NCBI GenBank assembly: GCA_016177705.1
Contig: JACOUT010000011.1
Location: 310,001-374,000 of the forward strand
From: Deltaproteobacteria bacterium
GTDB lineage: Bacteria; Myxococcota; UBA727; VGSZ01
Direction of reading: 5' to 3'
Length of the DNA: 64,000 nt
Part shown: positions 1 to 64,000 of the stretch, piece by piece
Position numbering within the stretch: position 1 is the first letter of the stretch
Layout of the letters: each line of letters opens with the position of its first letter
Notes under the pieces: generated by a model
What the model saw: only the letters and a program-made list of their open reading frames with translations
Databases searched by the model: none
What the model was told of the DNA's origin: nothing
Made by a program: the position numbers and the translations under genes

Positions 1-1
1 G

Positions 2-988
2 GCGCGCGCCCGCAAGAGCGCCACCGGCGGCGTGCGCGCGCGCGTGGCCGCGCTCGACGCGCTCTTGCCGTTCCTGGCGGCGCCGGCGCGCGAGCTGGTG
101 CGCGCGGAGGCGGTGCGAGCGGTGGCGCGCGCCTTCTCCGAGGACGAGGCGGTCATCGCCGGCGAGGTCGACAAGCGCGGGCGCAAGGTTCTCGCCGAGC
201 GGCTGCGCGGGCAGGGTGGTGCGTCGTCGTCACGCGCGCCGTCCGCTTCCGCGCCGGCCCGCACCGAAGCACCGCAGCGCACGGCTGAACGTGCTGCCGT
301 CGCTCGGGTCCCCACCGCGCGATCGCCGGCGCTCTCGGAGCCCGAGATCCTGCTGGTCGAGGCGCTGTTGATGCACCCCCACCTGGCAGCGCGCTGTGGC
401 GTGCTCGCGCCCGCGCTCAAGAACGCCGAGCTGAAGGGCTTGATCGAGCGGCTGATCGAGCTGTTGGTACGCTTTCACGACGAGGACCCGCGCGCGATCC
501 TGCCGCGCCTACCGCTCTTGCCGAGCGGCCAGGTGCGCACCGTGCTGTTGAAGGTGCAGCAGGCCGGCGGCTTCTCCCGCCCGGACGCCTACCTGAGCGA
601 AGCGGCGGCGGCGCGCATCGTCGAGGACGCCATCCTGTCGCTCGACCGCCGCACGCTCGAGCTGCGCCTCGGGGAGCTGCAAGCCAAGATGGCCGACGCC
701 GACGCCGCCCAGGACCACGGTGAGCGCAAGCGCCTGTTGGCCGAGCAGGCCGCCCTGGTCGAGGCCGTCAAGGCACTCGGCGCCCCCACCGAGGCCAAGC
801 CCCGCCGGCCGGAGCTGTTGGTCGGTGCAGTCGCCGCCGCGCCGACGGGGGTAGCGGCGGCCCCCGCGGCAGCCGAGCCCTCCGCGGCAACACAGGGCGA
901 GGGCGCCGACGAATCGGACGACAGTCCGATTCCCCCGCCCGAGCCGCCCTGGGCGGGCGAGCCGGACGACGACCCGTTCGCTGTCTGA
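2..988 (+). CDS. dnaG: DNA primase DnaG, C-terminal part (5' end outside window)
   Basis: The reading frame is open from base 2, so the gene starts upstream and only the last ~328 residues are here. The segment starts inside the region linking the catalytic core to the C-terminal domain (a KSxTGG...R..ALDALLPFL pattern typical of DnaG). After a low-complexity Ser/Ala linker comes a helical module beginning LSEPEILLVEALLMHP, which matches the DnaB-helicase-binding C-terminal domain. The catalytic TOPRIM domain and zinc finger lie outside the window. The protein ends in an acidic, Pro-rich tail. rpoD follows 140 bases downstream, the arrangement of the macromolecular synthesis operon. The domain order and the dnaG-rpoD adjacency make the call firm despite the truncation. 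Confidence 0.85.
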   Translation, partial: ARARKSATGGVRARVAALDALLPFLAAPARELVRAEAVRAVARAFSEDEAVIAGEVDKRGRKVLAERLRGQGGASSSRAPSASAPARTEAPQRTAERAAVARVPTARSPALSEPEILLVEALLMHPHLAARCGVLAPALKNAELKGLIERLIELLVRFHDEDPRAILPRLPLLPSGQVRTVLLKVQQAGGFSRPDAYLSEAAAARIVEDAILSLDRRTLELRLGELQAKMADADAAQDHGERKRLLAEQAALVEAVKALGAPTEAKPRRPELLVGAVAAAPTGVAAAPAAAEPSAATQGEGADESDDSPIPPPEPPWAGEPDDDPFAV

Positions 989-1012
989 CGGCCGGCGGCC
1001 ACGTCGCAGATG

Positions 1013-1040
1013 TTGTGCATTTCCCAGGGATTGCTACATA
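1013..1040 (+). promoter_or_regulatory. possible housekeeping promoter for rpoD
   Basis: In the dnaG-rpoD gap, TTGTGC (1013-1018) and TACATA (1035-1040) lie 16 bases apart, and the second box is preceded by TGC as in extended -10 elements. The match to the sigma-70 consensus is only partial. The local AT-rich patch stands out from its GC-rich surroundings. This is inference from sequence alone. Confidence 0.3.
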
Positions 1041-1128
1041 GCCCGGCACCAGCTTTCCCCACAGCGATCCCTCCCCCGATCCGCATGCTTCCCAGGCTGC
1101 GCCAACCGGCCAGCCGCGTGAAGGTTTC

Positions 1129-3372
<2,244 letters not shown>

Positions 3373-3404
3373 GACAGGCCCTGCCGACGACGTACCGCGC
3401 TGCC

Positions 3405-4116
3405 ATGCTGATGGCGGTTCGTGCCGCGCTGTCCATGGTAGTCCCGCTCGCCTTAGCGGCCTGTCGCCTCACCGGCGCCGCGGCGTTGCCGTGCGACCGC
3501 GACGTGCAGTGCCCGCCGGGCGCCGTCTGCCACGAGGGGCTGTGCATCGCCGGCAGGCCGGTCGGTGAAGGTGAGGGCGAACGAGAGGGAGAGGGCGAAG
3601 GAGAGGGAGAGGGCGACCTGCCAGGCCGGCACGAGCTGCAGCGTGGTCGGCAGCGGCGGCAGCGACCCGACGCTCTACTGCGACAACGCGGGTTGCCGCG
3701 CCGACCTGGGCTCGTCGAGCAACGGCACCTGGATCACGTGCGTGAACAACGCCGCATGCCGCGCCCGGCTGCACGACTCGAGCAACATGAACGTGCAGTG
3801 TGATGCGTCGACCTGCGACGTGCGCATCGCCGCCTCGGCGGGCGGCGCCGACATCCTTCAGTGCTTCAACGGCTCAGCCTGTCTGCTGGTGCTGGCCACC
3901 ACGATCGCCGACGTCACTTGCAACAGCAGCACATGCGACGTCGCCGTCGCTGCGGACGCCATCGTCAGCATGTCCTGCGAGAACACGGCGAGCTGCAGCA
4001 TGGTGTGCGAGGCGACCGGCGGGCACATGAACTGCGCGGTCGACGCGGGCGACTGCAACCTGCAAGGGCCGGCAGGGCAAGTGCCGTGCGCGCCCGGCAA
4101 CGGCTGCGACTGTTGA
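3405..4116 (+). pseudogene. Cys-rich lipoprotein gene split by a one-base frameshift in a Glu-Gly repeat
   Basis: ATG 3405, 32 bases after rpoD, starts a signal peptide with a lipobox (LALAAC, Cys20) and a short Cys-rich segment, then enters a Gly-Glu tract at 3564-3617. That frame then loses coding character and runs to about 3803. The coding-like continuation lies in the +1 frame from about 3616: a Cys-rich repeat protein starting TCQAGTSCSVV and ending at TGA 4114-4116, with recurring TCDV and SxxC motifs. One extra base near 3615 would join the halves into a ~237-residue lipoprotein. This layout (lipobox, Cys knot, Glu-Gly tract, Cys-rich body) is shared with the intact gene at 14311. It may be a real frameshift, a phase-variable locus or a sequencing error in the repeat. 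Function unknown. Confidence 0.7.
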
Positions 4117-4154
4117 GCCCTCGACGGCGCGCGGCAGATGCGCGACAAGGGCGC

Positions 4155-4227
4155 GGGCCCGTAGCTCAGCGGTAGAGCAGTCGGCTCATAACCGATCGGG
4201 TCGCGTGTTCGAATCACGCCGGGCCCA
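4155..4227 (+). tRNA. tRNA with CAT anticodon (elongator Met or Ile2)
   Basis: A full cloverleaf can be drawn by hand. The acceptor stem GGGCCCG (4155-4161) pairs with CGGGCCC (4220-4226), followed by discriminator A. The D arm is GCTC/GAGC. The anticodon stem GTCGG/CCGAT closes loop CTCATAA, with CAT at 4187-4189. The T arm GCGTG/CACGC encloses TTCGAAT. The 3' CCA is not encoded. CAT anticodons occur in initiator Met, elongator Met and lysidine-modified Ile2. The fully paired first acceptor base pair argues against initiator. Met versus Ile2 cannot be settled by eye. Confidence 0.93.
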
Positions 4228-4231
4228 GTGC

Positions 4232-4240
4232 TTTTTTTTT
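4232..4240 (+). terminator. oligo-T tract after the tRNA
   Basis: Nine consecutive T residues start five bases after the tRNA, in otherwise very GC-rich DNA. With the tRNA T arm and acceptor stem acting as the upstream structure, this probably ends tRNA transcription. Read on the other strand it is A-rich and lies beyond the end of the gene at 4315. Confidence 0.45.
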
Positions 4241-4314
4241 GGGGCGCGTTGGTCGCGCGTCGTGGGCTCGTTTGCAGTCCGGCCCAGGCGGTCCTGGCGT
4301 TTGCGCGGTGTCCG

Positions 4315-5757
4315 TCAGGTCGGCGTTGGTGGCGTCGTTGGTCCGGCCCGATCGGCCTGGCTTTGGAGCGGCTTGCGGCTCGGAGCCGACGGCGTAGCCG
4401 TCGGTCCTCGCCTCCGGCGCCGCACATGGGTGGCGCAGCTCATCACCGCCAAGAGCGTCGCGAGTAGGCCGGCGGCGACGGGCAGGGATGCGCCCGCGCC
4501 CGGCCGCGTGCTCGCGCAGCCGCACGCGGGGAAGGGCGGGCACATCGGGTCGCGCGTGAAGCCCTCGTCGTCTGCGGGCAACGTCGACGGTGTGCCCATC
4601 CAATCACCCTGCGTGCCGTCCAGGTTTGGCGGCAGCGTCCAGGTCAGGCGCACGTCCTCGGTGAGCGCACCGAGGCGCGCGCGCAAGAGCGCGCTGGTGG
4701 TGCCGGCGCGCCACGAAGGTGGGCGACAGCCGTCCCAGACCGCGACCCACGGGCCGCGGCGCACCGGGTCCTCGTCGTCGGACTGCCCGACCAGCTCGAC
4801 GGTGAGGCTGTTGGTGGCGAGGTCACCTTGTACGAGCGTCCACTCGACGGGCGCGCCGTCGAGCACGCGGCCGGTGGCGTCGCGGACCAGCGCATGGACC
4901 GCCAGCGGGGCGCGCTCGCCGAGGGCCGACGGAGCCCCCCAGTAAAACGCGATCAGCTCCATCGACACGGCGTCGGCGAGCGGCACGCCCTCGACGGTGG
5001 CGACGTCGAAGCTCGTGGTCCCGGTTGCCAGGCGCAGCCTCGCCGACGCGCCGGGGTCCGCTTCGAGGAACCACTGGTCGAGCACGCGCACCGATTGTGG
5101 CGTCGGAGTCACCTGTTCGAGCACGAGGCTATCGCCCTCAACAGCCACCAGCCGCCCGTCGTCGACGGCGCGCAGCATCGCGGTCACCGGCGCCTGGCCC
5201 CCTTCCACGATGCGCAGCTCCGGCCGCGCCGCGCCGAAGCCCGTGGGCGGCGCCGGCTCGACGGAGATGACACCGCCGTCGAGCAGCCCGCCCGCCGTCT
5301 CCTCGAGGCTGGCCCGCTGCTCGGCCACTACCTCGCCGGCAGCGAGCGCCTGGAAGAGGAAGCGATCGGCCTCGAGCGGCACGCCTGCGTCCGGCTCGGG
5401 CTGGCATGCGACCGGCACGACCTGCCACACGACCGAGCCGGGCGTATCAAAGGTGACGCACGCGTCGATGCGCGTGGCGCCGGTTACGGTTTGCTCTACG
5501 CACGCGTCGATGCCGCCGTCCGCGGGGATCCTCTCGCCGCAGCCGTCCTGCCGACAAGCGAGCGTCGGGCAGGTGCGCTCGCCAACCAGCACCGGCGCGC
5601 CCATCCACACGTCCGGCATGAACCCGAGGCGCGTGGCGAGGCCGTGGCCCTCGAGGCCGTAACTGCCGTTTTCTGAGACCGGCCCCGGGGGAGGGCAGGC
5701 GGCGCCGAGGGTGCCGCCTGCGGCAGCGACCGCGAGCAGCAGCGCGATCCGCGTCAT
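4315..5757 (-). CDS. surface/exported protein with lipobox and MYXO-CTERM-like tail
   Basis: A 480-residue exported protein of unknown function. From ATG 5757 the N terminus is MTRIALLLAVAAAGG followed by GAAC (Cys21), a plausible loose lipobox; the longer start at 5784 would put nine extra residues before the signal peptide. The first ~130 residues contain several Cys pairs, and the middle looks beta-rich with no recognised domain. Near the C terminus, CGCAS is followed by a hydrophobic helix (LPVAAGLLATLLAVM), a Cys and then RRRRR, like the MYXO-CTERM sorting tail. About 28 further residues follow the Arg cluster, which is unusual. It faces the tRNA convergently. Confidence 0.65.
   Translation of the reverse strand: MTRIALLLAVAAAGGTLGAACPPPGPVSENGSYGLEGHGLATRLGFMPDVWMGAPVLVGERTCPTLACRQDGCGERIPADGGIDACVEQTVTGATRIDACVTFDTPGSVVWQVVPVACQPEPDAGVPLEADRFLFQALAAGEVVAEQRASLEETAGGLLDGGVISVEPAPPTGFGAARPELRIVEGGQAPVTAMLRAVDDGRLVAVEGDSLVLEQVTPTPQSVRVLDQWFLEADPGASARLRLATGTTSFDVATVEGVPLADAVSMELIAFYWGAPSALGERAPLAVHALVRDATGRVLDGAPVEWTLVQGDLATNSLTVELVGQSDDEDPVRRGPWVAVWDGCRPPSWRAGTTSALLRARLGALTEDVRLTWTLPPNLDGTQGDWMGTPSTLPADDEGFTRDPMCPPFPACGCASTRPGAGASLPVAAGLLATLLAVMSCATHVRRRRRGPTATPSAPSRKPLQSQADRAGPTTPPTPT
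4386..4404. repeat. short perfect hairpin in the 3' end of the surface-protein gene
   Basis: CCGACGGC (4386-4393) and GCCGTCGG (4397-4404) form an 8-base-pair stem with loop GTA. It falls in the part of the gene encoding the extra residues after the Arg cluster. That suggests the tail extension came from a small palindromic unit. Confidence 0.4.
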
Positions 5758-5891
5758 CGACGTCCGTGCGACACCGTGCCCCATCTGGCGAGGGTACCAC
5801 CCGGTTCCCGACGCCGCCCTTGACGCCCGTGGCGGCCGGCGCCATCGAGGGGCGCGACGCTGCCGATCCCACGTGAACCCGCAGGAGCGCC

Positions 5892-6998
5892 ATGGCGACC
5901 GACCCCACCACGTCCCCCGAGGGCATCACCGCCAGCGAGGCCCGCTCGCTGCTCGACGCCGAGGGGCAAGCGTTCGAAGCGCTGCTCGCGCACGCCCGCG
6001 CCGTGCGCGAGCGGAACAAGGGCGACGAGATCCGCTTCTGCTCGATTTCGAACGCCAAGAGCGGCCGCTGCGGCGAGCGCTGCTCCTTCTGCGCGCAGTC
6101 GGCGCACTTCGACACTGACGCGCCGGTCTATCCGCTCAAGACCGCCGCCGTGCTGCTCGAGGAGGCCAAGCGCGCCGAGGCCGAGGGCGCCGGCGAGTTC
6201 TCCATCGTCACCTCGGGCACCAAGCTCGCGAGCGAGCGCGAATTCCGCGAGGTGGAAGACGCGCTCCGGGCCATCGCCGAGCACACCTCGCTGCTGCGCT
6301 GCGCGTCGCTCGGCCTGATGGACGAGGCCTCGCTCGTGCGCCTGAAGGACGCCGGCCTGCAGTCGTTCCACCACAACCTCGAGACCGCGAAGAGCTTCCA
6401 CGCCGGCGTCGTGCCCTCGCACTCCTTCGATGACGAGGTGCGCGCGGTGCAAGCAGCCAAGGCCGCCGGTCTGCACGTCTGCTGCGGCGGCATCTTCGGC
6501 ATGGGCGAGTCGCTCGATCAGCGCGTCGAGCTGCTCGAGCAGCTGCGCGACCTCGACGTCGACACCGTGCCGCTCAACTTCCTGAACCCGCTGCCGGGGA
6601 CGCCGCTCGAGGGCAAGCGCGAGCTGTCGCCGGAGGACTGCCTGCGCGTCGTCGCGGTGGCGCGCCTGATGATGCCCAAAGCCGACATCTTCGTCTGCGG
6701 CGGGCGCGAGGCGAACCTGCAGCACTTGCAGCACCGCATGTTCGACGCCGGCGCCAACGGCACCATGGTGGGCAACTACCTGACCACGCCTGGGCGCGGC
6801 GCCATCAAGGACCGCGAGCTGCTCGACGAGCTCGGGCTGCGCGCGGTCGGCGCCACCGCGAGCGCCCATGCCGGCGAGCGGCTGCGCGCGGTGCGTGCGG
6901 CGCGCCCGCTCGATCGCGCCGAGCACGCGCACCGGCATCACCGCGAGCCGGCCGTAGCGCGCGCGAGCCTGCGCGTGCTCGAGGGCCCGGATGCCTGA
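5892..6998 (+). CDS. bioB: biotin synthase BioB
   Basis: A radical-SAM enzyme that inserts sulfur into dethiobiotin to make biotin, the last step of the pathway. The cluster-binding CxxxCxxC motif is present as C60, C64 and C67 (GRCGERCSFCAQSAHF). A second set of conserved motifs (YHHNLET-like, here FHHNLETAKSF, and the NFLNPLPGTPLE segment) fits BioB. At 368 residues it is slightly longer than usual, with a short N-terminal extension. ATG 5892 is preceded by CAGGAG. It is the first gene of bioB-F-A-D, with bioF overlapping its end by 8 bases. No BirA- or BioR-type operator was recognised upstream. Confidence 0.95.
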   Translation: MATDPTTSPEGITASEARSLLDAEGQAFEALLAHARAVRERNKGDEIRFCSISNAKSGRCGERCSFCAQSAHFDTDAPVYPLKTAAVLLEEAKRAEAEGAGEFSIVTSGTKLASEREFREVEDALRAIAEHTSLLRCASLGLMDEASLVRLKDAGLQSFHHNLETAKSFHAGVVPSHSFDDEVRAVQAAKAAGLHVCCGGIFGMGESLDQRVELLEQLRDLDVDTVPLNFLNPLPGTPLEGKRELSPEDCLRVVAVARLMMPKADIFVCGGREANLQHLQHRMFDAGANGTMVGNYLTTPGRGAIKDRELLDELGLRAVGATASAHAGERLRAVRAARPLDRAEHAHRHHREPAVARASLRVLEGPDA

Positions 6999-8223
6999 GC
7001 CGGGCCTGACCGTGCTCGCGACCGCCGCGCTCGAGCAGCGGCGCGCCGCCTCGGCGCTGCGCGATCGACGCCGCCGCGTCGTCGAAGGCGCGCCGGGCGC
7101 GCGCGTCAGCGTCGGCGGACGCGCGCTCTGGTGCTTCTCGGCAAACGGTTACCTCGGCCTGGCGCGGCACCCGCGCGTGGTCGCGGCGGCCGCGCGGGAG
7201 GCGGCGAGGAGCGGCTGCTCGTCGGCCTCGAGCCGCCTCGTGTGCGGCAACCTGGCTGTCGTCGACGAGCTCGAGCTTGCCCTCGCCCGCCTCAAGGGCA
7301 AGGAGCAGGCGCTGGTCTTCTCGTCGGGCTACGCGGCCAACGTCGGTGTGCTCGGCGCGCTCGGCGCCGCGCTCGACGTCGCCAGCGATGCGCCAGCCTC
7401 GCGCCCTCCGCTGTTCCTATCGGACGCGCTCAACCACGCCTCCATCGTCGACGGCTGCCGGCTGTCGGGGGCCGAGGTGCAGGTCTATCCGCACGCCGAC
7501 GCCTCGGTCGTCGAGGCCGCGCTGGCGGGCGCGGCCGCCGCCGGCCGGCGCGCGCTCGTCGTCACCGAGAGCCGCTTCTCCATGGACGGCGACGAGGCAC
7601 CGCTCGTGCGCCTGGCCGCCGCCTGCCGCGCCACCGGCGCCGCGTTGCTGGTCGACGAGGCGCACGCCACCGGCATCGACGGCGAGGGTCGCGGCCTGGT
7701 GCACGCACTCGGCCTCGCCGATCAGGTCGACGTCGTCGTCGGCACGCTCGGCAAGGCGCTCGGCGCCCACGGCGCCTTCGCCGCCGCCTCTGCCACGTTG
7801 GTGCGCTGGCTCGAGAACGCGGCGCGCACCTTCGTCTACTCGACCGGCCTGCCGGGGCCGTCGGCCGCCGCCGCGCTCGCTGCGCTGCACGTGCTCAACG
7901 ACGAGCGCCCCGATCGCGCGCTCGCGGCCAACGTGGCGACGATGCACGAGCTGTTGGCCGCGCGCGGCCTCGGCGGCGTCGTGCCGCGGCGGGCGAGCGG
8001 GCCCATCCTGCCCATCGTCGTCGGCGATGCGGCGCGCGCGCTCGCGCTCGAGGAGCACCTGCTCGCGCGCGGCCTGCTCGGCGTCGCCATCCGGCCGCCG
8101 ACCGTGCCCGAGGGGCAGGCCCGCGTGCGCCTGTCGCTGTGCGCCGATCACCCGCACGAGGCGCTGGTCGCGTTGGCGGACGCGCTGTCGTCGGCGCGCG
8201 CCGCCGGGCTTGTCGGCGAGTGA
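6991..8223 (+). CDS. bioF: 8-amino-7-oxononanoate synthase BioF
   Basis: A PLP-dependent alpha-oxoamine synthase that condenses pimeloyl-ACP (or -CoA) with alanine in biotin synthesis. The 410-residue protein shows DEAHATG (222-228) and the Schiff-base lysine K255 in VVGTLGKALGAHGAF. SSGYAANVGVL and ESRFSMDGDEAPL are also typical. It overlaps the 3' end of bioB by 8 bases, implying translational coupling. Other alpha-oxoamine synthases (Kbl, SPT) share the fold, but the biotin gene context settles the call. Confidence 0.94.
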   Translation: MPEPGLTVLATAALEQRRAASALRDRRRRVVEGAPGARVSVGGRALWCFSANGYLGLARHPRVVAAAAREAARSGCSSASSRLVCGNLAVVDELELALARLKGKEQALVFSSGYAANVGVLGALGAALDVASDAPASRPPLFLSDALNHASIVDGCRLSGAEVQVYPHADASVVEAALAGAAAAGRRALVVTESRFSMDGDEAPLVRLAAACRATGAALLVDEAHATGIDGEGRGLVHALGLADQVDVVVGTLGKALGAHGAFAAASATLVRWLENAARTFVYSTGLPGPSAAAALAALHVLNDERPDRALAANVATMHELLAARGLGGVVPRRASGPILPIVVGDAARALALEEHLLARGLLGVAIRPPTVPEGQARVRLSLCADHPHEALVALADALSSARAAGLVGE

Positions 8224-8257
8224 CGTCGATGCTCCCCGCAGAAGAGGCCCAAGCACC

Positions 8258-9580
8258 GTGCGCGACCTGATCGAAGCCGACCTGCGCCACCTGTGGCACC
8301 CGTTCACCCACCATGGCCTGTGGGGTGGACCCGACGACCCGGTGGTCGTGATCGAGCGCGCCGAGGGCAACGAGCTGGTCGACACCGAGGGCCGCCGCTA
8401 CCTCGACGCCATCTCGAGCCTGTGGTGCAACACGCTCGGACACCGTGTGCCCGCCATCGACGACGCCATTCGCGCGCAGCTCGAGCGTGTCGCGCACTCG
8501 ACGCTGCTCGGGCTCTCGTCGCGCCCCGCCATCGAGCTGGCCGCGAAGCTCGCGGCGCTGTGCCCGGGCGACCTCGAGCGCGTGTTCTTCACGGACGCGG
8601 GCGCCACCGCGGTCGAGGTGGCGCTCAAGATCGCGGTGCAGCGCGCGCGCCTGGTCGAGGGCGACGCCACACCTCGCCGCCACCTGCTCGCGCTCGACGA
8701 CGCCTACCACGGCGACACCATGGGCGCGGTCTCGCTCGGCTTCTCGCCCGGCTTCCATCGCGCCTTCGAGCACCTGGCGTTTCCGGTCGGGCGCCTGCCC
8801 CGTGACGTCGACGGCGCCATTGCCGCCATCCGCGCCGCCGGCGCCGAGCTGTGCGCCGTGGTGCTTGAGCCGTTGGTGCAGGGGGCGGCGGGCATGCTCG
8901 TGCAGCCGCCTGGCTTCCTCGCCGCCGTCGCAGAGGCGACGCGCGCGGCGGGCGCGCTGCTCATCTGCGACGAGGTGGCGACCGGCTTTTGGCGCACCGG
9001 CCGCCGCTTCGCCTGCGAGCACGAGGGCGTGGTGCCGGACCTGCTCTGTCTGGCCAAGGGCCTGACCGGCGGCTACCTGCCGCTCGCCGCCACCGTGGTG
9101 ACGCCGGCGGTGTTCGAGCCCTTCGCCACAGGCCGGGCCGACGGCGCGCGCACGCTCTTTCACGGCCACACCTACACCGGCAACGCGCTCGGCTGCGCCG
9201 CAGCGCTCGCCGCCGTCGACGAGCTCGAGCGCCTGGCGGCGCGCGGCCGCGTGGCTGCGCTCGAGCAACGCCTGGCGCGCGCGTTGGCGCCGCTCGCCGA
9301 TCACCCCCACGTGCTCGAGGTGCGTCGCCGCGGGTTCATGGTCGGCGTCGAGCTGGTGGCGGACAAGGAAGGCCCGCGCCGCTTCGCGCGAGCGCAGCGC
9401 GTCGGCCACAAGGTCGCGCACCACGGCCGCGACCACGGCGTGCTCTTGCGTCCGCTCGGCGACGTCATGGTGCTGATGCCGCCGTTCTCGTTCAGCGACG
9501 AGGAGGTCGAGCGCGCGGTCGCCGCCGTGCAGCGCGGCATCGACGCCATCTGCCCCGAAGCCGCGCGGACGACGGCGTGA
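8258..9580 (+). CDS. bioA: adenosylmethionine-8-amino-7-oxononanoate aminotransferase BioA
   Basis: A class III PLP aminotransferase converting KAPA to DAPA with SAM as amino donor. Read from GTG 8258 it has 440 residues. The N-terminal signature HLWHPFTHH is characteristic of BioA. The PLP aspartate is D238 (ICDEVATGFWRTG) and the lysine K267 (LAKGLTGGYLPLA). The frame is open further upstream, but that stretch has no BioA similarity and lies over bioF. GTG 8258 has a GAAGAGG-like ribosome site and begins with the expected residues. It lies 34 bases after bioF and overlaps bioD by the GTGA tetranucleotide. Confidence 0.94.
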   Translation: MRDLIEADLRHLWHPFTHHGLWGGPDDPVVVIERAEGNELVDTEGRRYLDAISSLWCNTLGHRVPAIDDAIRAQLERVAHSTLLGLSSRPAIELAAKLAALCPGDLERVFFTDAGATAVEVALKIAVQRARLVEGDATPRRHLLALDDAYHGDTMGAVSLGFSPGFHRAFEHLAFPVGRLPRDVDGAIAAIRAAGAELCAVVLEPLVQGAAGMLVQPPGFLAAVAEATRAAGALLICDEVATGFWRTGRRFACEHEGVVPDLLCLAKGLTGGYLPLAATVVTPAVFEPFATGRADGARTLFHGHTYTGNALGCAAALAAVDELERLAARGRVAALEQRLARALAPLADHPHVLEVRRRGFMVGVELVADKEGPRRFARAQRVGHKVAHHGRDHGVLLRPLGDVMVLMPPFSFSDEEVERAVAAVQRGIDAICPEAARTTA

Positions 9581-10326
9581 GACGCACGCCGTGCCTGTTG
9601 GTGGTCGGCACCGGCACCGGCGTCGGCAAGACCGAGCTCGCGGCGCTCCTGGTCGAGACGCTGCGGACCCAGGGCGTCGACGTGGCGGTGCTCAAGCCAC
9701 TCGCGAGCGGTTGCCGGCGGGTGCGAGGTCGCCTGGTGAGCGACGACGCCCTGCGCCTGGCGGGAGCGCTCGGCCTGCGCGGAGAGGCGCGGCGGTCGGC
9801 GCACGACGCCATCGCGCCCTGGCGCGCCGCGCGCCCGCTGGCGCCCGCGCTGGCGCTCCCGCACCCGCCATCGACGCGAAAGCTGGTCACCTGCGTCGAG
9901 GCCACGGCACGCGGTCGGGGTGCCATCGTCGTGGAGGCGGCCGGCGGCCTGCTCGTCCCCTACACCGAGGACGGCACCGTGCTCGACGTCGCGCGCGCGC
10001 TGGCCGGCAGCGGCGCGCTCGCCGTTTCCGTGGTGCTGGTCGGCGCCTCGGCGCTCGGCACCATCAACCACACCTGCCTGTCGATCGCGGCCTTGCGCGC
10101 CGCCGGCGTGCCGCCCGTCGCCGTCGTGCTGTCGCGCACCCGTCAGCGGCGCACGCCGGACGAGCGGGGCAACGTCGCCGCCATCGCGCGCATCGCCGGC
10201 GTCGAGGCGCCGCTGACGTTGCCCTTCCTCACCGCGCGGCGCGGACGGCAGCGGAGTCGGTTGACCGGGCCGTCCCCTTCGGTCAGGGTGCCGGCTCTCG
10301 TCGTGGAGCGCGCATGTCGCAGTTGA
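9577..10326 (+). CDS. bioD: dethiobiotin synthetase BioD
   Basis: An ATP-dependent carboxylase that closes the ureido ring of biotin. From GTG 9577, which shares the GTGA overlap with the bioA stop, the protein has 249 residues. The P-loop is GTGTGVGKT (11-19), followed by a VLKPLASG substrate-binding segment, [13 protein letters not shown] and [10 protein letters not shown], all typical of BioD. It completes bioB-F-A-D. bioC and bioH, which make the pimeloyl precursor, are not in the window. The next gene starts within its last 13 bases. Confidence 0.93.
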
Positions 10327-11066
10327 CCCTGGCCGAGCAGCTCGTGCTGCTCGCCGAGCTTGCCAACCTCGATGCCAAGGCGCGCACGGTCGCCGACAAG
10401 CTCGAGACCGTGCCGGGCGCCGCCAAGAAGGCCGACGAGGCCGTGGCCGCGCTCAAGAAGCAGCTCGAGGACGCCGAGGCCAAGAAAGAGGCCGGCGAGA
10501 AAGCCAGGCGCACCGTCGAGGGCGAGCTGTCCGACGAGCGCGCCAAGATCCGCAAGTGGGAGTCGCGCGCCAACGAGCTGCGCGGCGAGCGCGAGCACGC
10601 GGCGTTGGTCTCCGAGATCTCGGCCACCAAGCGCGCCATGCACCGGCTCGAGGACACCCAGCTCGAGCACATGGAGGCCATCGAGGCCGCGCAGAAGCTC
10701 GGCGGCGAGCTGAAGGGCAAGCACGACAAGGCCGCCGCCCATGCCGCCGAGGAGTGGAAGAAGGTCGAGGCCGACGTGGCCGCGCTCAAGGCGGAGCACG
10801 ACGGCTACAAGGCCTCGCGCAAGGTGCTGCTCGAGAAGCTGCCGGCGCCGCTCACCAAGCGCTACGAGCAGATCGCCGCCAAGCGCGCCGGTGTGGGCGT
10901 CGGCCTCATCAAGGGCGAGATGTGCAGCGCCTGCAAGCGCATGCTGCCGCCGCAGATGTGCATGCAGATCAGGAAGGGCGTGATCCTCGAGGCCTGCCCC
11001 TCCTGCCAGCGGCTCTTGGTCCACGAGGCCATGACCGCGGCGGCAACGCCGCCCACCACCGGCTGA
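10314..11066 (+). CDS. coiled-coil protein with C-terminal C4 zinc ribbon
   Basis: A 250-residue protein of the widespread bacterial coiled-coil plus zinc-ribbon type (COG1579-like). Residues ~15-190 are heptad-rich and charged, forecasting a long antiparallel coiled coil. The last ~45 residues hold two CxxC pairs (CSAC and CPSC) of a zinc ribbon. Members are suspected to act in nucleic-acid or chaperone roles, but the function here is unknown. It overlaps the end of bioD by 13 bases and sits 17 bases before glyA, so it is probably co-transcribed with both. Confidence 0.8.
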
Positions 11067-11083
11067 GCGAGGAAGGACGCGCC

Positions 11084-12343
11084 ATGCTCGAGCACCTCCG
11101 CGAGACCGACCCCGAGGTCTACGCGCTCGTCAAGGCGGAGCACCACCGCCAGGCAGACGGGCTCGAGCTGATCGCGAGCGAGAACTTCGTCTCCGAGGCC
11201 GTGCTCGAGGCAGCCGGCACAGTGCTGACCAACAAGTACGCCGAGGGCTACCCCGGCAAGCGCTACTACGGCGGCTGCCGCTACTACGACGACATCGAGC
11301 GCATCGGCATCGCGCGCGCCAAGCAGCTGTTCGGCGCCGAGCACGCCAACCTGCAGCCGCACTCGGGCGCCTCGGCCAACTTCGCCGTCTACACGGCGGT
11401 GATGAAGCCTGGCGAGACCGTGCTCGCCATGCGCCTCGACCACGGCGGCCACTTGACGCACGGCAGCCCCGTCAACTTCTCGGGCCGCATGTACCAGGTG
11501 GTGGCCTACGGCGTGCGCGAGAGCGATCAGCGCATCGACTACGACGAGGTCGAGCGCCTGGCGCACGAGCACAAGCCGCGCATGATCGTGGCGGGCGCCT
11601 CGGCCTACCCGCGCACGCTCGACTTCCCGCGCTTCGCCGCCATCGCCAAAGCCGTCGGCGCCGTCTTGTTCGTCGACATGGCGCACATCGCCGGCCTGGT
11701 GGCGGCGGGCGAGCACCCATCGCCGGTGCCGCACGCGGACTACGTCACCACCACCACGCACAAGACGCTGCGCGGCCCGCGCGGCGGCATGATCTTGTGC
11801 AGGGAGTCGCTGGCCAAGACGCTCGACTCGCGCGTGTTCCCGGGCGCGCAGGGCGGCCCGCTCATGCACATGGTCGCGGCCAAGGCGGTGTGCTTGCAGG
11901 AGGCGCTCGCGCCCTCGTTTGGCGACTACCAGCGCCAGATCGTGAAGAACGCGCGCGCGCTCGCCGACGGGCTACTCGCCGCGGGCCTCAAGCTCACCTC
12001 CGGCGGCACCGACAACCACCTGATGTTGCTCGACCTGCGCGGTACCGGCGCCACCGGCAACGTCGTCGAGGACGCGCTCGGTCGGGCCGACATCACCGTC
12101 AACAAGAACATGATCCCGTTCGATCCGGAGAAGCCGGCGACCACGAGCGGCATCCGCGTCGGCACGCCCGCGGTGACCACGCGCGGCATGGGCGAGGCGG
12201 AGATGACGGCCATCGCCGGGCTGATCGCGCGCGTGGTGCGCGCGCCCGGCGACGCGGCCGTGCTCGAGGCGGTGCGGGCCGAGGTGCATGCGTTGGCGGC
12301 GCGGTTTCCGTTGTACGCGAGGTTGATCGCCGAGTTGAGGTGA
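11084..12343 (+). CDS. glyA: serine hydroxymethyltransferase GlyA
   Basis: A PLP enzyme interconverting serine and glycine while charging tetrahydrofolate with a one-carbon unit. ATG 11084 has GAGGAAGGA upstream and gives 419 residues, the normal bacterial length. [26 protein letters not shown] and the PLP lysine K227 in [15 protein letters not shown] are diagnostic. It lies 17 bases after the zinc-ribbon gene and 45 before nrdR. No glycine or other riboswitch was seen upstream. Confidence 0.97.
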
Positions 12344-12345
12344 GC

Positions 12346-12369
12346 GGGCACGGGCACGGGCACGGGCAC
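12346..12369 (+). repeat. four tandem GGGCAC hexamers between glyA and nrdR
   Basis: GGGCAC occurs four times head to tail just after the glyA stop, 19 bases before the nrdR start and upstream of its GGAGGG ribosome site. Hexamer slippage here would change only the spacing between the two genes. Confidence 0.75.
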
Positions 12370-12388
12370 GTTCTGGAGGGAGGCCGCG

Positions 12389-12880
12389 ATGAAGTGTCCA
12401 TTCTGCACCTCGGTGGACAACGGCGTGGTCGACTCGCGCGAGACCGAAGACGGTCACGCCATCCGTCGCCGCCGCTCCTGCACCGCCTGCTCGCGCCGCT
12501 TCACCACCTACGAGCGCGTCGAGGAACAAGCGCTCGTCGTCGTCAAGAAGGACGGCAGCCGCGCCCCCTTCGATCGCCAGAAGCTGCTCGGCGGCGTGCG
12601 CCGCGCCTGCGAGAAGCGCCCGGTGCCGACGGCGCGCATCCAGCAGCTCATCGCCGACATCGAGCGGCGCGCCCAGGAGCTCGGTGAGCGCGAGATCGCG
12701 AGCCGCTGGATCGGCGAGCAGGTGATGGCGGCGCTGCGCGAGCTGGACGAGGTGGCCTACGTGCGCTTCGCCAGCGTCTACCGCAGCTTCCGCGACGTCG
12801 AAGAGTTCGCGCGCGAGCTGGAGGCGCTGCGCGGCGGCCGCGTCGAGCCGGCGCGCGCCGACGGTCCGCCCGAGGCCTGA
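12389..12880 (+). CDS. nrdR: transcriptional repressor NrdR
   Basis: A zinc-ribbon/ATP-cone regulator that represses ribonucleotide reductase genes according to dATP/ATP levels. The 163-residue protein has zinc ligands C3, C6, C31 and C34, then [10 protein letters not shown] and an ATP-cone domain (about 46-136). It matches the family in length and layout. ATG 12389 follows GGAGGG. ribD starts 6 bases after the stop; nrdR-ribD is a recurrent bacterial gene pair. Confidence 0.95.
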
Positions 12881-12886
12881 CCGGCG

Positions 12887-14035
12887 ATGCCCGAGAGCGC
12901 GTTTCGCTGGCTGTTCGCGCCTGACCCCACGCCGGCCGACGCCGACGCGGCCATGATGGTGCGCGCGCTGGTCGAGGCGCGGCGCGGCGTCGGGCGCACG
13001 GCGCCAAACCCGCCGGTCGGCGCCGTCGTCGTGAAGGATGGCGTGGTGGTCGCGGTCGGCCATCACGCGCGGGCAGGGGAGCGGCACGCGGAGGTGGTGG
13101 CGCTCGATCAGGTGGCGGGCCGCGCGCGCGGCGCCACGCTGTACGTGACGCTCGAGCCGTGCACCCACCATGGCCGCACCCCGCCGTGCGTCGAGCGCGT
13201 GTTGGCCGAGGGCATCGCGCGCGTGGTCGTCGGCGCGGTCGATCCGAACCCGCGCGTCTCGGGCGGTGGGCTCGACGCGCTGCGGGCCGCGGGCGTCGAC
13301 GCGCGGCTCGTCGACGACCCGGTCGTCGCTGCCCAGGCAGCAGCGTTGATCGCGCCCTTCGGCACGGCGATGACGCGCTCGCGTCCCTGGGTGGTGCTCA
13401 AGATCGCTGCCACGCTCGACGGGCGCGTCGCCTCGGCGGACGGGCGTTCGCGGTGGATCACTGGCGCCGCCGCCCGTTCACTGGTGCACGAGCTGCGCGA
13501 CCACGTCGACGCCGTGCTGGTCGGCTCCGGCACGGTGCTGGCCGACGACCCGGTGCTGACCGTGCGAGACGCGCCGCCGCGCGGTGACGGTAGCCAAAGA
13601 CGCGACCCGCGCAGGGTGGTGGTCGACGGTGCGCTGCGCTGCGATCCGCGCGCGCGCGTCTTCGGCGCCCGCTCACTGGTGCTGCACGCCACCACCGCGC
13701 CTGCCGACCGCCAGCGCGCCTTCGACGACGCTGGCGTCGAGCGCGTGCCCGCCGGCGCCAGTCCGGTCGACCTGCCAAGCGCGCTCGCCGCGCTCGGCGC
13801 GCGCGGCATCCACTCGGTACTCGTCGAGGCCGGGCCGCGCCTGGCCGCGGCGCTCGTGCAGGCCCAGCTCGTCGACGAGCTGTGGTGGTTGTCGGCGCCC
13901 ACGCTGCTTGGCGGCGACGCCGTCCCGGCGGTCGGGCCGCTCGGCATAGCCAGCCCCGCCGAGCTACGGCGCATGATCGTCGTCGGTGCGCGGGCCTTTG
14001 GCGACGGCGATCACCTTCGCGTGCTGGTCCCCTGA
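12887..14035 (+). CDS. ribD: riboflavin biosynthesis bifunctional deaminase/reductase RibD
   Basis: Catalyses the deamination and side-chain reduction steps of riboflavin synthesis. The N-terminal deaminase domain has the zinc site HAE (67-69) and C92/C101 in EPCTHHGRTPPC. The C-terminal reductase domain begins around RPWVVLKIAATLDGRVA. Length (382) is typical. It follows nrdR by 6 bases and ends the long co-directional run from bioB. No ribE, ribBA or ribH follows, and no FMN riboswitch was visible. Confidence 0.94.
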   Translation: MPESAFRWLFAPDPTPADADAAMMVRALVEARRGVGRTAPNPPVGAVVVKDGVVVAVGHHARAGERHAEVVALDQVAGRARGATLYVTLEPCTHHGRTPPCVERVLAEGIARVVVGAVDPNPRVSGGGLDALRAAGVDARLVDDPVVAAQAAALIAPFGTAMTRSRPWVVLKIAATLDGRVASADGRSRWITGAAARSLVHELRDHVDAVLVGSGTVLADDPVLTVRDAPPRGDGSQRRDPRRVVVDGALRCDPRARVFGARSLVLHATTAPADRQRAFDDAGVERVPAGASPVDLPSALAALGARGIHSVLVEAGPRLAAALVQAQLVDELWWLSAPTLLGGDAVPAVGPLGIASPAELRRMIVVGARAFGDGDHLRVLVP

Positions 14036-14310
14036 CCGCTGCGAATTCCCACTGGCGCGGGCAACAACGACGTGGCACATCGTCGGCGGGTCAAGTGATC
14101 GCGGCGTTGTTCTTGCACCGCCGTGCGTCGCCCGACGATCAGTGTGCGCTCGACGCACGCTCGACGTTGCGCGCGGTCTCACCGCGGGCCTCACGGGTTC
14201 TTTTTGTGTCGCGCCTGGGCGCGAACGGTGGTTGGGAAGGTTTTGGAAGTCTGAAGGTCTGTCTGGGACGAACGGGACGTCGGTTCTCTGGTCTCGAAGG
14301 AGCATTTCTC

Positions 14311-16344
14311 ATGTGTCGTAGCAACATCGTCACCCTCTCATTCTCGGCACTGCTGCTCGGCGCCTTCGTCGTCGGCATGCCGCTCGCCACCGGCTGCGAA
14401 GGCGAGGGTGAGGGCGAAGGCGAGGGCGAGGGCGAAGGCGAGGGCGAGGGTGAGGGCGAGGGCGCCGAGGGCGATCCGTGCGACGTCGGCCCGCTCAATT
14501 CCGCCGGCACCTGCGCCGACGGCCTGGTCTGCGTCGCGCGCGACAACGAGCCCGAGCGCGGTGTGTGCCGCATCAAATGCGGCGACGTGGTCGACGAGGA
14601 CGGCAACGGCCAGGCCGAGGGCGTCACCAAGGACGACACCGTCACCTGCACCGGCGGCACCCAGTGCCTGACCGTGACGCCGATGCCCGACCTCGGCCTC
14701 GCCGCGGTCGCATGCGTGCGCCCGGCCGACGCCAAGGACGCGCCGTGCTCCGCCTTCTACGACGAGATGTTCGAGGAGGCCGCCTGCCCGGCCGGCATGG
14801 ACTGCTCCATCTCGGCCATCGAGCAGGACGCGCAGGGCAACCAGCTCATCACCTCGCTCACCTGCAAGGAGGTCTGCGACCTCGAGGCGACCGCCAACCC
14901 TTGCCCCACCTCGGGCGAAGAGTGCCTGAAGGCGCCCGTGCAGCTGCCGAACATCCAGGCGGACGCCGACGGCAACGAGGTCCGCTGCGACACCGGCACG
15001 GCCGGCACGCAGGATCAGGCCTGCGTCGACGGCAACGACACGGATTGCGCGTGCGATCTCGCCGCCGGCTACCGCTGCGCCGAGTTCAACCTGACCGCGG
15101 GCGGCACCGGCTTCTTCTGCAACAAGGACATCGGGCACTGCGCGGTGCCGATCCCGACCTTGACCGGCGCCATCCTGATCGCCAACGACCAGGCGATCCA
15201 GGATCCCAACTACCACTGCAACGAGATCGACGCCTCCGACTACTGCGAGAGCACGCCCTTCGACGGCGTGCCGGCCGCTGACGCAGGCGCCAACATCTGT
15301 GTCGGCATCTCGTCGACGTCGAACGATGGCATCTGCTTCGCCTTCTGCTCCTCGGGCAACTTCGACGCCAATGGCGACGGCGACTTCACCGACGCCGACG
15401 ACAACGAGGGCGAGCAGTACACCTGCGCCACCGGCTGGACTTGCGATGTCATCGCCGGCCAGCTCACCGGCATCGCGATCTTCCCCGACGTCGACGTCGC
15501 CTGTGACGTCGCCGCCTGCCCGCTCGGCGAGCCGTGCCCGGCGTGCCACGACGGCTCCATCGGCGGCGACCTGTACTGCTTCGACTTCCAGGGCGGCCTG
15601 TGCGGCGTGCCCTTCGGCGCGTGCGAGCTCGCCACCACGCCGGCGCCGAGCTGCGCCGACTACTGCGCTTCGGTCACCGCCAACTGCACCGGCGCCTCGG
15701 CCCAGTACACCGACGCGGCCGCCTGCCTTGCCTCGTGCAACGCCGACGCGCTCGCTTGGGGCGTGGGCACCACGGCAGACGCCACGGGCAATACCCTCGG
15801 CTGCCGCCAGTATCACGCGGGGGCGGCCGCCAACGACGCGCACTGCGTGCACGCCGGCCCCACCGGCGGCGGCGAGTGCGGCAGCTACTGCGACGTCTAC
15901 TGCGATGCCGCCATGGCCACCTGCACGGCCGGCAACGCGCTCTATGCCGACCGCGCCGCCTGCATGGCGTCGTGCGCCGATCTGCCCACCGACGGCGCGG
16001 TCAACGACGCGTCCGGCAACTCGGTGCAATGTCGCATCTACCACCTGGGCGCGGCTGACGCCGACCCGGCGGCGCACTGCGACCACGGCAGCGCTTCGGG
16101 CGCGAACACCTGCGGCACCTGGTGCGAGACCTACTGCGACACCATGGCCGCGAACTGCCCGACCACCTACGCGGACGCGGCGGCGTGCGCCACCGCGTGC
16201 GGCGCGTTCCCCACCACCGGCAACATCGACGATGCCACCGGCGACACCGTGCAGTGCCGCCTCTACCACGCCGGTGCGGCCAACAACGACTCGCACTGCG
16301 ATCACGCCGACGCCGACAGCGCCGCCACGACCTGCGTGCCCTAA
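14311..16344 (+). CDS. Glu-Gly-tract lipoprotein with three Cys-rich CRxYH repeats
   Basis: A 677-residue predicted lipoprotein. ATG 14311 has GAAGGAG upstream and starts a signal peptide ending in lipobox LATGC (Cys29). Eleven Glu-Gly dipeptides follow, then a Cys-rich body of about 400 residues with no recognised enzyme domain. The last 230 residues are three tandem repeats at about 448-522, 523-600 and 601-677. Each has paired Cys near CxxYC, a TxxxAACxxxC segment, a conserved C-R-x-Y-H and a terminal H/A-x-H-C. The acidic Glu-Gly tract is probably a flexible spacer from the membrane. The frameshifted gene at 3405 has the same plan. The frame is open upstream but ATG 14311 is the only start that yields a signal peptide. 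Confidence 0.8.
   Translation: MCRSNIVTLSFSALLLGAFVVGMPLATGCEGEGEGEGEGEGEGEGEGEGEGAEGDPCDVGPLNSAGTCADGLVCVARDNEPERGVCRIKCGDVVDEDGNGQAEGVTKDDTVTCTGGTQCLTVTPMPDLGLAAVACVRPADAKDAPCSAFYDEMFEEAACPAGMDCSISAIEQDAQGNQLITSLTCKEVCDLEATANPCPTSGEECLKAPVQLPNIQADADGNEVRCDTGTAGTQDQACVDGNDTDCACDLAAGYRCAEFNLTAGGTGFFCNKDIGHCAVPIPTLTGAILIANDQAIQDPNYHCNEIDASDYCESTPFDGVPAADAGANICVGISSTSNDGICFAFCSSGNFDANGDGDFTDADDNEGEQYTCATGWTCDVIAGQLTGIAIFPDVDVACDVAACPLGEPCPACHDGSIGGDLYCFDFQGGLCGVPFGACELATTPAPSCADYCASVTANCTGASAQYTDAAACLASCNADALAWGVGTTADATGNTLGCRQYHAGAAANDAHCVHAGPTGGGECGSYCDVYCDAAMATCTAGNALYADRAACMASCADLPTDGAVNDASGNSVQCRIYHLGAADADPAAHCDHGSASGANTCGTWCETYCDTMAANCPTTYADAAACATACGAFPTTGNIDDATGDTVQCRLYHAGAANNDSHCDHADADSAATTCVP
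14398..14463 (+). repeat. hexamer repeat (GAGGGC-type) encoding 11 Glu-Gly units
   Basis: Eleven consecutive six-base units of the form GA(A/G)GG(C/T) directly follow the lipobox cysteine codon. Slippage by whole units would keep the frame and alter only the spacer length. Confidence 0.9.
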
Positions 16345-16368
16345 GCGGTCCCCTCAGCACTGAGGTCA

Positions 16369-16396
16369 GCGACGCCGGCCGCGAGGCCGGCGTCGC
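16369..16396 (+). terminator. strong hairpin after the repeat lipoprotein gene
   Basis: GCGACGCCGGCC (16369-16380) and GGCCGGCGTCGC (16385-16396) form a perfect 12-base-pair stem with tetraloop GCGA, 25 bases after the upstream stop. It is followed by GTTGTC rather than a clean T run. It probably separates the two lipoprotein genes. Confidence 0.6.
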
Positions 16397-16463
16397 GTTG
16401 TCTGGCTGCCGATTCCCGGCCGGATCGGTGGCGCGGAGGCCGGCTATCGCCGAAGATCAGGGC

Positions 16464-17543
16464 ATGCGTCGCTCCCTGCTCCTGTCGCCGGCCCTCGCCC
16501 TGTTGCTCGCCGCCTGCCCACGAACCGGCGAGTTCGACGGCGGCGTCGGTGATGACGCCGGCCCCGACGACACCGGCCCCTCCGCCGCCGACGTCGGCAC
16601 GCCCTGCACCTACCAGGAGGGCGGGGGAGCAAACCCCACCAACGACTGCGCCGACGGCCTCGAGTGCGTCATCGTCACGGGTGATGGCGCCTACAACCCC
16701 GGCTTCCTGCTGCCCATCTGGCAGGACCAGTTCACCACTTACGACAACGCGGCCGGCACCAGCTCGGGCTTCTGCTCCGTCGTGGCATCGTTGGCGGCGG
16801 CGCGCTGTCCCAATGGCACCGAGGAGCTGCTGCTCGCCAACCTGTCGGTGTGCGTGCACACCTGCGCGCAGCCGCAGGACTGCGGCCGCGGGGACTACAC
16901 CTGCGACGTGCGCTACTTCAGCGTGGGCGACGTGGGCGCGAGCCCGGTCTGCACCAGGAGGTGCGGCCTCGACGTCCCCGACTGCGTGCGCTCGGGCATG
17001 ATGGTCGGGGGTGACGGCTCGCTCATGCCCGCGCTCGCCCTGCAGGACCTGACGGGCGAGTCGCAGTGCGACACCGAGACCGGCATCTGCGCGTTCGTGG
17101 CGCAGCACGGCGTCGCCGGGCCGGGCGAGGAATGCACCGCCACCGAGCAGTGCGAGCCCGGCATGATGTGCTTGCAGGGCCCGCTGCTGGCGGCGCTCAA
17201 CCCGGGTGCCGACCCGAACGGCTCGGGCTTTTGCGCCTTGCCGTGCGCGCCCGACGACGCCGACCCGTCGGCACCCTGCCAGGGATCGCCCTCGGCCGGC
17301 GCTGGCTTCGTCTGTCAGCCCGCGGGCAGCATGAACCTCGGCTTCGACCCCTTGATCATGGTCGACCTCGAGAGCGGCAACCTCTACCAGGCCGGCGGCT
17401 TCTGCTTCCACCAATGCGAGCTGGGCGTCGACGGCAACTGCGACGGGGTGCAGGGCACCGCCTGCTCGTCCTTCGACGAGGGCACCTTCGGCGCCGCCTG
17501 GAACCAGCGCTCCATGTGCCTGCCGACTGCGGTCGGCCGGTAG
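16464..17543 (+). CDS. Cys-rich lipoprotein of unknown function
   Basis: A 359-residue predicted lipoprotein. ATG 16464 starts MRRSLLLSPALALLLAAC with the lipobox cysteine at 18, followed by an Asp/Gly-rich spacer. About two dozen Cys are spread through the rest in short spacings (CADGLEC, CTATEQCEPGMMC), suggesting a disulfide-stabilised extracellular protein. No catalytic motif was recognised. It follows another Cys-rich lipoprotein behind a strong hairpin. The 70 bases to the chemosensory operon hold no obvious promoter. Confidence 0.75.
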   Translation: MRRSLLLSPALALLLAACPRTGEFDGGVGDDAGPDDTGPSAADVGTPCTYQEGGGANPTNDCADGLECVIVTGDGAYNPGFLLPIWQDQFTTYDNAAGTSSGFCSVVASLAAARCPNGTEELLLANLSVCVHTCAQPQDCGRGDYTCDVRYFSVGDVGASPVCTRRCGLDVPDCVRSGMMVGGDGSLMPALALQDLTGESQCDTETGICAFVAQHGVAGPGEECTATEQCEPGMMCLQGPLLAALNPGADPNGSGFCALPCAPDDADPSAPCQGSPSAGAGFVCQPAGSMNLGFDPLIMVDLESGNLYQAGGFCFHQCELGVDGNCDGVQGTACSSFDEGTFGAAWNQRSMCLPTAVGR

Positions 17544-17613
17544 CAGGGCGCGCCCGCGCCCGGGGCGCCCGCGACGTTGCCCCCGAGGCCGCCTCCACGC
17601 CAGACTGCGCGCC

Positions 17614-18003
17614 ATGACGGCCCCCCTCCCGGCCCTGATCGTCGATGACTCCCCGGCGGCACGTGCGCTGGCGCGCTCGGCGCTGGAGGCCGCGGCCGAC
17701 GCGCTCGGGCTGTCCTTCGAGGTGGAGGAGGCGGGCAGCGGCATGGAGGCGCTGCGCGCGCTCACCGCCGAGACCCAGGCCCTCGTCATCGTCGACCTGC
17801 ACATGCCCGACATGACCGGCCTCGAGGTGCTGAGCTTCTGGAGAAAGCGCGGCGGCGGCGCGCGCGCGGTCATCGTCTCCACCGACGTCTCGCCGCGCGA
17901 CCGCGAGAAGGCGCTCGAGCTCGGCGCGCACGCGCTCCTCGAGAAGCCGGTCACGGTAGCGGCCCTGACGGAGGTGCTGCGCGGCCTCGAGGCGACGGGA
18001 TGA
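17614..18003 (+). CDS. CheY-type single-domain response regulator
   Basis: A 129-residue receiver domain with no output domain. The acidic pocket is D11/D12, the phosphoacceptor D61 (IVDLHMPDMTG) and the switch lysine K111 (LLEKP), so it looks competent for phosphotransfer. It is the first gene of the chemosensory operon and its stop overlaps the cheA start (ATGA). Its likely partner is the CheA encoded next door. Which process it controls is not evident. Confidence 0.88.
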   Translation: MTAPLPALIVDDSPAARALARSALEAAADALGLSFEVEEAGSGMEALRALTAETQALVIVDLHMPDMTGLEVLSFWRKRGGGARAVIVSTDVSPRDREKALELGAHALLEKPVTVAALTEVLRGLEATG

Positions 18004-20084
18004 CGCTCGATCGCTCCCATCGCGAGTTCCTCGCCGAGGCCGCCGAGATCGTCGACCACCTGTCGGCCGGCCTGGTCGCCATCGACGCCGAGCGCAAAAA
18101 GGGCGCCATCGCGCCCGGCCGGCTGAACGAGGTGTTCCGGCACGCGCACTCGCTCAAGGGCCTGGCGGGCATGTTCGGCGTCGAGCCGATGAGCCGCCTG
18201 GCGCACCAGCTCGAGACCTTCCTCGACGAGCTGCGCCTCGGCCGCGTCACGCTCGACGACCGGCTGATGGGCGCGCTCTACGCGTGCACCGACGTGTTCT
18301 CGCGCCTGCTGGCCGACGTGAAGGCCGAGAAGCCCATCGACGCCGCAGCCATCACCGCCGTGGTGCAGCGCCTCGAAGGGCCGAGCCCGCCCGCGGCGGA
18401 GCCGGCGCAGGTGGGCGTGCGCTCGCTGCACCTCCCCCCGGAAGCGCTGTCGGCGCTCACCGAGTACGAGGAGCACCGCCTCACCGAGAACCTCAAGAGC
18501 GGCACGCCGCTCTACAAGCTGCATGCGCCGCTGCCGCTGGCCTCGTTCGAGAAGGACCTGGCCGCCATCACCGCCGCCATTCAGGCAGACGGCGAGGTCA
18601 TCACCACGCTGCCGTCCACCGACGACAGCGGCACCAACATCATCTTCGACGTCGTGTTCGCGTCCAAGGCCCCGGTCGCCGCGTTGCGCGATCGCGTGGC
18701 GGATCTGGGCGAATTCCCCATCGAGCGGGTCGATCGGGGCGGGGGCACCCCGGCGGCGAGCGCGTCGACGACCGCACCACGCGAGGCGTCGGTCGCCGTC
18801 GGCGCCGCCGACGAGGAGGGCGCCACGACGCTGCGCCAGGTGTCGGACACGGTGCGCGTCGACATCCGCAAGCTCGACGAGCTGATGGGCATCGTCGGCG
18901 AATTGGTGCTGGCGCGCGGCGGCCTGGCGCGCGTCACCGCCGAGCTGAAGCAGACCATCGGCTACCAGGGCCTGGCCGTCGACCTGCACCGGCTGGTGCG
19001 CACGCTCGAGCGGCGCATCGTCGACCTGCAATCGGCCATCATGCAGGTGCGCATGGTCCCGCTCGGCCAGGTGTTCGAGCGCATGGCGCGCACCGTGCAA
19101 CGCGCCGCCACCTCGCTCGGCAAGGAGGTGACGCTCGAGCTGTCGGGCGAAGAGACCGAGCTCGACAAGCTGATCGTCGAAGACCTGGTCGATCCGCTGA
19201 TGCACCTGGTGCGCAACGCGATCGATCACGGCCTCGAGGCGCCCGAGGCGCGCCAGGCCGCGGGCAAGCCGCGCGCAGGCCGGCTCGAGCTGCGCGCCTA
19301 CCCGCGCGGCAACCACGTGATCATCGACGTCACCGACGACGGTCGCGGCATCGACGAGGTCGCGGTCAAACGCACCGCGCTCGAGCGCGGCATCGTCGAC
19401 GACGATCACATCGGTCAGCTCTCGCGTCGCGACGTGTGGAACCTGATCTTCCAGCCGGGCTTCTCCACGCGCAAGGAGGTGAGCGAGACCAGCGGCCGCG
19501 GCGTCGGACTCGACGTCGTCAAGACCAACGTCTCGCGCATGTCGGGCTTGATCGACGTCGAGAGCACGGCGGGCAAGGGCACGCGTTTCACCATCACGCT
19601 GCCCATTACGCTCGCCATCATCCAGGCGGTCATCATCCGCACCGCGCAGCGCGTGTACGCGCTGCCGCTCGCCAGCGTGCTCGAGATCGTGGCGGTGCAG
19701 GTGCGCGACCTGTGCAGCGTCGAGGGCAGGGAGATGCTGCAATTGCGCGGCCAGACCATGCCGGTGCTGCGCCTCGACCGCGTGTTCCACCCCTCTGACG
19801 CAGGCACCGCGTCCGCCGGCGACGGCACGGTCGGCTACGCCGCCGTGGTCGGGCTGGCGCAACACCGCGCTGTCATCCTGCTCGACGACGTGCTCGGTCA
19901 GCAGGACATCGTCATCAAGTCGCTCGGCGCCTACCTCGGCCAGGTCAAGGGCGTGGCAGGAGCTACGCACCTCGGCGACCATGAGACCATCCTGGTGCTC
20001 GACGTCGCGGCGCTGGTGCAGGAGCTGTTGCATGGCGACGACCGGCGCGTTCGCGGCATCGCCGCCGCGACCGCGGGAGCGTGA
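18000..20084 (+). CDS. cheA: chemosensory histidine kinase CheA
   Basis: Hub kinase of a chemosensory pathway, 694 residues. The N-terminal HPt domain has H50 in AHSLKGLAGMFG, the expected phosphorylation site. A middle section starting LTEYEEHRLTENL resembles the linker/P2 region seen in other deltaproteobacterial CheA proteins. Dimerisation helices follow (VRVDIRKLDELMGIVGEL). The ATPase motifs are LVRNAIDHGLE (N box), DVTDDGRGID (G1) and SGRGVGLDVVK (G2). The C-terminal CheW-like domain covers roughly 540-690. It overlaps cheY by 4 bases and abuts the next cheW directly. Confidence 0.95.
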   Translation: MTLDRSHREFLAEAAEIVDHLSAGLVAIDAERKKGAIAPGRLNEVFRHAHSLKGLAGMFGVEPMSRLAHQLETFLDELRLGRVTLDDRLMGALYACTDVFSRLLADVKAEKPIDAAAITAVVQRLEGPSPPAAEPAQVGVRSLHLPPEALSALTEYEEHRLTENLKSGTPLYKLHAPLPLASFEKDLAAITAAIQADGEVITTLPSTDDSGTNIIFDVVFASKAPVAALRDRVADLGEFPIERVDRGGGTPAASASTTAPREASVAVGAADEEGATTLRQVSDTVRVDIRKLDELMGIVGELVLARGGLARVTAELKQTIGYQGLAVDLHRLVRTLERRIVDLQSAIMQVRMVPLGQVFERMARTVQRAATSLGKEVTLELSGEETELDKLIVEDLVDPLMHLVRNAIDHGLEAPEARQAAGKPRAGRLELRAYPRGNHVIIDVTDDGRGIDEVAVKRTALERGIVDDDHIGQLSRRDVWNLIFQPGFSTRKEVSETSGRGVGLDVVKTNVSRMSGLIDVESTAGKGTRFTITLPITLAIIQAVIIRTAQRVYALPLASVLEIVAVQVRDLCSVEGREMLQLRGQTMPVLRLDRVFHPSDAGTASAGDGTVGYAAVVGLAQHRAVILLDDVLGQQDIVIKSLGAYLGQVKGVAGATHLGDHETILVLDVAALVQELLHGDDRRVRGIAAATAGA

Positions 20085-20816
20085 ATGGACAAGGATCCGA
20101 GCAACAAGGACGAACGGGACAAGGCCACGCCCAAGCCGCGCGCGCGCGCCAAGAAGGAGCGCGGGGCGACGGTAGCCGCAGCCATCGAAGGGACGGCGCC
20201 CTCGTCGCCCGCGGCGGCCAACGGCGTCGAGCGTGGCGCACCGGTCGATCCGCTGCGGGACTTCCTGGCCGCCTATGACGAAGGCAATGACGTGGCCGCC
20301 ATCAGCTCCACCGAGGGAGCGGCCGTGGTCGAGGAGGAGCGGCGCTTCCTGTCGTTCGATCTCGGCGGTGAGGCCTATGCCGCCAGCATCATGGACGTGC
20401 GCGAGATCCTGAAGATCGTGACGCCCACCGAGGTGCCGCGCGCGCCCCGCGAGGTGCTCGGCGTGCTGTCCAAGCGCGGCGTGGTCATGCCCGTCATCGA
20501 CCTGGCCGCCGTGCTCGGCTTGCGCGCCCCCGACCGCACGCTGAGCCGCGATCAGCGCGTGCTGGTGGTCGGCGACGGGCAGCGCGTGCTCGGCCTGCGC
20601 GTCGATCGGGTGCATCAGGTGGTACGGCTGCCGGCGCGCGCGCTCGAGGAGGTGCCGGCCAGCCTGGGCAACAAGGGCGCGCATCTGCTGCTCGGCCTCG
20701 GCCGGCCGCGCGTCGAGGCGGGCGAGCAGGCGCGCCTGTTGATCCTGCTCGACATCGACGCCGTGCTCGCGCACGTCGCCGAGGCCATGGGCGTCGTTCT
20801 GCGGGAGATCGCATGA
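20085..20816 (+). CDS. cheW: CheW-like coupling protein with basic N-terminal extension
   Basis: A 243-residue adaptor linking CheA to receptors. The CheW fold runs from about residue 85 (FLSFDLGGEAYAASIMDVREIL) to the C terminus, with a recognisable VIDLAAVLGL segment. The first ~80 residues are a Lys/Arg/Ala-rich, probably disordered tail not found in ordinary CheW. It starts the base after the cheA stop and overlaps the second cheW by 4 bases. Confidence 0.88.
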   Translation: MDKDPSNKDERDKATPKPRARAKKERGATVAAAIEGTAPSSPAAANGVERGAPVDPLRDFLAAYDEGNDVAAISSTEGAAVVEEERRFLSFDLGGEAYAASIMDVREILKIVTPTEVPRAPREVLGVLSKRGVVMPVIDLAAVLGLRAPDRTLSRDQRVLVVGDGQRVLGLRVDRVHQVVRLPARALEEVPASLGNKGAHLLLGLGRPRVEAGEQARLLILLDIDAVLAHVAEAMGVVLREIA

Positions 20817-21364
20817 GCCCGGCCGTCGTCGACCCGAACGAGGAGCTGCGCCTGGCCACCTTCGCGGTCGGCCCCGACCTGTACGCCGTCGACATCATGC
20901 GCATCCGCGAGATCGTGCGGCCGCTGCCGGTGACGCCGGTGCCCAAGGCGCCGGCCGGTATGGTCGGCGTCATCGACCTGCGCGGGGCGGTGCTGCCGCT
21001 CTTCGACTTGCGCCTGCGCTTCGACCTCGGGCCGCGCGCCGACGCCGACCTGGTGCACGTGCGCTACCTGATCATCAAGCTCGACGGTCGCACCGTCGGC
21101 GTGGTGGTCGATCAGGTGCACGACGTCGTCAACCTGACGCGCGCGCAGTTGCGCGTCGGCGCCGGCGTGCTGGTGGGCGAGGCGGCGCAGGTCTTCATCG
21201 GCGTGGCGCCGGTGACGTCGCCACAGGGCGAACGGCTCGCGCTCTTGCTCAACCTGCGCACCGTGCTGCAGGGCGCCCACAGCATCCCGGTCGACGATCT
21301 GCTGCGCGGCACCAACCGCACCATCCTGCCCGTGCCCATCGATATCCCGCGGGGCGTGCGATGA
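20813..21364 (+). CDS. cheW: CheW coupling protein
   Basis: A conventional 183-residue CheW: LATFAVGPDLYAVDIMRIREI at the N terminus, then PAGMVGVIDLRGAVLPLFDLR and a VGVVVDQVHDVV segment. It overlaps both neighbours by 4 bases (ATGA). Two adjacent CheW proteins with a single CheA suggests either two receptor inputs or structural CheW roles in an array. Confidence 0.93.
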   Translation: MSPAVVDPNEELRLATFAVGPDLYAVDIMRIREIVRPLPVTPVPKAPAGMVGVIDLRGAVLPLFDLRLRFDLGPRADADLVHVRYLIIKLDGRTVGVVVDQVHDVVNLTRAQLRVGAGVLVGEAAQVFIGVAPVTSPQGERLALLLNLRTVLQGAHSIPVDDLLRGTNRTILPVPIDIPRGVR

Positions 21365-22257
21365 CCCACCGCGTGGTCTTCTGCCCGAGCTGCGGCGCGC
21401 GCTACGAGGCGCCGCGCGAGCTGGTGAGCGACCAGCTCACCCTCTTGTGCGGCGCCTGCGGCCACGCGGCGAGCGCCACGGCGTTCCGCGGCCAGACCGA
21501 GACGCACGACGACGACGAGGGGCCCGCCGGCGCGCGCGCGCTCGCCGACGCGCTGTTGCCGCGCGTGGTGGTCGGCCACGAGGTGCCCTCGGCGGCCAGG
21601 AGCGCTGCGCGCGCGCTGCGCGCCCACGGTTACGCACCCGTCTGCGTGCGCTCTGGCGAGCTGGCGCTCGCCGCCTGCGACCCGGCCATGCCCTCGCCGC
21701 CGGCCGCGCTGGTGCTCGACGTCGCCATTCCGGGGGTGCTCGCGTTCCAGGTGGTCGAGCAGCTCCGGTCTGCGCCGCCGACCAGGGAGCTGCCCATCAT
21801 CCTGCTCGCCTCGGTGTTCGAGCGCACCCGCTACAAGCGCCGGCCGACCAACCTGTACGGCGCCAACGCCTACCTCGAGCTGCACCACGTGCCCGACAAG
21901 CTCGGGCCCGCCATCGACCAGTTGCGGCGCTCGGGCGAGGTGCCGCCCGATCGCCTGCAAGCGCCGGTGGAGCGCGCGCGCGCGGCCTCGCTGCGCAACA
22001 CGCAGCCGCCCGACGACCTCGAGGCCGCCGAGCACCTGGCGCGCCGGCTGCTGTCGGACGTCGCGCTCTACCACGGCGACGAGCTGGCCGACGGTGTTCG
22101 GCGCGGCAAGCCGTTCTCGTCGCTCGGCTCGGCAGTGGACGCCGCGCGCGAGCTGTTCCGCGAGGCGGGCGCGCCCGGCGACGTCTTCGAGGTCGAGCTG
22201 TCGCGCTTCTCCGATCGGCTGCTCGAGCGCGGCGGTGGCAGGAAGGCCGATGCCTGA
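21361..22257 (+). CDS. zinc-ribbon protein with degenerate receiver domain
   Basis: A 298-residue protein. The N terminus has two Cys pairs (FCPSCGARY and LLCGACGHA) forming a zinc ribbon. A receiver-like domain occupies about 65-195: the phosphoacceptor Asp is kept (LVLDVAIPG), but the acidic pair is replaced (VVVGHEVPS) and the switch Lys region reads YLELHHVPDKL. The C-terminal ~100 residues are helical. Similar zinc-ribbon pseudo-receivers occur in myxobacteria. It sits between cheW and cheR with 4- and 8-base overlaps, so it is likely a pathway component, perhaps an adaptor or phosphate sink. Function unproven. Confidence 0.75.
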   Translation: MTHRVVFCPSCGARYEAPRELVSDQLTLLCGACGHAASATAFRGQTETHDDDEGPAGARALADALLPRVVVGHEVPSAARSAARALRAHGYAPVCVRSGELALAACDPAMPSPPAALVLDVAIPGVLAFQVVEQLRSAPPTRELPIILLASVFERTRYKRRPTNLYGANAYLELHHVPDKLGPAIDQLRRSGEVPPDRLQAPVERARAASLRNTQPPDDLEAAEHLARRLLSDVALYHGDELADGVRRGKPFSSLGSAVDAARELFREAGAPGDVFEVELSRFSDRLLERGGGRKADA

Positions 22258-24127
22258 GCCGGCACCTGCCCAGGCCACGCAGGCGCGCCGCGAGGCGTTG
22301 CGCGGCCTGCGCGCCACCGACGAGGGCACGCTGGCGCTTGCCTTCGACGGCCTCGGCGACGCCGATCCGTCGGTGCGCCGCGAGGCGGTGCGCCTGGTGG
22401 CCCGCTCGGCGCCCACGCCGGGCCTGCTGTTGATGCTCGAGCGCGCGCTCACCGACGATCGCGAGCTGGCGCGCCGGTCGGCCGCCATGGACGCGCTCGC
22501 CGCCATGGGCAAGCCGGCCGTGCCGCTGTTGGCGCGCTTGGCCGCCGATCCGCGCGCCGGCGTGCGCCGCCTCGCGGTGGACTCGCTCGGCATGACGCGC
22601 CTCCCCGACGCCGTCGAGATCCTCGAGCGCGCGGCGCGCGATCCGCAGCCGGCCGTGCGCTCGGCCGCGCTCGAGGCGCTGGCGCGCGCCGGTGGGCCGC
22701 GGGCCGCCGCCGCGCTGGCGCGCGCCGTCGAGGATCGGCACGAGCAGGCGACCGTCACGCTCGCTGCGCTGCTCGGCCTGCTGCAGCTCGACCGGCTGCC
22801 GAGCACGCCGGCGCTCCATCGCCTCACCGAAGACGCGCTGACCGCGCCCGCCGCGTTTCGGCTGCTCGGCCGCGCCGGCGAAGCCGCGCCGTTGACCGCC
22901 GCGCTGCTCGATACGCGCGGTTCGCGGCAGCGGGCTGCGGTCATCGGCCTGGCCGACGCGCTGGCGATGGGAGCGCCGCGCCCCGCGCGCTTGACGACGC
23001 CGGAGGTGCTGGCGGTGTTGCGCGAGCTGGTCGGCAACGCCGACGTGCAGGTTGCGTGCGCGGCGCTGTCGTGCGCGGCATGGGCGGGCGATCAGGACGT
23101 GCTCGCGCTCGCCGCCGCGCGCGACGACCGCGCGCATCTGTCGTCTGCCGCGCACCGCGCGGCCATGTTGCTGCGCGCCTCGTCCCCCGAGCTGCCGGCG
23201 CGCCTGCGCGCCCTGGCTGACGACGACGCGCCAGGCGGCGACCTGTTGATCGAGCTGGCCGAAGCGCTCGAGCGGGCGCGCGAGCACGCGGCACCCTCGG
23301 CGCGCCCCGATCCCGCGCTCGACGAGCGCTCCTTCCTGCGCCTGTCGCGCCTGCTCGAGCACGCCGCCGGCTTCTCCGTCACCGACGACGCGCGCGCGCG
23401 CTTCCAAGCGCGACTACTGCCGCGCCTCGAGGCGAGCGGGGCCGTCACCTTCGAGCAGTACGTCGAGCTGTTGGCCGCACCGCGCGGCAAGGAGGAGCTG
23501 CAGCGCGCGCTCGAGCTGGTCACCGTCCACGAGACGTACTTCTTCCGCGAGCGCCCGCAGCTCGACGCCTTCCGCCACGAGGTGTTGCCGAGCTTGGTGG
23601 CGCGCGGCGGTCCGCTGCGCGTCTGGTCGGCCGGCACGTCGACGGGCGAGGAGGCCTACACGCTGGCCATGCTGTGCCAGGACGCCGGCGCCCGCTCCTT
23701 CGAGGTGCTCGGCACCGACCTGTCGGCGCCCGTGCTCGAGGTCGCGCGCCAGGGCCGCTACCCGCCCAAGAGCTTCCGCGCCGACATCGAGCGCTCGCTT
23801 CGCCAGCGCTGGTTCACCTACGAGCTGAACGGCGTCACGGTGCACCCCGAGCTGAAGCTGCACACGCGCTTCGAGGTCAAGAACCTGGTCGACGCGCGCT
23901 CGCTCGCCGACGTCGGCACCTTCGACGTCATCTTCTGCCGAAACGTGCTCATCTACCTGGCGCCGTCGGGGCGCGCCCGCGTCATCGACGCGTTCTACGA
24001 ACACCTGCGGCCGGGCGGGCTGTTGTTCCTCGGCCACAGCGAGTCGCTGTTCACGCTCGAGACCCGCTTCCGCGTCCACCCGCTGTCGCGCGTGCTCGCC
24101 TACGTGCGACCGGAGGACGAGGCATGA
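22250..24127 (+). CDS. cheR: HEAT-repeat/CheR fusion, chemoreceptor methyltransferase
   Basis: A 625-residue protein, about twice the usual CheR length. Residues ~15-340 are HEAT-like helical repeats of about 30 residues (DADPSVRREAVRLVA, DPRAGVRRLAVDSLG, DPQPAVRSAALEALA). From about 350 a complete CheR follows: N-terminal helices, then SAM-binding LRVWSAGTSTGEEAYTLAM, GTDLSAPVLEVARQGRY and DVIFCRNVLIYL. It should methylate glutamates on a receptor, yet no receptor gene is nearby; the HEAT domain may select the target. It overlaps the upstream gene by 8 bases and cheB by 4. ATG 22250 is chosen because earlier in-frame codons lie inside the upstream gene. Confidence 0.9.
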   Translation: MPEPAPAQATQARREALRGLRATDEGTLALAFDGLGDADPSVRREAVRLVARSAPTPGLLLMLERALTDDRELARRSAAMDALAAMGKPAVPLLARLAADPRAGVRRLAVDSLGMTRLPDAVEILERAARDPQPAVRSAALEALARAGGPRAAAALARAVEDRHEQATVTLAALLGLLQLDRLPSTPALHRLTEDALTAPAAFRLLGRAGEAAPLTAALLDTRGSRQRAAVIGLADALAMGAPRPARLTTPEVLAVLRELVGNADVQVACAALSCAAWAGDQDVLALAAARDDRAHLSSAAHRAAMLLRASSPELPARLRALADDDAPGGDLLIELAEALERAREHAAPSARPDPALDERSFLRLSRLLEHAAGFSVTDDARARFQARLLPRLEASGAVTFEQYVELLAAPRGKEELQRALELVTVHETYFFRERPQLDAFRHEVLPSLVARGGPLRVWSAGTSTGEEAYTLAMLCQDAGARSFEVLGTDLSAPVLEVARQGRYPPKSFRADIERSLRQRWFTYELNGVTVHPELKLHTRFEVKNLVDARSLADVGTFDVIFCRNVLIYLAPSGRARVIDAFYEHLRPGGLLFLGHSESLFTLETRFRVHPLSRVLAYVRPEDEA

Positions 24128-25197
24128 ACCGGAACGTCCCCGCCAGCATGGAGGGCGCGCCCATCGTCGACGGCGACGCGCCGCGCGTGTTGGTGGTGGA
24201 CGACTCGGCGCCGTTGCGCGGCGCGCTCGCCGAGGTGCTCGAGGAGGGCGGCTGCGAGATCGTGGGCCGGGCCATGGACGGCTCGATGGCGCTGTCGCTG
24301 GTGCACGAGCAGGATCCCGACGTCATCACGCTCGACCTCGAGATGCCGCGCATGGACGGCTTCACCTTCCTGCGCATCCTCTCAAAGACGCGCGCCATCC
24401 CGGTGATCGTGGTCACCTCCGACGCGCGCCCCGAGAGCGCGCTGCTCGCGCTCGAGCTCGGCGCGCGCGACTTCGTGGTCAAGCCGGCGCGCACGGCCGA
24501 CGTACGTCAGCTCAAGACCCAACTGCTCGCGCGCGTGCGCCTGCTGGCGGGCCTGCGCCGCCGCATCCCGCCGACCTGGTCGCCGCCGCCCGAGGTGTCC
24601 TACCCGAGCGGTACCCGCCTCGTCGCCATCGGCTGCTCCACCGGCGGGCCGCGCGCGCTGCGCGACATCCTGACGCGCCTGCGGCCTCCCATCAGCGCGC
24701 CCATCCTGATCGCGCAGCACATGCCGCCGCGCTTCACCGAGGCGTTCGCCGACCGCCTCGCCAAGGCCACCGGGCTCGACGTCGCCGAGGCGAAAGACGG
24801 CGAGCCGCTCGGGCGCGGCTCGGTGCGCATCGCGCCGGGCGGCCGACACCTGAGCGTCGAGAAGACGCCGGCCGGCGCGCGCCTGCGCTTGCACGACGCC
24901 GCCGACACCGACCGCTGGGTGCCGAGCGTCGACCGCCTGTTCACGTCGTCGGCGGCGGTGGCCGGCGCGCACCTGCTCGCCATCGTGCTCACCGGCATGG
25001 GCAAGGACGGCGTGGAGGGCGCGCGCGCGGTGCGCGCCGCCGGCGCGCCGCTGTGGACCGAGTCGAGCCTGACCGCGGCCATCGACGGCATGCCGGTCGC
25101 CGCCGCGGCGGCGCACGGCGCAGCGGACCGCATCCCCTTGGACGAGCTGGCCGCGGTGCTGGCGCGGGGCCTCGAGCGCCCGCCCGAGCCACGCTGA
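24124..25197 (+). CDS. cheB: protein-glutamate methylesterase CheB
   Basis: A response-regulated methylesterase/deamidase that resets receptor methylation. The receiver domain (about 21-140) has D26/D27, phosphoacceptor D71 and K120. The esterase domain has S172 (GCSTGG), H199 (AQHMPPRFT) and D295 (LTGMGKDG), all catalytic residues intact. Length 357 is typical. It overlaps cheR by ATGA and closes the tightly coupled part of the operon. Confidence 0.95.
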   Translation: MNRNVPASMEGAPIVDGDAPRVLVVDDSAPLRGALAEVLEEGGCEIVGRAMDGSMALSLVHEQDPDVITLDLEMPRMDGFTFLRILSKTRAIPVIVVTSDARPESALLALELGARDFVVKPARTADVRQLKTQLLARVRLLAGLRRRIPPTWSPPPEVSYPSGTRLVAIGCSTGGPRALRDILTRLRPPISAPILIAQHMPPRFTEAFADRLAKATGLDVAEAKDGEPLGRGSVRIAPGGRHLSVEKTPAGARLRLHDAADTDRWVPSVDRLFTSSAAVAGAHLLAIVLTGMGKDGVEGARAVRAAGAPLWTESSLTAAIDGMPVAAAAAHGAADRIPLDELAAVLARGLERPPEPR

Positions 25198-25286
25198 GCC
25201 GTACGGAGCCAGCGCGGCGTTGAAACTCGGGCCGACTCCGTGCCAGGGTCCAAGCCCGAGAGCGCCGGGCCACGCCGGCCGGGAGG

Positions 25287-26111
25287 ATGGCAGCGGTGAG
25301 CGCCAAGAAGCCCGACGAGACCGCGCACCGCGAGGACTTCCTCGTGCTGTTTCGGCGCGGGCTCAAGTTCACCGAGGAGCTGCTCGCCGAAAACGAGAAG
25401 CTGCGCTACCGCGTCGCCAACCTCGAGAACGAGATCGACGGCGTGCGGCGCTCGGGCGGCGGCGACGAGTCCACCATGCGCGAGCTGCGCGAGAAGGTGC
25501 GCGAGCTCGAGATCGAAAAGGCGCGGCTGCTGTCGTCGTACACCGAGGTCGAGACCGCCAACCGCGACTACCAGACGCGCTACGCCGAGATCGAGGAGGA
25601 GCACAACAACCTCGCGAACCTGTACATCGCGAGCTACCAGCTCCACACCACCATGAACTTCAAGGACGTGGTGCAGGTGATCAACGAGATCGTGATCAAC
25701 CTGGTGGGCGTCTCGAGCTTCACCATGTACCTGCTCGACGTGCCCACCGGCGTGCTGCACCCCATCGGCGGCGAGGGGGTTGACCTCGCCAAGGCGCCGC
25801 GTCCCAAGATCGGCGAGGGCGTCATCGGCAAAGCGCTGGCCGACAAGCAGCGCTACGTCGCCGAGAACCTCAAGAGCACGCCGCTCGCCGTGGTGCCGCT
25901 CGCCACCACCGAGAGCCAGGTGGGCGCCATCGTCATCGACAAGCTGTTGGTGCAGAAGGAAGGCTTCACCGCGGTCGACAACGAGCTGTTCAACCTCTTG
26001 AGCGTGCACGCGGCCACGGCCTTGCTCGCTGGCCTGCTGCGCGATCAAGTCGGTGAGCGAGGCGCGGTGCAGGCGCTGACGGTCGGACACGCGCGCAGCC
26101 TGCTAGGCTGA
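25287..26111 (+). CDS. coiled-coil GAF-domain protein
   Basis: A 274-residue cytoplasmic protein. Residues ~20-115 form a charged coiled coil, and ~120-260 look like a GAF sensor domain (LYIASYQLHTTMNFKDVVQVI...IGEGVIGKALADKQ...VVPLATTESQVGAIVID). There is no kinase, cyclase or HAMP domain. It lies 89 bases after cheB and 64 before a second cheY. In an operon without receptors it is a candidate soluble input, though that is inference. ATG 25287 is used; GTG 25296 is possible. Confidence 0.72.
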   Translation: MAAVSAKKPDETAHREDFLVLFRRGLKFTEELLAENEKLRYRVANLENEIDGVRRSGGGDESTMRELREKVRELEIEKARLLSSYTEVETANRDYQTRYAEIEEEHNNLANLYIASYQLHTTMNFKDVVQVINEIVINLVGVSSFTMYLLDVPTGVLHPIGGEGVDLAKAPRPKIGEGVIGKALADKQRYVAENLKSTPLAVVPLATTESQVGAIVIDKLLVQKEGFTAVDNELFNLLSVHAATALLAGLLRDQVGERGAVQALTVGHARSLLG

Positions 26112-26128
26112 GCGCCGGAGTATTTTTT
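26096..26128 (+). terminator. possible weak terminator after the GAF gene
   Basis: CAGCCT/AGGCTG forms a 6-base-pair stem overlapping the stop codon. After a 12-base gap comes T6 (26123-26128) in an AT-rich patch. The gap is long for an intrinsic terminator, so it may only attenuate transcription into cheY. Confidence 0.3.
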
Positions 26129-26175
26129 GCTTTCTTTGGTCGGTTGCGTCATCTGAGAAGGGTTTCGAGAAGCGC

Positions 26176-26556
26176 ATGTCCGAGCAGTTGCACGCACTGG
26201 TGGTAGAAGACTCGCCGACGATGCGGCAGCTCATCGTGTTCGCGCTGTCGCGCATCAAGGTGCTCAAGGTGGTCGAGGCCGACGACGGCGTCGACGCGCT
26301 CAAGAAGCTCTCGCAGCAGCACTTCGACATCCTGATCACCGACATCAACATGCCGATGATGGACGGGCTCAAGCTGGTCTCCATGGTCCGCAAGGACGAG
26401 GTCCACAAGGAGATCCCCATCATCATCATCACCACCGAGGGCGCCCAGGAAGACCGCCAGCGCGCGCTCTCGCTCGGCGCCAACGCGTACATCACCAAGC
26501 CCATCCAGGCGCCGCAGGTGATCAGCAAGGTCAAGGATCTGCTGAAGATCAGCTAG
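26176..26556 (+). CDS. cheY: CheY-type response regulator
   Basis: A 126-residue single receiver domain closely resembling canonical CheY: E11/D12 pocket, phosphoacceptor D56 (LITDINMPMMDG), Thr at IIITTEGAQ and K108 (ITKPIQAP). ATG 26176 has GAGAAG upstream. It ends the chemosensory locus and is a second possible phosphate acceptor for CheA. It is less GC-skewed than the first cheY product and closer to classical CheY. Confidence 0.92.
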   Translation: MSEQLHALVVEDSPTMRQLIVFALSRIKVLKVVEADDGVDALKKLSQQHFDILITDINMPMMDGLKLVSMVRKDEVHKEIPIIIITTEGAQEDRQRALSLGANAYITKPIQAPQVISKVKDLLKIS

Positions 26557-26557
26557 C

Positions 26558-26595
26558 TCGATCGTGCGCCGATTAACGGCGGCGTCGATCGATTT
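26558..26595 (+). terminator. terminator-like hairpin after cheY
   Basis: The outer stem TCGATCG/CGATCGA (26558-26564 with 26586-26592) and inner stem GCCG/CGGC (26568-26571 with 26577-26580) close on loop ATTAA, followed by TTT. It starts 2 bases after the cheY stop and probably ends the chemosensory transcript. Confidence 0.45.
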
Positions 26596-26642
26596 CCCCT
26601 GTAAATCAAGCATCTTAACCGGCCGCGGCCCACCCGCTCGAC

Positions 26643-26658
26643 GGGCAAAGTTCTTGCT
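26643..26658 (+). promoter_or_regulatory. candidate sigma-54 promoter
   Basis: GGGCAA, five bases, then TTGCT places the invariant GG (26644-26645) and GC (26656-26657) ten bases apart, as required for -24/-12 promoters. Only two positions of TGGCAC-N5-TTGCW differ. It lies about 57 bases upstream of the metalloprotease start, the normal distance. No enhancer site was identified. Confidence 0.4.
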
Positions 26659-26714
26659 GTAGCTTGCCGCGCGCGCGGGGCGATCGCCTGGCGCCAGCTT
26701 CAGCGAGGGAACGA

Positions 26715-29700
26715 ATGCAGCGAGCACTCACCGGCCTTTCCCTGACCTTTGCCCTCGGCACTGGCGCCGTCTTGGCGTCGTCCTGCTTCGGCATCGGCGA
26801 CATCGATCGCACCAGCCCCGACAAGGTGCCGAAGAGCACCTTCTTCAACGACGACGGCTCGGCCGCCGAGTACTACTTCCGCCAGACCGTCATCGATGTG
26901 CCGGCGACCTCGGGCGCCACCTTCATCGGCGAGCAGGGTGACACCGACCTGGTGACCTTCGAGATCACCGAGGACTACCTGCTGGCGCGCCGCGCCTTCG
27001 GCTACCTGCAGAACGACGGCGAACAGGGCGCCGTCGACGGCAATCAGGGCGACGGCTACGTGCGCCCGGGCACCGGCCCCTACCAGGGCGCGCCCATCGC
27101 CGCCTTCCGCATCGTCGCGCACTTCGACGTCAAGCGGCAGTACAACCCGCAGACCGGCGAGCAGACCAACGTGCTCTACGAGGACATGGCGGATCGCCCC
27201 TGGTACGAGCGCGAGTACATCCGCGTCGACTGGAGCACCAACGCCGTCGCCGACTTCCGCTTCAGCGGCGTCACCGCGGTGCAGCAGGCCACGGCGACGG
27301 CGATCGACGTGCCGACCGAAGACGGCAACGACGCGAGCCGCGACCGCCCGATCATCACGCCCGAGTACATCGACACGGTGACCGGCTATAACGTGGTCCC
27401 GGAGTCCTACGACTTCTCGGCGTACGGTTGGGGCATGGTCCCGCAGTGCTATTTCTATAGCTCGATCTACAAGGACTGCATGGGCGGCACCATCAAGGTG
27501 CGCAACTCGTTCCGGAAGAAGGTCGAGACCGGCTACGTGCCGCTCGACTACGACGACCACCGCTTCCAGAAGTTCGGCTTCTTCCGCACCGAGCGCTACA
27601 CCTACGACGACCAGTACGGCGTGGTCGAGCCCGCCGTGGTCCGCCTGGCCAACCGCTGGAACATCTGGGAGAACGCCGCCTCGTGCTTCGACGCGAGCGC
27701 GGACTTGCCCTACAGCGGCTGCGACGTCGGCGACCTGAAGCCGATCGTCTACTACCTCAACGCCGACTTCCCGCGCGACCCGGCGACGCTGCTCGAGATC
27801 GCGCGCAGCAACGGCGAGGAGTGGAACCGCGTGTTGCGCCAGGCGGTGATGGACTCGACCGGCTGGAGCGAGACCGACCTGGGCGACCGTCGCATGTTCG
27901 TGCTGTGCGAGAACAACCCGGTGCAAGCGGGCGACCCCGAGGAGTGCGGCCCGGTCGACACCAGCCCGCAGATCGGCGACCTGCGCTTCTCGATGTACTA
28001 CTACATCCCGAACTTCCAGTTCGCGCCGCCGCTCGGTTACGGCCCGTCGGCCGCAGATCCACTGACTGGTGAGATCATCCAGGGCAACGCGTTCTACTAT
28101 GGCGCTGCCGGCGCCACCATCGCGGCGCGCACGCGCGACGCCATCAAGCTGCAGCTCGGCTTGCTCACCGAGGAGGACATCACCGGCGGCATCCCGGCCA
28201 CCGAGGCGGTGGCGGCGGCGCAGGCGGCGGCGGCCAGCTCGTCGGCGAGCGCGCGCGATCTGGGCGATGACGTCGAGGACAAGGTGCGCGCCATGGCCGA
28301 GAACCTGCGCATCCCCGACAAGATCCGGCGCCTGCGCTCGCAGGTGGCGAGTGGCCAGGCGATGCACGACAAGCGGCCGTCGCGCCTCGAGGCGCTCAAG
28401 GGCTCGGGCCTCGACGAGCTGGTGCTGACCGACGAGATGCGTGAGGTGTTCGGCGGCCACGTGCTCGAAGAGGGCCTGCTCGGCAGCGAGGCCGACGCCT
28501 TCGTGGCCTCGCGCCTGTTCGACGACGAGGCGCTGTTCCGCCGCGAGCGCGAGCGCCGCATGCGCATGCTGATGACGCCGGCGCGCGGCTGCATCCTGTC
28601 GATGGAGGACGTGTTCGACGACGGCCTGCTCGGCCTGACCCAGAAGGTGCGCGGCAAGTTCTACGACGTCACCACCGACCCGCCCACGCTCAAGGCCGGC
28701 ATGACCGACCAGGACGTCTACGAGTTCATCCTCGGCATGACCATGGGCGACACCCAGCTGCACGAGATCGGCCACACCCTTGGCCTGCGCCACAACTTCT
28801 CGGGCAGCACCGACGCGCTCAACTTCGGGCCCAAGTACTGGGAGCTGCGCGGCTACACGCGCAGCGCCTCGGCCGACCGCCCGCAGCCCCAGTGGGCCAT
28901 CTCCGCCGGCCTGCGCGCCTCCTACGAGCAGGCGCTCACCGAGGGCATTCGCGACAACCAGGACTCGACGGTGATGGACTACGCGAGCACGTACGGCACC
29001 ACGCTCGAGCTCGGCAGCTACGACCTCGCGGCCATCAAGTACGCCTACGGCGACGTGGTCGAGACCTTCAACAGCCCCGACATCGACGCGGCCAAGGCCG
29101 AGCTGCTGCAGCCAGGTGCCTTGCACTACCTCTACTACCCCGAGGTGGTGTCGAACGCCGCCACCTACGACGACCGCGTCGCGGCCATGTACGACCGCTC
29201 GAACGTCAACTACCGCAACGTCGGCGCGCGCATCGAGGTGCCGTTCAGCTTCTGCTCCGACGAATACCGCGACGCCTCGGCCACCTGCGCCATCTGGGAC
29301 CAGGGCGCGGACAACTACGAGCGTACGGTCTACGAGGCCGAGCACTACAAGAACTACGCGCTGTTCAACCAGTTCAAGCGCCAGCGCCTCACCTTCGGCG
29401 TCGACGTGTGGGGCTATCTGTCGCGCGTCTACACGACCGACTTCACCTACATGCTCAACCAGTACAAGAACTGGCTGAACGAGGAGTTCTTCGTTCATGA
29501 GGACGAGCCGTGCCTGGCGGTGCAGGGCGGCCAGATCGTGACGACGTCGAACGACCGCTTCGCCGCCGACGCCTGTGGTCTGGCCGGCTTCCTCGGCACC
29601 GTGGAGGCCATCAACACCTTCGCGCAGGTGATCCAGTCGCCCGACATCGGCTGCTACGTGCGCCTGCAGCCCGGCTGCTACGACACCGTGGCCGGCAACG

Positions 29701-30734
29701 GCGATGCGCGCTCGGCTCCCGACGACACCGACATCGATCAGGTCTCGACCGACCCGGCCGCGTGCGACGCCTACGTGCCCACGCAGCCGGCCGACCCCGA
29801 CGCGACCCGCCGCGTGGCGCTCAAGATCACCCCGCAGACGCCGTACGCGCACGTGCCGCTGTCGACGTCGTGCGAGGGCTACAGCGCCCGGCCGTTCATG
29901 GAGACCCCCATCGACATCGGCTACTCGCGCGGCGGCGCTCGCCCGGCCAACACGCGCTACGACCGCGAGACCTACGGCTACTACTTCTACATCAAGCCGA
30001 TCGTCATCGGCTCGTGGTGGGACAAGTGGCTGGCGGTCAAGGCGCTCGGCGATCCCAACACCGACTTCATCGGCGTCGACTCGGCGTCCGATCCGAAGAG
30101 CTTCCTGATCTCGATGAACACCATCTTCGGCGACGACATCAACTCGCTGATCGGCGGCGTCATCACCGACAACACCGACCGCTACGGTGCGGTGCTGTCC
30201 GACGACGGCAAGGTCGAGACCGTGCCCTTCCTCGACATCAACAGCGGCGGTCCCTACAACCGCGGCAACCTCGACCGGCCGGCCATCAACCCCGACCAGC
30301 CATACACGCTGCAGCTCTTGTCGCTGTTCAACGCGACCTACAGCGGCCAGTACACCGACGACTTCGAGTTCGGTGAGTCGATCGGCGTCGGCTCGGCCTA
30401 CAGCCTGACCAACGTCTCCATCCCCGACGCCGTGCGCGGCGATCCGACCAAGTATGTCGAGCTGACCGACCCGGTGAGCGGCCTCAAGTGGTTCGCGCTC
30501 AACCAGGCGCGCGACGCCGACGGCTTCTACTCGATCGGCTACTCCTACATCCGCGAGATCAAGGACCGCTACTTCGTGGGTGGCGCCGCCGGTCCGGGCA
30601 CCACGCTGCTGCCGGCCTACGACGGCTCGTTCAATTGGATGCCGCGCCGCGACATCGAGCGGCTGCGCATCATGGCCACCACCGCCAACGTCTTCGGCTG
30701 GGCCGACGTGTGGAGCGGTGACATCGAGTTCTAG
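26715..30734 (+). CDS. large metzincin-like zinc metalloprotease lipoprotein
   Basis: A 1339-residue predicted surface lipoprotein. ATG 26715 follows GAGGGA and starts a signal peptide with lipobox LASSC (Cys24). The zinc site HEIGHTLGLRH (683-693) has the HExxHxxGxxH form of metzincins. A Met-turn-like TVMDY (Met754) follows about 60 residues later, supporting an active protease. Residues ~490-600 contain an Ala-rich, helical, charged insertion. The rest is Tyr/Asp-rich with few recognisable landmarks. The HEIGHTLGLRHNF pattern is typical of bacterial zinc-dependent metalloproteases near the DUF5117/DUF4953 group, but this protein is much longer. A candidate sigma-54 promoter lies upstream and a hairpin downstream. 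The substrate is unknown. Confidence 0.78.
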   Translation: MQRALTGLSLTFALGTGAVLASSCFGIGDIDRTSPDKVPKSTFFNDDGSAAEYYFRQTVIDVPATSGATFIGEQGDTDLVTFEITEDYLLARRAFGYLQNDGEQGAVDGNQGDGYVRPGTGPYQGAPIAAFRIVAHFDVKRQYNPQTGEQTNVLYEDMADRPWYEREYIRVDWSTNAVADFRFSGVTAVQQATATAIDVPTEDGNDASRDRPIITPEYIDTVTGYNVVPESYDFSAYGWGMVPQCYFYSSIYKDCMGGTIKVRNSFRKKVETGYVPLDYDDHRFQKFGFFRTERYTYDDQYGVVEPAVVRLANRWNIWENAASCFDASADLPYSGCDVGDLKPIVYYLNADFPRDPATLLEIARSNGEEWNRVLRQAVMDSTGWSETDLGDRRMFVLCENNPVQAGDPEECGPVDTSPQIGDLRFSMYYYIPNFQFAPPLGYGPSAADPLTGEIIQGNAFYYGAAGATIAARTRDAIKLQLGLLTEEDITGGIPATEAVAAAQAAAASSSASARDLGDDVEDKVRAMAENLRIPDKIRRLRSQVASGQAMHDKRPSRLEALKGSGLDELVLTDEMREVFGGHVLEEGLLGSEADAFVASRLFDDEALFRRERERRMRMLMTPARGCILSMEDVFDDGLLGLTQKVRGKFYDVTTDPPTLKAGMTDQDVYEFILGMTMGDTQLHEIGHTLGLRHNFSGSTDALNFGPKYWELRGYTRSASADRPQPQWAISAGLRASYEQALTEGIRDNQDSTVMDYASTYGTTLELGSYDLAAIKYAYGDVVETFNSPDIDAAKAELLQPGALHYLYYPEVVSNAATYDDRVAAMYDRSNVNYRNVGARIEVPFSFCSDEYRDASATCAIWDQGADNYERTVYEAEHYKNYALFNQFKRQRLTFGVDVWGYLSRVYTTDFTYMLNQYKNWLNEEFFVHEDEPCLAVQGGQIVTTSNDRFAADACGLAGFLGTVEAINTFAQVIQSPDIGCYVRLQPGCYDTVAGNGDARSAPDDTDIDQVSTDPAACDAYVPTQPADPDATRRVALKITPQTPYAHVPLSTSCEGYSARPFMETPIDIGYSRGGARPANTRYDRETYGYYFYIKPIVIGSWWDKWLAVKALGDPNTDFIGVDSASDPKSFLISMNTIFGDDINSLIGGVITDNTDRYGAVLSDDGKVETVPFLDINSGGPYNRGNLDRPAINPDQPYTLQLLSLFNATYSGQYTDDFEFGESIGVGSAYSLTNVSIPDAVRGDPTKYVELTDPVSGLKWFALNQARDADGFYSIGYSYIREIKDRYFVGGAAGPGTTLLPAYDGSFNWMPRRDIERLRIMATTANVFGWADVWSGDIEF

Positions 30735-30762
30735 CAACCGGGCGTAATTGCTGGAAAAATCA

Positions 30763-30800
30763 GCGGCCGAGGCGAGCCCTACCGGGCCTGCCTCGGCCGC
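30763..30800 (+). terminator. GC-rich hairpin after the metalloprotease gene
   Basis: GCGGCCGAGGC (30763-30773) pairs with GCCTCGGCCGC (30790-30800), 11 base pairs, and the loop itself can fold through GCCC/GGGC. No T run follows, but the stem is strong and starts about 30 bases after the stop. Confidence 0.5.
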
Positions 30801-30864
30801 TTCGTCGCAGGTGCACCAAACTGCCCGCTTGCTCGATATTCAGGGTACGGGGCCAGGAGCACGA

Positions 30865-31554
30865 ATGACCATCGAAGTCAGGGGTCCAGGCAAGAGCGCC
30901 ACCGTCGGCAGCGAGTCGATCGCCATCCCGACCGACGTCCCGCAGTTCTCGCTCCAGGACATCGAGGCCGCGGTCAAGCGCAGCCGCGTCGCCTTCAAGG
31001 TGCGCGAGGAGATCCAGGGCCACGTCGACGGCGGGACGGTGCTGTCTCGGCGCGACGTCGCCGGGATGCTCAAGCGCGCCCACGGCAAGAACGGCAAGCC
31101 CGACGTCCACGCCGCCGCGGTCATCGCCTACTACGCGCGTCACCACCCGCGCTGCTTCGCCAAGGACGCCGGGCCGCTCGTCACCGAGTACCTGAAGGCG
31201 GTCGACAAGAACGAGTGGGCCCGCCTGGTGGCCGACCTCGAGCAGTTCATCGCCCGTCTCAACGAGCAGCGCAAAGAGGACGAGCGCCTGGCCCAGATGA
31301 AGAAGGCGCGCGACAAGGACGACGTCGCGCATGACGACAAGAAGCGCGCGTTGGTCAAGGACAACGGCACCAAGGCCGACCGGCAGCGCGAAGTGCAGAA
31401 GCGCGAGCAGGTCAAGACCGAGACCAAGCAGCACATCCGCTCGCTCTCGGAGTTCGATCACGACGAGGAGCTGACCTCGAGCGGCAAGGTGCGCCTGTCC
31501 GAGAAAGAGCTGACCACGCTCAAGATGAACAACAAGGGCTTCTCCAAGAGCTAA
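30865..31554 (+). CDS. conserved-looking charged protein of unknown function
   Basis: A 229-residue soluble protein that I do not recognise. ATG 30865 follows GGAGCACGA; the frame is open upstream from a TTG but that segment overlaps the terminator hairpin. Residues ~25-125 look globular and helical (SLQDIEAAVKRSRVAF...VIAYYARHHPRCFAKDAG). Residues ~130-205 are a dense run of Lys, Arg, Glu and Asp predicting a long charged helix or disorder. There is no signal peptide. It stands alone between the metalloprotease and the beta-oxidation genes. Confidence 0.6.
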   Translation: MTIEVRGPGKSATVGSESIAIPTDVPQFSLQDIEAAVKRSRVAFKVREEIQGHVDGGTVLSRRDVAGMLKRAHGKNGKPDVHAAAVIAYYARHHPRCFAKDAGPLVTEYLKAVDKNEWARLVADLEQFIARLNEQRKEDERLAQMKKARDKDDVAHDDKKRALVKDNGTKADRQREVQKREQVKTETKQHIRSLSEFDHDEELTSSGKVRLSEKELTTLKMNNKGFSKS

Positions 31555-31644
31555 CCGTCCAGCAGGGGTAGGCCCAGCCCGCTCATCCTCGACGCGCCGC
31601 CGGCGACGTGCTAGCCGGCAGGCCACTCGTCGACGGAGGAGCGC

Positions 31645-34038
31645 ATGTTCAAGAAGGTCTGTGTCATCGGTGCCGGCGTCATGGGGCAGGGCATCGCCGC
31701 CCACGTGGCCAACGCGCGCATCCCGGTGCTGCTGCTCGACATCGTGCCGCCCACGCTGACGGACGACGACAAGAAGGCGGGTGTCGACCCCAAGGGCAAG
31801 GCCTTCCGCAACCGCTTCTCCCAGGGCGGGCTCGACAAGGCGCTCGCCAACAAGCCGGCGCTGTTCTTCACCAAGAAAGACGCGGCGCTCGTCGAGGTCG
31901 GCAACCTCGAGGACGACCTCGGGCGGGTCGCCGAGTGCGACCTGGTGGTCGAGGTGGTGCTCGAGAAGATGGACGTCAAACAGCAGCTCTTCGAGCGGCT
32001 CGAGAAGGTCATCAAGCCCGGCACCATCGTCACCTCGAACACCTCGGGGCTGTCCATCGAGGGCATGACCAAGGGCCGCTCGGCGGCGTTCACCAGGAAC
32101 TTCGCGGTCACGCACTTCTTCAACCCGGTGCGCTACCTGCCGTTGCTCGAGATCGTGGCCGGCACGCAGACCGACCCGGCCGTCATCGCCAGGCTGACGA
32201 CGTTCGGCGAGCGCACGCTCGGCAAGGGCGTGGTGCGCGGCAAGGACACGCCCAACTTCGTCGCCAACCGCATCGGTGTCTTCGGCATCATGGAGACCAT
32301 CCGCGTGATGGTCGAGGACCAGTACACGCTCGAAGAGGTCGACGCCGTGTTCGGGCCGGCCATCGGCCGTGCCAAGAGCGCGGTGTTCGGCACCGCCGAC
32401 GTGGTCGGCCTCGACACCTTCATCCACGTCGCGCAGAACTGCTGGGATAACCTCAAGCACGACGAGCGCCACGCGGTGTTCGAGACGCCCGCCTTCATGC
32501 GGAAGATGGTCGAGAACAAGTGGCTCGGCAGGAAGACCAAGGCGGGCTTCTACAAGAAGGAGGGCGACGAGATCCTCACGCTCGACTGGCAGAAGCTCGA
32601 ATACCGAAAGAAGCAGAAGGTCCGCTACGACTCGCTCGGTGCGGTGAGGAACCTCGAGACCACCGGCGAGAAGCTCAAGGCGATGTTCGGCGCCGACGAC
32701 CGCGCGGCGCAGCTCTTCTGGAAGGTCACCGCGGCCTCCCTGGTGTACTCGGCGCGCCGCCTGGGCGAGATCGCCGACGACGTCCCCAGCATCGACAACG
32801 CGATGAAGTGGGGCTTCATGCATGAGCTCGGGCCGTTCGAGAGCTGGGACGCCATCGGCGTCAAGGCCAGCGTCGAGCGCATGAAGAAGGACGGCACCGC
32901 GGTCCCCGAGTGGGTGGACAAGATGCTCGCGGCCGGCCGCGAGAGCTTCTACTCGGTCGACGACAAGGGCAAAAAGTCCGCCTGGGATCCCAGGGCGAAC
33001 AAGGCGGTCGTGCTCGACGAGGGCCCGCGCGTGCAGTCGTTCGCCCTCCTCAAGGCCGACAAGGGCCGCGTGGTCAAGGACGCCTTCGGCACCACGTTGG
33101 TCGACCTGGGCGACGGCGTGCTCGCGTGCGAGTTCCACACCAAGATGAACGCCGTCGACGACGAGATCATCAACGGCCTCAACGACGCGCTCGACCTGTG
33201 CGAGGCCGGCAAGTTCCAGGCGCTCGTGCTCGCCAACGACGCTGCGCGCTTCTCGGTCGGCGCCAATCTGCTGTTGATGATGCTCGCCGCGCGGGAGAAG
33301 CAGTGGGACACCATCGAGGCGATGGTGAAGGCGTTCCAGCAGGTCAACGTCCGCCTCAAATACAGCTCGGTACCGACGGTGGCCGCGCCCTTCGACCTCA
33401 CGCTCGGCGGCGGCGCCGAGATGGTGCTGTGGTGCAACCGCGTGCGCGCGCACGCGGAGCTGTACATGGGCCTGGTCGAGGTCGGCGTCGGCTTGATCCC
33501 GGGTGGCGGCGGCACGGTGGAGCTGCTCGGCCGCGCGCTCGAAGGGGCCGTGGATGACGCGACCTTCCCCACCGAGCAGATGATCCGCCGCTCGCTCGAG
33601 TGCATCGCCATGGCCAAGGTCGCCACCTCCGCCGAGGAGGCGCGCGAGCTGATGTTCTTGGCCGCCACCGACGGCGTCACGCTCAACCGCCGCCACCTCC
33701 TCGCGGCTGCCAAGGCGGAGGCGCTCGGCATGGCGGCTGCGGGCTTCACGCCGCCGCGTCGACGCACCTTTCGCCTGCCGGGGCGGAGCGCCTACGCGAC
33801 CTTCGACATGGCGCTCTCCACCATGCGCGACGGCCACTTCATCTCGGACCACGACCTCAAGGTGGCCAAGAAGGTCGCCTGGGTGATGTCGGGCGGCGAT
33901 ACCACGCCGCGCGTCAAGCTCTCCGAGCAGCACCTGCTGGATCTGGAGCGCGAGGCCTTCCTCTCCTTGATCGCCGAGGAGAAGACCCAAGAGCGCATGG
34001 CGTACATGCTCGAGAACAATAAGCCTCTGAGGAACTGA
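31645..34038 (+). CDS. fadN: 3-hydroxyacyl-CoA dehydrogenase/enoyl-CoA hydratase, FadN type
   Basis: A bifunctional beta-oxidation enzyme (797 residues) that hydrates enoyl-CoA and oxidises the 3-hydroxyacyl product with NAD. The NAD-binding dehydrogenase is N-terminal (VIGAGVMGQG, 8-17; NTSGLSIEGM; THFFNPVRYLPLLEIV). The crotonase-fold hydratase is C-terminal (NDAARFSVGANL near 530; GGGAEM near 590; VEVGVGLIPGGGGT near 612). This dehydrogenase-first order matches B. subtilis FadN rather than E. coli FadB/FadJ, where the hydratase is first. ATG 31645 has GGAGGAG upstream. The thiolase gene follows 10 bases later, giving the usual two-subunit pair. Confidence 0.9.
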   Translation: MFKKVCVIGAGVMGQGIAAHVANARIPVLLLDIVPPTLTDDDKKAGVDPKGKAFRNRFSQGGLDKALANKPALFFTKKDAALVEVGNLEDDLGRVAECDLVVEVVLEKMDVKQQLFERLEKVIKPGTIVTSNTSGLSIEGMTKGRSAAFTRNFAVTHFFNPVRYLPLLEIVAGTQTDPAVIARLTTFGERTLGKGVVRGKDTPNFVANRIGVFGIMETIRVMVEDQYTLEEVDAVFGPAIGRAKSAVFGTADVVGLDTFIHVAQNCWDNLKHDERHAVFETPAFMRKMVENKWLGRKTKAGFYKKEGDEILTLDWQKLEYRKKQKVRYDSLGAVRNLETTGEKLKAMFGADDRAAQLFWKVTAASLVYSARRLGEIADDVPSIDNAMKWGFMHELGPFESWDAIGVKASVERMKKDGTAVPEWVDKMLAAGRESFYSVDDKGKKSAWDPRANKAVVLDEGPRVQSFALLKADKGRVVKDAFGTTLVDLGDGVLACEFHTKMNAVDDEIINGLNDALDLCEAGKFQALVLANDAARFSVGANLLLMMLAAREKQWDTIEAMVKAFQQVNVRLKYSSVPTVAAPFDLTLGGGAEMVLWCNRVRAHAELYMGLVEVGVGLIPGGGGTVELLGRALEGAVDDATFPTEQMIRRSLECIAMAKVATSAEEARELMFLAATDGVTLNRRHLLAAAKAEALGMAAAGFTPPRRRTFRLPGRSAYATFDMALSTMRDGHFISDHDLKVAKKVAWVMSGGDTTPRVKLSEQHLLDLEREAFLSLIAEEKTQERMAYMLENNKPLRN

Positions 34039-34048
34039 GGAGATTCAC

Positions 34049-35212
34049 ATGCGTGAAGTCGCCATCGTCGCCGCCGTTCGCACCGCCATCGGCAAGGGCG
34101 GTCGTGGTTCGCTCAAGGACGTCCGTCCCGACACCCTCGCCGCCGCCGTCATCAAGGAGGCGGTGATTCGAGCCAAGCTCAAGCCCGCCGACATCGAGGA
34201 CGTGGTGCTCGGCTGCGCCATGCCCGAGGCCGAGCAAGGCATGAACGTGGCCCGCATCGCCAGCCTGCTCGCGGGCCTGCCCGACACCTCCAGCGCCATG
34301 ACGGTGAACCGCTTCTGCTCGTCGGGCCTGAACGCGGTCGCCGACGTCGCCAAGGCCATCATGGTCGGCGAGATCGACATCGGCGTCGGCGGCGGCGTCG
34401 AGAGCATGTCGCTGGTGCCGATGGGCGGCCACCGTCCGAGCGCCAACCCCGAGCTGATGGAGCGGAACCCGAACGCCTACGCGCCCATGGGCATCACCGC
34501 CGAGAACGTCGCCAAGAAGTTCGAGGTGTCGCGCGCCGATCAGGACGCCTTCGCGCTCGAGAGCCACAAGCGCGCGGTGGCGGCCATCGACGGCGGCAAG
34601 TTCGCGGGTGAGATCGTGCCCGTCGAGATCGACGTCTACGGCGACGACGGCAAGAAGAAGCGCATCACCTTTGCCACCGACGAGGGCCCGCGCCGCGACA
34701 CCAGCCCCGAGGGCCTGGCCAAGCTCAAGCCCGCCTTCGACAAGGACGGCACCGTCACCGCGGGCAATTCCTCGCAGGTGTCGGACGGCGCCGCCGCGGT
34801 CGTGCTCGTCGAGCTGGAGAAGGCGAAGACCATGGGCCTGCCCATCCTCGCCAAGTTCAAGGCCTTCGCCACCGCCGGCGTCGCACCCGAGCTGATGGGC
34901 ATCGGGCCCATCCCGGCGGTCAAGAAGCTCCTCGACAAGGCCGGCCTCAAGGTCTCGGACATCGACGTCTTCGAGCTCAATGAGGCCTTCGCCAGCCAGT
35001 CGCTCGCCGTCATCCGTCAGCTCGGGCTCGACGTCGCCAAGGTCAATCCGAACGGCGGCGCCATCGCGCTCGGGCACCCGCTCGGCTGCACCGGTGCGCG
35101 TCAGATCGCCACGCTCTTGCCCGAGATGAAGCGACGCGGCGCCAAGCGCGGCGTCGTCACCATGTGCATCGGCGGCGGTATGGGCGCGGCGGGGCTGATC
35201 GAGGCCGACTGA
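34049..35212 (+). CDS. fadA: acetyl-CoA acyltransferase (3-ketoacyl-CoA thiolase)
   Basis: Cleaves 3-ketoacyl-CoA with CoA to release acetyl-CoA, the last step of each beta-oxidation cycle. The 387-residue protein has the nucleophile C90 (VNRFCSSGLNAV), H343 (GHPLGCTGARQ) and C373 (MCIGGGMGAAG). It lies 10 bases after the fadN-type gene with GAGGAG before ATG, so the two subunits are almost certainly co-expressed. A biosynthetic thiolase role is less likely in this context. Confidence 0.93.
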   Translation: MREVAIVAAVRTAIGKGGRGSLKDVRPDTLAAAVIKEAVIRAKLKPADIEDVVLGCAMPEAEQGMNVARIASLLAGLPDTSSAMTVNRFCSSGLNAVADVAKAIMVGEIDIGVGGGVESMSLVPMGGHRPSANPELMERNPNAYAPMGITAENVAKKFEVSRADQDAFALESHKRAVAAIDGGKFAGEIVPVEIDVYGDDGKKKRITFATDEGPRRDTSPEGLAKLKPAFDKDGTVTAGNSSQVSDGAAAVVLVELEKAKTMGLPILAKFKAFATAGVAPELMGIGPIPAVKKLLDKAGLKVSDIDVFELNEAFASQSLAVIRQLGLDVAKVNPNGGAIALGHPLGCTGARQIATLLPEMKRRGAKRGVVTMCIGGGMGAAGLIEAD

Positions 35213-35218
35213 TTTCTT

Positions 35219-35242
35219 GGAGGGTCTGTCGCCAGACCCTCC
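35219..35242 (+). terminator. perfect hairpin after the thiolase gene
   Basis: GGAGGGTCTG (35219-35228) and CAGACCCTCC (35233-35242) form a 10-base-pair stem with loop TCGC, 7 bases after the stop. A second stem, CCCCGCG/CGCGGGG, follows within 30 bases. No T tract is present. It likely ends the fad transcript before the lipoprotein gene. Confidence 0.45.
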
Positions 35243-35316
35243 CCCGCGCGGGCGTAGCCCGACGCGGGGCCCCCACCCGAGAGCCTCCCTCCGGTCGGCA
35301 CCCCAAGGAGCGGCAC

Positions 35317-35928
35317 ATGCGCCTACTCGCGACGCTCACGTGTACGCTCAGCGTGGCGGCCTGCGGGCCGCCCGACCCGTACGCCGCGGCGCTGGTGTCG
35401 TTCGAGGAGGGGCAGGGCGCCGGCTTTGGCAAGGACGCGCTGCCCGGCGTCGTGCTTGGGCCGCCTGCGGGCGGCAGCACCGCGCAGGGCAGCACCGACG
35501 TGCTCAGCCTCGGCCAGGGCGGGGTCGTCGTGCTCGAGCTCGGCGGCGAGGCCGTGGACGGCCCCGGGCCCGACCTGATCGTGTTCGAGAACCCCTTCGT
35601 GGTGGCCACCACGGGGGCCATCTTCGCCGAGCCCGGCGAGGTGGCGGTGAGCGAGGACGGCGCGAGCTTCGTCGCCTTTCCGTGCGCCCCGGCCGATGCC
35701 GCGCCGAACGGCTGCGCGGGCTACGGCGTGGTGTTGGCCGGTCGCGACAACGGCGTCGACGCCACCGATCCTGCGGCGGCTGGCGGCGACGCCTTCGATC
35801 TGGCCGACGTCGGGCTGGCGCGCGCGCGCTTCGTGCGCATCACCGATCGCGGCGCCGAGGCGGGCACGAGCGCTGCGCCGCCGACGGCGGGCTTCGACCT
35901 CGACGCCGTCGCCATCGTTGCACGCTGA
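35317..35928 (+). CDS. small lipoprotein, 'PGPDLIVFEN' type
   Basis: A 203-residue predicted lipoprotein. ATG 35317 has AAGGAG upstream and starts MRLLATLTCTLSVAAC, lipobox cysteine 16. The body is beta-rich, with the motif PGPDLIVFENPF, a VAVSEDGASF segment and a C-terminal FVRITDRG...GFDLDAVAIV strand pattern. This arrangement recurs in bacterial cell-surface proteins of unknown function and resembles a jelly-roll/discoidin-like fold. It stands alone and converges on the next gene. Confidence 0.7.
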   Translation: MRLLATLTCTLSVAACGPPDPYAAALVSFEEGQGAGFGKDALPGVVLGPPAGGSTAQGSTDVLSLGQGGVVVLELGGEAVDGPGPDLIVFENPFVVATTGAIFAEPGEVAVSEDGASFVAFPCAPADAAPNGCAGYGVVLAGRDNGVDATDPAAAGGDAFDLADVGLARARFVRITDRGAEAGTSAAPPTAGFDLDAVAIVAR

Positions 35929-35933
35929 AGGAG

Positions 35934-35956
35934 CGACGCCCAGGCGCCGGGCGTCG
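35934..35956. terminator. hairpin between convergent genes
   Basis: CGACGCCC (35934-35941) and GGGCGTCG (35949-35956) form an 8-base-pair stem with a 7-base loop in the 33-base gap between two convergent stops. It could serve both strands, though neither side has a T run. Confidence 0.45.
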
Positions 35957-35961
35957 AGAGG

Positions 35962-36825
35962 TCAGGGCAGGCGCTTTGGGGCAGGGCGGAAGGTCGCCAC
36001 CATCGAGGCGTGCGGCGCGTCGCCCGAGATCACCAGCTCCACCGTCGGCTCGCCGCCCTCGTCGATCTTGGTGACGCGGCTCGCGACCGTGAAGGTCTTG
36101 CCGAGGGTCTCGAGCTTGATGCCCCTGTCCCATGCCGTCCACTTGCCCCTGAGCTTGGCCGGCTTGCCCTCGAGCAGCGGCTCGAACTTGTAGGTGAAGG
36201 TGCCGTCGACGTTGAACAACAGCGTGCGCGTGGGCGCGCTCGGATCGTCGAGCCACTCGTGCAGCAGGCGCTTGGCCGGCGTGTTGAGCGCACGCAGCTT
36301 GGTGGCGAGGTGCCCGCCGGTCATCTCGGTACCGCCCTTCTTGAGCAGCACCTCGGTGACGCAGAGGGGAGCCGTCGGGCTGGCGCCGTCCCAGGTCTCG
36401 AGCACCTCGAGCACGATGCGCCGCCCCTTCACCGGGGGTGACAGCTCGAGCACCTGCATGCCCGGCGCGTCCTTGAAGCGCGCCTCCACCCGGTGCTCGA
36501 TGTCGCCGACCGTGACCACGCGCGCGCGCTTGTGCTGCTTGTCGAGCGACTCGCCTTTGGGGGCGGCCAGCACCAGGCCGACGTGGCTGACCGTGACCGT
36601 TTGGTCGAACCCGAAGGAGAGGATGGCGCTCCCTCCCTGGTCGGCCTTGGCGCACCACTGGGTGCTGTCCTTGCCGTCGACCGCATTCCAGGCGTTGCTG
36701 GCCGGCTTGCCGTCGTCCAGCTCGGAGGAGGGCTCGACGAAGGCGATGTCCTCGGCGAACGCGGGCGCGGCGCCGGACGCGGCGGCGAGCACGAGCAGCA
36801 AGGCAGAGCGCCGGACGGCGGTCAA
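35962..36825 (-). CDS. exported discoidin-like domain protein
   Basis: From TTG 36825 the protein is 287 residues with a clear signal peptide (SALLLVLAAASGAAPAFA). The segment ~25-165 contains NAWNAVDGKDSTQWCA and VSHVGLVLAAPKG, the pattern of an F5/8-type-C/discoidin-like carbohydrate-binding module. The rest (~170-287) is a beta-rich domain with LLFNVDGTFTYKFEP and GKWTAWDRGIKLE. The start is uncertain: an ATG at 36954 gives 330 residues, but the added segment is Arg-rich and precedes the signal peptide awkwardly. Ligand unknown. Confidence 0.65.
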   Translation of the reverse strand: MTAVRRSALLLVLAAASGAAPAFAEDIAFVEPSSELDDGKPASNAWNAVDGKDSTQWCAKADQGGSAILSFGFDQTVTVSHVGLVLAAPKGESLDKQHKRARVVTVGDIEHRVEARFKDAPGMQVLELSPPVKGRRIVLEVLETWDGASPTAPLCVTEVLLKKGGTEMTGGHLATKLRALNTPAKRLLHEWLDDPSAPTRTLLFNVDGTFTYKFEPLLEGKPAKLRGKWTAWDRGIKLETLGKTFTVASRVTKIDEGGEPTVELVISGDAPHASMVATFRPAPKRLP

Positions 36826-36981
36826 GGTGGCGACCCCAGGCAGTTCCCGAAGGTGTACGACGGTGGCGCAGGGCGCGCCAGTTTCCGCACGGCGCGCCCT
36901 GGGACCGCTGCGCCGGGCAGGCCCCGCATTGACGCGGGGAGGCTTTCTCGGCACCTCGGTCGCTCACCGTTGGAGGGGTTC

Positions 36982-38565
36982 ATGCGCGTGCTTCTGACGC
37001 TCGGGCTGGTGGTTCTCTTCACGCTCGTTTCCGCGTGCGACACCGGCCCCAAGCCCGGCGAAGAGGCGGTGTACTGGGGCAAGAAGCTCAACACCGCCGA
37101 CGACATCGGCAAGCGCGACGCCGCGCTGCAGAAGCTCAACGATCTCAAGGACAAGAAGTCGCTGCCCGCGCTCTACGAGGCGCTGGCACAGAAGGGCCCG
37201 GCCGCGGAGCTGCGCCCACGCGTGGCCGAGCTGATCGGCATCGTCGGCGACGACACCTCGGTGCAGCCGCTGCTCGACGGCATCGACTGGACGGCAGGCG
37301 CCGGCTCCAACAAGGAGACCCGCGCCGCCGCCAACACCAACGAGAAGATCGCCAAGGCGCTCGCCAAGCTCGGCAAGGGCGACAACCCCAAGGCGGTCGA
37401 CGCCCTCAAACGGCTGACCGGCAACAACAGCCAGGACGTGCAGTTGGCGGCGCTGGTGGCGCTCGGCGAGCTGCGCGCCAAGGACGCGGTGCAGGAGCTG
37501 ATCGAGATCGCGGACGGCCACCCCAACAACTTCATGGTCAAGAACGCCGTCGAGGCGCTCGGCAAGATCGGGGACCCCAAGGCGGCGCGCGTGCTCGGCA
37601 AGCTCTTGTTCTTCGAGCGCACCGGCGTGTCGTTCTACCGCGAGGCCTCGTACGCGATGTTCCTGGTCGGCAAGGACGCGGTGCCGGTGCTCGACGAGAT
37701 CTACGACGGCAAGTTCAAGGACATCGAGGATCTGCACATCGAGCCCGGCGTGCAGAAGACCAAGGCGGTGGTCGTGTACGGCGACCTGTCGCTGCCCGAG
37801 ACCAACAAGAAGGTGCTCGCCAACGTCGACGTCAACGGCAACGACACCGCTACCGCGCTGTTGCGCATCGAGGCGCAGCGCGCCGCCGGCCGCATCGGCC
37901 TGAAGGAGGCGGTCTCCCCGTTGAAGAACCGCATGGACAACGTCGACGTCTCGCAGTCGGAGCACGCCTTGGCGGCACTGACGCAGATCGGCGTGCTGTC
38001 GGTGGCCGAGGACATCTACGCGATGGCGAGCTCGGATGGCTTCATGAAGAACTGCAAGAGCCAGGGCAACCCCGAGGACCAGTGCAAGTTCTCCGAGGTC
38101 CAGATCCGGAAGCCGCGCGTGCTCGCCTACTCCCGCTTGTCGACCGACCTCGGCAAGATGAAGGGCATGGTCGACAGCGAAAAGAACGAGGGCTTCAAGA
38201 CCTGGATGACCGAGCAGATGGAGCGCGTCGCCGCCGCGTCGGTGTGTAAGAGCGACGTCAAGTGCTGGACCGGCAAAATCAAGGACAAGAGCCCGCGCGT
38301 GCGTGAGCGCGCCGCCTATGCGCTCGCCTGGGCCGCCACCGACGGCAACGAGGAGGCCCAGAAGACGCTCCTCGAGGTGGTCAAGGACGAGGACAACGAG
38401 ACGCGTTACGCCGCCATCATCGGCCTCGGGCGCAAGCTGCCGAAGGACCCGGCGGTCGCCGACGCGCTCGCCAAGCAGATCGCCGACGAGAAGGGCAAGA
38501 CCCAGTTCATCCGGGTCAATGAGGATCTGAAGCGCCTCGAGGTGCGCGCGCGGCGCGGGTACTGA
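36982..38565 (+). CDS. HEAT-repeat lipoprotein
   Basis: A 527-residue predicted lipoprotein. ATG 36982 has TGGAGGGG upstream; the signal peptide ends at lipobox VSAC (Cys19). The body is built of HEAT-like helical repeats (SLPALYEALAQKG, AVQELIEIADGHP, NAVEALGKIGDPKAARVLGKLL, RERAAYALAWAATDGN). Such solenoids usually bind other proteins, here presumably at the envelope. It is 6 bases upstream of the M3 peptidase gene and probably co-transcribed with it. Confidence 0.8.
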   Translation: MRVLLTLGLVVLFTLVSACDTGPKPGEEAVYWGKKLNTADDIGKRDAALQKLNDLKDKKSLPALYEALAQKGPAAELRPRVAELIGIVGDDTSVQPLLDGIDWTAGAGSNKETRAAANTNEKIAKALAKLGKGDNPKAVDALKRLTGNNSQDVQLAALVALGELRAKDAVQELIEIADGHPNNFMVKNAVEALGKIGDPKAARVLGKLLFFERTGVSFYREASYAMFLVGKDAVPVLDEIYDGKFKDIEDLHIEPGVQKTKAVVVYGDLSLPETNKKVLANVDVNGNDTATALLRIEAQRAAGRIGLKEAVSPLKNRMDNVDVSQSEHALAALTQIGVLSVAEDIYAMASSDGFMKNCKSQGNPEDQCKFSEVQIRKPRVLAYSRLSTDLGKMKGMVDSEKNEGFKTWMTEQMERVAAASVCKSDVKCWTGKIKDKSPRVRERAAYALAWAATDGNEEAQKTLLEVVKDEDNETRYAAIIGLGRKLPKDPAVADALAKQIADEKGKTQFIRVNEDLKRLEVRARRGY

Positions 38566-38571
38566 CGTCGC

Positions 38572-40659
38572 ATGAACGCCCTCTACGAGCATGCGCAGCG
38601 GGGCGGCCTGCCGCCCTTCGATGGCCTCGACGCCGCCCAGATCAAACCGGCGCTCGGCCGTGTCCTCGAGGAGCTGGCCGCCGGCCAGCGGCGGCTCGAG
38701 GACTCGGTCGAGCCGAGCTGGGCCAGCGCCGTCGACGCCGTCGGGGACCTGGTGGAGCCGCTCGAGCGCGCCTGGGGCGCGGTCACGCACCTGGTGGGCG
38801 TGAAGAACTCGCCCGAGCTGCGCGAGGCGCATCAGGCGGTGCAGCCGGCGGTGGTCGAGGCGTCGCTCAAGCTGGCGCAGAGCGAGCCTTTGTTCCGCGC
38901 GCTGTCGGCGCTGCGCGGCGGACCGGCCTTCGCGCCGCTGCCGCCCGAGCGCAAGCGCATCCTCAACAAGAAGATCCTCGAGGCGCGCCTGGCGGGCATC
39001 GACCTGCCGCCCGAGCAGCGGGCGCGCTTCACCGCCATCCAGCAGGAGCTCTCCGAGCTGGCGACGACGTTCTCGAACCACGTGCTCGACAGCACCAAGG
39101 CCTATGGGCTTGTGCTCACCAGCGCCGACGAGGTCGCGGGCCTGCCGCCGACGGCGCTCGCCATGGCGGCGGCAGCGGCGCAGGCGGGGGGGTCGAAGGA
39201 CGCGACCGCGGAGCGCGGGCCGTGGCGCGTCACGCTGGACATGCCGAGCTTCGACGCGTTCATGCGGCACGCACAGCGCCGCGAGCTGCGCGAGCGCGTC
39301 TACCGCGCGTACGTGAGCCGCGCCTCCGAGCTCGACGCCGCCAACACCAAGGAGGCGAGCCTCGACAACGGGCCGTTGATCGCGCGCATCCTCAAGCTGC
39401 GGCAGGAGAAGGCAAGCCTGCTCGGGTTCGCGAGCTATGCGGAGCTGTCGCTCGCCACCAAGATGGCGCCCTCGGTGGCCGAGGTGGAGCGGCTGCTCGA
39501 GGAGCTGCGCACCACCAGCTTCCCGGTGGCCGAGCGCGAGCTGGCGGAGCTGTCTGCGCTCGCGGGCTTCTCCGTGCAGCACTGGGACATCGGCTTCTTC
39601 GCCGAGCGGTTACGCGAGCAGCGCTATGCGTTCTCCGAGGAGGAGCTGCGCCCCTACTTCCCGCTGCCGCGCGTGCTCGACGGGCTGTTCGCGCTCGTCG
39701 GACGCTTGTTTGGCGTGAGCGTGGTCGACGCCACCGCCAAGGTGGCGCGCTGGCACGACGACGTGCGCTACTTCGAGGTCAAGGACGAGCACGGCCACGA
39801 CGTGGCCGGCTTCTACCTCGACCCCTACGCCCGCCCCGCCGAGAAGCGCGGCGGCGCCTGGATGGACGACTGCATCACGCGGCGGCGTACGGCGACGGGC
39901 GTGCGCCTGCCGGTCGCCTACTTGTGCTGCAACCAGACGCCGCCGGTCGGCGACACCCCCTCGCTCATGACCTTCCGCGAGGTGGAGACGCTGTTCCACG
40001 AGTTCGGCCACGGCCTGCAGCACATGCTCACCCGCGTCGACGACGTGGACGCGAGCGGCATTCGCGGCATCGAGTGGGACGCGGTGGAGTTGCCGAGCCA
40101 GTTCATGGAGAACTGGTGCACGCACAAGCCCACGCTGCTCGGCATGAGCCGGCACGTGCAGACCGGCGCGACGCTGCCGCACGAGTTGTTCGAGAAGGTG
40201 AAGGCCGCGAAGACCTTCCGAGCGGCCAGTATGATGCTGCGGCAGCTCTCGTTCGCGCGGCTCGACCTCGAGCTGCACGCGCGCTTCGACCCCGCGGGCA
40301 AGGAGAGCGTGTTCGACGTGCAGCGGCGGCTCGCGCCGGCGACCTCGGTCCTGCCCGTGCTCGACGACGATCGCTTCCTCTGCTCCTTCAGCCACATCTT
40401 CGCGGGCGGGTACGCGGCCGGCTACTACAGCTACAAGTGGGCCGAGGTGCTGTCGGCGGACGCGTTCGGCGCCTTCGAGGAGGCTGGGCTCGACGAGGAC
40501 GACAAGCTGCACCTGCTCGGGCGGCGCTTCCGCGACACCGTGCTCGCGCTCGGCGGCGGCGCGCACCCGAGCGAAGTGTTCCGCGCCTTCCGGGGGCGCG
40601 ACCCGAAGACCGAGGCGCTGCTACGACATGCGGGGCTCGGTCCGCGCGCGACGAGCTGA
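38572..40659 (+). CDS. prlC: M3-family oligopeptidase (oligopeptidase A-like)
   Basis: A zinc peptidase that degrades short peptides, 695 residues as in the family. The zinc motif is HEFGHGLQH (from 476), and MTFREVETLFHEFGH, a DSxxFYLDPYAR-like segment (GFYLDPYARPAEKRGGAW) and FAGGYAAGYYSYKWAEVLSADAF are typical of oligopeptidase A. There is no signal peptide, so it acts in the cytoplasm. Assignment as OpdA/PrlC rather than dipeptidyl carboxypeptidase is by pattern resemblance. It lies 6 bases after the HEAT lipoprotein gene. Confidence 0.88.
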   Translation: MNALYEHAQRGGLPPFDGLDAAQIKPALGRVLEELAAGQRRLEDSVEPSWASAVDAVGDLVEPLERAWGAVTHLVGVKNSPELREAHQAVQPAVVEASLKLAQSEPLFRALSALRGGPAFAPLPPERKRILNKKILEARLAGIDLPPEQRARFTAIQQELSELATTFSNHVLDSTKAYGLVLTSADEVAGLPPTALAMAAAAAQAGGSKDATAERGPWRVTLDMPSFDAFMRHAQRRELRERVYRAYVSRASELDAANTKEASLDNGPLIARILKLRQEKASLLGFASYAELSLATKMAPSVAEVERLLEELRTTSFPVAERELAELSALAGFSVQHWDIGFFAERLREQRYAFSEEELRPYFPLPRVLDGLFALVGRLFGVSVVDATAKVARWHDDVRYFEVKDEHGHDVAGFYLDPYARPAEKRGGAWMDDCITRRRTATGVRLPVAYLCCNQTPPVGDTPSLMTFREVETLFHEFGHGLQHMLTRVDDVDASGIRGIEWDAVELPSQFMENWCTHKPTLLGMSRHVQTGATLPHELFEKVKAAKTFRAASMMLRQLSFARLDLELHARFDPAGKESVFDVQRRLAPATSVLPVLDDDRFLCSFSHIFAGGYAAGYYSYKWAEVLSADAFGAFEEAGLDEDDKLHLLGRRFRDTVLALGGGAHPSEVFRAFRGRDPKTEALLRHAGLGPRATS

Positions 40660-40684
40660 GCGCGCGCAAACGAGAAACTTGCCT

Positions 40685-40706
40685 GCACGACCAATCGTGC
40701 TTAAAA
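40685..40706. terminator. hairpin between convergent peptidase genes
   Basis: GCACGA/TCGTGC (40685-40690 with 40695-40700) encloses CCAA and is followed by TTAAAA. It lies in the 159-base gap between the convergent M3 and M1-M28 genes. A second stem, GCCGGG/CCCGGC at 40751-40770, lies nearer the other gene. Nothing else coding was seen in this gap. Confidence 0.45.
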
Positions 40707-40818
40707 CACAGACGGCTTGCGTGGTTTCCGCGCGTGCCCGCTGTCGAGGCGCCGGGCGCCCCCTCCCGGCTCTCGGCGGCGTTTTGCTTCTAGTAGGTCG
40801 ATTTCTCGACGAGGCGCG

Positions 40819-43800
40819 TCAGCGCTCGCCGAGCACGACGTCGAAGGACAGCTCTTTGCCGTCGCGCCGGACCACGACGGTCACCTTGTCGCCCGGCTGT
40901 TTCTTCTTGAGCATGTCGCTGTAGCTCCTCAGATCGGACAGCAGCGCGCCGTCGAAGCGCACCAGCACGTCGCCCTTCTTGATGCCCGCCGAGGCCGCCG
41001 GTGAGGCGGCGACGACGTCGTCGATCTTGACGCCGGGGCCGCCGAAGGTCATGTCCGGCACCGAGCCGAGCGCCGCGCGCCGCCCGCCGGTCGCGCCCAC
41101 CGACGCCGCGCCGAACGAGAGCGGATCCTTGCGATCGGCGAGGTAGCCGACGATCTCCTTGACCACCACCGCCGCGTCGACGAGCGAGGCCTCCTCCACC
41201 TTGTCGGCGCGATCGCCCGCGCGATGATAGTCGGCGTGCGTGCCCGAGAAGAGCTGGATGGCGGGTACGCCAGCCTCGAGGAACGCCTGCTGATCCGAGG
41301 AGCCGCCGCCCTCGCGCGCGAGCTCCACCTTGATGCCCGTGGTGAAGCCGACGCCGCGCGCCACGTGCACCCACTCCGACGCGCTCGCCCCGTCGAGCAC
41401 CAACAGCGGCCGATCGCCCTTCCTGCCCACGGTGTCGAGGTTGACCATGGCGAACACCTTGCTCTTGAGGTCGCCCTGGGCCTTCACCCACGCGCGCGAG
41501 CCGACCAGGCCGCTCTCCTCACCGGTGAACACGATCAGGCGCACGGTGCGCAACCCGGGCCCGGCCTTCTTGAGCGCACGCGCCGCCTCGAGCAGCGCCG
41601 CCACGCCCGAGGCGTTGTCGTCGGCGCCCGGGTGCACCTTGCCCTTGACGCTGCCGAGGCCGTCGAGGTGCGCGCCCAGCACTACGTCGGTCAGCGTTCG
41701 ATCGGTGCCGCGCAGCACGCCGATCAGGTTGCAGGAGCGTGGCGCGACGCACGATCGGTAGCTCGCGCCGTCGCCGGCCGCCTCGACGCCGATGGCCGTC
41801 AGCTCGCGCTCCACCAGCGCCATCGCGGTCTCGAAGCCTGCGCTGCCCGCGGCGCGGCCACCGAGCTTGGGGTCGCCGAGCGCACCGACCAGCGCCGTCA
41901 TGCGCCCGCCCTCGATGGGCGGCGGCAGCTTGGCCAGCGGCGGCCCGGAGGTGAGCGCGATCTTCGGACGCTCGCCGCCGAGGTAGGCCGTCAGCGGCGA
42001 GCGGTCAGGCTCCCATTGGCCCTTCTGGGTGTTGTCGAGCTCGCCCTTGGCGACGTCGCCGGCGAAGGCGAGCCAGCCGTACTTGCCGTAATGCGGCAGC
42101 TTCTTGCCGAGCAGCGCGACGGCGCGCGCATCGTGCGCGGCGACGAACACCACGCCGAGCTGCTCGTTCTTCGGGTGCGCGAGCGCGAGCGCCAGGCTCG
42201 ACTTGCCGGGCTCGGTGCGCTCGGCCTTGAGCCGCTCGGGCGTGAAGGGCCCGGGCGAGAGGAAGCCGATGTCGCTCAGGTTGGCGCCAAAGCGGCTCGC
42301 CGACACCACGGCAGCACCCCGCAGCCGGTTGCCGTAGCCGAGGATCCAGGTGGCGCGGTCGCCGGGCAGCGTGGCGACGTCCTTGTCATCGACGGCGGTG
42401 CAGGAGGCCTGGCTACCGCAGATGGCGAGCATGAAGCCCTTCCACGCGGCACGCTCTTCGGCGGTGGCGAGCGTGGGCAGCACGAAGGTCATGGCGCGCG
42501 CGCCGAGCGCACGCGACAGGGAAGGCGCGGTCTCGCCCGGCAGCAGGGCGCGGAAGGTGTCGACGAAAGGATCGACGTCGACTCGCGCGGCCGCCGCGCC
42601 GAGCTTCAGCTCGACGCTGCCGCTGCGCCCGAGCAGCGGTACCGTCGTCTTGGTGCCTTTGCCATCGACCGTGGTGACCACGATGGGCACCTCGAGGGGG
42701 AACGGCGCCGCCGCCTGCGTCTGCTCGACCGCCACCTTGAGCGTGAGCGCGCCGTCCCTTGTCCGGGACTGCGCGACCTCCCGCAACTGCACGCGAGGCG
42801 CGCCGGCGCGACCGACCCAGGCGTCGAAGAAGGGCGAGAGGTCGTCCTTGCTCTGCGACTGAAAGGCGGCGCGCACGTCGGCGAAGGACGCCTTGTCGAA
42901 GCGGTGCTCCTTCCACAGCGTCCTGAGCGCGTCGATGAAGGCGCGCTCGCCGAGCCGCTGCCGCAGCATGTGCACCACCATCAACCACTTGCCGTAGCCG
43001 ACCGCCTCCGACGCCGACGAGGTACGCCCGGTGAAGTCGTTCAACGCGAAGTCCGCGCCGTCGCCGACGAAGTCCTGGTACTTCTGCAGCGTGGTGCGCC
43101 GGTAGTCGACGGCGCGTCCCTGTTGCTCGGCGTTCAGGTGATCGGCGAGGTAGGCAGTGAGTCCCTCGCTCCAGTTGCCGCCCTCGTCGGCGACGAACAC
43201 GCCGTTGCCCCACCAGTTGTGCAGGATCTCGTGCGGATAGCTGGTGTGCAGGATGAACGGGAAGCGGATCACTTGCGGGCCGAGCAGCGTGAAGCTCGCC
43301 ATGCCGTAGCCGGTCTCCCAGAAGTTCTCGACGACGGCGAGCTTGGGGTAGGGGTAGGGCCCGATGAGCGCGCCGTACATCTTGAGGTACTGCCCGGTGA
43401 CGTCGAGGTAGCGCTGGGCGAGCGCGCTGTCGGCGCTGCGCAGCCACACCAGCACGTCGGTGCCCTGGATGCGCTCGCGCTGCTCGACGAACGGTCCCGC
43501 GATCAGGTGGGCGCCGTCGCAGGGCGTCACCGAGAGCCAACTGTCGGCGCCCGAGGCTTGGCCCTCGGACAGCGCGCGCCAGCCGGCGGGCAGGCCGGTG
43601 ACCTTGACGGCAGTCGTCACCAGTTCGCTCGCGGGCTTGCCGTCGGCCAAGAGGCGCGGCAGCCAGAGCGCGGCGATCGAGAGGTAGACGCCGTCTTTGG
43701 AGATGACGCCGGGCGTCTCCTGAAAGGAGCGCTGGTACTCGGTGGCGACCTGCTGCGGCGCATGCGCGATGACGCCGCCATAGGACAGCTCGACCACGCG

Positions 43801-44076
43801 GCCGCGCGCCGGCAGCGTGACCAGCCAGCGCTCGGCCGGCACCGCGGCGTCGAGCGTGCCCACCTTGACGATGGTGCCGGCAGCGCTCGAGCCGACGAGC
43901 GTCGGTGACAGCCCTGCGTGCAGCGCCAGCTCGAACGTGGCGGCCTCGGCGGGCAGCGTGAGCTTGTCGGCGACCTCGAGGCGCTGCGCGGTGACGTCGA
44001 GCTTGACGGCGGCATCGTGGCCGACCACGGGGGTGGCGAGGGCGAGGAAAGGGGCCAGGGCGAGCATGGCGCGCAC
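40819..44076 (-). CDS. exported M1-M28-PDZ tandem aminopeptidase fusion
   Basis: A 1085-residue exported protein combining two metallopeptidases. After a signal peptide (MLALAPFLALATPVVG), the M1-type half has HEILHNWWGN (from 282) and the downstream GNWSEGLTAYL glutamate. The M28 half has the expected zinc ligands: H803 (GAHLDGLG), GADDNASG, the FTGEESG glutamates, MVNLDTVG and a C-terminal SGTHADYH. A PDZ domain closes the protein (about 1000-1085; GVKIDDVVAASPAASAGIKKGDVLVRFDG). No classical GAMEN motif was seen in the M1 half, where GYGMASF occupies a similar place. It is divergent from an Omp85-family gene across only 41 bases. Confidence 0.85.
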   Translation of the reverse strand: MRAMLALAPFLALATPVVGHDAAVKLDVTAQRLEVADKLTLPAEAATFELALHAGLSPTLVGSSAAGTIVKVGTLDAAVPAERWLVTLPARGRVVELSYGGVIAHAPQQVATEYQRSFQETPGVISKDGVYLSIAALWLPRLLADGKPASELVTTAVKVTGLPAGWRALSEGQASGADSWLSVTPCDGAHLIAGPFVEQRERIQGTDVLVWLRSADSALAQRYLDVTGQYLKMYGALIGPYPYPKLAVVENFWETGYGMASFTLLGPQVIRFPFILHTSYPHEILHNWWGNGVFVADEGGNWSEGLTAYLADHLNAEQQGRAVDYRRTTLQKYQDFVGDGADFALNDFTGRTSSASEAVGYGKWLMVVHMLRQRLGERAFIDALRTLWKEHRFDKASFADVRAAFQSQSKDDLSPFFDAWVGRAGAPRVQLREVAQSRTRDGALTLKVAVEQTQAAAPFPLEVPIVVTTVDGKGTKTTVPLLGRSGSVELKLGAAAARVDVDPFVDTFRALLPGETAPSLSRALGARAMTFVLPTLATAEERAAWKGFMLAICGSQASCTAVDDKDVATLPGDRATWILGYGNRLRGAAVVSASRFGANLSDIGFLSPGPFTPERLKAERTEPGKSSLALALAHPKNEQLGVVFVAAHDARAVALLGKKLPHYGKYGWLAFAGDVAKGELDNTQKGQWEPDRSPLTAYLGGERPKIALTSGPPLAKLPPPIEGGRMTALVGALGDPKLGGRAAGSAGFETAMALVERELTAIGVEAAGDGASYRSCVAPRSCNLIGVLRGTDRTLTDVVLGAHLDGLGSVKGKVHPGADDNASGVAALLEAARALKKAGPGLRTVRLIVFTGEESGLVGSRAWVKAQGDLKSKVFAMVNLDTVGRKGDRPLLVLDGASASEWVHVARGVGFTTGIKVELAREGGGSSDQQAFLEAGVPAIQLFSGTHADYHRAGDRADKVEEASLVDAAVVVKEIVGYLADRKDPLSFGAASVGATGGRRAALGSVPDMTFGGPGVKIDDVVAASPAASAGIKKGDVLVRFDGALLSDLRSYSDMLKKKQPGDKVTVVVRRDGKELSFDVVLGER

Positions 44077-44117
44077 GATAGCCGCAGGGCGCCTCCTCGT
44101 GCTAACGCGCCGGGGCT

Positions 44118-46424
44118 ATGGGTCGCCTCGCGCTCGTCGCGCCGCTTCTATTGTGGTCGCCAGCGCTCTTCGCACAGTCCTCTGACGTCCCTGTCGGCGG
44201 CGGCCCGCCGGAGCCGGCCGCGGCCGAGGTCCCTGCGGCCGCCCTCCCCGACGCGCCAGCCTCGACGTCACCGACGCCGGTGCCCGAGCCGGCGCCAGCG
44301 CCGGCGCCAGAGCCGGCGGCACAGGCGGTCACCGAGGTGGTGTTCGAGAACAAGACCTACTTCAAGGACGAGACGCTGCGCACCTTCCTGCAGCACCCGA
44401 TCCCCGGGCCGCTCGATCGCGCCACGCTCGACGCCGACGCGGAGCGCGTGCGCGCCCGCTTCGTCGACCGAGGCTTCCTGGCTGCGACCGTGACGGTGCG
44501 CGTCGAGGCCACCGCCTCGCCAACCGCGGTGCGCGCGGTGTTCCGAATCGAGGCCGGCACGCGCGCCGAGCTGAAGAGCGTCTCCGTGGTCGGCAACGTC
44601 GACGTGCCCGAGGCCGCGCTGCGCGAGGGCTTCTTCTCGCGACCGCCCGAGCCGCTCGGCGCCGTCACCCGCGCCGGCTTCTTTCATCGTCCCTACCTCG
44701 ATCAGGACGCGCAGCGCTTGGTGGCCAACTACTACAAGCGCGGCTACCTGGAGGCGCGCGTGCTCGACACGCGCGTCGAGGCCTGGCCGTCGCTCGACGG
44801 CATCTCGGTGACGCTGCAGGTGATCGAGGGCCCGGTCTACGAGTTGGCCGGCATCAAGCTCGTGGGCGAGGCCCCCGAGGGCGCGGACACCGCGGCGCTG
44901 CGCACGCGAATCGCGGTCAAGGACGGCGACGTCTGCGACCTGGTGTCCATCCAGCAGCAGGCAGACGGCTTGCTCGAGCCCTTGCGCGCGCTCGGCCACC
45001 CGTTCGCGCGCTTCGAGCAGGCGGTCGAGGTGGCGACGCCGCCGTCGGGCAACCCTTCGCATCGCGCGGTGCGCCTGACGCTCAAGTTCGTGCGCGGCCC
45101 GAAGCCCACGGTGCGCCAGGTGGTGGTAACCGGCAACAAGGGGACGCAGGAGCGCGTCATCCGCCGCGACGTCGAGGTGGAGGCGGGCAAGCCCTACGAC
45201 CACGCTACGCTCAAGACCACCGAGCGCCAGCTGCTCGCCACCGGCTTCTTCTCGGCGGCGCAGGCGCGGGCCGTGCCCACCGACGACCCGAACGTGGTCG
45301 ACGTCGAGGTTACCGTCACCGAGCAGCAGACGTTCTTGTTCTCGGTGGCCCCCGCCTTCGACACCAGCGCGGGCGGCGAGGGCCTGATCCTGGTCGGGCT
45401 GCTCGCCGACCGGAACCTGTTTGGCACCGGCCTGTTCACCTCGGCGTTCGCGCGGCTCTCGGGCAAGAAGCAGACCTTCGATCTGACGGTGACCGAGCCG
45501 CGTTTGCTCGACAGCCACGCCACGCTCACCGGCGAGGCGCACCGACGCGAGATCAGCTACCGCGGCTTCCGCACCCGCTCGGAGGCCGGCGTCGGTGTGC
45601 GCGCAGGCATGCCGCTCGGGCTCGGCTTCGTCGTCGGCGGCGGGCTCGGCGCCGAATACGGCGGCGTGGTGCTCTACGACGAGAAGGCCGATGGCTTCGC
45701 CGGCCCCGCGCTGGTGCTCGACGGGCCCACCGGCCTCGGCCTCTTGCCCGCCGGCGTGTTCAGGAACGTGGTGCGCGCCAGCGTCGCCTTCGACAAGCGC
45801 GACTCGCTGCTCCTGCCGCGAAACGGCGTCTACGCCGACGTGAGCGGCGCCTACGCCGGCCCGTTCACGCTCTCCGGCCTCGGCTTCCTCGACGGCGGCG
45901 CCTCGCTCAAGCTCTATTGGACGCCCGCGTTCGGCATCACGCTCAAGTCGAACACCGAGGTCGGCGGCGTCGTCAACCCACACGGCGGCCAGGTGCCGGT
46001 GACCGATCGCTACTTCCTGGGCGGCCTCGGCAGCGTGCGCGGCTTCCCGGCGTTGACCTTGTCGCCGGTCGCCGAGCTGCCGACCACCGACGGCGGCACG
46101 GTGGAGCTCGAGGTCGGCGGCGTGGTGCGCGCGGTGCAGAACCTGGAGCTCGAGTTCCCCCTGTGGCCTGCCACGCCGTTTCGCGGCTTCCTGTTCCTCG
46201 ACGGCGGCAACGCCTTCTCCGAGGGCGAGCTGGCGACGGTGCTCGCTGGTGGCGCCATCGATCGCGGCGCCACCCTGCCGCTCGGCCTGTTCGTCTCGAC
46301 CGGCTTTGGCGTGCTGATCGAGACGCCGGTGCTGCCGTTCCGCTTCGAGTGGAGCGTGCCGTTGACGGCGCGGGCGGGCGATCAGCCGATCAGCTTCTTC
46401 CTCGGCATCGGCAGCGCCTTCTAA
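44118..46424 (+). CDS. Omp85-family outer membrane protein (BamA/TamA-like)
   Basis: A 768-residue outer membrane protein. It has a signal peptide (ALVAPLLLWSPALFA), a Pro/Ala-rich linker to about 70, then several POTRA domains (about 72-400; VVVTGNKGTQERVIRRDVEVEAGKPYD is a clear one). A C-terminal beta barrel follows, with the L6-type motif GSVRGFPAL and a terminal aromatic residue (GIGSAF). This fits TamA-like or BamA-paralog transporters that insert or secrete outer membrane proteins. No bamA neighbours (skp, lpxD, fabZ) are present, so a TamA-type or dedicated role is more likely than the essential BamA. Confidence 0.85.
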   Translation: MGRLALVAPLLLWSPALFAQSSDVPVGGGPPEPAAAEVPAAALPDAPASTSPTPVPEPAPAPAPEPAAQAVTEVVFENKTYFKDETLRTFLQHPIPGPLDRATLDADAERVRARFVDRGFLAATVTVRVEATASPTAVRAVFRIEAGTRAELKSVSVVGNVDVPEAALREGFFSRPPEPLGAVTRAGFFHRPYLDQDAQRLVANYYKRGYLEARVLDTRVEAWPSLDGISVTLQVIEGPVYELAGIKLVGEAPEGADTAALRTRIAVKDGDVCDLVSIQQQADGLLEPLRALGHPFARFEQAVEVATPPSGNPSHRAVRLTLKFVRGPKPTVRQVVVTGNKGTQERVIRRDVEVEAGKPYDHATLKTTERQLLATGFFSAAQARAVPTDDPNVVDVEVTVTEQQTFLFSVAPAFDTSAGGEGLILVGLLADRNLFGTGLFTSAFARLSGKKQTFDLTVTEPRLLDSHATLTGEAHRREISYRGFRTRSEAGVGVRAGMPLGLGFVVGGGLGAEYGGVVLYDEKADGFAGPALVLDGPTGLGLLPAGVFRNVVRASVAFDKRDSLLLPRNGVYADVSGAYAGPFTLSGLGFLDGGASLKLYWTPAFGITLKSNTEVGGVVNPHGGQVPVTDRYFLGGLGSVRGFPALTLSPVAELPTTDGGTVELEVGGVVRAVQNLELEFPLWPATPFRGFLFLDGGNAFSEGELATVLAGGAIDRGATLPLGLFVSTGFGVLIETPVLPFRFEWSVPLTARAGDQPISFFLGIGSAF

Positions 46425-46431
46425 CGAGGCG

Positions 46432-46863
46432 TCAGCGGCGCACCGCTCGCGGCGGCGCTGGCTCGCCGAGCAGCTTGGCCGCTTCCTCCTCCGCCAGGTA
46501 GTCGCGCACTTCGCCGCGCACCCAGACGACGTGCCGGTCGTAGTCCCGCGGCGTCCAGTCGAGCGGCAGATAGAAGCCGTGCGCCGGGTCGTGCTGCTTG
46601 CCGACGATCTCGTCGAGCAGGCCGTCGAGGTAATCGAGCGCCACCTCCTTGGCGCCCTCGCCGCGGGCGAACACCAGCACCTCGTGGGCCGCGCGCTCGG
46701 GGCCGATGGAGGCGACCATCAGCGCGGCGGCGTCGCCCTCGCGGCCATCGGCGTCGAGCGCTTGGCCGTGGCAGTCGCGCAGCAAGCCGCACATCACGGC
46801 GCGCTCACGATCGTCGAGCAGGCGACCGCACTCACGCTCGGGATCCGGCAGTTCCGTCGACAT
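46432..46863 (-). CDS. small acidic protein of unknown function
   Basis: A 143-residue protein starting at ATG 46863; a longer frame upstream overlaps the RecA-like region and lacks coding character. It is acidic with a Cys-containing N-terminal half (ERECGRLLDDRERAVMCGLLRDC) and a FYLPLDWTPRDYDRHVVWV segment. No domain or signal peptide recognised. It converges on the Omp85 gene with 7 bases between stops and is divergent from the RecA-like gene. Confidence 0.55.
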   Translation of the reverse strand: MSTELPDPERECGRLLDDRERAVMCGLLRDCHGQALDADGREGDAAALMVASIGPERAAHEVLVFARGEGAKEVALDYLDGLLDEIVGKQHDPAHGFYLPLDWTPRDYDRHVVWVRGEVRDYLAEEEAAKLLGEPAPPRAVRR

Positions 46864-46950
46864 CGGCGTACGCCTAGGTGGAACGAGCGATGGCGGCAAC
46901 GGATATGCCGCGCGAGCGCAAAGCGCTCGGCCGGGCATGGCTCCTGCGAA

Positions 46951-46990
46951 GGGCAGGGCTGGGCAGGGCAGGCCAGGGCTGGGCTGGGCT
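46951..46990 (+). repeat. G-rich repeat upstream of the RecA-like gene
   Basis: A run of closely spaced GGGCA/GGGCT units contains at least six GGG triplets in 40 bases, ending about 20 bases before the start codon. It could form a G-quadruplex on the coding strand and is prone to slippage. It lies in the 147-base divergent region. Confidence 0.6.
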
Positions 46991-47010
46991 CGGTTGTGCA
47001 GGAGGTGCCG

Positions 47011-47775
47011 ATGCGACCGCCGGCGTTCACCACCGCGAGCTTCCGCCTCGGCGGACGCACCGAGGCGCTGTTGCGGGCCGCGAGCTGCGTCGTGCTCGGC
47101 GACGACGGCGCGCCCCTGCCGGTCGGCCGCCTCGCCACCGGCCACGCCGCGCTCGATGGCGCGCTCGGCGGCGGCCTACCGGAGGGGCGCCTGGTCGAGC
47201 TGTTCGGCGCGCCCGGCAGCGGCAAGACCGGCCTCGCGCTCGCGCTGGCGGCAGCGGCGCAGCGGCAGGGCGCGGTCGCGTGGCTCGACGCGGAGGGGGC
47301 CTTCGAGGGCACCCGAGCGGCTGCCGCGGGCCTCGACCTCGACCGGCTGGTGGTCGCGCGGCCCACCTGCGGCGAGGACGCGCTGCAGATCGCCGAGGCG
47401 TTGCTGCGCTCGCGCGCCTGCGCGCTCTTGGTGCTCGACTCGGTGGCCGCGCTGGTGCCGAGGGCCGAGCTGCGGGCGCCGCTCGGCGAGGCCGCCACGG
47501 GGTTGCAGGCGCGCATGTTGAGCCAGGCGTTGCGGCGCCTGGTGCACGCCGCGCTCGGCTCCGGCTGTGTCGGGCTGTTCCTCAACCAGACGCGCCTGGC
47601 GCTCGATGGGCCCGTGCCCGAGCTGGTGACCGCGGGCGGCAGCGCGCTGCGCTTCTATGCGGCGCTGCGTCTGGAGGTGGAGCGGGCGCCCGGTGGAGCG
47701 CCGTCACCCGCAACCGTGCGCGTCGTGAAGAACCGGCACGGCCGCGAGGGGCAGGTGGTGGCGCTTACGCCTTGA
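47011..47775 (+). CDS. RecA-core ATPase (short RecA homolog)
   Basis: A 254-residue RecA-superfamily ATPase. Walker A is GAPGSGKT (66-73), Walker B-like LLVLDSVAAL follows, and later segments FLNQTRLA and TAGGSALRFYAALRLEVER closely mirror RecA. It lacks the N-terminal oligomerisation helix domain length and the C-terminal domain of true RecA (about 350 residues). ATG 47011 has a strong AGGAGG site. It may be a RecA paralog or an ImuA-like accessory of mutagenic repair, but no imuB or dnaE2 is adjacent. Its last 11 bases overlap a convergent gene. Confidence 0.75.
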   Translation: MRPPAFTTASFRLGGRTEALLRAASCVVLGDDGAPLPVGRLATGHAALDGALGGGLPEGRLVELFGAPGSGKTGLALALAAAAQRQGAVAWLDAEGAFEGTRAAAAGLDLDRLVVARPTCGEDALQIAEALLRSRACALLVLDSVAALVPRAELRAPLGEAATGLQARMLSQALRRLVHAALGSGCVGLFLNQTRLALDGPVPELVTAGGSALRFYAALRLEVERAPGGAPSPATVRVVKNRHGREGQVVALTP

Positions 47776-48151
47776 CGACGACGATGCGGTCGGACTCGAA
47801 GCGCACGCGCACCGAGCCGCCCTTCTTCACGCCGAGCGGCGTCAACGGCAATCGCAGGAAGGCGCCGCCGGTCTTGATCTGCTGCGCGCGGTACTTCCGC
47901 TCCTCGCCGATGTTGGGCATCGACCGGCCACGCCCGCCGCTGCCGAACTTCTCACCCACGTAGGTCTCGAGCGCGTCCACGCTGCGGCCCTGCTGCTTCA
48001 GCTCGCGCAGCGCCTTCCGGATGATGGCGCCTGCCGACTTCCTGCCCGCGACGATCTTCTCCACGCCGGAGATGCCATCGAGCAGATAGGCGATCTGCAC
48101 GTCCTTGAATGAAACGATGCTGCGCTTACCCGCGCCCTTCTTGGTGGCCAT
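47765..48151 (-). CDS. small basic protein of unknown function
   Basis: A 128-residue protein beginning MATKKGAGKRS, basic overall, with a VDALETYVGEKFGSGGRGRS segment and a C-terminal beta-rich part (GSVRVRFESDRIVVVKA). No domain recognised and no signal peptide. It lies 93 bases downstream of the transsulfuration gene on the same strand and overlaps the RecA-like gene by 11 bases tail to tail. An 8-base-pair inverted repeat (GGCGTCTC/GAGACGCC, 48176-48202) sits in its leader. Confidence 0.6.
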   Translation of the reverse strand: MATKKGAGKRSIVSFKDVQIAYLLDGISGVEKIVAGRKSAGAIIRKALRELKQQGRSVDALETYVGEKFGSGGRGRSMPNIGEERKYRAQQIKTGGAFLRLPLTPLGVKKGGSVRVRFESDRIVVVKA

Positions 48152-48175
48152 GCTGTCCGTCCTTCCCTGGAGTCA

Positions 48176-48202
48176 GGCGTCTCTTCGATAACGGGAGACG
48201 CC
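48176..48202. repeat. inverted repeat in the leader of the small basic gene
   Basis: GGCGTCTC (48176-48183) and GAGACGCC (48195-48202) are perfect complements with an 11-base spacer, 25 bases upstream of the start at 48151. It could be a leader hairpin or an operator. A T7 tract on the minus strand lies further upstream, just past the preceding gene's stop. Confidence 0.4.
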
Positions 48203-48244
48203 CGGTCTGGCAAGGCACATTTGCATACAAAAAAAGCCGCGGAA

Positions 48245-49402
48245 TCACGCATCCAGAGCGTGCAACAGATCGGCTTTGAGGTCGTCGATGTCCTCGATGC
48301 CGACGGAGATGCGCAGGAAGCCATCGTCGATGCCGAGGGCGCGTCGCGTCTCCGGCGGCACCGAGGCATGGGTCATGATCGCGGGGTGCTCGATCAAGCT
48401 CTCGACACCGCCGAGGCTCTCGGCGCAAGCAAAGATGCGCGTGGTCTTGAGCAGCCTGCGTGCCTTGTCGAGCCCGCCCTTGACCACGAACGAGATCATC
48501 GCGCCCGGCGACTTCATCTGTCGTTTCGCCACCTCATAGTGCGGGTGGTTCTCGAGGCCGGGGTAATAAACCTTCTCCACCTGTGGATGTGAGGCCAGCA
48601 AGGTCGCGATGGCGCGCGCGTTTTGCACGTGGCGATCCATGCGCACGTGCAGCGTCTTGGTGGAGCGCATCACCAGGTAGCAGTCCATCGGCCCCGGGGT
48701 GGCGCCCACGGAGTTCTGCAGGAACTTGAGGCGCTGGTGCCAGCCGTCGTCGTTGGTGAGCACGCAGCCGCCGATGACGTCGCTGTGGCCGCCCAGGTAC
48801 TTGGTGGAGGAGTGCACCACCAGCGTGGCGCCGAGCGCGAGCGGCTGTTGCAGGTACGGCGTGGCGAAGGTGTTGTCGACGCACACCGGCACGCCGCGCG
48901 CCTTGGCCACTGCCGCCACCGCCGCGATGTCGATGATCTTGAGCATCGGGTTGGTCGGCGTCTCCATCCAGACCAGCGCGGTCTTGTCGGTGATGGCCGC
49001 CTCGAGCGCGCCCGGCTTGGTCATGTCGACGTAGCTGAAGGTCATGCCGAAGTTCTTGAACACCTTGTCGAACAGCCGGAAGGTGCCGCCGTACAGGTCG
49101 TCGCAGGCGACGATGTGATCGCCGGCCTTCAGGCACAGCGCGATGGTGCTGGCGGCGCCGCAGCCCGACGAGAAGCACAGGCCGTGCTTCGCCCCCTCGA
49201 GAGATGCCAGGTTCTGCTCGAGCGCGTGGCGCGTCAGGTTGTGGCCGCGCGCGTAGACGTAGCCCTTGTGCTCGCCCGGGCCGTCCTGCACGTAGGTCGA
49301 GGTCTGGTAGATCGGCGTCATGATGGCGCCGGTGGTCGGGTCCGGCACTTGACCGGCGTGAATGGCGCGCGTTCCAAACCCTGCGTTGGCGTCGACCTTC
49401 AT
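48245..49402 (-). CDS. metB: cystathionine gamma-synthase/gamma-lyase (PLP transsulfuration enzyme)
   Basis: A 385-residue Cys/Met-metabolism PLP enzyme. The PLP lysine is K201 in SSTKYLGGHSD; VDNTFATPYLQQPL and FSSGCGAASTIALCL are characteristic, and RHNLTR-like residues follow YVYARG where the family has RxxNPTR. Sequence alone does not separate gamma-synthase (methionine synthesis) from gamma-lyase (cysteine from cystathionine). The cystathionine beta-synthase gene 2.5 kb away favours a gamma-lyase role. ATG 49402 is chosen for the family-like N terminus. It is divergent from an SDR gene across 67 bases. No SAM riboswitch was seen. Confidence 0.88.
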   Translation of the reverse strand: MKVDANAGFGTRAIHAGQVPDPTTGAIMTPIYQTSTYVQDGPGEHKGYVYARGHNLTRHALEQNLASLEGAKHGLCFSSGCGAASTIALCLKAGDHIVACDDLYGGTFRLFDKVFKNFGMTFSYVDMTKPGALEAAITDKTALVWMETPTNPMLKIIDIAAVAAVAKARGVPVCVDNTFATPYLQQPLALGATLVVHSSTKYLGGHSDVIGGCVLTNDDGWHQRLKFLQNSVGATPGPMDCYLVMRSTKTLHVRMDRHVQNARAIATLLASHPQVEKVYYPGLENHPHYEVAKRQMKSPGAMISFVVKGGLDKARRLLKTTRIFACAESLGGVESLIEHPAIMTHASVPPETRRALGIDDGFLRISVGIEDIDDLKADLLHALDA

Positions 49403-49469
49403 GGGGCTCCTCCGAGAGCCCGGGGCTTGGCCCGTTGACGTCGACGCCGCAATCCCCAAAGCAGCCGCC

Positions 49470-50345
49470 ATGAGCAGCCCCACAGCAACCCTGAAGGGCA
49501 AGACCGCCCTCATCACCGGCGCCTCGCGCGGCATCGGCCGCGCCATGGCCATCCGCTTCGCGAAAGACGGCGCCAATGTGGTGCTCGCCTCCAAGAGCAC
49601 CGTGCCGCACCCCAAGCTGCCGGGCACGCTGCACACGGTGGCCGCGGAGGTGAAGGCCGCGGGCGGCACGCCGCTCGTGGTCGGCTGCGACGTGCGCTCC
49701 GAAGACGACGTGCAAAAGGTCATCGACGAGACCAAGCGAGCTTTCGGCGGGCTCGACGTGCTGGTCAACAACGCCGGCGCCATCTCGCTCACCAGCCTCG
49801 AGGACACGCCGGTCAAGCGCTTCGACCTGATGCTCGGCATCAACGCGCGCGCCGTGTTCCTGACGGCCAAGCTGGCCCTGCCGTTGCTCGTCGACAGCGC
49901 CAAGGCGGGACGTAGCCCACACATCCTGAGCCTGTCGCCGCCGGTGTCGGCCAAGGACGGGCGCTTCGACCCGAAGTGGCTCAAGGGTCACACCGCCTAC
50001 TCGCTGACCAAGTACGGCATGACGCTGTTGACGCAAGGCTTCGCCGAGGAGCTGCGCGAGCAGGGCATCGCGGTCAACGCGCTCTGGCCGCAGACGCTCA
50101 TCGCCACCGCCGCCGTCGACATGCTGCTCGGCGACGAGGGCATGACCAAGAGCCGCACGCCCGAGATCATGGCCGACGCTGCCCACGCCATCGTCACCAC
50201 CACCGGCCTCGCGCTCACCGGCCAGGCGCTCATCGACGATCGCATCTTGCGCGCGCGCGGCGTCACCGACTTCGCCAAGTACCTGTCGGCGCCCGGCGTC
50301 GAGCCGATGCCCGATCTCTACGTCGACCCGCCCGGCGCGAGCTGA
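49470..50345 (+). CDS. short-chain dehydrogenase, HSDL2 type
   Basis: A 291-residue NAD(P)-dependent SDR. The cofactor motif TGASRGIG (16-23), NNAG (100-103) and the catalytic Y177xxxK181 are present. The segments SKSTVPHPKLPGTLHT, AISLTSLEDTP and LSLSPP match the HSDL2 subgroup, which in eukaryotes is peroxisomal and linked to fatty acid metabolism. The substrate here is unknown. It is divergent from metB and 3 bases upstream of rsmJ. Confidence 0.85.
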   Translation: MSSPTATLKGKTALITGASRGIGRAMAIRFAKDGANVVLASKSTVPHPKLPGTLHTVAAEVKAAGGTPLVVGCDVRSEDDVQKVIDETKRAFGGLDVLVNNAGAISLTSLEDTPVKRFDLMLGINARAVFLTAKLALPLLVDSAKAGRSPHILSLSPPVSAKDGRFDPKWLKGHTAYSLTKYGMTLLTQGFAEELREQGIAVNALWPQTLIATAAVDMLLGDEGMTKSRTPEIMADAAHAIVTTTGLALTGQALIDDRILRARGVTDFAKYLSAPGVEPMPDLYVDPPGAS

Positions 50346-50348
50346 GCG

Positions 50349-51077
50349 ATGCACGCCACGGCCGTGGCGGTGCTCGCGTCCGACGCCGCCGCGCGCGCGG
50401 CCGGCGAGCCGCTCGGCGTGCCCGTGGTGGCGGCGCCGGCCGAGGCGCTAGTGCTCCTCGTCAGCACACCGAAGGGCCTCGCGCTGCAGGTGACCGGTGC
50501 CGACGCGCCCGGGCCCGTCGTCGTCGAGCTCGTCAAGGGCAAGGTGGGTTGGCGCAAGCGCCACGGCGCCTCCCCACGAGATCCACTGTGCCGCGCCCTC
50601 GGCCTGCACAAGGGCACGCGCACCGTGGTGGACGCGACCGCCGGCCTGCTCGTCGACAGCATGGCGCTCGTCAACGCGGGCCTCGAGGTGACGGCCGTCG
50701 AGCGCGCGCCCGTGGTGCATGCGCTGCAGCGAGACGCCGTGAAACGCGCCGGCGGCGTCCCCGGGCTCACGCTGGTGCTTGGCGACGCCATCGAGCTGCT
50801 GCGCGCTTGGCAAGGCAGCGCGCGCGCCCCCGACGCCGTGCTGGTCGACCCCATGTACGACGACGAGCGCTCGAGCGTGGCGCCCAAGGAGATGCGCGCG
50901 CTGCGGCTGGCGGTGGGCGCCGACGTCGACGGGGCCGCGCTGGTCACGGCGGCCCGTGCCTGCGCGCGCTCGCGCGTGGTGGTGAAGCGCTCGCGGCACG
51001 CGCCGCCGCTCGTACCGGCACCGAGCTACGCGCACGAGGGCCGCACCACCCGCTTCGACGTCTACCTGCGTGCGTGA
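50349..51077 (+). CDS. rsmJ: 16S rRNA (guanine-1516-N2) methyltransferase RsmJ
   Basis: A SAM-dependent methyltransferase modifying G1516 of 16S rRNA, 242 residues. VVDATAGLLVDSMALVNAG forms motif I, followed by VERAPVVHALQRDAVKRA and the catalytic VLVDPMYDDERSSVAPKEMR, then VVVKRSRHAPPL; all fit RsmJ. It starts 3 bases after the SDR gene, suggesting co-transcription. A relaxed motif I (GLLVDS instead of GLGRDA) is the main departure. Confidence 0.85.
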   Translation: MHATAVAVLASDAAARAAGEPLGVPVVAAPAEALVLLVSTPKGLALQVTGADAPGPVVVELVKGKVGWRKRHGASPRDPLCRALGLHKGTRTVVDATAGLLVDSMALVNAGLEVTAVERAPVVHALQRDAVKRAGGVPGLTLVLGDAIELLRAWQGSARAPDAVLVDPMYDDERSSVAPKEMRALRLAVGADVDGAALVTAARACARSRVVVKRSRHAPPLVPAPSYAHEGRTTRFDVYLRA

Positions 51078-51083
51078 GCGTAG

Positions 51084-51914
51084 CTACGCGGTCAGCGGCG
51101 CCACCCGCGACCGCTCGTAGGCCACCCCGTGACCCCAGCCGCGGAGCTGGTCGGCCGCGTTCTTCAGCTCGGGCGTCGGCGGCGTGCCCGCCTCGCGCGC
51201 GCCGTCGAGGGCCTTCTTGACGCGCGTCTCGAGCTCGACTTGCAGCCTTATCTCGTCGTCGATGGCGGCGAGCAGGCGCTTCGCAACCGAGCGGCGCTCG
51301 TCTGCCGACGGCAGCATCTTGAGCGCAGCGATCTCGTCGGAGCGCGCCTCGCGCTGCACGTGCGCGTCGGCCAGCGCGCGCTCCACCTGCACGGGCAGGG
51401 GGATCTCGGCCATGCCCACGCCCGGCGCCCCGTCTGCGCGCGGGTCGCGCAGGATGACGGCGCGTGCGGCCACCAGCAGGTTCTGCTTGTCGGCCTCGGC
51501 GTCCTTGCGCCAGCCCTCGACGAAGCCGCGGATGGTCTCGACGTGGTCTGTCACGTCCGGCACGCGCCGCGCGATCTTGAGCGCGCGCTCGAGGCGCACC
51601 AGCAGGCCGCGCAGCTTGCCGAGCTCCTGATCGACGCCCTCGGCCAGCTCGCGCGCCTCCGAGATCGACGAGGCGCTGCCGGCGGGGAGCTCCGACCACG
51701 CCTCGATGGTGCGCCCGGTCGCGTCGTGCAGCTTCTCGAGCGCGTCGATCTCGTGTTCGACGCCGCCCCACAAGTCGAGCAGCTCGTCGGCCGCCGACGA
51801 CGTCGGGGCGGCGCGCGCGAACGGGCCCGCCGGCGCCGCCGCGCTCCTCTTGGCTTGCAGCTCCTCACGGAGCTTGGCAGCCGCGATCTGTGCAGCGCGC
51901 GCAGCCATGGTCAC
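51084..51914 (-). CDS. coiled-coil protein of unknown function
   Basis: A 276-residue Ala/Glu/Arg-rich protein with long helical stretches (ELLDLWGGVEHEIDALEKLHDATGR... and LRGLLVRLERALKIARRV). No domain recognised and no signal peptide. GTG 51914 overlaps the stop of the cystathionine beta-synthase gene (GTGA), so it is translationally coupled to it; ATG 51908 is an alternative start. It converges on rsmJ with a 6-base gap. Confidence 0.6.
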   Translation of the reverse strand: MTMAARAAQIAAAKLREELQAKRSAAAPAGPFARAAPTSSAADELLDLWGGVEHEIDALEKLHDATGRTIEAWSELPAGSASSISEARELAEGVDQELGKLRGLLVRLERALKIARRVPDVTDHVETIRGFVEGWRKDAEADKQNLLVAARAVILRDPRADGAPGVGMAEIPLPVQVERALADAHVQREARSDEIAALKMLPSADERRSVAKRLLAAIDDEIRLQVELETRVKKALDGAREAGTPPTPELKNAADQLRGWGHGVAYERSRVAPLTA

Positions 51915-53332
51915 CTCGCCAGCAGCTCGATGAGATCAATCTTGGTGAGCAGCGCCACCACCTGGGGCGTCTTGCCGGCGGCGCGGTCGAGCACCACCGC
52001 GATCTTGCCTTGCGTGAAGTGGGCGGACAGCGTGGCGATCGGCGTGTCGCGTTCGACCATGGCCGCGTCGTTGATGTCGGCGAGCGGGCCCACCGGGCTC
52101 TTCATGGTCACCTCACCCTTGACGAGCGAGTTGAGCACCTTGACCTCGCTGACCAGGCCGATGAGGCGCCCGTCGCCCTCGATCACCGGAAGCTGGGAGA
52201 TGCCGTGCGTCTTCATGCGGTCGATGACGCTGCCGAGCGCGTCGCCCGGCGCCGCCGAGATCATCACTTGGGCCTTTTTCTTCTTCAGCAGGTCGTCGAC
52301 GCAGCCCTGCAACAGACCCGCGTCGCGCTCGAGCAGGCCCGCGTCCTTCAGCCACTCGTCGTTCAAGAACTTCGACAGGTAGCGGCTCGACGAGTCGGGG
52401 ATGATGACGAGCATGCGGTACGGCGTGCTCGCGCTCCTCGGCTCGCGCGTGATGCGCTCGGCGAGCTTGACGGCGCCGGCCACCGCGCTGCCCGAGGAGC
52501 CGCCGCACAACAGGCCCTCCTCGCGGATCAGGCGGCGCGCCATGGCGAAGCTCTCGCGGTCGTTCACCTGCACCACGTCGTCCATCAGCTTCAGGTCCAT
52601 GGTGCCCGGCATGAAGTCTTCGCCGAAGCCCTCGACGTAGTAGCTGTGCGGCTTGGGCCATTTCCCGGTGTGGAACAGGTCGTAGTAGATGCTGCCCACC
52701 GGATCGACGCCCACCACCTTGAGCGAAGGCTTCTGCTCCTTCAGGTAGCGCGCGTTGCCCACCATGGTGCCGCCGGTGCCGATGGCGATGATGAGCGCGT
52801 CGAAGTCGCCGCCGGTCTGCCGCCAGATCTCGGGGCCGGTGCTGCGGTAGTGCGCCTCGGGGTTGGCCGGGTTCCAGTACTGGCGCGCGTAGAAGCTGTT
52901 GGGCGTCTCTTCGGCGAGGCGCTTGGCCACCGAGTAGTAGCTGCGCGGATCCTCGGCGTCGACGTTGGTCGGGCAGATCACCACCTGCGCGCCCACCGAG
53001 CGGAGCGCGATGCGCTTCTCCTCGCTCTGCTTGTCGGCCATGATGAAGATGCACTTGTAGCCCTTGACCGCGGCGGCCATGGCCAGGCCCATGCCGGTGT
53101 TGCCGCTGGTGGCCTCGATGATGGTGCCGCCCGGCTTGATCTTGCCCTCGCGCTCGGCGACCTCGATCATGTACGCGCCGATGCGGTCCTTGACGGAGCC
53201 GCCCGGGTTCATGAACTCGAGCTTGGCGTAGATCTCGACGTGCGGCAGCAGGTGCGCGGCCACCTTGTTGAGCCGCACGATGGGCGTGTCGCCGATGACC
53301 TGCGTGACGTCCGCCTTGGCGCCCTTCATCAT
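51911..53332 (-). CDS. cbs: cystathionine beta-synthase with C-terminal CBS domains
   Basis: A PLP enzyme condensing serine (or activated serine) with homocysteine to give cystathionine. The fold-II catalytic domain has K48 (NPGGSVKDRIG), TSGNTGMGLAMAA, GTGGTMVGNARYL and GGSSGSA. Two CBS domains follow (about 345-473; HGISQLPVIEGDGRLIGLVSEVKV). Cysteine synthases lack this pair, so cystathionine beta-synthase is the better call. Two adjacent ATG codons (53332 and 53329) follow GAGGG. With the gamma-synthase/lyase gene nearby it makes a reverse transsulfuration route likely. Confidence 0.9.
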   Translation of the reverse strand: MMKGAKADVTQVIGDTPIVRLNKVAAHLLPHVEIYAKLEFMNPGGSVKDRIGAYMIEVAEREGKIKPGGTIIEATSGNTGMGLAMAAAVKGYKCIFIMADKQSEEKRIALRSVGAQVVICPTNVDAEDPRSYYSVAKRLAEETPNSFYARQYWNPANPEAHYRSTGPEIWRQTGGDFDALIIAIGTGGTMVGNARYLKEQKPSLKVVGVDPVGSIYYDLFHTGKWPKPHSYYVEGFGEDFMPGTMDLKLMDDVVQVNDRESFAMARRLIREEGLLCGGSSGSAVAGAVKLAERITREPRSASTPYRMLVIIPDSSSRYLSKFLNDEWLKDAGLLERDAGLLQGCVDDLLKKKKAQVMISAAPGDALGSVIDRMKTHGISQLPVIEGDGRLIGLVSEVKVLNSLVKGEVTMKSPVGPLADINDAAMVERDTPIATLSAHFTQGKIAVVLDRAAGKTPQVVALLTKIDLIELLAR

Positions 53333-53436
53333 GGCTGACCCTCGGTGTGCACGAGCTTTGGGACGCGGGCTGCCTAGCACACCCGTGCGCGAGCCGCGAA
53401 GGCTTCTCGTCGTGCGGCCCGGTGCGTCATGACGGC

Positions 53437-54528
53437 TCAGCGAAGGCGCAGCGCCGGGCCGTCGCGGACGAGCAGGCCGTCGACCTCGAGCTCCGCGGCT
53501 GCCGCCAGCAGGTCGCCGACCGGCATGGCGAGCGCCCGGGCGGCCTCGTCGACGAGCAGGCAGCCGCCCGTGCGGGCCAACGCTGCCAGCAACGGGTGGA
53601 CCGCGGTCCTGGGTCGCGGCGCGGCGCGCGCCCGGGCGTCGATCGGCCGGGTCGCCCCGCCCAGGATGCGCCGTGCCGCGGCGTCCGCGTCCCCGGGCAG
53701 CGGGCTGGCGCGGCCGGCCTCGATCAAGGCGTTTGGCATGGCGGCACCCGGGCGCTCGGCGTCGGTCGGCCACGCGAACACCGGCACGCCGAGCGCGTGC
53801 GCGGCGCGCGCCGTGTGGCGCGTCCCCGAGCCCTCCGCCCCCTCGACCACCACGACCGCGTCGGCTAGGGCCGCGAGCGTCCAATTGCGCGCGGCGTAAA
53901 GCCCTCGGTGGTGCGGCACGAAGGGCCCAAAGGGCGTCACCGCGAGCGTGCGCCCCGCCGCGCGGGCACACCCCTCACGAACCCACAGGCGCCGCTCGTC
54001 GTGGTCTGCCTGCACCGGTTGGCCGAGCACGAACAGCGTCTCGCCGCCCGCCTCGATCGCCGCCTCGTGCGCGGCGCGATCGACGCCTCGCGCACCGCCG
54101 GACACCACCACGGCGCCGGCGTCCACCAGCTCCTCCGCGAGGCGCCGCGCGCGCGTCAGCCCGACGGGCGTCGGCTCGCGCGTACCCACCACCGCCACGG
54201 CGCGCGGCCGCTTCAGCAGCCCGGCGTCGCCGCGCCCGTACAGGAACAGCGGCGGGCGCTTGCGGCCCGCCGCGCGCCCGAGCTCGGCGTCAGCAGGCCC
54301 GCCGAGCGCCAGCCCACCTTGCTCGAGGAAGCGCAGGGCAGGGAGGGCGGCCGCGCGCGCCGCCCGCGGATCCCAGGCGATGCGCCGCGGCGGGTCGGAC
54401 AGCACGAGCCCGCCCTCGTCGAGCAGGCGGCCGGCGCCGCGCTCGCGCACCAGCGCTCGCGCGCGCCCCGGCACGCGCGCGGCGTCGAGCGCGAGCCAGC
54501 CGGCCAGGTCGTCGGCGACGGGGGCCAT
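53437..54528 (-). CDS. dprA: DNA processing protein DprA (Smf)
   Basis: Loads RecA onto incoming single-stranded DNA during natural transformation. The Rossmann-like core contains LKRPRAVAVVGTREPTPVGLTRARRLA, VVSGGARGVDRAAHEAAI and the ARNWTLAALADAVVVVEGAEGSGT segment, all characteristic. Length 363 is normal. The C-terminal helix-turn-helix (GGCLLVDEAARALAMPVGDLL) is present. It is divergent from trmFO across 61 bases; dprA next to topA or trmFO is common. Confidence 0.9.
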   Translation of the reverse strand: MAPVADDLAGWLALDAARVPGRARALVRERGAGRLLDEGGLVLSDPPRRIAWDPRAARAAALPALRFLEQGGLALGGPADAELGRAAGRKRPPLFLYGRGDAGLLKRPRAVAVVGTREPTPVGLTRARRLAEELVDAGAVVVSGGARGVDRAAHEAAIEAGGETLFVLGQPVQADHDERRLWVREGCARAAGRTLAVTPFGPFVPHHRGLYAARNWTLAALADAVVVVEGAEGSGTRHTARAAHALGVPVFAWPTDAERPGAAMPNALIEAGRASPLPGDADAAARRILGGATRPIDARARAAPRPRTAVHPLLAALARTGGCLLVDEAARALAMPVGDLLAAAAELEVDGLLVRDGPALRLR

Positions 54529-54589
54529 AGTGGGTTTCCGTCGCCGGGGTGCCCCTTTTGCGCGCGCGGATCGCTAGGTACCGAGCGGC

Positions 54590-55999
54590 ATGGATCGCGT
54601 GCGCGTCATCGGCGGCGGGCTCGCCGGCTGCGAGGCCGCCTGGCAGCTCCTGCGGCGCGGCCTCGCCGTCGAGCTGTGCGAGCAGAAGCCCACGCGACGC
54701 ACGCCCGCGCAGACGAGCGACCATTTGGCCGAGCTGGTGTGCAGCAACTCCCTGCGCAGCGCCAACCCGGAGAACGCGGTCGGCCTGCTCAAGGAGGAGC
54801 TGCTGCGCTGCGGCTCGCTGCTGCTTGCGTGCGCGGCCGAGACCCGCGTGCCGGCCGGCGACGCCCTGGCGGTCGACCGCGAGCGCTTCGCCGCCGCCGT
54901 CGAGCAGGCGTTGCTCTCGCACTCGGCGCTGACGCTACAACGCGGCGAGGTGACGGCCCTCCCCGACGACGGCGTGCCGACCGTCGTCGCCACCGGCCCG
55001 CTCACCTCCGACGCGCTCGCCGCCGATCTCACCCGGCTGTGCGGCACGGAGCGCCTGGCCTTCTACGACGCCATCGCGCCCATCGTGGAGGCCGACAGCG
55101 TGGTGCTCGCAGACGGGCCGGACGCGCCGCCCGGCGCCGCGTTCTTCCTGTCGCGCTGGGGCAAGGGCGAGGGCGCCGACTACCTCAATTGTCCGCTCGA
55201 CCAGCAGCAGTACCAGGCCTTCGTCGCGGCCCTGCTCGAGGCCGATCGCGTCAGCGCCGAGCAGCTCGCGCAGCACGGCGAGCAGCAGCATGCCGAGGCG
55301 GCGCACTACTTCGAGGGCTGCCTGCCCATCGAGGTGATGGCCGAGCGCGGCCTCGACACGCTGCGCTTCGGCCCGCTCAAGCCGGTCGGCCTCGATGACC
55401 CGCGCACGGGCCGCTGGCCACACGCGGTGGTGCAGCTCAGGAAGGAGGACGTGCACGGCACCGCCTACAACCTGGTGGGCTGCCAGACGCGCATGAAGCA
55501 GCCGGCGCAGCGGGCGGTGTTCTCGCTCATCCCCGCGCTCGCGGCTGCGCGCTTCCTGCGCTACGGCGCCATCCACAGGAACACCTACCTCGACGCGCCC
55601 GCCGTGCTCGACGAGAGGAACGCGCTGCGCGCGCGCCCGTCGCTGTCCTTCGCCGGCCAGATCACCGGCGTCGAGGGCTACGTCGAGTCGATCGCGTCCG
55701 GCTTCACCACCGCGCTGGTGCTCGCGGACGCGCTCGCCGGCAGACCGCTCGACCCGCCGCCCGCCACCACCGCGCTCGGCGGCCTGTGGCGCCACGCGCG
55801 CGGCTCGCTGCGCGCCCCAGGCAACACCGACTACACGCCCTGCAACGTCACCTGGGCGATGATCCCGCCCGTCGGCGACGAGCCGATCCCGGCCGGGCAG
55901 AAGCGCCGCAAGCTCTCCAAGGGCGACAAGCGCGCCCGCCTGGTGGAGCGCGCGCGCCGGGATCTCGACGCCTGGTGGCGCGCGGCCGCGTCTCGGTAG
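54590..55999 (+). CDS. trmFO: methylenetetrahydrofolate-tRNA-(uracil-5-)-methyltransferase TrmFO
   Basis: A folate/FAD-dependent enzyme making 5-methyluridine at tRNA position 54. The FAD motif is GGGLAG (8-13). [10 protein letters not shown] places the conserved cysteine at C51, and [13 protein letters not shown] holds the second at C244. [11 protein letters not shown] and GCQTRMKQP are also characteristic. Length 469 matches the family. The product acts on tRNAs like the one at 4155. Confidence 0.95.
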
Positions 56000-56018
56000 C
56001 CGCGCGCGGCGCCGATCG

Positions 56019-56561
56019 TCAGCGCTTGGTGAACTCGTCGAGGAAGGCGCGCAGATCCTTCGACGACAGGTGAACGAGCGCGACCGTGCCGAAGCAGATG
56101 GTCGCGTGCGACGGAACGACGACGGGTGAGCCGGCGCCGCGCGCGGGGACCGGCTTCGCGTCGACGGTGGTGCCGTTGCGCGAGCCCTCGTCGAGCACGG
56201 TCAGCCGGCCCTGCTCGATCCGCAGGGACGCGTGGAACTTCGACACCGTGTCGTCGATGATGACGACATCGTGGTTGCGGGTCCTGCCGACCGTGAGGTG
56301 GGGGAACACGTTGCGGTCGCTCTTGACGAGCGGCGCGACCAAGAACCACGTGTTGGCCGAGGCGGTGACCGGATCGTCGTCGGGGTCGTTGCCATGCACC
56401 GTCTCCGACAGCGGCGTCGTGGTTCGCTGTCCTCCCGTGCGCAGCAGCACCAACGCGCCATGGGGGAAGCGCTCGGACAGATCGTGCGGTTGTTTCTTCA
56501 GCTCCGCCGCCAGCGCGACGTGGGCGATCGCGTGCGGCAACACCATGTTCATCGAGGGCAT
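56019..56561 (-). CDS. FHA-domain protein
   Basis: A 180-residue protein with a C-terminal forkhead-associated domain (about 85-170): LTVGRTRNHDVVIIDDTVSKFHASLR and LDEGSRNGTTVD keep the Gly-Arg, Ser-x-x-His and Asn-Gly residues that bind phosphothreonine. The N-terminal ~80 residues are not recognised. FHA proteins read Ser/Thr kinase signalling, which is abundant in myxobacteria. It is divergent from xerC and ends 19 bases from trmFO. Confidence 0.85.
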   Translation of the reverse strand: MPSMNMVLPHAIAHVALAAELKKQPHDLSERFPHGALVLLRTGGQRTTTPLSETVHGNDPDDDPVTASANTWFLVAPLVKSDRNVFPHLTVGRTRNHDVVIIDDTVSKFHASLRIEQGRLTVLDEGSRNGTTVDAKPVPARGAGSPVVVPSHATICFGTVALVHLSSKDLRAFLDEFTKR

Positions 56562-56602
56562 TCGCGGTGCACTGTATCACCGGTGCGAAGGCGTCCAGGT
56601 TC

Positions 56603-57613
56603 ATGGCACACTCGTCGCCCATGAGTGGCGACCGGGTTACGGGCCGTTCGCGTCCGCCCGAGCCTGCTGCACGGGTTGCGCACACTCTCGACGAGGCCAT
56701 CGCGTCTTGGCTCTCGCATCTCGAGCACGTCGAGCGGAAGAGCGCGCACACGCTGCGCAACTACGCGAACGACGCCGCGCAGCTCAGGGCCTTCCTCGTC
56801 GACAAGGGTCACCCGGGCGTCGCCAACCTCAAGAAGGTCGACCACATCGCGCTGCGCGGTTTCCTGGCGGCGCGCCACCACAGCGACTCGACCACGTCGG
56901 TGCTGCGCAAGCTGTCCGCCCTACGCGGGCTGTTCGCGCACGCCAAGCGGCACAAGCTGATCGACGCCTCGCCGGCCGCGCTGCTCGACTCGCCCAAGCG
57001 CCCCAAGGTGCTGCCGCGCACCGTCAGCGTCGAGGAGGCGTTCGCGCTCTGCGCCGCGCCCAAAGCTCGGCAGCCGGCTAAACCGGACGAAGCGCAGGTT
57101 GAGGTGCCGCTGCGCGACCGCGCGGTGGTCGAGCTGCTCTACGGCTCGGGCCTGCGCGTCGCCGAGCTGTGCGGCCTCGACCGCGCCGACGTCGATCTGG
57201 CCGGGCGTTGGCTGCGCGTGCTCGGCAAGGGCAAGAAGGAGCGGCTCGTGCCCTTCCACGACGCGTGCGCCACGGCGCTCACCGCCTGGCTCGAGCAGGG
57301 CCGCCCGGCGCTCGCCGGCGACGACAGCGGCGACGCGCTCTTCCTCGGGGCGCGCGGCGGGCGCCTGCACGATCGCGAGGTGCGCCGCTTCCTCGCGCGC
57401 TACGGCGTCCTCGTGGGCGCGCGCGGCCGCGTGCACCCGCACAAGCTGCGCCACGCCTTCGCCACCCACCTGCTCGAGGGCGGCGCCGATCTGCGCGCCA
57501 TCCAGGAGCTGCTCGGCCATGCCAGCCTGTCGACGACACAGCGATACACACACGTCGACGTCGCGCGGCTGACCAAGGTGTACGACGCCGCGCACCCGCG
57601 GGCCAAAGGCTGA
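56603..57613 (+). CDS. xerC: tyrosine recombinase XerC
   Basis: Resolves chromosome dimers at dif with XerD. From ATG 56603 it has 336 residues; ATG 56621 is another reasonable start. The N-terminal SAM-like domain begins LDEAIASWLSHLEHVERKSAHTLRNYANDAAQLRAFL. The catalytic core keeps R185 (GLRVAELCGL), HKLRHAFATHLL, LGHASLSTTQRYTHV and the nucleophilic Tyr within it. Its length and motifs fit housekeeping XerC rather than a phage integrase. A 112-base imperfect palindrome starts 5 bases after its stop. Confidence 0.88.
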   Translation: MAHSSPMSGDRVTGRSRPPEPAARVAHTLDEAIASWLSHLEHVERKSAHTLRNYANDAAQLRAFLVDKGHPGVANLKKVDHIALRGFLAARHHSDSTTSVLRKLSALRGLFAHAKRHKLIDASPAALLDSPKRPKVLPRTVSVEEAFALCAAPKARQPAKPDEAQVEVPLRDRAVVELLYGSGLRVAELCGLDRADVDLAGRWLRVLGKGKKERLVPFHDACATALTAWLEQGRPALAGDDSGDALFLGARGGRLHDREVRRFLARYGVLVGARGRVHPHKLRHAFATHLLEGGADLRAIQELLGHASLSTTQRYTHVDVARLTKVYDAAHPRAKG

Positions 57614-57618
57614 CGGTC

Positions 57619-57730
57619 CATCGCAGAATCGGCTGCGGCTGCGTTGGCCGACTTCGGCGCTCGCTCACCTACGGGGAGTATGCTCGCTTCGCGCCTCGCC
57701 GGCCGCCTTGCCTCGCTCGATTCTGCGATG
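57619..57730. repeat. 112-base imperfect palindromic element after xerC
   Basis: The ends are 13-base perfect inverted repeats, CATCGCAGAATCG (57619-57631) and CGATTCTGCGATG (57718-57730). Inside, GGCCG/CGGCC and GGCGC/GCGCC pairs sit in matching order, so the whole element can fold into a long interrupted hairpin. The centre contains GCTCGCT direct repeats. It occupies most of the 199-base gap after xerC. It may be a transcribed structure, an interspersed repeat or a protein-binding site; no function is known to me. Confidence 0.6.
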
Positions 57731-57812
57731 TCCCTTGACGGAACCGGCGCTGCCCCCTTCCCCCCGACGTGCTCGCCGGCTAGCACGGCCAAAATTTCCG
57801 AGGGGAGATCTC

Positions 57813-58739
57813 ATGCGCAACATCATCGTCACCACGTGCCTCGCCGTCGCCGTCGGCGCCGGCTGCGCCACCACCCACGAAGCCAAGTGGTCCGAGAAGC
57901 CCGTCGCCGTCGCCGCCACGCCTGAAGGGGCCACCGCCGCCGTAGCCGTCGCCACCGAGGGCGACGAGCTGTGGAAGCAGCGCGGCGACAAGGCCAAGCT
58001 CGCCGCCGCGCTCGCCAAGTGGGAGGAGGCCGCCAAGGCGGCGCCCACGGCCGAGCTGGCGTCCAAGTTGGCGCGCGGCCACTACCTGATGGGCGACGGC
58101 TACCTGATGCTCGAGGACAACGCGGCCGGCCGCGACGAGGAGTACCAAAAGGGCCTCGACTGGGCGACCACGGCCCTCAAGCTGGCGGCGCCGGACTTCG
58201 CTGCCGCCATGGCCAACAGTGGCAAGCACGCCGAGGCCATCAAGCTCGCGCCCAAGGAGGCGGTGCCGGCGATGTATTGGTACGCCGCCAACCTCGGCAA
58301 GTGGGCCTCGTCCAAGGGCTTCGCCACCAGGCTCAAGTACAAGGACGACCTCAAGGCCACCATGGAGCACGTCAAGTCTCTCGAGCCCGAGTTCTTCTAC
58401 GCCGCCGCCTGGCGCTACTTCGGCGGCTACGAGGCCGCCACCGCGGGCATCGCCGGCGGCAGCCTCGACAAGTCGAAGGAGAACTTCGAGAAGGCCATCC
58501 AGCTCGCGCCCAACTACTTCGGCACCAAGGTGCTCTACGCCGACTTCCTCTGCACCAAGCTGCAGAAGGACACCGACGGCGACGGCATCAGCGACGGCAA
58601 GAAGAAGTTCAAGGAGCTGCTCGAGGCCGTGATCGCGGCCGACCCGAACGTCGACCCCGAGATCGCGCCCGAGAACACCATCGAGCAGGCCAAGGCCAAG
58701 AAGCTGCTCGGGCAGATCGATCAGCTGTTCGCGAGCTGA
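57813..58739 (+). CDS. TatT-like TPR lipoprotein
   Basis: A 308-residue predicted lipoprotein. ATG 57813 has GAGGGGAG upstream; the signal peptide ends at GAGC (Cys18). The helical body, with LARGHYLMGDGYLML, MYWYAANLGKWASSKG and NFEKAIQLAPNYFGTKVLYADFLC, resembles TatT/T-component proteins that form trimeric periplasmic partners of TRAP transporters. No TRAP transporter genes are nearby, so the partner is unknown. The DTDGDGISDG segment looks like a calcium loop. Confidence 0.72.
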   Translation: MRNIIVTTCLAVAVGAGCATTHEAKWSEKPVAVAATPEGATAAVAVATEGDELWKQRGDKAKLAAALAKWEEAAKAAPTAELASKLARGHYLMGDGYLMLEDNAAGRDEEYQKGLDWATTALKLAAPDFAAAMANSGKHAEAIKLAPKEAVPAMYWYAANLGKWASSKGFATRLKYKDDLKATMEHVKSLEPEFFYAAAWRYFGGYEAATAGIAGGSLDKSKENFEKAIQLAPNYFGTKVLYADFLCTKLQKDTDGDGISDGKKKFKELLEAVIAADPNVDPEIAPENTIEQAKAKKLLGQIDQLFAS

Positions 58740-58792
58740 CACGGTCGGCGCGCGCGCGGCAGCCCGGGCCGCGCGCTGGTAGAGTGCCTCGC

Positions 58793-59329
58793 ATGTTCGA
58801 TCGGACCACCGCGCGGCAGCCGCCGCGGCATCGTCGCGCCGGCCGCCGTCTCGGCGTCTTCGCCGCCGCGCTCTTGCTGACGCTGCCCGTGGGCGCCACC
58901 ACCATGCCCGAGCGCAGCGCCGCGGAAGTGGCGGCCGCGAGCGCGCTCGTCGTCGAGGCGACCGTGCTCGACGCCCGCGTCGTAAGGGTGGAGCGCCGCA
59001 TCGTCACCGTCACCGAGCTGCGGGTCGAGCGCGTGCTGCGCTCGGCCGAGCCGGGCGTCGCACCGACCGTCGTCACGGTGGCGTTGCCGGGCGGCGAGCT
59101 GGCCGGCATCGCCCAGAAGGTGCCCGGCACCCCAGAGCTGCGCGTCGGCGCGCGCTACCTCTTGTGTTTGAGCGCCGAGGTGCTGGCTGGCGCGCGCGCC
59201 GTGGTCGGCCTGTGGCAGGGCGCCTGGCTCGTCGACGGCGGCGCGCTGCGACCCTTCACCCCTGCGGGGCTGGCGCCCGCGCCCTTGGCGCGCGCCTCGC
59301 TCGAGCGTGCGTTCGCGGGGGCGCCGTGA
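58793..59329 (+). CDS. exported protein of unknown function
   Basis: A 178-residue protein with a basic N terminus (RQPPRHRRAGRR) followed by a signal peptide (LGVFAAALLLTLPVGA). The mature part is beta-rich with VVEATVLDARVVRV, TVTELRVERVLRS and YLLCLSAEVLAGARAVVGLWQGAW. This pattern occurs in small proteins encoded beside matrixin-type proteases. The next gene starts in its stop codon (GTGA), so the two are coupled. Confidence 0.65.
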   Translation: MFDRTTARQPPRHRRAGRRLGVFAAALLLTLPVGATTMPERSAAEVAAASALVVEATVLDARVVRVERRIVTVTELRVERVLRSAEPGVAPTVVTVALPGGELAGIAQKVPGTPELRVGARYLLCLSAEVLAGARAVVGLWQGAWLVDGGALRPFTPAGLAPAPLARASLERAFAGAP

Positions 59330-60177
59330 CCTTGGCCGTGCTGGCGCTGATCGCGCTGCCCGCCTTCGTGTGCACGCGTGCGGGCGACGACGGACCGAGC
59401 ATCGCGTGGGACGAGCGCGAGGTGGTGCTGCGGCGGAGCGGCGCGTCGGCCGAGCTCGACGCCGACGACATCGAGGCCGTGCTCGAGCGCGCGGCCAGCA
59501 CCTGGGGGCGGGCCGGCGACTGCACCGACATCTCGCCGCGTCTGGGCGCGCCCACCGATAGCCGCCTGATCGGCTTCGACTGGGCCGCGGGCACCGGCTC
59601 GCCCGACAACGAGAACATCGTGGTCTTTCGCAATGACGAGGAGGGCGACGAGCTCGACGCCTGGGTGCATGCCATGGGCGCGCTCGCCATCACCACCGTC
59701 ACCTGGGAGAGCCACAGCGGCCAACTGCTGGACGCCGACATCGAGGTCAACGACTCCCGCTTCCACTTCACGGCCTGCGACCCAGGCGACTGCGCGGTCG
59801 ACTTCGATCTGGAGAACACCATCACGCACGAGCTGGGTCATGTGCTCGGGCTCGACCACAGCGCCGACGCCACCGCCACCATGTATGCCTCTGCGCCGCG
59901 CGCCGACCTGAGCAAGCGCGACCTGGCGTCCGACGACGTCGACGGCATCTGCGCCATCTACCCCTCGGGCGAGCCCATGGGCGAGTGCTACGGCGTCGAG
60001 CGCGACGAGCCACCCGATGTGCGCTTTTCGCCGACACTGTGCGAAGGTGGTTCCACGTCGTCGTCGTGCATGCTGGTGCTCGCCCTCGTCGCGCTCCGGC
60101 CAGGAAGGCGACGACGTGCGCCGGGATCCGCTAGATTGAGCTACGCGGATGTCGGTGTTGCAGATTTACCGGGGTGA
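59326..60177 (+). CDS. matrixin-like metalloprotease with short hydrophobic C-terminal tail
   Basis: A 283-residue exported protease from GTG 59326, which overlaps the upstream stop. The N terminus is a short hydrophobic signal segment (LAVLALIALPAFVC). The zinc motif HELGHVLGLDHS (168-179) is the metzincin/matrixin form, followed by TATMYAS as Met-turn. The C-terminal part has Cys residues, then SSSCMLVLALVAL and RPGRRRR, resembling a short MYXO-CTERM tail. Its last 29 bases overlap the start of the FHA gene. Confidence 0.8.
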   Translation: MTLAVLALIALPAFVCTRAGDDGPSIAWDEREVVLRRSGASAELDADDIEAVLERAASTWGRAGDCTDISPRLGAPTDSRLIGFDWAAGTGSPDNENIVVFRNDEEGDELDAWVHAMGALAITTVTWESHSGQLLDADIEVNDSRFHFTACDPGDCAVDFDLENTITHELGHVLGLDHSADATATMYASAPRADLSKRDLASDDVDGICAIYPSGEPMGECYGVERDEPPDVRFSPTLCEGGSTSSSCMLVLALVALRPGRRRRAPGSARLSYADVGVADLPG

Positions 60178-61816
60178 CGACTTCCTGGACGAAGTGGTCC
60201 TGAGCCGGGCCGTCTACGGCCTGGGCCGCCACCCGCAAAACGACATCGTGCTCGACGACCGCTCGCTGTCGCGTTTCCACGCCAGGGTCGAGCGGCGCGG
60301 CGAGCGCTTCGTGGTGGTCGACTGCGGCGCGCAAAACGGCGTCCACCTGAACGGACAGCGCATCGTCGGCGAGAGCGACCTGGCGCCCGACGACCGCATC
60401 ACGCTCGGCCGCTACGTCGCGGTCTTTCGCTCGAAGAGCGCGCCGGCGCGCGGGCCGACGCCGCCGGAGAACGAGACCAGGGCGCCCGCCAAGGCAGGCA
60501 CCAAGGGGTCCGCCAAGCTCGAGGCCAAGGCCGACGCCAAGCTGCCGAAGAAGAACGGCAAAGCCAGGCCAGAGCCGCCCGCCCGCGAGCCCGAGCCCGA
60601 CATCGACGTCGAGGTCTCGCTCGAGGGCGACGAGGAGCCCGAGGAGCGCGAGGACCGCACCAAGAAGGCGCGGCCGCAAAAAGGCGATCCCACGTTGGTG
60701 CTGCTCTACAACGGCATGGAGGTGAGCCGGCACCCCATCGGAGCCGCCAAGCTGACGGTGGGGCGCAGCAAGCAGTGCGACGTCGTCATCGGGCTGCTCG
60801 GTCTGTCGCGCAAGCACGCGCAGATCGAGCGGCGCGGCAGGGACGTCTACGTCGAGGACCTGGGTAGCCAGAACGGCACTTGGGTCAACAACCAGCGGAT
60901 CCCCAACAACAAGAAGCTGAAGCACGGCGACCTGCTCAACTTCTACGACTATGCCGTGCTGTACCTGGAAGACGGCAACGTCGAGGTGGGCTTCCATGGC
61001 GCGAGCTTCACGCCCCCGTCCGACGAGCACCCTCTCGACGACCTGTCGCACAAAGAGACCGGCCGCGGCGATCCGGGCGCGGGCAAGGCGGCGGTGCGGC
61101 TGCACAGCATGCGCGGGCCCGCGCCCATCGCCGACAGCGTCGCCTCCGGCAAGCCGGCGGCGGGCTCCCAGTCGGAGCTGGTTGACCTCGGCGAAGGGTC
61201 GTTCCTTGGCGACGAGTTCGAGGCGGCGAGCCAGGACCAGGAGCCGTCGTCGCTGCTCGACGAGGAGGCCGACGACGACGCCAAGAAGCCGGGCAACACC
61301 ACCGACTTGATCGCCCAGCTCGAGATCGGCGACTCGGCGGCCGACCTCGACGCCGAGGCCGACCGCGCCTTCCGCGAGGCCGAGGAGTTCGCCGAGGAGG
61401 TAGGCACCGAGGGCGAGCTCGGCAAGCAGTCGGAGCGCACCAGCACCTCTGCAGGCAGCGGCGGCCACGCCTGGCCGCGTGACGCCGAGCTGCTGAAGGC
61501 GCTGTCCAACGCGCCCGACGGCTCGCTCGTCACCGTGGAGGTGACGCTCGCCGGCAAGCCCTACACGCAGCTGCCGCTGTCGCAGACGGTGACGCGCGTC
61601 GGCACCGACGCCCGCTGCGAGCTGTCCCTGCCGAAGTCGGCCGGACTCTTGCCGTGGCACCTCACGCTGTTGCACCTCGGCGGCGCGGTGGTGGTCTACC
61701 GGGCGGGGCGCACCGCAGCCATCTCGCTCGCCGGCACCGACATCGACATGGCCGTGCTCAAGAACGGCGACCTGCTCGACCTCGGACGCGTGCGTCTCAA
61801 GATCAGGATGACCTGA
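60149..61816 (+). CDS. protein with two or three FHA domains
   Basis: A 555-residue protein. The first FHA domain (about 1-95) has YGLGRHPQNDIVLDDRSLSRFHARV and NGVHLNG. After a Lys/Glu/Pro-rich linker the second (about 185-280) has LTVGRSKQCDVVIGLLGLSRKHAQI and SQNGTWVNNQ. A long acidic, disordered stretch follows, and the C-terminal ~100 residues (TRVGTDARCELSLPKSAG) look like a third, degenerate FHA fold. It probably scaffolds phospho-signalling complexes. It starts inside the matrixin gene and converges on the GspE-N gene. Confidence 0.85.
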   Translation: MSVLQIYRGDDFLDEVVLSRAVYGLGRHPQNDIVLDDRSLSRFHARVERRGERFVVVDCGAQNGVHLNGQRIVGESDLAPDDRITLGRYVAVFRSKSAPARGPTPPENETRAPAKAGTKGSAKLEAKADAKLPKKNGKARPEPPAREPEPDIDVEVSLEGDEEPEEREDRTKKARPQKGDPTLVLLYNGMEVSRHPIGAAKLTVGRSKQCDVVIGLLGLSRKHAQIERRGRDVYVEDLGSQNGTWVNNQRIPNNKKLKHGDLLNFYDYAVLYLEDGNVEVGFHGASFTPPSDEHPLDDLSHKETGRGDPGAGKAAVRLHSMRGPAPIADSVASGKPAAGSQSELVDLGEGSFLGDEFEAASQDQEPSSLLDEEADDDAKKPGNTTDLIAQLEIGDSAADLDAEADRAFREAEEFAEEVGTEGELGKQSERTSTSAGSGGHAWPRDAELLKALSNAPDGSLVTVEVTLAGKPYTQLPLSQTVTRVGTDARCELSLPKSAGLLPWHLTLLHLGGAVVVYRAGRTAAISLAGTDIDMAVLKNGDLLDLGRVRLKIRMT

Positions 61817-61828
61817 CGGGACCCGTCA
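61814..61828. terminator. palindrome spanning two convergent stop codons
   Basis: TGACGGG, A, CCCGTCA is a 15-base palindrome whose outer triplets are the stop codons of the two converging genes. Folding would give a tight 5- to 6-base-pair hairpin. There is no T run, so a terminator role is only possible. Confidence 0.3.
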
Positions 61829-62749
61829 CTTCGTCATCAGCCGCGCCCACAGCTCGTCGCGCGTGAACACGCCCCGCTGGATGCACAGCTCGACGAGCGC
61901 GCGCAGCATCTCGTTGGCCTGCGCGAGCTGCTCCTCGGTGGTGGGCGCCTCGATGCCGGCGCCGGCGGGCGGCGCGAGCGTCGACGCGCCCGGCAGCCCC
62001 CCCATGCGCGCCTGCGGCGCCGCTCCCATGCGCGCCGCGGCCAGCTCGGCGATGGGCGTGTTCGGCACCGGCGTGTGCGCGTGGGGCAGGGACGCGATGC
62101 GCAGCTGCGGGCTCGGCTGTGTGCTCAGGAAGGGGGGCGGCGCGCTCTGCGACGCCATCGGCGGTGGCGACGACGTCGCGAACTGCGGGGGCAGCGATAC
62201 CCCCGGCTGGGGCGGCCGCGACGGCGACCTCGGCAACGGGCTCGCTGCGGTGGGCGCGTTCATGGTCTCGAAGCCAGTGTCGAACCGGCGCTTCTGTCGC
62301 GGCGGCGGGCAGGGGGCGCGCTCGCCGTGATAGCCCGAGCGCAACGCCCATTCGACCTCGCGCGCCGGCGCCAGCACGGTCTTGACCTTGAGGCCGGTGC
62401 GGAAGGCGACCTCGTCGAGCGCACCGATGTTGTTCGGGTCGCTGGTGGCGATGGTGATGGAGCGGTCATCGCGTGCGATCGGGATCATCTCCAGGCGCTC
62501 GCACATCTCGGCGGGCAGGGCGGACAACAGCTCGGGCGCGATGCGCACGTCGGTGAGCGACACCAGCGGCACGTCGAGCTGCCGTGACAGGCCGCGCCAC
62601 AGCATCATCTCGTCGAGCACGTCCTGCTGCACCAGGATGTCGCCGAGCTTGCCGCCCCACTGGCGCTGGTGGGCGAGCGCGGAGTTGAGCTGCATCTCGT
62701 CGATCAGCCCGGCGCGGATCAACATGTCGCCAAGGCGCATGCGCGGCAT
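61826..62749 (-). CDS. orphan GspE/MshE N-terminal domain protein
   Basis: A 307-residue protein whose first ~160 residues are a T2SS-E N-terminal type domain (MRLGDMLIRAGLIDEMQLNSALAHQ, LGDILVQQDVLDEMML, IPIARDDRSITIATSDPNN). The ATPase that normally follows in GspE or PilB is missing. Instead there is a Pro/Ala-rich linker (about 165-270) and a short C-terminal helical module (LAQANEMLRALVELCIQRGVFTRDELWARL). Such domains can bind cyclic di-GMP in the MshE family. No pilus or secretion genes are adjacent. Confidence 0.78.
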   Translation of the reverse strand: MPRMRLGDMLIRAGLIDEMQLNSALAHQRQWGGKLGDILVQQDVLDEMMLWRGLSRQLDVPLVSLTDVRIAPELLSALPAEMCERLEMIPIARDDRSITIATSDPNNIGALDEVAFRTGLKVKTVLAPAREVEWALRSGYHGERAPCPPPRQKRRFDTGFETMNAPTAASPLPRSPSRPPQPGVSLPPQFATSSPPPMASQSAPPPFLSTQPSPQLRIASLPHAHTPVPNTPIAELAAARMGAAPQARMGGLPGASTLAPPAGAGIEAPTTEEQLAQANEMLRALVELCIQRGVFTRDELWARLMTK

Positions 62750-62878
62750 CGCCCGAGGCTACCTCTGCCGGCGGTCCGCCGCCCATTTCCGTTCCCGAGC
62801 CACCCAGGGCGACCAGTGGTGGCAACGTGGCGCTGGGCCGGGGGAACGGCGAAGCTCGCGGGCGGAGGCGGTACCCCG

Positions 62879-63907
62879 GTGGCGGTCTACACCACGCTCG
62901 ACGAAGTCGCGTTACGCGCGCTGGTCTCGGTCTACGACGACCAGGCGGAGCTGGTGCGCGCCGACGGCGTGGCGGCCGGCAGCATCAACACCACCTACCG
63001 GCTCGAGACCGATCGCGGCGCCTGGTTCCTGCGCATCAACGAGGGCAAGTCCACCGACGACGTGTTCGCCGAGCGCGCGGTGCTGCGCGCGCTCGGCGGC
63101 GCGGCGCTCGGCGGCGTGGTGGTGCCCGCCATCGTGCCCACGCGCATTGGCGGCAGCTTCTACCTGCTCGAAATGCGCGCCGGGCGGCCGGTGTGGGCCA
63201 CCGTGTTCGCCGAGCTGCCCGGGCGCGATCTGGCACCCTTCGAGATCGGCGCCGGCCACGCGGTGCAGATCGGCGCCTTCCTGGCGCGCGCGCACCTGGC
63301 GCTGCGCTGCGTGCGGCTGCGACGGCCGAACCCCTACGGGCTGCCGGTGGTCGCGCGCTTCGTCGACGAGCTGCTGCAGAGCCCCGTCACCGCCGAGCTG
63401 GGCGCACGCCTTGCCGCCGAGCTCGCCGTGCTGCGCCGCGGCCGGCGCCTGCTGCCGCGCGGCGTCGTGCACGGCGATCTGTTCCCCAACAACACCAAAT
63501 GGCTGCGCGAGCAATTGGTGGCGGTCTTCGACTGGGAGATGGCGGGCACCGACCACCTGGCGCTCGACCTCGGCATCGCGCTGTGCGCCTGGTGCTGGCG
63601 GCAAGCCGAGCGCGCCTTCGACGCGACGCTGTGCCGCGCGCTCGTACAGGGCTACCGCGAGGTGCGGCCGCTGGCGCCGAGCGAGCGGCGCGGGCTCTAC
63701 CTCGAAACACAGCTCGCCGCGCTGCGCTTCACCGCGTCGCGTGCGCGCGACTTCGAGCTGCCGCGCCCTGAGCGCGAGCACGCCACGCGCGATCGCCTGG
63801 ACTACCGGGACTTCCTCGCCCGCCTCGAGGCGTTGCAAGCGATGCGGCGACGTGGCTTCGCCGCGCTCATCGGGCTCGCCCAAGGCAGCCACCGGGAGGC
63901 GACGTGA
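62879..63907 (+). CDS. thrB: homoserine kinase, ThrB type II (APH fold)
   Basis: Phosphorylates homoserine in threonine synthesis. From GTG 62879 it has 342 residues and begins AVYTTLDEVALRALV, typical of the aminoglycoside-phosphotransferase-fold homoserine kinases. AGSINTTYRLETDRGAWFLRINE binds nucleotide; VVHGDLFPNNTKWL and VFDWEMAGTDHLALDLGIAL hold the catalytic Asp and metal-binding Asp. Earlier in-frame starts from 62669 add a low-complexity stretch and are not preferred. A different APH-fold kinase cannot be fully excluded. The next gene overlaps by GTGA. Confidence 0.78.
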   Translation: MAVYTTLDEVALRALVSVYDDQAELVRADGVAAGSINTTYRLETDRGAWFLRINEGKSTDDVFAERAVLRALGGAALGGVVVPAIVPTRIGGSFYLLEMRAGRPVWATVFAELPGRDLAPFEIGAGHAVQIGAFLARAHLALRCVRLRRPNPYGLPVVARFVDELLQSPVTAELGARLAAELAVLRRGRRLLPRGVVHGDLFPNNTKWLREQLVAVFDWEMAGTDHLALDLGIALCAWCWRQAERAFDATLCRALVQGYREVRPLAPSERRGLYLETQLAALRFTASRARDFELPRPEREHATRDRLDYRDFLARLEALQAMRRRGFAALIGLAQGSHREAT

Positions 63908-64000
63908 CGTCCCACGGCCTGCTCGCGCTGCTGCTGTCCGCCGCCGGCGCACCTCTTGGGGCGCCGAGCGGCGCTCTCGAGGTCGCCTGGCCGAGCGAGG
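63904..64000 (+). CDS. start of an exported protein (3' end outside window)
   Basis: GTG 63904 overlaps the thrB stop and opens a frame that runs off the window end. The 32 visible residues begin with a probable signal peptide (HGLLALLLSAAGAPLGA). No family can be assigned. Tight coupling with thrB suggests the same transcript. Confidence 0.5.
   Translation, partial: MTSHGLLALLLSAAGAPLGAPSGALEVAWPSE

Follow-up and report, generated by a model that had tools for sequence, protein, structure and literature searches.

The window, i.e. the whole stretch of 64,000 nucleotides analysed here, carries a gene for a putative xerC-like tyrosine recombinase, named after the preliminary description and its C-terminal motif TQRYTHV, and a long imperfect palindrome that includes the stop codon of this gene (Table 1). 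The palindrome contains a perfect inverted repeat of 13 bases (CATCGCAGAATCG and its exact reverse complement), which encloses 86 bases and starts five bases past the xerC TGA, as initially described. The span of 57619-57730 reported at that time is, however, only the inner part of the element, since copies elsewhere align from the CTGA that holds the xerC stop through a TTGA at the right end, giving a total length of 129 bases. The element has no gene of its own and its ends are bounded by inverted repeats. Folded as a single strand, positions 57610-57740 reached -61.8 kcal/mol compared to -48.8 +/- 3.5 kcal/mol for shuffled sequences (z = -3.7), and none of 200 shuffles was as stable.

Table 1. 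Parts of the palindromic element and the gene upstream of it (positions in the window)
Feature	Position	Strand	Basis
Whole element, imperfect 129-base palindrome	57610..57738	+	13 copies aligned by BLAST and covariance model
xerC TGA stop within the left end CTGA	57611..57613	+	same base offset in 11/13 copies
Direct repeat TGACGG, left copy (possible target duplication)	57611..57616	+	read from the sequence
Direct repeat TGACGG, right copy	57736..57741	+	TGA recurs here in 6/13 copies
Left arm, perfect 13-base inverted repeat	57619..57631	+	sequence
Right arm, perfect 13-base inverted repeat	57718..57730	+	sequence
Conserved left block GCTGCGTTG	57638..57646	+	GCGTTG invariant in 39 cross-genome alignment rows, by their selection pattern
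Apical block GCTCACCTAC-GGGGA-GTATGCTCGCT	57663..57688	+	cross-genome form GCTCACGTAC-n-GTACGCTSCGCT
Conserved right block CGCCTTGCC	57704..57712	+	sequence and cross-genome alignment
Upstream gene, xerC-like tyrosine recombinase, outside the element proper	56567..57613	+	ORF and orthologues

Copies in the same genome and in relatives

A BLAST search of the same genome (G000; 6.9 Mb, 22 contigs) with a 131-base query revealed 13 close copies with 86-100% identity, distributed over nine contigs. In the alignment of these copies the element is 128-130 bases long, begins with CTGA and ends at about TTGA. The covariance model R1, made from the 13 copies, added seven distant copies (L025, L026, L028, L029, L030, L033 and L034), and a second model, R2, made from 39 loci of other genomes with G000 excluded, added two more (L275 and L276), so that the element occupies 22 places in the genome (13 close copies and nine more distant ones). 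The dispersed repeat family considered in the preliminary description thus exists. Some R1 matches hit copies already found, on their opposite strand, and were left uncounted, and two weak ones (L038 and L039, E about 3) were dropped. One of the distant copies, L275:1499-1660, has a TGA at the beginning, and its long arms (GATGTGGCGGAGAACC) are unlike those of either subfamily.

Among 97 relatives R1 found matches in seven genomes including G000, with 11 copies in G001 and three in G002. R2 matched 17 of 146 relatives, G000 again included, and missed G001, which had been found by R1. A BLAST match of 26 bases in G030 is probably due to chance.

Covariation of the arms

In the alignment of the 13 copies, 97.2% of the 533 cells are paired. 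Both partners had changed in 28 cells compared to 10.7 in shuffles, the observed covariation score was reached by none of 500 shuffles, and sliding the pairing partners abolished the signal. One-sided standard changes were absent from the 13 rows, and no G-U intermediates were present among the changed pairs. Pair 17/116 is A-U in seven copies and G-C in six, across both subfamilies. The double changes at 38/96, 42/92 and 60/72 are few events that for the most part distinguish the two subfamilies, and some of the changes that separate the subfamilies are single inherited events. The lack of one-sided intermediates suggests that one arm is copied from the other rather than slowly compensated. 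Covariance analysis had been proposed at the outset, and a single non-conserved copy lacking compensatory changes in related genomes had been named as the refuting result; what we found are 13 close copies with co-varying arms.

Placement at stop codons

In 11 of the 13 close copies, all in one orientation, the long frame upstream terminates in a TGA that forms bases 2-4 of the element. The exceptions are L013, with a TAG five bases upstream of the first base of the element, and L009, in which the nearest stop of a long frame with G+C-rich third positions is located 34 upstream. Inspection of open frames showed that a convergent frame ends at or near the other side in eight of the 13 copies.

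The xerC orthologues of G002, G003, G004, G005 and G006 end at approximately the same residue with TGA and continue into unrelated DNA, and all five lack the element (no R1 match). Judged against these orthologues, the C-terminus of xerC at the window locus is not truncated. In G001 no clear xerC orthologue was found. A comparison of the flanks of 20 G000 copies with those of 19 copies in relatives revealed shared genes for the pair L013 and L056 only, and in these two the genes stand on different sides relative to the element. The remaining weak matches fall on or beside the elements themselves.

The ends of the copies may point to short target sequences. TGA is present at both ends in six of the 13 copies of the window subfamily, the window copy having TGACGG on both sides, and CTAG is found at both ends in three of eight copies of the second subfamily in G000 (L029, L033 and L276). 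In genome G107, TA is located at both inverted-repeat ends in six of 20 copies (by inspection), and in nine of the 14 copies with an upstream frame (20 examined) this frame ends in a TAA or TAG located exactly 36-37 bases 5´ of GCGTTG, a distance that corresponds to the outer stem. Stop distances in G106 and G102 scatter and are less regular than in G107; for most G102 copies the ends were poorly determined by the script used to find them. For comparable enterobacterial elements a duplication of TA has been reported (passages in PMC2759123 and PMC2229807). We propose from the sequences that the window subfamily possibly duplicates TGA; no empty site resolved to the base was obtained from this subfamily, and the TGA at both ends could instead belong to the element itself.

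Hairpins of the same pattern in other phyla

Distant copies retain GCGTTG, a GTAC-like apex and CGCCTTG and differ in their stems. A scan of 84,980 species genomes with the pattern GCGTTGN{4,24}GCTCACGTACN{2,8}GTACGCT yielded at least 120 stretches. The isolates among the matches listed are Pseudomonas, Providencia and Evansella; the MAGs among them are assigned to Nitrospirae, Deltaproteobacteria, Acidobacteria, Chloroflexi and others, an assignment that can be wrong for MAGs. A shorter pattern matched 14 of 16 carrier genomes and occurred as many as 55 times in one genome, and the reversed control pattern had no match in these 16 genomes. From the stretches found, 80 were used as loci, and after removal of duplicates and of copies that contained N or had short flanks, 80 elements were available. 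Exclusion of nine loci by hand left 71 elements, which were thinned to 44, and 39 of these form alignment A2 (L065, L093, L127, L128 and L135 were excluded); since its rows were found by exact pattern, the invariance of A2 within the search pattern is there by construction.

The stems themselves were compared by swapping arms between copies. Parsing succeeded for 68 of 80 elements, and in these the native arms paired much better than swapped ones, with medians of -10.3 versus -4.4 kcal/mol for the inner arm and -22.7 versus -12.1 kcal/mol for the outer arm, and the pairing of swapped arms was at the level of shuffled sequences. R2 recognised the window element with E = 1.7e-10, and over the 64-kb window the element was its sole match up to E = 10. 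The element is thus significantly similar to a model derived from other genomes, that of the hairpin class with GCGTTG, GTAC apex and CGCCTTG.

The new point is this apparent internal code, which on the evidence of the alignments is common to several phyla. Small palindromic repeats are usually described genus by genus, and an internal code shared by phyla would place many of them in a single class and make the hunt for a mobilising or binding factor tractable. A literature search by motif and concept, limited in coverage, found no description of the class and none joining these repeats, although one may be in print. We tentatively suggest that a single hairpin superfamily, ancient or horizontally spread, might extend from Bacillota to Pseudomonadota and the phylum studied here and insert precisely over stop codons. 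Its three-block code (GCGTTG, TGCTCACGTAC-n-GTACGCTSCGCT, CGCCTTG) might be read by one conserved putative factor, and its stems might be rewritten arm from arm.

Several members are found in particular surroundings. In Providencia stuartii (L077:7102-7243, minus strand) a member is located in the spacer of an rRNA operon, between a tRNA gene and the 23S rRNA, and L104 carries a nearly identical element. In L112 (6193-6228 and 6252-6426) the apical pattern comes immediately after a 6S RNA gene and shares its strand. Tandem copies are present in L085, L093 and L111; their spacing is about 131 bases for Pseudomonas viridiflava and about 160 for Evansella. A Pseudomonas copy used as query had no match in collections of plasmids and phages.

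Nature of the element

A multicopy palindromic element of MITE-like kind that is seated at stop codons is real. We regard it as probable that the element in the window is non-autonomous and was inserted at the stop codon. New copies would enter at a short target, TGA here and TA in sister subfamilies, and duplicate it, which would rebuild the stop codon and allow the host gene to survive. Such a seating would explain how these elements accumulate in compact genomes without gene breakage. The enzyme would act in trans, the arms would be kept matched largely by copying arm from arm during strand fold-back, and the three conserved internal blocks may be the site recognised by a host factor or a mobilising one. 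Mobile elements rarely retain internal sequence across phyla, and the conservation seen here makes a host function possible.

The same placement could be expected of a functional 3´ UTR RNA, i.e. a hairpin at the stop codon that is kept by selection on the RNA because it terminates or protects the mRNA of the gene upstream. Eleven of the 13 copies have the same orientation and the same distance to the stop, eight have convergent neighbours and the arms are paired, all of which is consistent with such a role, as are the members that follow the 6S RNA gene (L112) and, by eye, a tRNA-like 3´ end (L117). Furthermore, a small-RNA study lists in a table TTCGGTGCTCACGTACTTTTAG from two Thalassospira lucentensis loci (PMC6413936); it contains the apical motif and is weak evidence that a class member is transcribed. 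An effect on mRNA via RNase E has been reported for ERIC in Yersinia (passages in PMC10969869). Against an RNA role, the element is not kept at orthologous xerC genes, the changed pairs contain no G-U intermediates, and insertion at stop codons by itself accounts for the placement. A search of both strands at 57300-58000 revealed neither a U-tract nor an intrinsic terminator, i.e. a G+C stem with a T run, and the same region contained no sigma-70 promoter pattern. We therefore consider selection for an RNA function unlikely to be what maintains the hairpin. The structured RNA of the preliminary description is borne out as far as structure and compensatory changes in the sequence are concerned, and a working RNA role is only a candidate. 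Rfam contains no family for the window element at gathering score or at E up to 1, and 16 further loci gave no gathering match on an element; L025 gave only a sub-threshold match to isrG. The sole Rfam match in the window is a tRNA gene at 4155-4227.

If the element is a mobile one, as we prefer, the question arises which enzyme moves it. A REP-like element moved by a Y1 transposase (RAYT or IS200/IS605-type) and inserting 3´ of a tetranucleotide would be palindromic and would have a fixed orientation, and CTGA is indeed found at the left foot of 11 of the 13 copies. However, the element is 129 bases long and not 20-40, and Y1_Tnp (PF01797) is absent from the carriers G001 and G002, with a single weak match (26 bits) in G000, making this explanation very improbable. 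DDE_3 proteins (IS630-type) were found neither in G000 nor in G001, and one is present in G002. G001 thus has 11 R1 copies and neither a Y1 transposase nor a DDE_3 protein, and neither family fits the distribution of carriers, although absence of an enzyme is not final in G000 because this genome is 92% complete. A Xer-type recombination site tied to xerC, suggested by the position of the element directly 3´ of this gene, is disfavoured and almost certainly wrong: a single one of the 13 copies stands behind this xerC, the other 12 sit elsewhere in the genome, and five of five orthologues are without the element.

Comparison with known repeats

The closest described analogue in layout is the enterobacterial repetitive intergenic consensus (ERIC, also IRU or RU-1), which is 127 bp long and for which TA duplication has been reported (passages in PMC2229807 and PMC2759123). 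Both have a similar size, a single long hairpin and TIRs, and both are intergenic and often located 3´ of genes; in L193 the start of ERIC reads within three bases past the ybhI stop. The cores do not match, since R2 gave only 13.6 bits (E = 0.026) for ERIC over 21 bases of the centre. By eye the layout is suggestive of ERIC as parent family, but neither R2 nor the sequence HMM, which did not report ERIC, supports it.

Intergenic repeats of Pseudomonas fluorescens such as R178 (101 bp) are comparable in that they form families with a tail-to-tail bias (passages in PMC2718517). YPAL/RU-2, Correia/NEMIS and RUP are likewise small palindromic non-autonomous elements, most of which carry TA ends (PMC2229807, Table 1). 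The printed sequence of RU-2 lacks, by eye, the conserved blocks. The BoxC/triplex motif and the Geobacter class-4 repeat were rejected since their printed consensus sequences are different.

A repeat of E. coli, located at pyrH-frr and on enterobacterial plasmids and presumably the one named RSA (152 bp), is matched by R2 with E = 9.4e-8 and 1.3e-4, and the sequence HMM beats 1000 of 1000 shuffles. It resembles the class in that CCTCACGTAC and TGTACGCT flank a short loop, whereas the outer arms are unrelated and the GCGTTG and CGCCTTG blocks are not evident. The Providencia copy has matches in 5375 of 5426 E. coli genomes, with a median of eight places (two inspected). On the E. coli plasmid pKFu015_1 (L192:1456-1606) a related repeat separates two genes whose counterparts in a Pantoea plasmid share a few bases, and it may thus have split a coupled gene pair.
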